Virus record (IMG/VR): IMGVR_UViG_3300010373_000130
Location: 1-24,904 of that record
Length of the DNA: 24,904 bases
Reading direction: 5' to 3' (one strand)
Source: a virus
Shown: in pieces, positions 1 to 24,904 of the stretch
Layout: every line of letters starts with the position of its first letter
Position numbering within the stretch: the first letter of the stretch is position 1
Notes under the pieces: model-generated
Told to the model about the DNA's origin: nothing
The model's database searches: none
The model's input: only the letters and a program-made list of their open reading frames with translations
Translations under genes and position numbers: made by a program

Positions 1-134
1 GCGATAAGATAAAAGAGAGCTTTGGTGATCCGCCGGATTATCTTTGCACGGATTGTTACGAGATCGTTCCGGCTAAACAATGGGACGAAATGACGGATAG
101 GCTGCGGAGTGAACATCAATACGACTTTGAATAA
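1..134 (+). CDS. C-terminal end of a small unknown protein with a CxxC pair (partial)
   Basis: An open frame enters from the left edge (first full codon at base 3) and ends at TAA 132-134. The visible 43 residues include Cys-Thr-Asp-Cys and a very acidic, aromatic C-terminus (His-Gln-Tyr-Asp-Phe-Glu). The CxxC pair could be half of a zinc knuckle, but the other half would lie outside the window. It is followed after 11 bases by another small gene on the same strand, so it probably belongs to the same transcript just upstream of the terminase genes. No family recognised. The coding call rests on the open frame, the plausible composition and its position in a tightly packed operon. Confidence 0.55.
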   Translation, partial: DKIKESFGDPPDYLCTDCYEIVPAKQWDEMTDRLRSEHQYDFE

Positions 135-145
135 TTATCCAAGCC

Positions 146-430
146 ATGAGCAACATTCTACAAGTAAGCCCGGAACTAATGGCGTTCATCCGAACCCTGC
201 CGGAAGGGTTAAAAGCAGATATATATCGGGGCGGAGTCGTTGACGTAGTCATCTCGCCAATGCTGCCCTTTGAATCCTGCTATGAAGCCTGCGACGTCGC
301 CACGAGACAACTCTGCAAAATATCCTCCGGCGAATGGGTGCATGCAATCCTGGTTCCTTTACCCAAGGTGGATCCGGCGGGGTATGATTTGAAGGGCAAT
401 ATCTTCAAAAGAAAGTCCTACAACCCTTAG
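146..430 (+). CDS. small protein of unknown function upstream of terminase
   Basis: A 94-residue protein starting at ATG 146 and ending at TAG 428-430. It is mixed alpha/beta in character, with three cysteines (Ser-Cys-Tyr-Glu-Ala-Cys, then Gln-Leu-Cys-Lys) and a basic tail ending Lys-Ser-Tyr-Asn-Pro. No signal peptide or membrane segment. I do not recognise the family. It sits 11 bases after the preceding partial gene and about 55 bases before the terminase small subunit. The gap after it holds a two-copy repeat whose first base overlaps the stop codon. Its place suggests a small accessory gene at the start of the late region, but its role cannot be read from the sequence. Confidence 0.65.
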   Translation: MSNILQVSPELMAFIRTLPEGLKADIYRGGVVDVVISPMLPFESCYEACDVATRQLCKISSGEWVHAILVPLPKVDPAGYDLKGNIFKRKSYNP

Positions 431-481
431 TAATTTTACAAAGTCTGTAAATCGCTGGGTAATTTTATCCAAAATCCGTAA
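430..481. repeat. two-copy direct repeat upstream of terS
   Basis: Unit 1 at 430-450 and unit 2 at 459-481 share GTAATTTTA, then CAAA, then TC-pyrimidine-GTAA. Unit 2 carries two extra bases (TC) after the shared GTAATTTTA. The units start 29 bases apart and fill the only non-coding gap between the 94-residue gene and terS. Each contains TAATTTTA, which matches the Bacteroidota -7 consensus (TAnnTTTG) except at the last base, but no TTTG lies at the proper distance upstream. They could be protein-binding sites or decayed promoters. A similar pair occurs after terL. Confidence 0.5.
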
Positions 482-485
482 GGAA

Positions 486-1079
486 TTGGAAAAGCTCAGT
501 AAAATATCGAAGGTTAAAGGGGTAGAAATTTGCGCCGACTTTCTGTATGCCGGTAAAAGTCGAAAGGAAATCCTACAACATATTGCCGAAAACTACAAGG
601 CTTCGGAAAAGACGGTGGACAATTGGCTGAAAGAGGCCCGTCCGCTTGTTGCCGAACGCCAGGCAGCCGCCTATGCCGAGCGGGATAGGGTAGATAAGGT
701 AGAAGCCGAGGCCCTCGCCAAGAAGCTTAATTTAAGCCGTGAGCGTATCTTAGAAGAATACGCCAAGATCGGTTTTGCGGACGTTCGCCAGATATTGACA
801 GTCGACGGGGGCATGAAGCAGACCTGTGAATGGGATGAAGATACGGCCGGCGCGATCGCCGGCATTGAAAGCTACGATGAGAAGTCTCGCGAAGGAGAAG
901 TATTTGGAAAGGTGCGCAAGGTAAAAATGTGGGATAAGAAAGCGGCCCTCGACAGCATTTGCAAAGTTCTCGGCTATAACGCGCCTGAAAAAGCTCAGGT
1001 AGATCATACCAGCAATGGACAAACTCTCAGCACCACCGTTATCTTCGAAGACCCGAACGGTCCGAGTCCGGCCGAGTAA
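486..1079 (+). CDS. terS: terminase small subunit
   Basis: A 197-residue protein that recognises phage DNA for packaging and delivers it to the large terminase. The N-terminal part (about residues 14-55) looks like a helix-turn-helix: Lys-Ser-Arg-Lys-Glu-Ile-Leu followed by Ala-Ser-Glu-Lys-Thr-Val-Asp-Asn-Trp-Leu. The middle has the typical small-terminase pattern: Ser-Arg-Glu-Arg-Ile-Leu-Glu-Glu, then Gly-Phe-Ala-Asp-Val-Arg, then an acidic Asp-Glu-Asp-Thr-Ala-Gly-Ala-Ile-Ala segment, and finally Trp-Asp-Lys-Lys-Ala-Ala-Leu-Asp with Leu-Gly-Tyr. The start is TTG 486, just after AAGGA at 480-484. There is no in-frame ATG near it, and the frame is open further upstream, so the start is the weakest part of the call. 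The 3' end overlaps terL by 65 bases if terL begins at 1015. Confidence 0.85.
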   Translation: MEKLSKISKVKGVEICADFLYAGKSRKEILQHIAENYKASEKTVDNWLKEARPLVAERQAAAYAERDRVDKVEAEALAKKLNLSRERILEEYAKIGFADVRQILTVDGGMKQTCEWDEDTAGAIAGIESYDEKSREGEVFGKVRKVKMWDKKAALDSICKVLGYNAPEKAQVDHTSNGQTLSTTVIFEDPNGPSPAE

Positions 1080-2610
1080 GCCGCAATACGCGATGCTCAC
1101 CAGCCGGCAGCAGATCAATCTCTTCCTGGCGGGCCAAGGATCGGGTAAGACACACTGCGGTGGTCTGCTATCCGGTCATCTCATCAGCACGTTCCCCGCA
1201 GCTCATGGTTTCATCGGCGCCAATACTTATACACAGCTTTCGGACTCCACGCTCTACCGAATCCGCAATGTTTGGAAAGATGTTTTCGGCTGGACAGAAT
1301 ACACCAAGGGCAACAAGAAGGGCAATTTTGTCGTCGACGTGAAACCGCCGGCGCATTTCAATACCGCAGAACACGAGTACGACAGCTATCACGGCAAGAT
1401 CTGTTTCCAGAACGGAACGGTGATTTACAAAGGTTCGCTGGATAATTATAAAGCCCATGATGGAAAGGAATTCGCCTGGGCCATCCTCGACGAGACCAAA
1501 GACACCAAAGAAGAAGCGGTAAAGGAGGTCATCATCGGGCGGTTGCGCGAACTTGGTATGTGGGTGAATGCCGCCGGCGAGCTAACGCAGGAGTCAGGCG
1601 GAACGCCATTCAACCCGCTCTACATCTTTACTAGCCCGGCAAAAGTCCCCTGGATTAATGAATGGTTCCGGCTGGATGAGTACCATGACGAGATCGTCCG
1701 CGAGATATATTCCGCGGAAACTTATTTCTGTCGGAAAATCGACAACAAATTGGCGGTGATCAGCTCGAGCTACCACAATCAGGCGAACCTTCCGGATAAT
1801 TATATTGCCAACCAAAAGCTTAAACTGCACAGCGGTCTGCAGGATATGCTCATTTATGGCAACCCCTTTAGTCAGTCGGGCGGGGAGTTTTACAAATGCT
1901 TTGACCGTACCCGTCATGTGGCGGATCTCACCAAACTCCCGGGCTTCGATGCCAGCAGCGGCAAAGCCTATAACAAAAGCCTCGCGCTGCACGTCACGTT
2001 CGATTTTAATGTTTCTCCTTACATGACGTGCTGTGTTTGGCAGCTGGTTGGAAAAAAGGCCTACCAAATCGATGAAATATGCCTGGAAAACCCGCGCAAC
2101 ACGACGCCGGACGTCTGCAAAGAATTGACCCGTCGTTACCAGGGGCACACGGCCGGCATGTTCATCTATGGCGACCCGTCGGGAAAACAAGAGGATACCA
2201 GGCAGGAAAAAGGATCAAACGATTTTACGCTGATCTTGCGGTCGTTGCTGCTTTTCAAACCTTCGCTTCGCATTGCCAACGCCGCGCCGCCGGTCGTCAT
2301 GCGGGGCAACTTCATCAATACCATCTTTGAAAAGGGTTTCGCGGAGATCGAAATCCTTGTCCACCACAAATGCACAAATTCGATTGCCGACTACAACTAT
2401 TTGAAAGAAGCAAGCGACGGAACAAAGCTAAAGGAGAAAGCGAAGAATCCGGACACCGGCGCTAGTTACGAAAAGTATGGTCACACGTCGGATGCCGGGG
2501 ACTACCTGCTCTGTATGGCGTTTGCCCAGGAGTTCGCGCAATACCAGGCCGGCGGCATCACGGCCAAAACATCGTATGGTAAAAACGCCCCACCAAAACA
2601 CCATTATTAA
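1015..2610 (+). CDS. terL: terminase large subunit (packaging ATPase and nuclease)
   Basis: Motor and nuclease for DNA packaging, docked on the portal. From ATG 1015 it is 531 residues, a normal length. Walker A is Gly-Gln-Gly-Ser-Gly-Lys-Thr at residues 40-46. Walker B is Ala-Ile-Leu-Asp-Glu ending at 159-160, and a coupling motif Phe-Thr-Ser-Pro follows near 205-208. The RNase H-like nuclease half shows its three acidic positions: Asp330 in Phe-Asp-Phe-Asn, Asp387 in Tyr-Gly-Asp-Pro, and Asp493/Asp496 in Ser-Asp-Ala-Gly-Asp-Tyr. An alternative start is ATG 1093 (residue 27, before Leu-Thr-Ser-Arg), which would remove the 65-base overlap with terS and still keep every motif. The late start may be the real one. 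A 74-base gap with repeats and a hairpin follows. Confidence 0.93.
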   Translation: MDKLSAPPLSSKTRTVRVRPSKPQYAMLTSRQQINLFLAGQGSGKTHCGGLLSGHLISTFPAAHGFIGANTYTQLSDSTLYRIRNVWKDVFGWTEYTKGNKKGNFVVDVKPPAHFNTAEHEYDSYHGKICFQNGTVIYKGSLDNYKAHDGKEFAWAILDETKDTKEEAVKEVIIGRLRELGMWVNAAGELTQESGGTPFNPLYIFTSPAKVPWINEWFRLDEYHDEIVREIYSAETYFCRKIDNKLAVISSSYHNQANLPDNYIANQKLKLHSGLQDMLIYGNPFSQSGGEFYKCFDRTRHVADLTKLPGFDASSGKAYNKSLALHVTFDFNVSPYMTCCVWQLVGKKAYQIDEICLENPRNTTPDVCKELTRRYQGHTAGMFIYGDPSGKQEDTRQEKGSNDFTLILRSLLLFKPSLRIANAAPPVVMRGNFINTIFEKGFAEIEILVHHKCTNSIADYNYLKEASDGTKLKEKAKNPDTGASYEKYGHTSDAGDYLLCMAFAQEFAQYQAGGITAKTSYGKNAPPKHHY

Positions 2611-2625
2611 TTCCTACAACCTTTA

Positions 2626-2667
2626 GTATTATCCCAAAGGTTTTGTCCATCGTATTATCTTCGAAGG
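2626..2667. repeat. two-copy direct repeat downstream of terL
   Basis: GTATTATC opens both units (2626 and 2652), followed by CCAAAGG in the first and TTCGAAGG in the second, 26 bases apart. The sequence just before the first unit (from 2612) matches the end of the 94-residue gene before terS at 22 of 28 positions, so the terL-HEG gap looks like a diverged relative of the pre-terS gap. The second unit also supplies the left arm of the hairpin before the endonuclease gene. Confidence 0.4.
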
Positions 2668-2681
2668 CAAATCCTTCCGAA
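2660..2681 (+). promoter_or_regulatory. hairpin directly before the first homing endonuclease start
   Basis: TTCGAAGG (2660-2667), a five-base loop CAAAT, then CCTTCCGAA (2673-2681) form an eight-pair stem with one bulged C. The stem ends three bases before ATG 2685, so in mRNA it would occupy the ribosome entry region of the endonuclease. Translation-blocking hairpins are known upstream of phage T4 intron endonucleases such as I-TevI. A similar role here is inference. Confidence 0.45.
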
Positions 2682-2684
2682 TAG

Positions 2685-3449
2685 ATGTTAAAGGCCAACA
2701 GTGACAGAAATTGTTACGTGTATCGCCACATAAGGCTTGACAAAAATCAGGTGTTTTATGTGGGTATTGGCGCCAAATCGCGACCTGACGAAGGTTATCT
2801 CCGATCTAAAAAGACGAATGGCCGTAACCCGCTCTGGAAAAAAATCGTCGCCAAGACTGCTTACATCATTGAGATCGTCATTGATGGACTTACCTGGCAA
2901 GAGGCCTGTATTAAGGAGAAAGAATTCATCCTGATTTATGGAAGGATTACCCTTGGAACCGGAACCCTATCTAATCTCACCGATGGTGGCGGAGGTATAT
3001 TGGGATTAAAAATGTCCGATTCGACAAAGGATAAAATGAGGGCGAAAAAAAAGGGATTTCCTTTAGCGCCTGAACATCGGGCGAAGGTGATAAAAAATCT
3101 GACAAGGAATCTGTCGGAAGAGGCCAGAATGAGGCAAAAGGCGGCCCTGAAAGGAAATAAAAATGGAGTGGGCCACAAAGTCACACCTGATAATCTGAGA
3201 AAAATGTCCAGACTTGGAATACCTCATACGGAGGAGTCAAGACGAAAAATCAGCATAGCGCAAAAAGGTCGGATCAAGAAATCAAAAGGCATTGTTGTAG
3301 CTCTTAAGAATGGGCAGGAGATAGGAAGATATAGAACAGTATACGAAGCAGCGGATGCATTGGATTGCTTTCAACAAAACATAAGCAAAGTTATTAATGA
3401 TCACAGGTCGGAAACGGCTGGATATAAATTTATTAGAATATGTATTTAA
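2685..3449 (+). CDS. GIY-YIG homing endonuclease with NUMOD repeats (HEG 1)
   Basis: A free-standing homing endonuclease of 254 residues that would cut phage genomes lacking the insertion and spread by recombination. The GIY-YIG nuclease is N-terminal: Tyr-Val-Tyr at 11-13, Phe-Tyr-Val-Gly-Ile-Gly at 24-29, and a catalytic Glu, most likely Glu78 in Lys-Glu-Lys-Glu-Phe-Ile. Then come NUMOD3-like basic helices (near 109-124, 144-156 and 185-196) that would lie along the target DNA. Last is a NUMOD1/IENR1-like helix-turn-helix at about 200-250 (Thr-Val-Tyr-Glu-Ala-Ala-Asp, then Asn-Ile-Ser-Lys-Val-Ile). It sits in the terL/gp36 junction and its last ten bases overlap the next start codon. It is clearly AT-richer than its neighbours (37% GC in 3001-3060 against about 60% in portal or sheath), a sign of transfer. 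Confidence 0.9.
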   Translation: MLKANSDRNCYVYRHIRLDKNQVFYVGIGAKSRPDEGYLRSKKTNGRNPLWKKIVAKTAYIIEIVIDGLTWQEACIKEKEFILIYGRITLGTGTLSNLTDGGGGILGLKMSDSTKDKMRAKKKGFPLAPEHRAKVIKNLTRNLSEEARMRQKAALKGNKNGVGHKVTPDNLRKMSRLGIPHTEESRRKISIAQKGRIKKSKGIVVALKNGQEIGRYRTVYEAADALDCFQQNISKVINDHRSETAGYKFIRICI

Positions 3450-4327
3450 TCCAGTCAGACTATAAGCGCATTATCCAAAGTGAAAACCTGCAGGCCCTCA
3501 TCGGCAGCGATCAATCGATCCTCGATAGCCTGGCGCTGTCTGCGGTACAAACCGCAACCTCTTACCTCACCCAAAAATACATCACTGCTCAGGAATTCCA
3601 GGATACCTTAGAATGGGATCCGGCTGTCGTTTATAAGGCGACCAATCGTGTTTATCTGGATGCTGACGCCTACGTCCCGGCGACAGTTTACGCCATCGGA
3701 AACCTGGTGCTGCAGGGCGGAAATATCTATCGCTGTAATACTGCCGGCGCAACAGGCGCCTTTAATGCCGCGCAGTGGGATTTACTGGGCGCGGAATACA
3801 CGATGTTCTACGCGTCTTACCCGAATCCACTATTCCTGCTCACCAACGTCTATGCGGTGGGCGATGTTGTTTTCTGGAACAGCAACTCTTGGAAGTGCCT
3901 GATCGCTACGGTGACCGATAGTCATTGGGCCGATTTGCAATCCGGTTATTCACAAAATATACCCTACGGCAATATCCTGCCGGATGCTGTTGGCCAAAAC
4001 CAATGGCAGGCGATTGCGCCCATTCCTTACACGGTGCCGGCAGCGACCGATATCCTCGATACCGCCTATTGGACGCCTGGCGATAACCGCAACCAGGAGT
4101 TGCTCAACGCGGTGATCGATATCACGCTGTACCGGGTTCACAAACGAATCGCGCCGCGCAATATACCGGATCTCCGCGTCAAAGCCTATGACGATGCGAT
4201 CAAGTGGCTGAAAGACGCCGGCGACGTAGGTAGTAGCGGTATCACCGCTGATTTACCTGTTAAACAACCGAAGAGCGGCGGCCGCATCCGCTGGGGCGGC
4301 AATGTGCGGCGCGTCACAGATTTTTAA
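3440..4327 (+). CDS. Mu gp36/DUF1320-like head protein with inserted surface modules
   Basis: A 295-residue probable head-tail connector or head completion protein. The ends fit the DUF1320 (Mu gp36-like) pattern: an N-terminal helical part (residues 1-60) and a C-terminal Val-Ile-Asp-Ile-Thr-Leu-Tyr-Arg-Val-His-Lys-Arg, then Asp-Leu-Arg-Val-Lys-Ala-Tyr-Asp-Asp-Ala, at 224-253. Between them is an insertion of about 140 residues with two copies of a small beta module: Val-Tyr-Ala-Ile-Gly-Asn...Gly-Asn-Ile-Tyr-Arg-Cys...Gln-Trp-Asp-Leu-Leu-Gly (83-117) and Val-Tyr-Ala-Val-Gly-Asp...Ser-Trp-Lys-Cys (137-153). These resemble CBM5/12-type carbohydrate-binding modules. Plain DUF1320 proteins are about half this length. 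The start ATG 3440 overlaps the endonuclease stop. It is followed three bases later by the portal. Confidence 0.75.
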   Translation: MYLIQSDYKRIIQSENLQALIGSDQSILDSLALSAVQTATSYLTQKYITAQEFQDTLEWDPAVVYKATNRVYLDADAYVPATVYAIGNLVLQGGNIYRCNTAGATGAFNAAQWDLLGAEYTMFYASYPNPLFLLTNVYAVGDVVFWNSNSWKCLIATVTDSHWADLQSGYSQNIPYGNILPDAVGQNQWQAIAPIPYTVPAATDILDTAYWTPGDNRNQELLNAVIDITLYRVHKRIAPRNIPDLRVKAYDDAIKWLKDAGDVGSSGITADLPVKQPKSGGRIRWGGNVRRVTDF

Positions 4328-4330
4328 TTC

Positions 4331-5761
4331 ATGTCAAACAAACCTTCCATATATCAGCGCATCCGCAATTATCTTGTTCCTACAATGGGCGGACCGGGGT
4401 CGCGAAACGGCGCCGACAATAACAAGCCGGTAGACGTCCGGGTGCCGGCCGAGCCGCCGGGCGATCCGACGAAGAACCTGCGCAAATACATCTCTCCCGT
4501 TCAGCTGGCACGGATCGTCACCGATGTGTCCACGCTGAATGCCGGCATCGATTCGGCAGAAAATGCTTGGTATCCGCAACGGGTGAAACTACAGCAGCTA
4601 TTTCTGACCACGATCCGCAACGGCCATGTGTCGGCCTGTATGGACCGGCGGTTGAAACTCACAGCTTTAAAAGACTTCATCGTCCGCGACCCAAGCGGCA
4701 AAGAGAACAAAGAGGCGAAGAAGGCATTGCAGGCAGGGTGGTTCCGTGATTTCATCCGGTATGCGCTCGAAGCCAAAGCCTACGGTTATTCCTTGGTAAC
4801 CCTCGGCGACCTCGTGAACAATGGCTTTCCTGACCTTACGATCATCCGCCGGTTCAACATCTCCCCCGACCGTCTCAACGTGACGCAATTCATTTATAGC
4901 ATATCCGGGGCGAACTTCTTGGAAGAACCGTACAAGGATTGGCATGTCTGGATACCGACGCCTACAGATGTAGGCGTGAGCCGCTGCGGATACGGATATC
5001 TTTATAAGGTCGCGCTATACGAAATATTCTGCCGCAATACGCTCAGCCAAAATAGCACAGCGGCCGAACTCTTCGGTATGCCGATACGGGTCGGCAAGAC
5101 GTCAAAAACGGATGAAGGCGAGCGGGCGACCTACGAACAGGCATTGGCCAACATGGGCAGCGCTGGTTATATCCTCATGGATTTGGTTGATGAGCTCGAG
5201 CTCGTCGAAAGCAAGAGCCTGGGAACCGGCTATAAAATATTCGAGTCCATCGAAACCCGATGCGAGAAAAAGATCAGCAAGATTATTCTGGGTCACGCCG
5301 ATGCGCTCGATAGTACGCCTGGCAAGCTAGGCGGCGACCAGGGCGGAGAAGAATCTCCGGCCGGCGCCGCGCTGCGGGATACGGCAACTGTGGACATGCT
5401 GGACTTCGCGGATCTCTGCACCAATGTCCTATTTCCCAAACTCGTCAATCTTGGGCTGACGATGTTCGAAGGACAGATTTTTGAATATCCGAATAATGAC
5501 GAGCTGGCGGAGCAACGGAGCAAGGAAGATGCGGCTAACCTAGCCACGTCTCAAATTGCCGTGGCTGTTAAGCAGGCCGGCGGCGACATGGATTGGGATT
5601 GGTTCAATAAGCGGACAGGAATGAAGATTAGCGCCACTCCACCGGCCGCGCCGACGCCGATCATTCATCCGCCCGCGCCAAAGCCCGATGAAGACAAGCC
5701 GGATAAAAAGGAAATGCCAGAACGAGTGAAGAATAAACTGAAAAAGTTATATGCCCGGTAA
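4331..5761 (+). CDS. portal protein, DUF935 (Mu gp29-like) family
   Basis: A 476-residue portal: the ring at the unique capsid vertex through which DNA enters and leaves and on which terminase and tail dock. Recognisable DUF935 features are the variable, proline-rich N-terminus, a helical Asn-Gly-His-Val-Ser-Ala-Cys-Met-Asp-Arg-Arg segment, Ala-Glu-Leu-Phe-Gly-Met-Pro-Ile-Arg-Val-Gly-Lys, and the acidic/Gly stretch Gly-Lys-Leu-Gly-Gly-Asp-Gln-Gly-Gly-Glu. The C-terminus is a proline-rich, then strongly charged tail ending Leu-Tyr-Ala-Arg. GC is high (60% in 5281-5340). The stop codon lies inside an 11-base overlap (5751-5761) with the start of the second endonuclease. In related phages the portal is followed directly by MuF, so the endonuclease separates two normally adjacent partners. 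Confidence 0.9.
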   Translation: MSNKPSIYQRIRNYLVPTMGGPGSRNGADNNKPVDVRVPAEPPGDPTKNLRKYISPVQLARIVTDVSTLNAGIDSAENAWYPQRVKLQQLFLTTIRNGHVSACMDRRLKLTALKDFIVRDPSGKENKEAKKALQAGWFRDFIRYALEAKAYGYSLVTLGDLVNNGFPDLTIIRRFNISPDRLNVTQFIYSISGANFLEEPYKDWHVWIPTPTDVGVSRCGYGYLYKVALYEIFCRNTLSQNSTAAELFGMPIRVGKTSKTDEGERATYEQALANMGSAGYILMDLVDELELVESKSLGTGYKIFESIETRCEKKISKIILGHADALDSTPGKLGGDQGGEESPAGAALRDTATVDMLDFADLCTNVLFPKLVNLGLTMFEGQIFEYPNNDELAEQRSKEDAANLATSQIAVAVKQAGGDMDWDWFNKRTGMKISATPPAAPTPIIHPPAPKPDEDKPDKKEMPERVKNKLKKLYAR

Positions 5762-6557
5762 CGCCTATGTATATCGACACATACGACTGGACACCAACGA
5801 GGTGTTTTATATTGGCATTGGAATAAATAGTACGTCATACAAAAAGCCATTTAGTCGGGCATGTTCTGCAAGATCAAGAAGTTCGTTTTGGGCAGCCGTG
5901 GTTGCTAAGACAAAATACTCTGTTGAGATTATCAAAGATGGAATAACAAGATCGGAAGCGATGGATATGGAAGTTATTTTAATTCGTCAATATGGCAGGA
6001 GGGATTTGGGAACCGGAAGTTTAGTTAATATGACCGAAGGCGGAGAAGGGCTAAATGGACATATATTTACCGAAGAGCATAAGTTAAAAATTAGCAGCAG
6101 GAATAAAGGAAGAAAATTTTCCGAGGAAGCAAGGAAAAAGATGAGCGAATCCGCTAAAATTAAAAAATTTTCTGATGAGCATCGGCGAAATATCAGTAAA
6201 TCGCTTAAGGGAAATAAACATTCCCTGGGAGTAAAACATACTTTAGAGACGAGAACTAAGGTGTCTCAGGCTTTATCTAAGAGAAGTTTCCGGCCCTCTT
6301 TTAAAGGTGGATCTCATACCGAAGCTTCCAAACAAAAACAATCGAAAAAATTAAAGGAGGCGTGGGCATCATATTCTGATGATCAGCGGAAGGAGCGATC
6401 AAGATATAAGCTAATGAAGGTTGTAGATACTTCAACCGGCAGGGTTTACGATAGTTTGCAGGATGCAAGTAAAGAATATGGATTTTCGTCTGGCTTATTA
6501 AGTAAGTATTTGTCTGGTAAAAGAAAAAATAAAACCTCGTTAGTCTATGCCAGATAA
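5751..6557 (+). CDS. GIY-YIG homing endonuclease with NUMOD3 repeats (HEG 2)
   Basis: A 268-residue paralogue of HEG 1: both begin the nuclease domain with Tyr-Val-Tyr-Arg-His-Ile-Arg-Leu-Asp and Val-Phe-Tyr-(Val/Ile)-Gly-Ile-Gly. The catalytic Glu is probably Glu74 in Met-Asp-Met-Glu-Val-Ile. Several NUMOD3-like repeats (Thr-Glu-Glu-His-Lys-Leu-Lys-Ile-Ser, Ser-Glu-Glu-Ala-Arg-Lys-Lys-Met, Ser-Asp-Glu-His-Arg-Arg-Asn-Ile) run from about 105 to 210. A NUMOD1-like end (Asp-Ser-Leu-Gln-Asp-Ala-Ser-Lys-Glu-Tyr) follows. It lies exactly in the portal/MuF junction: its start overlaps the portal stop by 11 bases, and its stop overlaps the MuF start by 11 bases. The two overlaps match at 9 of 11 positions, and it ends Tyr-Ala-Arg like the portal. 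AT-rich throughout. Confidence 0.92.
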   Translation: MPGNAYVYRHIRLDTNEVFYIGIGINSTSYKKPFSRACSARSRSSFWAAVVAKTKYSVEIIKDGITRSEAMDMEVILIRQYGRRDLGTGSLVNMTEGGEGLNGHIFTEEHKLKISSRNKGRKFSEEARKKMSESAKIKKFSDEHRRNISKSLKGNKHSLGVKHTLETRTKVSQALSKRSFRPSFKGGSHTEASKQKQSKKLKEAWASYSDDQRKERSRYKLMKVVDTSTGRVYDSLQDASKEYGFSSGLLSKYLSGKRKNKTSLVYAR

Positions 6558-7350
6558 GCCAAAATTTAAATATTCAAAGCAGAAGCTGGAGCAATTAATT
6601 GAAGACATCTATAATGGTGATGTTTCAGAGTACGACATACCGTTAGATCTATACCAAGCTACTGTCGAATATTTAAAGGATGGGCTTTACAGAGGATATG
6701 GCCAAACGCTTGAAGAAGCCGAGGGCGCAGATTTGGATTTGTTGACAGAGCTAAGAGAAAATATATATATGTTTTCGGCGGCAAAAAATTTTGACGAATT
6801 AAAGCAAATGACCGAATTGCTTACAAATGGCGACGAGGTTCGATCGTTTGATGAATTTAAAGAAGCCGCAACCGAGGTCTTTGATATACATAATGAAGAT
6901 TATCTCGCAACGGAATATCAAACTGCGATTGCCTCCGCATCATCAGCGGCAAAATGGGTTGATGTAGAAGAGCAGAAGGATGTGCTGCCGAATCTTCGAT
7001 ACTCGGCGATTATAGATGAGAACACGAGCGATATCTGCCTGCCGCTGAACGGGATTGTGGCGCCGGTCGATGATCCAATCTGGAACACCTGTACGCCGCC
7101 CAATCATTTTAATTGCCGGTGCGTGCTGCTACAAGAAGACGGAGACGCGACTGTTACGCCGGATGACCGAAAAGACAGCGCCTTTGAAAAAGTGGATGAC
7201 GAGATGGACGAGATGTTTAAGCAGAACCCGGGCAAGACGGGGGAGATTTTTGATAAGGATCACCCGTATTTCTCGGTGCCGAAGGAAGACCTGGATTTTG
7301 CTAAAACAAATTTTGGACTACCAATACCGCCAACAGATGAAGATGAGTAA
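6547..7350 (+). CDS. MuF-like minor head protein (Phage_Mu_F family)
   Basis: A 267-residue head morphogenesis protein, a few copies of which sit near the portal inside the head. The MuF signature is C-terminal: Pro-Asn-Leu-Arg-Tyr (148-152), Cys-Leu-Pro-Leu-Asn-Gly (164-169), Asp-Asp-Pro-Ile-Trp (175-179) and Pro-Pro-Asn-His-Phe-Asn-Cys-Arg-Cys (184-192). The N-terminal half (Asp-Ile-Pro-Leu-Asp-Leu-Tyr, Tyr-Met-Phe-Ser-Ala-Ala-Lys-Asn-Phe, Phe-Asp-Glu-Phe-Lys) fits the short form I associate with Bacteroidota phages, so it looks complete. Oddly, the first about 400 bases are as AT-rich as HEG 2 (37% GC in 6781-6900), while the rest returns to 58% (7021-7080), with the switch near 6900-6960. 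The start ATG 6547 lies within the endonuclease stop overlap. Confidence 0.88.
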   Translation: MPDKPKFKYSKQKLEQLIEDIYNGDVSEYDIPLDLYQATVEYLKDGLYRGYGQTLEEAEGADLDLLTELRENIYMFSAAKNFDELKQMTELLTNGDEVRSFDEFKEAATEVFDIHNEDYLATEYQTAIASASSAAKWVDVEEQKDVLPNLRYSAIIDENTSDICLPLNGIVAPVDDPIWNTCTPPNHFNCRCVLLQEDGDATVTPDDRKDSAFEKVDDEMDEMFKQNPGKTGEIFDKDHPYFSVPKEDLDFAKTNFGLPIPPTDEDE

Positions 7351-7362
7351 GCAAGCCGCCCG

Positions 7363-7515
7363 GTGTGTAAGAAAATAGGATATCGAACCTTTGGCCGCGC
7401 ATTGAAGGCAATGCAACGGGCAAACCGGAAACCCGGATTCGATCTGAAGCGCGCCTATAAATGTCCCAAATGCGGAAAATGGCATAACACAAGCATGGAA
7501 GCGTATGGAAGATAA
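7363..7515 (+). CDS. small zinc-ribbon-like peptide
   Basis: A 50-residue frame from GTG 7363 to TAA 7513-7515. It reads Val/Met-Cys-Lys-Lys-Ile-Gly-Tyr-Arg-Thr near the start and ends with Arg-Ala-Tyr-Lys-Cys-Pro-Lys-Cys-Gly-Lys-Trp-His-Asn-Thr-Ser. The Tyr-x-Cys-Pro-x-Cys-Gly-x-Trp-His arrangement is a common small phage zinc-ribbon type, with the N-terminal Cys and the His as possible extra ligands. It begins 12 bases after the MuF stop and overlaps the next gene by 11 bases (ATG 7505 inside its end), which supports translation. Its role in the structural region is unknown; nucleic acid binding is a guess. The start codon is GTG because no ATG is available in frame after the MuF stop. Confidence 0.65.
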   Translation: MCKKIGYRTFGRALKAMQRANRKPGFDLKRAYKCPKCGKWHNTSMEAYGR

Positions 7516-7966
7516 ATTCAAATTCGGCCAGCTAAAGAAGAACATCGAGAAGATGAAGAAGGATTTGCCCATTATCTTGGCGAACCAGGCGCAAAACTAT
7601 TTCGTCGACGCCTTTTCAAAGCAGGCATTCGACGGGAAGGGCTGGAAGGATGTGAAACGACACGATAAGACCACACCGGAGTACAAGTACCCTATCGCGC
7701 TCCGGGCTCGGAAACTGAGTTCGCCGATCTTGGTGGGGGTGTACCGGGGGCGGTCTGGAGGTGCGCTGCGGCGGGCGGTGTCGAATTCGATCAAGCGGGC
7801 GACGTTCACGTCGGTGTTGCTGCAGGTGGACCTGCCATATGCCGCCGCCCAAAATCAGGGAAACGCCAATTTGCCGAAGCGCCCTTTTATGGCGAAGTCG
7901 GCGGAGTTAACGAGACAACATCGCGAAAAGATAAAAACCTATATGGGAAAGCTATGGGAGAAATAG
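7505..7966 (+). CDS. phage virion morphogenesis protein (Mu gpG / P2 gpS-like tail completion)
   Basis: A 153-residue protein of the Phage_tail_S type, which completes the head-tail joining end of the tail. The pattern fits: an N-terminal amphipathic helix, Phe-Asp-Gly-Lys-Gly-Trp-Lys near 42-48, a Leu-Arg-Arg-Ala-Val segment, then Pro-Tyr-Ala-Ala-Ala-Gln-Asn-Gln-Gly and Pro-Lys-Arg-Pro-Phe-Met near the C-terminus. Family members read W-x-P, then Y-A-x-x-H-x-x-G, then R-x-F in the same order. The Gln-Asn-Gln-Gly here replaces the more usual His-Asn/Glu-Gly. It overlaps the zinc-ribbon gene by 11 bases and the next small gene by 13, and follows MuF as in Mu-like genomes. Confidence 0.8.
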   Translation: MEDKFKFGQLKKNIEKMKKDLPIILANQAQNYFVDAFSKQAFDGKGWKDVKRHDKTTPEYKYPIALRARKLSSPILVGVYRGRSGGALRRAVSNSIKRATFTSVLLQVDLPYAAAQNQGNANLPKRPFMAKSAELTRQHREKIKTYMGKLWEK

Positions 7967-8115
7967 AGTTGAGAACGCGGCCAAAGTTTATGCGCCTATT
8001 GAGGCTTCCTAAAATCATTGTCACTTTATGGAGGATCGGATCGCGGGCCAATCTATCGCTCTCGGAACGCGTATGGATTATTCGCCAATCGATCAAAATA
8101 ATAATGACAAGCTGA
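7954..8115 (+). CDS. 53-residue basic, hydrophobic peptide gene
   Basis: An open frame from ATG 7954 to TGA 8113-8115, overlapping the end of the morphogenesis gene by 13 bases and meeting the next gene in a TGATG junction (shared A at 8115). The peptide is strongly basic and amphipathic: Arg-Pro-Lys-Phe-Met-Arg-Leu-Leu-Arg-Leu-Pro-Lys-Ile-Ile, then Leu-Ser-Glu-Arg-Val-Trp-Ile-Ile-Arg-Gln. It resembles short proteins often found between head-tail joining and tail genes in Bacteroidota phages, but I cannot name a family. The neat overlaps at both ends are the best evidence that it is translated. It also decides the start of the following gene. Confidence 0.55.
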   Translation: MGEIELRTRPKFMRLLRLPKIIVTLWRIGSRANLSLSERVWIIRQSIKIIMTS

Positions 8116-8708
8116 TGCCCGGCATTAAGGATTGCCTCCAGGACATATTAACCCAGCTGACCACTTTACAGGTGGTAAACCAGGACGGCCAGACCGTGCC
8201 GCTGTATGCCCGCATCTGGAACAACCAGGTGGAATACGAAGCGCAAGGCAAAGGAATCGTCTTTCCGAAGCCCGCTGCTTTTGTTGAGATCGTCAGCCCG
8301 GCGACGTATGAGGTGATCGGCCAGGGCTACCGCGATACCGACTTATCCATCCGCATCCACCTGGTGCACGAGTTCATGGACGCCGGCGACGGGACCTTCG
8401 ACCAGGATCTCGTGATCTTTGACCTGCGTGATCAGATCATCGTATTACTGACCAAGTTCACGCCATCCGGCTGCGGACCAATGAACTGCATGGTGGAAAG
8501 CCAATCCTACACCCACACGAACATCTATGAGTACATCCTGGACTTCGTTTGCAACTTCACCGATGCCAAAGGCAGCCCGTTGGATACCGGCCGCACCGTC
8601 TATACCCAATCGTCGCCGCCGACGGCGTTGGATGTTGAGGTGACGAGCCCGTTAGCGCAGGGTGGGGGACAAATGATACAACAACCGTTCTTAATACCGC
8701 AACAATGA
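8115..8708 (+). CDS. probable tail or head-tail joining protein, unknown family
   Basis: A 197-residue protein if started at ATG 8115 (Met-Pro-Gly-Ile-Lys-Asp-Cys-Leu). The frame is open further upstream to ATG 8028 and ATG 8073, but those starts would lie inside the 53-residue gene, and the TGATG junction at 8113-8117 favours 8115. The protein starts with a helix (Leu-Gln-Asp-Ile-Leu-Thr-Gln-Leu), followed by beta-rich sequence with Pro-Lys-Pro-Ala-Ala-Phe-Val-Glu-Ile and Asp-Leu-Ser-Ile-Arg-Ile-His-Leu-Val-His-Glu. This layout is like tail terminator proteins (gpU type), which cap the tail before head joining. That assignment is inference from layout and position. It ends with an ATGA overlap with the next gene. 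Confidence 0.65.
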   Translation: MPGIKDCLQDILTQLTTLQVVNQDGQTVPLYARIWNNQVEYEAQGKGIVFPKPAAFVEIVSPATYEVIGQGYRDTDLSIRIHLVHEFMDAGDGTFDQDLVIFDLRDQIIVLLTKFTPSGCGPMNCMVESQSYTHTNIYEYILDFVCNFTDAKGSPLDTGRTVYTQSSPPTALDVEVTSPLAQGGGQMIQQPFLIPQQ

Positions 8709-8884
8709 CCGACCCGTTAACCGATCTGGCAACCCTTACAGGAATGGCAAAACAAAACCTGCTATTTTTCAGCCGCAATAATGGCGTATCCTATGCCCAG
8801 ATCAAAACCTTTTATATCACCAACAGCAGGATGCCGACCGTGGCGGAATGCGCCCAAATAAAAAATCGTCCAAATGTCTCGTAG
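8705..8884 (+). CDS. 59-residue protein of unknown function interrupted from its neighbour by HEG 3
   Basis: ATG 8705 overlaps the previous stop (ATGA), and the frame ends at TAG 8882-8884. The sequence has a helical N-terminus (Asp-Leu-Ala-Thr-Leu-Thr-Gly-Met-Ala-Lys), an aromatic stretch Leu-Leu-Phe-Phe-Ser-Arg, and Cys49. No family recognised. GC and codon use look like the phage background rather than the endonuclease. Its last 11 bases (ATGTCTCGTAG) contain the start of the third endonuclease, the same overlap length as at the other endonuclease junction. Before that insertion it probably adjoined the baseplate J-like gene. Confidence 0.6.
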   Translation: MTDPLTDLATLTGMAKQNLLFFSRNNGVSYAQIKTFYITNSRMPTVAECAQIKNRPNVS

Positions 8885-9575
8885 TGTTATATACGCAATA
8901 ACATCCAAATCTACAGGTCGGGTCTATATCGGAAGCGCGGCAAATTTCGATATGCGAAAGAATACGCACTTTTCTCAAATGAGACGAGGCGTACACGCCA
9001 ATAGAAAAATCCAGAGGCATTTTAATAAATGTGGAGAAGATGATTTAATTATATCGGCACTAGAGGATGTTGCCAACAAAAAAGACCTTGTGGAAAGAGA
9101 GCAGTTTTATCTTGACACAATCAAGCCCTATTTTAATATTGCCCCTATTGCAGGAAGCTGTTTGGGCGTCAGACATTCGGATGAATCGAAAGAGAGGCGC
9201 AGGCATCTAAAAAACAAACTAGGAAAGAAATTATCTCCCGAACAAAAGGAGACCGTTCGCCAGGGGCAGCTCAAAAGATTTCAAAACCCACTGCAAAGAG
9301 AAGCCGCCAGCGCTAGGATGAAAGGTAAGGTTTCTATAAATAAAGGAAAAAAATTTACTGCCGAAAGAGCGGCGCTATCGTCTGGCGAAAACCACGGCAT
9401 GCATAAACTAACCGATGCGCAGGTTTTGGAAATTCGGAAGCTTTATCAACCTCCCAGATTCCAACAGGAGCGGCGGGAATATTCCAGCCGAAAGCTCGCA
9501 AAAATGTTCGGGGTTTCTGGGGCTCAAATCAGAAGAATCTTGACTTATACAGACCGTAAAATCGTAAATATATGA
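8874..9575 (+). CDS. GIY-YIG homing endonuclease, I-TevI-like nuclease with C-terminal HTH (HEG 3)
   Basis: A 233-residue homing endonuclease unlike HEG 1 and 2. The nuclease domain begins Val-Ile-Tyr-Ala-Ile with Val-Tyr-Ile-Gly-Ser at 17-21, Arg28 after it, His42 downstream, and the likely catalytic Glu75 in Val-Glu-Arg-Glu-Gln. Two NUMOD3-like basic segments follow (about 98-115 and 118-135). The C-terminus is a resolvase-like helix-turn-helix: Leu-Thr-Asp-Ala-Gln-Val-Leu-Glu-Ile-Arg (about 178-187), then Ser-Ser-Arg-Lys-Leu-Ala-Lys-Met-Phe-Gly-Val-Ser (about 203-214). It begins Met-Ser-Arg-Ser-Val, close to the Met-Ser-Ala-Arg-Ser-Val that begins the next gene. It overlaps the 59-residue gene by 11 bases and the J-like gene by ATGA. 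AT-rich (37% GC in 9301-9360). Confidence 0.9.
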   Translation: MSRSVIYAITSKSTGRVYIGSAANFDMRKNTHFSQMRRGVHANRKIQRHFNKCGEDDLIISALEDVANKKDLVEREQFYLDTIKPYFNIAPIAGSCLGVRHSDESKERRRHLKNKLGKKLSPEQKETVRQGQLKRFQNPLQREAASARMKGKVSINKGKKFTAERAALSSGENHGMHKLTDAQVLEIRKLYQPPRFQQERREYSSRKLAKMFGVSGAQIRRILTYTDRKIVNI

Positions 9576-10438
9576 GCGCCAGGTCCGTAGATCAAATTAA
9601 CAGCTACATCGTAAGCGCCCTGGTGACGAACTTCGCCAACATCGGCATTACGATCAACCCGACGCTATGGAGCAAACGGAACCTGCTCCGGGAATTGTGT
9701 TATACCGTAGCCATCGGGCAGGCGCTAATGGAGCAACTACAGGATGTGTTTAAGACCAGTATAGAGGCGGTTGTCGCTACAGCCGCCGCCGCATCCCCCG
9801 CCTGGATACAAGCCAAGATGTTCGCCTTTCAATACAGCGACACCAACCCGCAGGTGATCGCCCTGATCAATACGGTACCGGTATATCCGGTTGTTGATCC
9901 TACCCTTCAAATCATTACAGCCTGCTCCGTCACGTCCAATTCGGCTAACATCGTTGCGGTAAAGGTGGCCACCGGCAACCCGTTCACCGCGCTTACGGCC
10001 CCCCAGCTGGCGTCGGCCCAAGGCTACATCAACACGATCGGCGTCGCGGGCATCAACTATAGTGTGATCTCCCTAAACCCGGATCAGCTGTACATCGCGG
10101 CCGACATCTATTATGAAGGCCAGTACGCGGCCGTTATTCAGGCGAATGTCATCGCAGCCATCAATGCATGGCTACAGCAGCAGGCGGTAACCAATTTCAA
10201 CGGCATCATCAAAATGTCGGATCTCGAGCAGACGATCCGGGACATAACCGGCGTGAATGACGTGGTGTTGCAACATGTGCGCGGCCGGGCCGATACCGAT
10301 TCATTCAGCGCCGGCATTGATCTTATCCTTGGATCTGCGATCATTCAGCGGCAATGGTCGACAATCGCCGGGTATGTTGTGAGCGAGACAACGACGGGCA
10401 ACACGCTGGCCGATTCTTTAAACTTCATCATCAACTAA
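9572..10438 (+). CDS. baseplate J-like protein
   Basis: A 288-residue probable baseplate wedge protein of a contractile tail. The C-terminal half has the J-like pattern: Leu-Tyr-Ile-Ala-Ala-Asp-Ile-Tyr-Tyr-Glu-Gly followed by Val-Ile-Ala-Ala-Ile-Asn-Ala-Trp-Leu, then Phe-Asn-Gly-Ile-Ile-Lys-Met-Ser-Asp-Leu-Glu-Gln-Thr-Ile-Arg, then Gly-Val-Asn-Asp-Val. The N-terminal half (Leu-Val-Thr-Asn-Phe...Trp-Ser-Lys-Arg-Asn) is the shorter form I associate with Bacteroidota myovirus-like elements, in place of the longer Mu gp47 or P2 gpJ N-terminus. It starts at ATG 9572 overlapping the endonuclease stop. It lies well upstream of the other baseplate genes (20277-23453), which is an unusual split. Confidence 0.72.
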   Translation: MSARSVDQINSYIVSALVTNFANIGITINPTLWSKRNLLRELCYTVAIGQALMEQLQDVFKTSIEAVVATAAAASPAWIQAKMFAFQYSDTNPQVIALINTVPVYPVVDPTLQIITACSVTSNSANIVAVKVATGNPFTALTAPQLASAQGYINTIGVAGINYSVISLNPDQLYIAADIYYEGQYAAVIQANVIAAINAWLQQQAVTNFNGIIKMSDLEQTIRDITGVNDVVLQHVRGRADTDSFSAGIDLILGSAIIQRQWSTIAGYVVSETTTGNTLADSLNFIIN

Positions 10439-10449
10439 AACTGCGCAAT

Positions 10450-10767
10450 ATGTCAAACTCAAGTTCTTCCGGAAATACAGGATTCCTTTTGGGGTTGCTC
10501 GGAATCGCCTTTGTCGTTCTCAAACTTTGTGGCGTGATCTCGTGGTCCTGGTGGTGGGTGACGGCGCCATTTTGGGGTGGGCTTGCTATTGTTCTTGCCA
10601 TGCTGATAATTGCGGGGTTGGTTTTGCTCGCGGGGAGGGTTGTAAAGGAAAATTCTCAAAAGAACGAACGCACGAAATATCCGATCAAATCCAAATGGGA
10701 GGAACGCATGGACCAAGTTCGGGAGCGCCAAAAGAAGGTTCGCGAACAAAATGCAAAAGCAAACTGA
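10450..10767 (+). CDS. small two-helix membrane protein
   Basis: A 105-residue protein from ATG 10450; an upstream in-frame ATG at 10354 lies inside the J-like gene and is less likely. Two hydrophobic segments at about residues 11-30 and 40-62 are joined by Ser-Trp-Ser-Trp-Trp-Trp-Val-Thr-Ala-Pro. A strongly charged cytosolic tail follows (Lys-Trp-Glu-Glu-Arg-Met-Asp-Gln-Val-Arg). The Trp-Trp-Trp-Val-x-Ala-Pro-x-Trp pattern is seen in small phage membrane proteins annotated as transmembrane Fragile-X-F-like. A two-helix protein with a charged tail could also be a holin, but no endolysin is nearby and no dual start motif is seen, so I leave the function open. Confidence 0.7.
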   Translation: MSNSSSSGNTGFLLGLLGIAFVVLKLCGVISWSWWWVTAPFWGGLAIVLAMLIIAGLVLLAGRVVKENSQKNERTKYPIKSKWEERMDQVRERQKKVREQNAKAN

Positions 10768-10769
10768 TC

Positions 10770-11021
10770 ATGTCTACACAACTTGTAACCGCAACCAATC
10801 GGCCGGATGGCGGCATGGACTTCAAGACCATTGAGCCGACAGAAGCCCAAAAGGAGCAGCTTGCTAAACTCAAGGTCGAGTTTGAAAAGAGCTTCGGTGT
10901 AGACCAAATATCGAGAACGGCGGAGCAATGGCGCAACCTGGTTCGGGTGTACGGCATGGATCAGGTGAAGCAGACCGAAAAAATGACCGAGAAACAGATA
11001 AAAAAGAAAATGCGTGGGTGA
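10770..11021 (+). CDS. 83-residue charged protein of unknown function
   Basis: Starts at ATG 10770, two bases after the previous stop; the frame is open upstream but would run within the membrane protein gene. The protein is mostly helical and charged (Glu-Ala-Gln-Lys-Glu-Gln-Leu-Ala-Lys-Leu, then Thr-Ala-Glu-Gln-Trp-Arg-Asn-Leu-Val-Arg-Val-Tyr-Gly-Met) and ends in a Lys-rich tail. No domain recognised. Its end overlaps the next gene's GTG start by eight bases. Its position between membrane and baseplate-associated genes gives no clear clue to its job. Confidence 0.65.
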   Translation: MSTQLVTATNRPDGGMDFKTIEPTEAQKEQLAKLKVEFEKSFGVDQISRTAEQWRNLVRVYGMDQVKQTEKMTEKQIKKKMRG

Positions 11022-11667
11022 TATCTTTTCCATAGACTTCAACCAGCAGGCGATAGATCTCCTGCCACCCGACAAGCGCGGACCCATCACTGTGGCCTTG
11101 CAGCAGGCGCTTTTGTGGGCGACGCAGTGGTGCCGCGACCTGATCCTTGGATCGTATAAGACAGGTGCCACGGCCCCGGTATATGCCGGCGGGACGTACA
11201 ACCAGTACGATATGGTCATCTTTAACAAAGCGGTGTACTATTCCCTGGTGCCAAATAATACCGCCCTGCCGACAGATACAACGGCGTGGCTACTGGTGCA
11301 AGCAAATTTCATCGGCGTAGACGAGCGCGTTCGATACAACGGGCAAAAAGTCGTCCTGGAATACGCTTTGAACCACCGATTCGGCGGAACCTTTCGACCG
11401 CCGGGATCTTCGAGCCTTTCGGATATCAACATCAACAACGTAGGGCCCGTCGCCGTCGGCTTTCGAGTGGGGATCACCAAAGGCAGCACGGTCGGGCTTA
11501 CAAAAAGCAGCGACGATATCGGCAATCCTTACCCGTTCGTTCAAGTGACGAATTTCAACATCAACTTTTTGAACAGTCTCTATATTTTAACCAGCGAGAA
11601 GGCGGTGCGGGATTTTGTTGATCCCGTTATCCCTAGTTCGTTGGTGTACACGATCACAAGTTATTAA
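11014..11667 (+). CDS. probable virion protein with a CBM-like module
   Basis: A 217-residue protein starting at GTG 11014 (overlap of eight bases with the previous stop). After a helical N-terminus with Thr-Gln-Trp-Cys-Arg-Asp, residues 56-97 hold a Tyr-Asn-Gln-Tyr-Asp-Met-Val...Lys-Ala-Val-Tyr-Tyr-Ser...Thr-Ala-Trp-Leu-Leu-Val module. This resembles the two modules inserted in the gp36-like protein, a CBM5/12-type arrangement. The C-terminal half is beta-rich (Gly-Gly-Thr-Phe-Arg-Pro-Pro-Gly; Phe-Asn-Ile-Asn-Phe-Leu-Asn). No named family recognised. It sits after the J-like gene and before another probable appendage protein, so a baseplate or fibre-attachment role is likely but unproven. 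Confidence 0.7.
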   Translation: MGDIFSIDFNQQAIDLLPPDKRGPITVALQQALLWATQWCRDLILGSYKTGATAPVYAGGTYNQYDMVIFNKAVYYSLVPNNTALPTDTTAWLLVQANFIGVDERVRYNGQKVVLEYALNHRFGGTFRPPGSSSLSDININNVGPVAVGFRVGITKGSTVGLTKSSDDIGNPYPFVQVTNFNINFLNSLYILTSEKAVRDFVDPVIPSSLVYTITSY

Positions 11668-11669
11668 TT

Positions 11670-12509
11670 ATGAATCAGTTAGATACGTCAAGTATTACCG
11701 ATGCTTCCGAGTTTCCGATAAAACAGGGCACACTTGTTTTCCTGCAACAGGCCTATACACAGATCGTTGCCGCGGTCATGCAGGCACTATTAAGCCCGTC
11801 CTACAACCCGTCAACCGTCTATGTCCTTTTCGGCTGCGTCAATTCCGGCACTGCGCCGTTCTACAATATCACCGCCGGCGCAGTCTTTTACCAGGGAGAG
11901 ATATTTATCGTGCCGGCTGCGGCTTTCACGGCCACCGGGTCGAATGTCGGTATTTTCCAAATCGTCACGACGCAATTCACCACGAACGCTGATCCCGTGA
12001 CGTTTACCGACATGACCGTGCGGAACGTTCACAATATCCGGCAGGTCCAGGTAGTGCAGGGGGCGTCCGGAACAGGCATAGCCGATTTCTCAGCGGCATC
12101 GTATTGCAGCTTTGTCATACCAAAGCAGCTGAATCTTACTTGCACCGGCCAGGCGAATCTTTCGGGCGTGTATCCCAATCTTAACGTCGATGTGCCGAAT
12201 AGCACCAACCTGCACCCCTGTCTGGGCGGCGGCTCCGTTCACGTTGGCGATGTATCTGGCGGGGGAGTAGCTGGCAACACCATAGCCGTGGTGTTTGGAT
12301 CGGCGGGGCAAGCGCCGGTACTTTCGCCGGGGCAGCAATATTATGTGCAGGGCACGATCATCAGCCAGGGTACACCCCAGACCGACGCGCAGGTGCAGTG
12401 GAACGTGATCGACAGCTCCCGAACCAACACGGGATTTTCGTTCCACTTTGCCGAACTGGTCGGCGGGACGCAGGCCATTCAATTCGAATACTTACTATTT
12501 GCCAAATAA
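11670..12509 (+). CDS. probable tail appendage/structural protein
   Basis: A 279-residue protein starting two bases after the previous stop. The N-terminus Gly-Thr-Leu-Val-Phe-Leu-Gln-Gln-Ala-Tyr is followed by a beta-rich, Gly/Thr/Asn-rich sequence, Phe-Tyr-Asn-Ile-Thr-Ala-Gly-Ala-Val-Phe-Tyr-Gln-Gly-Glu, typical of viral fibre or baseplate-peripheral proteins. The C-terminal region (Tyr-Tyr-Val-Gln-Gly-Thr, then Phe-Ser-Phe-His-Phe) is also all-beta. No enzymatic motif. I do not recognise a named family. Composition and position after the J-like and module-bearing proteins suggest a baseplate-attached structure. Confidence 0.68.
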   Translation: MNQLDTSSITDASEFPIKQGTLVFLQQAYTQIVAAVMQALLSPSYNPSTVYVLFGCVNSGTAPFYNITAGAVFYQGEIFIVPAAAFTATGSNVGIFQIVTTQFTTNADPVTFTDMTVRNVHNIRQVQVVQGASGTGIADFSAASYCSFVIPKQLNLTCTGQANLSGVYPNLNVDVPNSTNLHPCLGGGSVHVGDVSGGGVAGNTIAVVFGSAGQAPVLSPGQQYYVQGTIISQGTPQTDAQVQWNVIDSSRTNTGFSFHFAELVGGTQAIQFEYLLFAK

Positions 12510-12511
12510 CC

Positions 12512-12814
12512 ATGGAAACTACCGCTAACAAAAAGGTCATCGACATTAACAACTACACCCGCCAAGGCAACCTTGGGATCGATATGGTTGTGGCCTGCAT
12601 TCAGCATTACCGGAAGCAGGGAGTAGAACCAAAGTCCATCGTGATGAACCCGAAATATTACGGGCTGCTACAACAGTGGGTGGCATCGGTGTATGGCGAT
12701 GAGCATGTTCTCGACCGGTTCTATCTGGACACCATCGAGATCCGCGCGGAGAAAATATTCTCAGGGAAGATATTGCACGTCGAAATATGGCCGAAGCCCG
12801 TTGCGGAAGCATAA
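12512..12814 (+). CDS. 100-residue protein of unknown function
   Basis: Starts at ATG 12512, two bases after the previous stop; an earlier in-frame ATG at 12398 is inside the previous gene. It is a compact alpha/beta protein: Gly-Asn-Leu-Gly-Ile-Asp-Met-Val, His-Tyr-Arg-Lys-Gln-Gly, Ser-Ile-Val-Met-Asn-Pro-Lys-Tyr-Tyr, Leu-Asp-Arg-Phe-Tyr-Leu-Asp-Thr, and a final Leu-His-Val-Glu-Ile-Trp-Pro-Lys-Pro. No signal or membrane segment. It lies directly before the ribbon-helix-helix gene with a four-base gap, so the two are probably cotranslated. The function cannot be read. Confidence 0.65.
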   Translation: METTANKKVIDINNYTRQGNLGIDMVVACIQHYRKQGVEPKSIVMNPKYYGLLQQWVASVYGDEHVLDRFYLDTIEIRAEKIFSGKILHVEIWPKPVAEA

Positions 12815-12818
12815 ACTA

Positions 12819-13016
12819 ATGTCTGAATCCAAAAATAAAAAGCCAGTGTCGTCCTCAAAAGAACGAGCAGTCTTCGCATATTTGCGACCAAGCATCTACG
12901 CCAAATTTGAAAAGTACATCGAAAGGCATGGTGGCAGCAAGAGCGAAGCCATAAACGAGGCGATTCGCCGAATGGTGGAACCGATGTCGCCGCAAGAAAA
13001 AATATCTCCGAAATAG
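12819..13016 (+). CDS. ribbon-helix-helix DNA-binding protein
   Basis: A 65-residue protein from ATG 12819; the frame is open upstream but only within the preceding gene. After a Ser/Lys-rich N-terminus comes Glu-Arg-Ala-Val-Phe-Ala-Tyr-Leu (about 15-22, the DNA-contacting beta-strand), helix A Pro-Ser-Ile-Tyr-Ala-Lys-Phe-Glu-Lys-Tyr-Ile (24-34), the turn His-Gly-Gly-Ser-Lys-Ser-Glu, and helix B Ala-Ile-Asn-Glu-Ala-Ile-Arg-Arg-Met-Val (44-53). This is the CopG/Arc/MetJ layout. Such proteins act as dimeric repressors or as antitoxins. No toxin gene is adjacent: the neighbours are a 100-residue unknown and the capsid protease. A regulatory role on the capsid gene group that begins 61 bases later is the simplest inference. 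Confidence 0.78.
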   Translation: MSESKNKKPVSSSKERAVFAYLRPSIYAKFEKYIERHGGSKSEAINEAIRRMVEPMSPQEKISPK

Positions 13017-13046
13017 ATCAACGATTTGTACTAGCACTTTCGCCCC

Positions 13047-13078
13047 TGCCCGTCAGTGGCTTTTTAGTTTTACGGGCA
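13047..13078 (+). promoter_or_regulatory. inverted repeat covering the capsid protease start codon
   Basis: TGCCCGT (13047-13053) and ACGGGCA (13072-13078) are a perfect seven-base inverted repeat with an 18-base spacer. The last base of the right arm is the A of the ATG at 13078. It lies in one of the longer non-coding gaps of the window, right after the ribbon-helix-helix gene. It could be a hairpin that limits initiation, or an operator-like site. The spacer contains TAGTTTTA, one base off the Bacteroidota -7 box, but too close to the start for an ordinary leader. Confidence 0.45.
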
Positions 13079-14292
13079 TGTACGTAGTGCAGTCGTCGCT
13101 AAATTCCAGTGAACCTATTATGCTCATCGACATGGGCATCGGTTTCGATCCTGACGAAGGAATGGGAATCGATGGCGCCGCGTTTCAACGCGAGCTCCTG
13201 GAGCTCGATGGCATGGGATTCAAGACGATCAAAGTCTACATCAATTCTCCCGGCGGTGCCGTCATGGACGGTTACAACATTTTCAACGCCATTCTCAAAA
13301 CAAAAACACCGGTAGACACCTACAACGTAGGCATAGCCGCTAGTATCGCCGGCGTGATCTTCATGGCCGGCCGCAAACGGGTGATGGCCGACTACGCCCA
13401 GCTCATGATGCATAATCCCTTCGGAGGGACTGACAAAAAGCAGCTGGACGCGATGAAAGACAGCCTTTGCACCATGCTGGCCGCTCGTAGCAGCATCAAA
13501 GAAACGGATGTCGCTTACATGATGGACCGCACCACCTGGATGGGTCCTGCCGAATGCCTGGAAAAAGGCTTCTGCACCGACATCGAAGCCACTAATGATC
13601 ACAACCGCAAGTACATGCCCGCCACCACCGCGCAAGCCATGTGGAGGGCCTCCAATAAAATTTTAAACTCAGCATTCAACACCTCCACCATGGATACTTC
13701 TATCTCCAAGGCCAATGGCCTTTCGCTTATCGCCAACTATCTCGGCCTCAATGTCGACGCTACCGAAAACTCGGTCTTGCAGGAATTGAAAGCCAAGGTC
13801 AACGCCGGCATCCTAGCCAAGGAAAAATCCGACGAAGAGCTCGATAAGATGAAAAAGAAGCTCGACAAAATGCAGGCCGACTTCGAGGACATGAAGGAGA
13901 AGTACGACAAAGCCTGCAAAGACGCGAAGGACGCGAAGGACAAGGCGGAAAAGGACAAGAAAGAGGCCGAGGACAAGATCAAGGAAGAGCAGGATAAAGC
14001 CAAAAAGGTCGAGGCCAAGGCTATGGTCGAGGGCTATGTTAAGATCGGAAAGATCAAAGCCGAGTCGGTCGACAAGTGGGTCGCCAAAGCTGTCGTGGAT
14101 TTCGCCGGCACCAAAGAACTGCTGGAAGAAATTCCGGTCAACAAGATAGCGGCCAAGATCCTGGTCGGCGCGAAAGCGCGGACTGACAAGAAGGAGAACG
14201 AGGAAGTCGATCCGACCGAAGTTCCGGCATCGGCTATGGGTTACATGGCACGCATCCAGGCCAATATGAACAACCGTAACAAGACGGCATAA
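13078..14292 (+). CDS. ClpP-type prohead protease fused to a scaffold domain
   Basis: A 404-residue protein that would guide capsid assembly and then clear the scaffold. Residues 50-170 are a ClpP/S14-type protease: Ile-Asn-Ser-Pro-Gly-Gly (55-60), the serine in Ala-Ala-Ser89-Ile-Ala-Gly, His112 in Met-Met-His-Asn-Pro, and a likely Asp168 in Cys-Thr-Asp-Ile-Glu. Residues about 230-315 are an extremely Lys/Glu/Asp-rich coiled coil (Asp-Glu-Glu-Leu-Asp-Lys-Met-Lys-Lys-Lys), typical of scaffolds, followed by a shorter helical end. An in-frame ATG at 13690 (Met205, in Ser-Thr-Met-Asp-Thr-Ser) could start a separate 200-residue scaffold, as in lambda C/Nu3. It is followed by the capsid gene after 47 bases, the classical protease-capsid order. 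Confidence 0.92.
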   Translation: MYVVQSSLNSSEPIMLIDMGIGFDPDEGMGIDGAAFQRELLELDGMGFKTIKVYINSPGGAVMDGYNIFNAILKTKTPVDTYNVGIAASIAGVIFMAGRKRVMADYAQLMMHNPFGGTDKKQLDAMKDSLCTMLAARSSIKETDVAYMMDRTTWMGPAECLEKGFCTDIEATNDHNRKYMPATTAQAMWRASNKILNSAFNTSTMDTSISKANGLSLIANYLGLNVDATENSVLQELKAKVNAGILAKEKSDEELDKMKKKLDKMQADFEDMKEKYDKACKDAKDAKDKAEKDKKEAEDKIKEEQDKAKKVEAKAMVEGYVKIGKIKAESVDKWVAKAVVDFAGTKELLEEIPVNKIAAKILVGAKARTDKKENEEVDPTEVPASAMGYMARIQANMNNRNKTA

Positions 14293-14339
14293 CAACAAAA
14301 GGAAAATTCATCCTATAAAATCTTAAAAAAGAGACAATC

Positions 14340-15353
14340 ATGGCATTGCAAATTAATGATACCTCGTACGCCGGTACCTTCGCCTCCTACTTCTGGTTAC
14401 CGGCTACCTTCGGCATGGACACCGTACAAAAGGGTGTGGTGTTCGTCCAGGACGGCATCAAAAAGTCCCACACGATCGGCCGGATCGATTTCGCCAATCC
14501 GCTGCAAGCCCGCCAGGCTACGCCGACGACCAGCGGAACGTTCACCATCGATGGCCGCGTGTTGACCCCCAATGACATGATGCTCTATACGGAGTTCAAC
14601 CCCCGCGATTTTGAATCGCATTGGCTCGCCGAAGAGCTAAGCCCGACGCTGCTCGCCCGCGAGGTCCCGGTGGAAGCCGAGAACTACATGATGCAGATCG
14701 GCCTCAACCGCGCCTTTGAGCAGGTTGAGCTTGGCGTCTGGCAGGGTTCTACCACCTACACCGCGCCGATCGGTTCCGCCGGTAACGGTCAGCTGAAGTT
14801 TTATGATGGTTTCATCAAGAAGATGATCGCCGACAGCGCCGTACTGAAAGTGGCCAACCCTTTCCCGTTGACAGCCGCCGCTTCGGATGGTTCCACGGTG
14901 TACAATATCGTTGACGCGTTCAACGCGCTGATTCAGCTGGTTGCCACCAACAAAAAAGCGTTGCTCAGCCGGCCGAGCCGGTACAAGCGCCTGAAGTTTA
15001 TCGTCTCGATCAACACCGAGCAGATCTACCAGACGTTCATCACGACGACCCAAACCTTCAAAGGCGTGAACACGACGGATGAAGGGATCAACAAGTTCAA
15101 GGGTTATGAGATAGTGCCCCTGGCCGGTATTCCGGACAACACGATCCTCTTCACAGAGGCCCTGCCGGCGAACGACTCCAATTTGTACATCGGCATGAAT
15201 AGCGCCGAAGACAACAATCTGCAGCTACAACGTCTACAGGCCAATTCGGAGATGTTCTTCCTGAAGGGGCTGATGAAGTACGATGTGCAGTATGGGTTCA
15301 GCGAGCAGGCCTTCCTGTTCACCACGCTCACCTCGTCCTCGTTCAACGCGTAA
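14340..15353 (+). CDS. major capsid protein
   Basis: A 337-residue protein directly after the protease/scaffold, as expected for an HK97-fold major capsid protein. The sequence supports this: an N-terminal arm (Asn-Asp-Thr-Ser-Tyr-Ala-Gly), Phe-Thr-Ile-Asp-Gly-Arg-Val-Leu-Thr-Pro, Phe-Glu-Ser-His-Trp, a central helix Asn-Ile-Val-Asp-Ala-Phe-Asn-Ala-Leu-Ile, Lys-Phe-Ile-Val-Ser-Ile-Asn-Thr-Glu, Phe-Lys-Gly-Tyr-Glu-Ile-Val-Pro-Leu-Ala-Gly-Ile-Pro, and a C-terminal Met-Lys-Tyr-Asp-Val-Gln-Tyr-Gly. The Gly-Tyr-Glu-Ile-Val-Pro...Ile-Pro-Asp-Asn-Thr-Ile segment is typical of capsid P-domains. It begins at ATG 14340 after a purine-rich leader (AAAAAAGAGA at 14325-14334). The leader is AT-rich, but I see no clear promoter. 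Confidence 0.88.
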   Translation: MALQINDTSYAGTFASYFWLPATFGMDTVQKGVVFVQDGIKKSHTIGRIDFANPLQARQATPTTSGTFTIDGRVLTPNDMMLYTEFNPRDFESHWLAEELSPTLLAREVPVEAENYMMQIGLNRAFEQVELGVWQGSTTYTAPIGSAGNGQLKFYDGFIKKMIADSAVLKVANPFPLTAAASDGSTVYNIVDAFNALIQLVATNKKALLSRPSRYKRLKFIVSINTEQIYQTFITTTQTFKGVNTTDEGINKFKGYEIVPLAGIPDNTILFTEALPANDSNLYIGMNSAEDNNLQLQRLQANSEMFFLKGLMKYDVQYGFSEQAFLFTTLTSSSFNA

Positions 15354-15386
15354 ACCCAATTCGACCACCTTTTTAATAAAAATACT

Positions 15387-15773
15387 ATGTCCACATTAGC
15401 AAGGTTTACTGGCGCCAAAAACACGGAGAATACCGGCCGGGGTTTGCAGCGGGACCATCAAAGCATCGCTACCGCCGCGACGATCAATCTCGCCACGATC
15501 CCGAATGCCGCCTTTACCCTGTTTGAGATTGCCCTGGCTACGGCCACTCCGACGATCAATATAGCGGTCGGGTCATCCACAACGCCACCCTACGTGGGCG
15601 ATCGGGTAGAGCTGATCATCACGCCGGATGCCACCACTCGCGTGATCACCTGGGGAACGGGATGGATTCCGCCAGCCACGACCTTATCGGCCACTGGCAG
15701 TAAGATAACTGTCGTATCGGCCATCTTCAATGGTACCGGTTGGGTTATCGATGGCACGTCAACTTCCGCTTAA
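15387..15773 (+). CDS. small beta-rich protein, possible head decoration protein
   Basis: A 128-residue protein 33 bases after the capsid gene. It is Thr/Ala/Ile-rich with repeated beta-like stretches (Thr-Ile-Asn-Leu-Ala-Thr-Ile-Pro, Phe-Thr-Leu-Phe-Glu-Ile-Ala-Leu, Asp-Arg-Val-Glu-Leu-Ile-Ile-Thr-Pro, Thr-Gly-Trp-Val-Ile-Asp-Gly). Position and all-beta character fit a capsid decoration or head-fibre protein, but no family motif proves it. The purine-poor leader TTTTTAATAAAAATACT precedes ATG 15387. Confidence 0.65.
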   Translation: MSTLARFTGAKNTENTGRGLQRDHQSIATAATINLATIPNAAFTLFEIALATATPTINIAVGSSTTPPYVGDRVELIITPDATTRVITWGTGWIPPATTLSATGSKITVVSAIFNGTGWVIDGTSTSA

Positions 15774-15809
15774 TCGGCGGATTTCTTTAATCCATTAAAA
15801 GGCGCTCAC

Positions 15810-16163
15810 ATGACCAGAGGATTGATCAATCACCTGAAAGCCAACCCGGATATTTCGCATGTTTATTTGAATGCGCAAGGCGGATGGCTGTTTGATCCGA
15901 ACAGACTCCACCCGATCGTCAAAAACCGGCAGGAGATCCTCGACATGGAGGACAGTCTGCCAATTGAACAGGTGACCAAAGACGAATTGGGAAGCCTGAT
16001 TGAGGAAAACCGGTTGCTCAAAGAGAAGATCGAGATGCTGGAGCTTGAAAAAAGCATCCTGGAGGAAGACAAAGCCGCACACCAGGCGAAAGTAACGGAA
16101 CTGGAAGAGCAACTCAAAACCGTCTCCGAAAAGACGAAAAAATTGAAGAATGTCACTACCTAA
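15810..16163 (+). CDS. coiled-coil protein between capsid and sheath genes
   Basis: A 117-residue protein. The N-terminal 50 residues form a small domain (Asp-Ile-Ser-His-Val-Tyr-Leu-Asn, Gly-Gly-Trp-Leu-Phe). From about residue 60 there is a continuous heptad-rich coiled coil (Leu-Leu-Lys-Glu-Lys-Ile-Glu-Met-Leu-Glu-Leu-Glu-Lys). It overlaps the sheath start by 14 bases, so the two are translationally coupled. No catalytic motif. It might be a head-tail or capsid-associated structural protein; the N-terminal domain resembles short phage proteins of unknown role in this slot. Confidence 0.7.
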   Translation: MTRGLINHLKANPDISHVYLNAQGGWLFDPNRLHPIVKNRQEILDMEDSLPIEQVTKDELGSLIEENRLLKEKIEMLELEKSILEEDKAAHQAKVTELEEQLKTVSEKTKKLKNVTT

Positions 16164-17688
16164 TATAACCTTCATCAAGGGGCAGGGAGGACTAGGGCGC
16201 CCGCTACCGGGGCAGGATTTTATATCCGCCCTGATTTTTTATACGGCCAATCTTCCCAGCGGGTTCACCACGTCCAACCGGGTGAAGGCTTTGTATGCGG
16301 TAACGGATGCCATTGCGGCGGGCATCCTGAATGATTATTCAGACGGCACGGCTGCCGAGGCCGAATATTTAATCACGGCCGCCGGCGCCACGGGTGATAC
16401 CATCACCATTTCGGTCGACGATCTGGACGATACTGGCACTCCGCAGGTTGAGCAGCTATGCTCTTATGTCAAGCAGGCATCGGATTCGAGTATCGCTATC
16501 TTGGGGGCCAGCATCGCCGCGGCCATCAATGCCAATACGGTGAATAATGGCTATAGTGCCACCTTCAACACGGCCACCCTGACGATCACCGCACCGAAGA
16601 AATTCGGTATTTACCTCAATACCGGCACACCGCTGGTAGTGACTATTGTCGGGGCGATCGCCGGCACCATCACGCAGTTCACCGGCGGCGTCGCTTCTTT
16701 GTTCGCCCGCTTTTACTATCAAATCAGCGAATTCTTCCGGATGCAACCGGGAGGTATCTTATATGTCGGGTTCTTTGCGATTCCCGGCTCCTATGCATTC
16801 ACCGAGATCACGACGGTGCAAAACTTTGCCGGCGGCACCGTTCGCCAGGTAGGCGTGCTAAAAGACCCTGCCAGCGCCTTCTCCACCGGCGACCTTACCC
16901 TTATCGATGGCGTCTGCAAGGCCAATGATGCCGTGCATAAGCCGCTCAGCGCGCTGTACGCGGCCGATCTTTCCGGAACGACCGATATCAGTACGCTTCC
17001 CGATCTATCCACGCTGACCGCCAACAAGTCTACCGCCGTTATCGGCATGGATGGGGGCGGCCAAGGCTGGTTTTTGTGGATGACTACCGGAAAGTCGGTC
17101 CCTGTTTTGGGTGCCGAGCTCGGCACGGTAGCGCTGGCATCTGTCAGCCAATCCATTGCCTGGGTAGGTAAGTTCAATATCAGCAGCGGCTCCGAAGATG
17201 AGATCCTGGCCTTTGCCAATGGGCAGTTGCTTAGCTCTACGGCGATCACCGACAACCTGCTGAGCTCATTGAATGATCGCAGATATACCTTTCTCAAAAA
17301 ATTTGTCGGCATCTCCGGTTCCTATTTCAACGACAGCCATTGTGCCATCATCGCCTCAAGCGACTACGCCCAGATCGAGAATAATCGGACGATCGATAAA
17401 GCGATTCGCGGCATCTACGCCAATATGCTCCCGGCCTTGAACGGTCCGTTGCAGCTGAATGCCGACGGCACATTGAGCGAAACTACAGCTGCCTACTTGG
17501 AGAATCTGGCGCAAACGCCGCTGGATACCATGGTCAGAAATTCTGAGCTGAGCGCCGGCGCTGCATCAGTCAACCCTGCTCAGAATGTTCTATCTACCAG
17601 CACGGTGATCGTTGTTGTTCAGCTGGTGATCAACGGCGTGGCCCGTCAAATTCAAATCCCAATCGGCTTTGTGCCTAAAATTTCATAA
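16150..17688 (+). CDS. contractile tail sheath protein (DUF2586-like)
   Basis: A 512-residue sheath subunit whose contraction drives the tube into the host. The start Pro-Asn-Ile-Thr-Phe-Ile-Lys-Gly-Gln-Gly-Gly-Leu-Gly fits the DUF2586 sheath type. A large variable beta domain (about 80-190) holds a Thr/Ala-rich insertion, followed by conserved Ile-Ala-Trp-Val-Gly-Lys-Phe-Asn, then Arg-Arg-Tyr-Thr-Phe-Leu-Lys-Lys-Phe-Val-Gly-Ile, Phe-Asn-Asp-Ser-His, Asn-Arg-Thr-Ile-Asp-Lys-Ala, Arg-Gly-Ile-Tyr, and a beta C-terminus ending in Phe-Val-Pro-Lys-Ile-Ser. The tube gene follows after two bases, the usual order. This gene is the main evidence that the tail is contractile. Confidence 0.88.
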   Translation: MSLPNITFIKGQGGLGRPLPGQDFISALIFYTANLPSGFTTSNRVKALYAVTDAIAAGILNDYSDGTAAEAEYLITAAGATGDTITISVDDLDDTGTPQVEQLCSYVKQASDSSIAILGASIAAAINANTVNNGYSATFNTATLTITAPKKFGIYLNTGTPLVVTIVGAIAGTITQFTGGVASLFARFYYQISEFFRMQPGGILYVGFFAIPGSYAFTEITTVQNFAGGTVRQVGVLKDPASAFSTGDLTLIDGVCKANDAVHKPLSALYAADLSGTTDISTLPDLSTLTANKSTAVIGMDGGGQGWFLWMTTGKSVPVLGAELGTVALASVSQSIAWVGKFNISSGSEDEILAFANGQLLSSTAITDNLLSSLNDRRYTFLKKFVGISGSYFNDSHCAIIASSDYAQIENNRTIDKAIRGIYANMLPALNGPLQLNADGTLSETTAAYLENLAQTPLDTMVRNSELSAGAASVNPAQNVLSTSTVIVVVQLVINGVARQIQIPIGFVPKIS

Positions 17689-17690
17689 CC

Positions 17691-18107
17691 ATGCCAACAC
17701 CGATAGTTAACGGCGTCAATTATTCCTGGAGCAACATCTCGTTGATCCTCTTCGGGACCCCGGTGGTGGGCATCCTGGCGATCAACTACAAGAGAAAACA
17801 GAAGAAGGATAATAACTATGGCGCCGGCAGCCAGCCTGTAAGCAGGGGCTACGGGAATTATGAATACGAAGGCGATATTGAACTCTATACCGATACCTGG
17901 AAAGGCATCATTGCCGCATCTCCCAACCGAGACCCGCTGCAAATAGGGTTCTTCGATATCCCGATTACCTTCAGTGGGGATGGGGTATCAACTACCCGCG
18001 ATGTCCTTCGAGCCGTAGAGTTCCTGGAGGACCCGCTGGAAAGCAAAAGCGGGGATACCAAACTGACCGTCAAAATTCCATTAATCATAGGAGGAATCGA
18101 TCGATGA
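17691..18107 (+). CDS. tail tube protein
   Basis: A 138-residue protein right after the sheath and before the chaperone, the standard tube slot. It begins with Asn-Gly-Val-Asn-Tyr-Ser-Trp-Ser-Asn-Ile, followed by a Lys-rich turn, Gly-Tyr-Gly-Asn-Tyr-Glu-Tyr-Glu-Gly-Asp-Ile-Glu-Leu-Tyr, and ends with Lys-Leu-Thr-Val-Lys-Ile-Pro-Leu-Ile-Ile-Gly-Gly-Ile. The alternating hydrophobic strands fit the gp19/Hcp-like tube fold. The overlap with the next gene is ATGA. Confidence 0.82.
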   Translation: MPTPIVNGVNYSWSNISLILFGTPVVGILAINYKRKQKKDNNYGAGSQPVSRGYGNYEYEGDIELYTDTWKGIIAASPNRDPLQIGFFDIPITFSGDGVSTTRDVLRAVEFLEDPLESKSGDTKLTVKIPLIIGGIDR

Positions 18108-18511
18108 GCACAAAAAACCAAAACCACGACACTGCGCCGGAAAAAAAGGATCTCACTGTACTATCCGCCGAGGAAATAGCAGAATACTCCGAAAAAGCCG
18201 AAGCGCTGGCCCGGCAAGAAGGCGTCTCCAAAGTTCACCCCGTCGTACAGATCGACCCAGAGACACTTTCGCGCCATGTTTGCTATTTAAAAGAGCCGAA
18301 TTATTCCACAAAGATACGGGTGATGGATAAAGCCACTACGCTCGGGGTGTATACCGCCGCCGACGAGATGCGCGAGGCCTGCCTTATCCGAACGGCGTCG
18401 GACCCCATTACCTACGGGGATAATCCGGAATGCGACCGGTATAAAATGGGCGTCACTGATTATGCGCTTACAATGGTGACCCGCCTGCAAAATCAGTTTA
18501 AAAAAAAGTAG
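18104..18511 (+). CDS. tail assembly chaperone, short (zero-frame) form
   Basis: A 135-residue protein between the tube and tape measure genes, the position of the lambda gpG-type tail assembly chaperone. The N-terminus is charged and probably disordered (Glu-Lys-Lys-Asp-Leu-Thr); the rest is helical with Lys-Val-His-Pro-Val-Val, Val-Cys-Tyr-Leu-Lys-Glu-Pro, and Lys-Met-Gly-Val-Thr-Asp-Tyr-Ala-Leu. The gene ends Gln-Phe-Lys-Lys-Lys-stop. The Lys codons contain A AAA AAG, and an open -1 frame continues to the tape measure start, so this is the unshifted member of a G/GT-type pair that coats the tape measure before tube polymerisation. The start ATG 18104 overlaps the tube stop. Confidence 0.83.
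   Translation: MSTKNQNHDTAPEKKDLTVLSAEEIAEYSEKAEALARQEGVSKVHPVVQIDPETLSRHVCYLKEPNYSTKIRVMDKATTLGVYTAADEMREACLIRTASDPITYGDNPECDRYKMGVTDYALTMVTRLQNQFKKK
18502..18508 (+). promoter_or_regulatory. programmed -1 frameshift site (A AAA AAG)
   Basis: The chaperone frame reads TTT AAA AAA AAG TAG (18497-18511). The heptamer A AAA AAG at 18502-18508 is the classical bacterial slippery sequence (as in E. coli dnaX), and the zero-frame stop TAG follows immediately. Slipping back one base gives AAA AAA GTA GAG and an open frame of 56 further codons. I see no obvious Shine-Dalgarno-like stimulator or strong downstream stem, though I could not fold the RNA. Confidence 0.75.
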
Positions 18512-18678
18512 AGCAGTACGAGATCACCAACCGGAGCACCAGCATAGATATTATGAATGCTTTCATCCGGTGTACACTCCATATTGATCCTGATACCTTA
18601 TCTGAAGATGAATGGCACAAGGCATGGGGGCAGGTCCAGTATTATTTATCGATCGTCCATCAAGTCAAATTCGAATAA
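18508..18678 (+). CDS. -1 frame extension of the tail assembly chaperone (gpGT-like part)
   Basis: After slippage the ribosome would read 56 codons from GTA 18508 to TAA 18676-18678, giving a 191-residue fusion with the chaperone. The extension begins Val-Glu-Gln-Tyr-Glu-Ile-Thr and contains Asp-Ile-Met-Asn-Ala-Phe, Leu-Ser-Glu-Asp-Glu-Trp-His-Lys-Ala-Trp and Val-Gln-Tyr-Tyr-Leu. The helical, Trp-rich style with an acid patch is typical of T-domain extensions that bind the tape measure. It has no early start codon of its own (ATG 18554 is internal). Its stop shares one base with the tape measure start (TAATG), which strongly supports that this frame is really translated. Confidence 0.75.
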   Translation, partial: VEQYEITNRSTSIDIMNAFIRCTLHIDPDTLSEDEWHKAWGQVQYYLSIVHQVKFE

Positions 18679-20273
18679 TGTCCGATCAGAAGGTAGAATA
18701 TGAGCTCAGCATGAAAGACGGCCTTTCCGCCCCGGTGGATAAGGCTTCGCACCATGTAAAAAAACTAGAAAGCAACCTGGGAGAATTGGTCGAACGCCTG
18801 GATCACGTCGCTGAGGCGTTCGGAATTTCTTTTGCCATATACAAAGGCGGAGAATTCATTCACGAAGGCATCGAGCAGACGGAAAGGCTTGACGAAGCTT
18901 CTGCGCAATTGCAAAACACCATGCAGAACATGGGTACATTCACCCAAGAGGCATTTGATAAGGTAACAGCAGCGTCCGAGGAATTGTCCGAGCATGTTAA
19001 ATTTAACCAAGATGATATTTTAGGTCTTCAGTCGCAGCTCCGGATGGTGGGAAATATCGGAGAATCAGAAATGCAGCGCCTTATTTCGGTAAGCGCTGAT
19101 CTCGCTACCAAGATGAACATGAGCTTGCAGGAGGCCGGCGATCTGCTTTCCCGTGGCATCAATTCCCCGGAAATGGCCCGCCGCGTAGGGATGCAGCTAA
19201 AGATCGATCCCCGCGTCATGGAACATATACAAAACCTGGCCCGTCACGGCAAAGAGGCGGCGGCCCGAATGGAATTGCTAGCCGCCGCCGAAAGCAAAGT
19301 AGGAGGAGCCGCAGAAGCCGCTTTCGATGCCAGCCCGCTTTCCCGGTTCCATAAAACGATGTATGATATTCAAATGGAAGTGGGAGAGCTTGCTGTAAAG
19401 GTGCTTGAATTTTTGGCCCCCGCCTTGAATTTCGTTTCCGCAACGTTTAAAGATTCGATCGCCTGGATGAAGGAACATAAACAGCTGCTTAAAGATATTG
19501 GGTTTACGGCATTGACGGTTGGAGGAGCTTATCTGACTTATCAAGGAATATTGCTGGGCCTGGTCGCAGTAGAGAAACTAAATGCTTTTTGGGAAATGGT
19601 TCAACTTGCGGCGATGGTGAAGGCGAACGTAATGCAAGGAGAGCTTAGCATCGGAATGACGATTCTTACGGCAGCCCAATATGGGTTAAATGCGGCCATG
19701 AAGGCCAACCCATTAGGATTTTTTATTACTTTGATAGCTGGTGCTATCGCGGCAGTTGTAGAAATGTGGAATAGGTGGGAAGGCTTTAGAGCCTTTCTAT
19801 TCGCTATGTGGGGAGTAATCAAGGAATTTGGCCGAATTGTAGCCGACGTCTTTACCGGATTGTGGCATGTAATTCATGGCGTATTCACCTTTAATGGAAG
19901 CGAGATTGTAAAAGGGGCGGAACAAAGCGTAACAGCCTACGCCGAAGCTGGCAAACGAATGGCCACCGCATATATGGAGGGATGGGATGAGGGTAAGAAA
20001 AACTTTAATGACGACCATCAGGAGAGCAAAGAAAGTCTTATACCCAAACCCGGAAAGGGAGCGAGGCCGGTGCTTGCCTCAGAAGCGGTTAAAGAACCAA
20101 AGACCAAGGCTACGGGAAGCAAATCCGTAGTGATCAACGTGCATATTCAAAAATTGGGGGAAACCCATATTGCCGTCACCAACATAAAAGAAGGGCTGAC
20201 AAAAATACACGATCAGATCGTCTCCGTATTGGAAGGCGCTACGAATGATTTTCAGGTCATCGCGGATCATTAA
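18678..20273 (+). CDS. tail tape measure protein
   Basis: A 531-residue protein that sets tail length and may help DNA entry. The start is ATG 18678, in TAATG with the frameshift extension; the upstream in-frame ATG 18612 lies inside that extension. The N-terminus is a charged helical region (Met-Ser-Asp-Gln-Lys-Val-Glu-Tyr-Glu-Leu-Ser-Met-Lys-Asp-Gly), followed by long helices. Three hydrophobic segments follow, at about 272-298, 345-362 and 371-402. The hallmark sequence is Lys-Ala-Asn-Pro-Leu-Gly-Phe, then Trp-Asn-Arg-Trp-Glu-Gly-Phe-Arg and Trp-Gly-Val-Ile-Lys-Glu-Phe. The C-terminus has a beta strand (Ser-Val-Val-Ile-Asn-Val-His-Ile). With the usual 0.15 nm per residue the tail would be about 80 nm at most, short for a myovirus. 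Confidence 0.9.
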   Translation: MSDQKVEYELSMKDGLSAPVDKASHHVKKLESNLGELVERLDHVAEAFGISFAIYKGGEFIHEGIEQTERLDEASAQLQNTMQNMGTFTQEAFDKVTAASEELSEHVKFNQDDILGLQSQLRMVGNIGESEMQRLISVSADLATKMNMSLQEAGDLLSRGINSPEMARRVGMQLKIDPRVMEHIQNLARHGKEAAARMELLAAAESKVGGAAEAAFDASPLSRFHKTMYDIQMEVGELAVKVLEFLAPALNFVSATFKDSIAWMKEHKQLLKDIGFTALTVGGAYLTYQGILLGLVAVEKLNAFWEMVQLAAMVKANVMQGELSIGMTILTAAQYGLNAAMKANPLGFFITLIAGAIAAVVEMWNRWEGFRAFLFAMWGVIKEFGRIVADVFTGLWHVIHGVFTFNGSEIVKGAEQSVTAYAEAGKRMATAYMEGWDEGKKNFNDDHQESKESLIPKPGKGARPVLASEAVKEPKTKATGSKSVVINVHIQKLGETHIAVTNIKEGLTKIHDQIVSVLEGATNDFQVIADH

Positions 20274-20276
20274 AAA

Positions 20277-20903
20277 ATGGCAGGCCAAAACGATATCAAC
20301 AATTTACGCTCCGCTTTCGCTATTCCCGATAGCGTGGTGATCGTCGCCGCCAGGACGCTCGTACCGCCCAAACCTACTATAGCGACCGCCCAACCAGGGT
20401 ATAACATTGATCAGACCGATAGCAGGGATCAGGCACTTTACGCATCTGCCCTCGGGACTCCGGTCTATTCCGATATCACTTTTCAATCCGGAAGCTATAG
20501 CACCAATACGCCGGGCGTAAATAAGTCCTTCGGTCCGCTGACCTACCAGGCTGTTCTGATCACTGTCAGCCAGGCTAAAAAGATCATAAAGACGGAGATC
20601 CAGGGCCGGGATGGGACAGTTAAGGAGTATATCGGCATGGATGATTACCAGGTGGCGATCAATGGCATCTTAACAGGAGCCAATGGTCACTATCCTATCG
20701 AAGATGTAACAGCCTTAAAGGCTATGCTGGACGCGCCTATCGCGATTGAGGTAGCCTGCACGTTCCTGAACAGTCTGGGCATTCATTCGCTGGTGGTAGA
20801 TAGCTATACGCTGGAACAAAAAGAAGGCGGCTATTCTTATCAAACATTTTCCCTTTCCTGCATATCGGACATTCCGCAGGAACTAAATCTTCTAAACATC
20901 TAA
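20277..20903 (+). CDS. DUF6046-like baseplate/hub-associated protein
   Basis: A 208-residue protein three bases after the tape measure stop. The central part, Lys-Ile-Ile-Lys-Thr-Glu-Ile-Gln-Gly-Arg-Asp-Gly-Thr-Val-Lys-Glu-Tyr-Ile, with Asp-Asp-Tyr-Gln-Val-Ala-Ile-Asn-Gly and Tyr-Pro-Ile-Glu-Asp, fits my memory of DUF6046 proteins in Bacteroidota phages and related contractile systems. In this slot other phages carry the LysM-bearing protein that joins tube and hub. Here no LysM is visible. The C-terminus ends Cys-Ile-Ser-Asp-Ile-Pro-Gln-Glu-Leu. The stop forms TAATG with the hub gene. Confidence 0.72.
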   Translation: MAGQNDINNLRSAFAIPDSVVIVAARTLVPPKPTIATAQPGYNIDQTDSRDQALYASALGTPVYSDITFQSGSYSTNTPGVNKSFGPLTYQAVLITVSQAKKIIKTEIQGRDGTVKEYIGMDDYQVAINGILTGANGHYPIEDVTALKAMLDAPIAIEVACTFLNSLGIHSLVVDSYTLEQKEGGYSYQTFSLSCISDIPQELNLLNI

Positions 20904-22141
20904 TGTACCGCGTCGTCACAAATATCGTCATTACTCAACAACCATCACTTGCGTGGCCCAATCGCAAAACGGTTTTGGGCTTCGATTTTGTGAATCACTT
21001 CGAGTGTAACGATAACTGGAGGGACTTGACCAACAAAGGAAAATTGATTATTCCAAAAAACCTTTATTTCAGAGATGCCAATGGTAAACTACAGCCATTG
21101 AACGGAACCAATATTAACATCGGTGGTTTCAGTTCTAACGCTCCGCTTATCCTTCGCGGGGATAAGGTAAGCATTACGGCAGGGTATAAATACACCACGG
21201 CCGGCAATCGGGAAATAGTCAATACCTCCACGCTATTCAATGGGTATGTCACCAAAGTGAACAGCAGGATGCCGATCGAGGTAAGCATCGAAGATAATAT
21301 GTGGATTTTGAAGCAGACGCCAATGGACAATGTGACTTTTCGCGCCACCGATACTATTGAACACGCATTGACGGTGATGATGAATAAGGTCAATTCCATG
21401 TGGAACACAAGCTTTACCGTCAACAATACAACCTCCACGCTTGTCGGCGATCCTTTCTCCATCGGAAATAAAACAGCCGCGCAGGTCTTACTATTCCTTC
21501 AAAAGAAATACGGTTTTGAAAGTTATTTCCGGGGTAATGAGCTACGCAGCGGCATCCTCGTTTATCTGCCACAGGATACTACCAATCCAGACGGCAGCCC
21601 GGTAACGCCTAATATTTTCGCCTTTCAAAACAACATCATTGATGACGAAATGGAATATGTCCGAAAGGACGATATTAAATTAAGCGCCAAGGCTACCAAC
21701 ACCTTCACGGAAGACACCGGAGAAGTTTCAAGGGATGGATCGCCAAAAACGAAACGTAAGCGCCTGGAGGTTCTGGTGACGATTAAGGCCAATCCGGCAT
21801 CCGGAGAAGTTCCTTACACAACGACCGTGATCACTCCGCAAAACCCGATCGCCGAAAATATCGAAGGGGAGCGGCATGATTTCCATTTCCCTGGTGCCCG
21901 AACGATCGCCGAGCTGGCCAACATGGCTTACCTGAAATTGATCCAGTTCTATTATACCGGTCTTCGCGGAAAGTTTACCACGTTCGGCATCCCATTTGAC
22001 CGGAAGGGGGACAACATTCAAATCCTCGACACCATCCTTCCGGAGCGTAATGGCATTTTCAGGATCAAAGAGGTCGATTATTCCGGGGGCGTCGAAGGCC
22101 TCCGGCAGGACATTCATCTGGATTTCAAACTGAATACGTGA
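20903..22141 (+). CDS. baseplate hub protein (gpD / Mu gp44-like)
   Basis: A 412-residue protein after the tape measure and before the spike gene, the hub slot. It is beta-rich with Leu-Phe-Asn-Gly-Tyr-Val-Thr-Lys-Val-Asn-Ser, Pro-Ile-Glu-Val-Ser-Ile-Glu-Asp-Asn-Met-Trp, Thr-Ala-Ala-Gln-Val-Leu-Leu-Phe-Leu, Asp-Glu-Met-Glu-Tyr-Val-Arg-Lys-Asp-Asp-Ile, and a C-terminal Gly-Ile-Phe-Arg-Ile-Lys-Glu-Val-Asp-Tyr. The Gly-Tyr-Val/Ile-Glu-Asp-x-x-Trp order is common in late control D/hub proteins. A Ser/Lys-rich loop (Lys-Thr-Lys-Arg-Lys-Arg) sits mid-protein. The TAATG start and GTGA end junctions show tight coupling. Confidence 0.75.
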   Translation: MYRVVTNIVITQQPSLAWPNRKTVLGFDFVNHFECNDNWRDLTNKGKLIIPKNLYFRDANGKLQPLNGTNINIGGFSSNAPLILRGDKVSITAGYKYTTAGNREIVNTSTLFNGYVTKVNSRMPIEVSIEDNMWILKQTPMDNVTFRATDTIEHALTVMMNKVNSMWNTSFTVNNTTSTLVGDPFSIGNKTAAQVLLFLQKKYGFESYFRGNELRSGILVYLPQDTTNPDGSPVTPNIFAFQNNIIDDEMEYVRKDDIKLSAKATNTFTEDTGEVSRDGSPKTKRKRLEVLVTIKANPASGEVPYTTTVITPQNPIAENIEGERHDFHFPGARTIAELANMAYLKLIQFYYTGLRGKFTTFGIPFDRKGDNIQILDTILPERNGIFRIKEVDYSGGVEGLRQDIHLDFKLNT

Positions 22142-22656
22142 ACGAAACCAGGACCATACGAGAAACTATTCAACGTCTGGCAGGCACTCACCAGCCAGAC
22201 GGGATTAAACTGATCGACGCTACGGTGAATAGCTACGACGAGCCGTCAAGGACCTGCGATGTAACGGCCATTACCGGAATAGTCGGCGAGGATATACCTG
22301 GCGTGCGGTTAATGTCAGATGCTGATGATGGGATATTGCTGCTACCGACAGTCGGAAGTACGATAACCATTGCAAGAAGTGCTTTTACCGATCCCGTCAT
22401 GATTGCGTGTAGCGGGCTGGATAAGATCATTCTGATGGGCGGCGATCTCGGCGGCCTGGTCATGCTGCTGCCGCTGTTGACCAAACTGAACAACCTGGAG
22501 AACCTGGTCAATGATCTGATAACGAAGTTCAATGCCCATACCCATAATGTAACGGCAGTGGGATCGCCGACGGGACCGAATTTATTGCCGGAGAGCGATA
22601 CGCTTACGCCGACAGAACGAGACGATTTAGAAAATCTGAACATCACACAAGGCTAA
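22138..22656 (+). CDS. baseplate spike/assembly protein (gpV / Mu gp45-like)
   Basis: A 172-residue protein starting at GTG 22138 and overlapping the hub stop by four bases (GTGA). It begins with a helix (Thr-Ile-Gln-Arg-Leu-Ala-Gly), followed by an OB-fold pattern: Ile-Asp-Ala-Thr-Val-Asn-Ser-Tyr-Asp, Thr-Cys-Asp-Val, Val-Gly-Ser-Thr-Ile-Thr-Ile, Val-Met-Ile-Ala-Cys. Then comes a coiled segment Leu-Thr-Lys-Leu-Asn-Asn-Leu-Glu-Asn-Leu and the typical Phe-Asn-Ala-His-Thr-His-Asn-Val-Thr motif. The His-x-His pair near the C-terminus is common in phage spikes of this class and may bind metal. It would form the trimeric needle under the hub. Confidence 0.82.
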   Translation: MNETRTIRETIQRLAGTHQPDGIKLIDATVNSYDEPSRTCDVTAITGIVGEDIPGVRLMSDADDGILLLPTVGSTITIARSAFTDPVMIACSGLDKIILMGGDLGGLVMLLPLLTKLNNLENLVNDLITKFNAHTHNVTAVGSPTGPNLLPESDTLTPTERDDLENLNITQG

Positions 22657-22961
22657 TGGACCCAAGGTATGACATACAATATGGTGACGCCGACGACCTG
22701 CTGGTGGTGGATAATGATCTGGTCTATGACGTGAGCGACGAGCAGCATATCGAGGATACGATCAATGCGAGCCCCGGGTGGTGGAAAGAGAATTTTTCCG
22801 ATGGGGTGAGTATCCGGTCCTATCTGAATTCGGACGGCCAGGCGCAAATCCTTGCCCGTTCGATTTCGGTTCAGTTGCAAAGCGATCTGTATACGGTGAA
22901 TAATCCGATTGTGCAATTTGGCGCAGATGGAAAACTTTCGATTCAACCAAACGCCAGCTAA
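22656..22961 (+). CDS. baseplate wedge protein (Mu gp46-like)
   Basis: A 101-residue protein joined to the spike gene by TAATG. It begins with Asp-Ile-Gln-Tyr-Gly-Asp-Ala-Asp-Asp-Leu, followed by Asp-Thr-Ile-Asn-Ala-Ser-Pro-Gly-Trp-Trp-Lys-Glu-Asn-Phe-Ser-Asp-Gly-Val. The order acidic lead, Ile...Gly-Trp-Trp, Gly is that of gp46/gp25-like wedge proteins, in which the Gly-Glu-Trp/Trp-Trp motif marks the position where the wedge holds the sheath. It ends before the next ATG with no overlap. Size and place (after the spike) fit well. Confidence 0.75.
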   Translation: MDPRYDIQYGDADDLLVVDNDLVYDVSDEQHIEDTINASPGWWKENFSDGVSIRSYLNSDGQAQILARSISVQLQSDLYTVNNPIVQFGADGKLSIQPNAS

Positions 22962-23453
22962 ATGATACAGGAATTCGTCGCAGTGGACCAGAGCACAATT
23001 TGGGATGTGGTAAACAACACCTATGGTAGCGTAGATTATATCGTAAAACTGATGCAGGATAACGGGTTTCAAAATGTAAATGCATACCCGGATAACGGAC
23101 AGGTTTTTTTATATGACGACACCTTGGTAGTGAATCAAAATAGCAAACAAACATCGGTGGCCCCATTGAAATACGCCACGCGTGAACGCACAACGACAAA
23201 TGACGAGAACATGAAATATTATGAGCAGGTTTTGGAGGATCAATATACTTCGGCGGCAGATGGCGAGACGATCGTCGTCCGTCCGGCGTTGATCGGCAAC
23301 CGCATCGTCCAGATCGAAAAGGAGATGAAGCCGCTGTACGAGACCGATTTCCTGTTCAACCCGTCGACGGGAACCATCACGCTGCAGGCCGGTGTGACAG
23401 TCGACAATGGACAAACTTTATTTATTCTTTACGCAACCGTGATCACATCATGA
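22962..23453 (+). CDS. LysM/tail protein X-like baseplate protein
   Basis: A 163-residue protein starting directly after the wedge stop. The N-terminal 60 residues look like a LysM or P2 gpX-type fold: Gln-Ser-Thr-Ile-Trp-Asp-Val-Val-Asn-Asn-Thr-Tyr-Gly, Asp-Tyr-Ile-Val-Lys-Leu-Met-Gln-Asp-Asn, Tyr-Pro-Asp-Asn-Gly-Gln. LysM-like proteins in baseplates link the hub to tube or cell wall. The second half is beta-rich (Asp-Phe-Leu-Phe-Asn-Pro, Ile-Thr-Leu-Gln-Ala-Gly-Val-Thr) and resembles an adaptor for the fibre. The stop overlaps the fibre start (ATGA). The match is by pattern only. Confidence 0.65.
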   Translation: MIQEFVAVDQSTIWDVVNNTYGSVDYIVKLMQDNGFQNVNAYPDNGQVFLYDDTLVVNQNSKQTSVAPLKYATRERTTTNDENMKYYEQVLEDQYTSAADGETIVVRPALIGNRIVQIEKEMKPLYETDFLFNPSTGTITLQAGVTVDNGQTLFILYATVITS

Positions 23454-24904
23454 AAAAATTACTCATAGCCCTTTTGGTTTTTGCTGGTTTTGCCGCTTCC
23501 GCCCAGACCTATACCGGCGTTGCTGGCCGGTGGGAATACCAATGGGTCAAAGTAGACAGCGGCTACCGCGGTCCACTGGATACATTGGCTTCGGCCCCGA
23601 TTGGGGCTACTGCTGTAAAAGGCAGCACCCTTTATATAAAGCTCAGCACTGGCTACTGGCAGGCGATCACCGGCGCCGGCGGTAGTGGGGTGTGGGGGTT
23701 TATTTCCGGCACCTTATCCGCCCAAGGCGATCTGATGGCTAAATTCGGAACTAAATATGATACGGCGACTCGGTTAATGGATACGCTTTACGCGATCACC
23801 GATAGTACTTTTGGGTTTTACATCAACGGGATTTTCCACTCCTTCAAAGCTCGGGGATCGGTCCTCTCCTTCATGGGAAGAAACGGGGCGATAACCTTGA
23901 CCCAACATGATGTCGACAGCGCTTTAGGCTATGTTCCTTCGCAACTGCCCAATGTTGCAAACTCGCTGCAGGTTATCAATAACGGGAATACCAACGGCTG
24001 GCAGACCGGTCTTTATTCTGCCCGGCCGGCACCCGGGAACTTCGGCAATTATTATACAGCGACCGACTCGCTCGCCATTTATTTTGATAACGGCATCACC
24101 TGGTTATCGATCAGCAAATCGGCAGTCAGCGTCCCTTCGGTTTTTGGGCGCACCGGGCCTGTCGTTGCACAGACAGGCGACTATACGGCGGCCCAAGTCG
24201 GATTGGCTAACGTTCTCAACAGCTTACAGATCGTTAATACTCTGGGCACGCCATCTGCGAGTTCGGACGTATTTGCCAACCGGCCCGCAGCGGGAACGGC
24301 CGGGCGCCTGTTCGTGTCGACAGATACCAAAGAGATCTACCGGGATAACGGTTCGTCCTGGGATAAAATCGGTTCGGGTGCGTCTGGCGGCGTAACGACC
24401 TATGCGGCCTTGACGGACGTCAATCTTACTTCGCTGATCAATGGCCAATTGGCTCAATATAATAGCGGAACAGGAAAGTGGGTGAATATCACCCCCACAA
24501 ATGCACTCGTTGGACTTGGCAATGTGCCGAACGTCGATGCCACGAATGCGGCGAATATATCCAGCGGCACGCTGCCAGCGGCGCGGATTGGCGCAGGATC
24601 GATAGATCTTACGACCAAAGTAACCGGTGCACTGCCAGACGCCAACATCGCCAGCGCGGCCAACTGGAATGCGAAGGTTTCCGACTCCGGTTTCCAGGTT
24701 CTCCAAGCGACCCTCACCGGCGTACCGGTAGATAAGTATGTAGATGGATCGGGACACCGGTTCGTGCGTTACGATACCACCGGTACCCACCCTGGTGCCA
24801 TGGGAACAAATGCCGGCATCCAAAAGAAGATCGACTCGCTTAGCGCGGTGATTGGTAATCTTCTGTCGGCAAAATTCGGGCTGACGGATACCGGCTATAC
24901 AAAA
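23450..24904 (+). CDS. tail fibre protein with N-terminal signal peptide (partial)
   Basis: The frame opens at ATG 23450 (ATGA overlap) and runs past the window end: 485 residues visible, no stop. Residues 1-19 form a signal peptide: Met-Lys-Lys-Leu-Leu-Ile-Ala-Leu-Leu-Val-Phe-Ala-Gly-Phe and Ala-Ala-Ser-Ala, with cleavage probably before Gln19. The rest is classical fibre sequence: two units of about 85 residues at 138-221 and 228-308 (Phe-x-Gly-Arg-x-Gly, then Asn-Ser-Leu-Gln, Arg-Pro-Ala, Ile-Tyr-x-Asp-Asn-Gly, Trp), followed by Gly-Leu-Gly-Asn-Val-Pro-Asn-Val-Asp-Ala-Thr-Asn and Ser-Ser-Gly-Thr-Leu-Pro-Ala-Ala. It should be the host-recognition fibre; the secretion signal is unexpected for a virion protein assembled in the cytoplasm. 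Confidence 0.8.
   Translation, partial: MKKLLIALLVFAGFAASAQTYTGVAGRWEYQWVKVDSGYRGPLDTLASAPIGATAVKGSTLYIKLSTGYWQAITGAGGSGVWGFISGTLSAQGDLMAKFGTKYDTATRLMDTLYAITDSTFGFYINGIFHSFKARGSVLSFMGRNGAITLTQHDVDSALGYVPSQLPNVANSLQVINNGNTNGWQTGLYSARPAPGNFGNYYTATDSLAIYFDNGITWLSISKSAVSVPSVFGRTGPVVAQTGDYTAAQVGLANVLNSLQIVNTLGTPSASSDVFANRPAAGTAGRLFVSTDTKEIYRDNGSSWDKIGSGASGGVTTYAALTDVNLTSLINGQLAQYNSGTGKWVNITPTNALVGLGNVPNVDATNAANISSGTLPAARIGAGSIDLTTKVTGALPDANIASAANWNAKVSDSGFQVLQATLTGVPVDKYVDGSGHRFVRYDTTGTHPGAMGTNAGIQKKIDSLSAVIGNLLSAKFGLTDTGYTK

Follow-up and report, generated by a model that had tools for sequence, protein, structure and literature searches.

Probable takeover of the MuF start codon by a free-standing homing endonuclease gene in a Mu-like phage

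A homing endonuclease gene (HEG2) lies between the portal and MuF genes of a Mu-like phage, with similar overlaps of stop and start codons (hinges) at its two ends. With moderate confidence, we consider its arrival best explained by ordinary intronless homing, in which HEG2 took over the start codon of the MuF gene and probably brought along a foreign 5' part of that gene. What is new with regard to known insertions of free-standing homing endonucleases would be, in our best reading, this takeover of the start codon of the next gene.

Genome context and relatives

The window (the whole stretch of DNA that was analysed, 24,904 nucleotides) comes from the 24.9-kb IMG/VR record IMGVR_UViG_3300010373_000130, a Mu-like phage whose kin are Bacteroidota phages and prophages. 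The portal, MuF, and endonuclease genes of the window and their hinges are all on the plus strand. The portal gene, which is Mu gp29-like and ends in KKLYAR* (4331 to 5761; Pfam PF06074, E = 2e-41), is followed by HEG2 (5751 to 6557) and by the gene for a MuF-like minor head protein (6547 to 7350; PF04233, E = 1.5e-18; phrog_19194, E = 5e-53).

Scans with the portal and MuF as single-sequence queries recovered zero relatives; alignment queries did recover them and yielded 100 distinct portal-MuF junctions. The nearest relative is one phage that appears under three labels (L083, L243, and L291), with 71% identity in the portal and 59% in MuF, and a second pair of scans seeking closer kin returned just this phage again. 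At the matching junctions, L243/L291 carries none of the three endonuclease genes of the window (HEG1, HEG2, and HEG3), and it provides an empty site for each of these free-standing insertions.

The portal-MuF junction

The portal stop and the HEG2 start share bases within ATGCCCGGTAA (5751 to 5761), as do the HEG2 stop and the MuF start within ATGCCAGATAA (6547 to 6557). The original prediction that both hinges match at 9 of 11 positions is correct, with 6 of the 11 letters being forced by the ATG and the stop, and the match becomes 10 of 12 when the preceding T is included (TATGCCCGGTAA at 5750 to 5761 and TATGCCAGATAA at 6546 to 6557). The proteins also share their end residues, as the portal ends in ...KKLYAR* and HEG2 in ...SLVYAR*, while HEG2 starts with MPGN and MuF with MPDK.

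A direct overlap between portal and MuF had been predicted for relatives without the insertion, and this is what the nearest relative contains: its two genes share 11 bases, ATGGCAGGTGA, at homologous codons, and the portal C terminus of the window pairs residue for residue with the KLYGR* of L243. Other insert-free overlaps (ATGCCCGCCCGTAG in L115, -14; ATGCTAAGTAA in L139, -11; ATGCTTAA in L156, -8) also have the MuF start inside the terminal Tyr codon of the portal, and this codon plus a G (TAT-G) makes up the MuF ATG in 10 uninterrupted relatives. Because the nearest relative without HEG2 overlaps by 11 bases at the same codons, which are those of the MuF start in insert-free relatives, we read the upstream hinge as the original one, that is, as the ancestral portal-MuF hinge, with the HEG2 ATG being on this reading the former start codon of MuF. 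An inserted ORF of at least 58 codons opens at the Tyr-hinge ATG in the window and in five interrupted relatives (L096, L098, L124, L319, and L343); the chance of six captured hinge ATGs is about 0.05, a value obtained with a generous background that includes coding ATGs and that we treat as weak.

The spacing of the junction varies widely over the 100 distinct junctions (-20, -17, -14, -11, -8, -4, -1, 0, +2, +3, +12, and more), and one third of them contain inserts, several of which are small ORFs coupled at both ends. The possibility that 11-base overlaps are generic in this phage group holds only in part, as they are present in the relatives but are just one of many junction types. The coupling on both sides that was pointed out in the original prediction is generic and not peculiar to HEG2, since the junction is fluid and small inserts are doubly coupled too. 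The accessory ORFs found between portal and MuF in other Bacteroidota Mu-like phages (L096, L124, and L319) are like HEG2 in that they open at the Tyr-hinge ATG and run into MuF, but they are not endonucleases, and their hinge letters are not copied downstream.

As a separate observation, relatives use the junction between portal and MuF as a slot for cargo (e.g., L096, L124, L111, L097, L117, and L306), often small ORFs. Recurrent insert families include FKTRRHKKEL...NPKLLFDTQKKFEQAFG and a family ending in ITKAEW, mostly without a Pfam match.

HEG2 as a putative homing endonuclease

HEG2, a free-standing gene, appears to code for a GIY-YIG-like homing endonuclease that carries NUMOD3 and a DNA-binding end of the I-TevI/I-HmuI type. 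HEG2 matches phrog_314 (homing endonuclease; E = 1e-25) but not PF01541 in Pfam, which HEG3 does match (E = 7e-9). Among 29 HEG2 relatives, Y8, Y20, G22, R36, and N93 are invariant and E74 and I21 nearly so, a pattern that agrees with the residues of the GIY-YIG family. The best matches of the HEG2 model in the PDB (Foldseek) are the 5hmC-specific endonuclease PD-T4-3 and I-TevI domains, with weak E values of 0.01 to 0.2. The tail is of the modular DNA-binding kind, with NUMOD3 (E = 5e-13) and profile matches to 1i3j (E = 0.015) and 1u3e (E = 0.004). We infer that HEG2 is active as an endonuclease and that it probably cuts within the 5' region of MuF.

As the predicted strands of HEG2 span from residue 5, where the first opens, to Tyr266, where the last closes, the MPGN and AR termini fall outside them. 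Endonucleases related to HEG2 natively end in ...NKTNLRYA* and ...INMKYA*, and the terminal Tyr of HEG2 is, going by the model and these homologs, native to the endonuclease protein.

Origin of the 5' part of MuF

HEG2 (0.34) and MuF codons 1 to 133 (0.36) have a lower third-position GC than the portal (0.64) and the rest of MuF (0.56), and the step from the N to the C terminus of MuF is the most extreme of about 99 MuF genes (z = -4.0 versus 98 relatives). The kinship of the two halves of MuF is also conflicting. The portal tree groups the window with L291 (support of 0.999), and in the AU test this grouping is rejected for MuF residues 1 to 133 (p = 0.0008) and not rejected for residues 134 to 262 (p = 0.28), with L292/L293 being the tree-nearest kin of the former. 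An AT-rich tract (5762 to 6945) that comprises HEG2 and ~130 codons at the 5' end of MuF was probably imported as a unit; its right edge is approximate, as it is placed by composition only. MuF residues 67 to 133 are clearly unlike L291; since residues 13 to 66 are still closest to it (63%), the import may have been patchy, or L291 may itself be a recombinant. None of the relatives examined was a donor phage carrying HEG2 in the portal-MuF interval.

These results modify the view of the insertion as a clean duplication in which neither gene loses a residue. The portal is intact and the original hinge is found upstream, and MuF has kept its length, but its first ~130 codons are probably not its own, being foreign in composition and having other nearest kin than the portal and the C-terminal half of MuF, and the downstream copy is explained by MuF codons. 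Because the 5' part of MuF is probably foreign, the hinges are better read as the fossil of the recipient and the MuF start of the donor than as a local duplication.

In the scenario that we propose, the ancestor would have had an 11-base portal-MuF overlap, with the MuF ATG within the last Tyr codon of the portal (TAT-G). A related AT-rich phage would probably have been the source of HEG2, which would have entered by double-strand-break repair; the left crossover would lie at the hinge or close to it, and co-conversion would have carried in the first ~130 MuF codons. The ancestral MuF ATG, together with a few fossil MuF codons (MPGN), would now open HEG2, and the 3' end of HEG2 would run into the live MuF start, the D-K codons of which would give HEG2 its stop. 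The two similar hinges would then be the old MuF start of the recipient and the MuF start of the donor. We infer a single import event, as well as translational coupling at the hinges.

Similarity of the two hinges and alternative explanations

We compared the start of the endonuclease with that of the following gene in 39 distinct insertions, over the codons at +4 to +15, using pairs from different contigs as the null. In this cross-pairing control, the match between the first codons of HEG2 and MuF had a p value of 0.007 and ranked second after L052 (LTYLE versus MTYLE), which was reached by no null pair. The resemblance is real but modest, short, and limited to the first codons, because p rises to 0.09 when leader bases are added and an unregistered local comparison of the flanks was not significant for HEG1, HEG2, or HEG3.

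The signal is weakened by what other MuF starts look like: in 82 of them from relatives, the portal/HEG frame meets its first stop at exactly +11 in 19, the commonest class, and at +8 to +14 in 43, and the M-x-D-K codons hold a frame-shifted TAA. In L343, in which MuF lies 642 bases from the portal, the MuF start carries TATGGCAGATAA, identical at 11 of 12 positions to the downstream hinge of the window. A copied portal end is unnecessary for the downstream hinge, because MuF starts commonly give a stop at +11 and because of this match in L343; judging by these starts, the downstream TAA is intrinsic to the MuF D-K codons, and the hinge is explained by the MuF MPDK codons and the endonuclease-native Tyr. 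A transposon-like target-site duplication would be an exact repeat that is single in the empty site, and the two copies here differ at 2 of 12 positions, with the flank beyond being of other origin; flanks that look alike are not necessarily the product of a target-site duplication.

A local duplication, in which HEG2 entered the phage's own hinge and the 12 bases TATGCCNGNTAA were copied on both sides by microhomology-mediated repair, could account for the hinge similarity in the cross-pairing control (p = 0.007). T4 introns offer a known example of illegitimate repair at microhomology (PMC2988022), and this endonuclease family does include cases of copied first codons, as in L052 and its kin the (L/M)TYLE endonuclease and the MTYLE tail gene have similar leaders. 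We nevertheless consider a local duplication unlikely, as the 5' half of MuF and the portal differ in origin, the MuF codons predict the downstream letters (11 of 12 in L343), and HEG1 and HEG3 are inserted without a copy of the hinge at the DNA level. It is quite improbable that the hinges converged without shared descent, with HEG2 sitting at a tight junction and selection for overlap, the native Tyr, and the MPDK codons making a similar hinge. The native family ends (NKTNLRYA* and INMKYA*), the position of Tyr266 within the last predicted strand, and the +11 stop as the commonest class among MuF starts, in a group in which overlaps are common, would all allow it, but the first-codon match of HEG2 and MuF (p = 0.007) and the HEG2 ATG exactly on the ancestral MuF start speak against it.

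Comparison with known systems

In T4, free-standing endonuclease genes overlap the gene before them (by 11 bp in segF), and the enzymes cleave at a distance from where the gene is inserted and co-convert the flanks (PMC2988022). HEG2 is similar to the T4 seg genes (segF, segA, segE, and segG), as a GIY-YIG-type gene between conserved genes that overlaps its upstream neighbor and for which intronless homing with co-conversion would be expected (PMC2988022). Unlike the seg genes, its start would be the former start of the downstream gene, and the MuF start would have been re-formed inside its 3' end. T4 mobE, located between nrdA and nrdB with a UAAUGA overlap, is also translationally coupled upstream through a stop/start overlap, but it belongs to the HNH family, its overlap is of 1 base, and the available text of PMC2988022 describes no start takeover for it. 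The intron endonucleases I-TevI and I-HmuI resemble HEG2 in their DNA-binding domains and, it appears, in their catalytic domains; unlike them, HEG2 is free-standing, and no intron is seen.

Probable start takeover at other endonuclease insertions

HEG1 (2685 to 3449; phrog_314, E = 2e-20), of the same family as HEG2, could be aligned with the empty site in L243. Its ATG is at the position of the gp36-like ATG of L243 (leaders of 74 versus 72 bases), the TerL-gp36 leader of L243 is retained upstream of it, and its stop is 10 bases inside the gp36-like gene (ATGTATTTAA, 3440 to 3449). HEG3 (8874 to 9575; PF01541, see above; phrog_314, E = 3e-21; third-position GC of 0.41), a GIY-YIG homing endonuclease that could also be aligned with its empty site, has a leader of 165 bases, equal to the 165-base leader of the next gene in L243, and its stop overlaps the re-formed start of that gene by 4 bases (ATGA, 9572 to 9575). 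In L011, an endonuclease of the HEG2 family is flanked by homologues of two genes that are directly adjacent in the window (at 22656 and 22962); the gap before its ATG is 0, as in the window, with an overlap of 14 between its end and the next start.

In all four insertions with a clear empty site, a set for which one relative phage serves three cases and in which start codons are as called, the endonuclease opens at the start position of the next gene, whose start is re-formed in the endonuclease 3' end. A fifth case, in the crAss-like phage L039, fits only loosely (gap of 3 versus -1, 4, and 16). Contig L068, the flanks of which had no match in annotated phages, was uninformative about empty sites, as was the L042 gene pair, the frames of which overlap in a relative. 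The starts of HEG3 (MSRSV) and its next gene (MSARSV; MARSV in L243) were considered as a second copied start and not counted, because they differ at the codon level.

This pattern could result from nothing more than selection for insertions that are expressed and do no harm. A stronger proposal, which we put forward only tentatively, is that the family regularly seizes the start of the next gene, sometimes copying a few codons (HEG2, L052, and its kin), and re-forms that start within the 3' end of the endonuclease gene; an essential virion gene would then be translatable only through coupling to the parasite. If this were true, the dependence of the virion gene on coupled translation would make the endonuclease hard to lose, and the next structural gene may come to need the endonuclease for its translation, a possible route to dependence. 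The pattern suggests a rule for the harmless landing of free-standing homing endonucleases in tightly packed phage operons, a rule that is testable wherever a phage that carries such an insertion can be compared with one that lacks it.

Several other observations concern these loci. TTG-started LTYLE endonucleases lie directly before a tail gene starting with MTYLE in L052 (239 to 814), L053 (3983 to 4558), and L055 (3391 to 3966), and copying of the first codons is suggested by the synonymous differences between them and by leader bases that are similar. In L036/L038 (~3808 to 4830), the ORFs that flank an endonuclease open with similar leaders, MRYKEYKEGG and MRFKEYKNGG. L042, L045, and L046 have three endonuclease insertions at one junction (baseplate-hub-like/PGPEYR gene), and the relative Mel-JY01 shows a 29-base frame overlap at an L042-type junction, possibly a frameshift pair, which would be broken up by the insertion. 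Last, the gp36-like adaptor gene of the window (3440 to 4327) contains an internal carbohydrate-binding-like insertion (PF02839, CBM_5_12) in two stretches.
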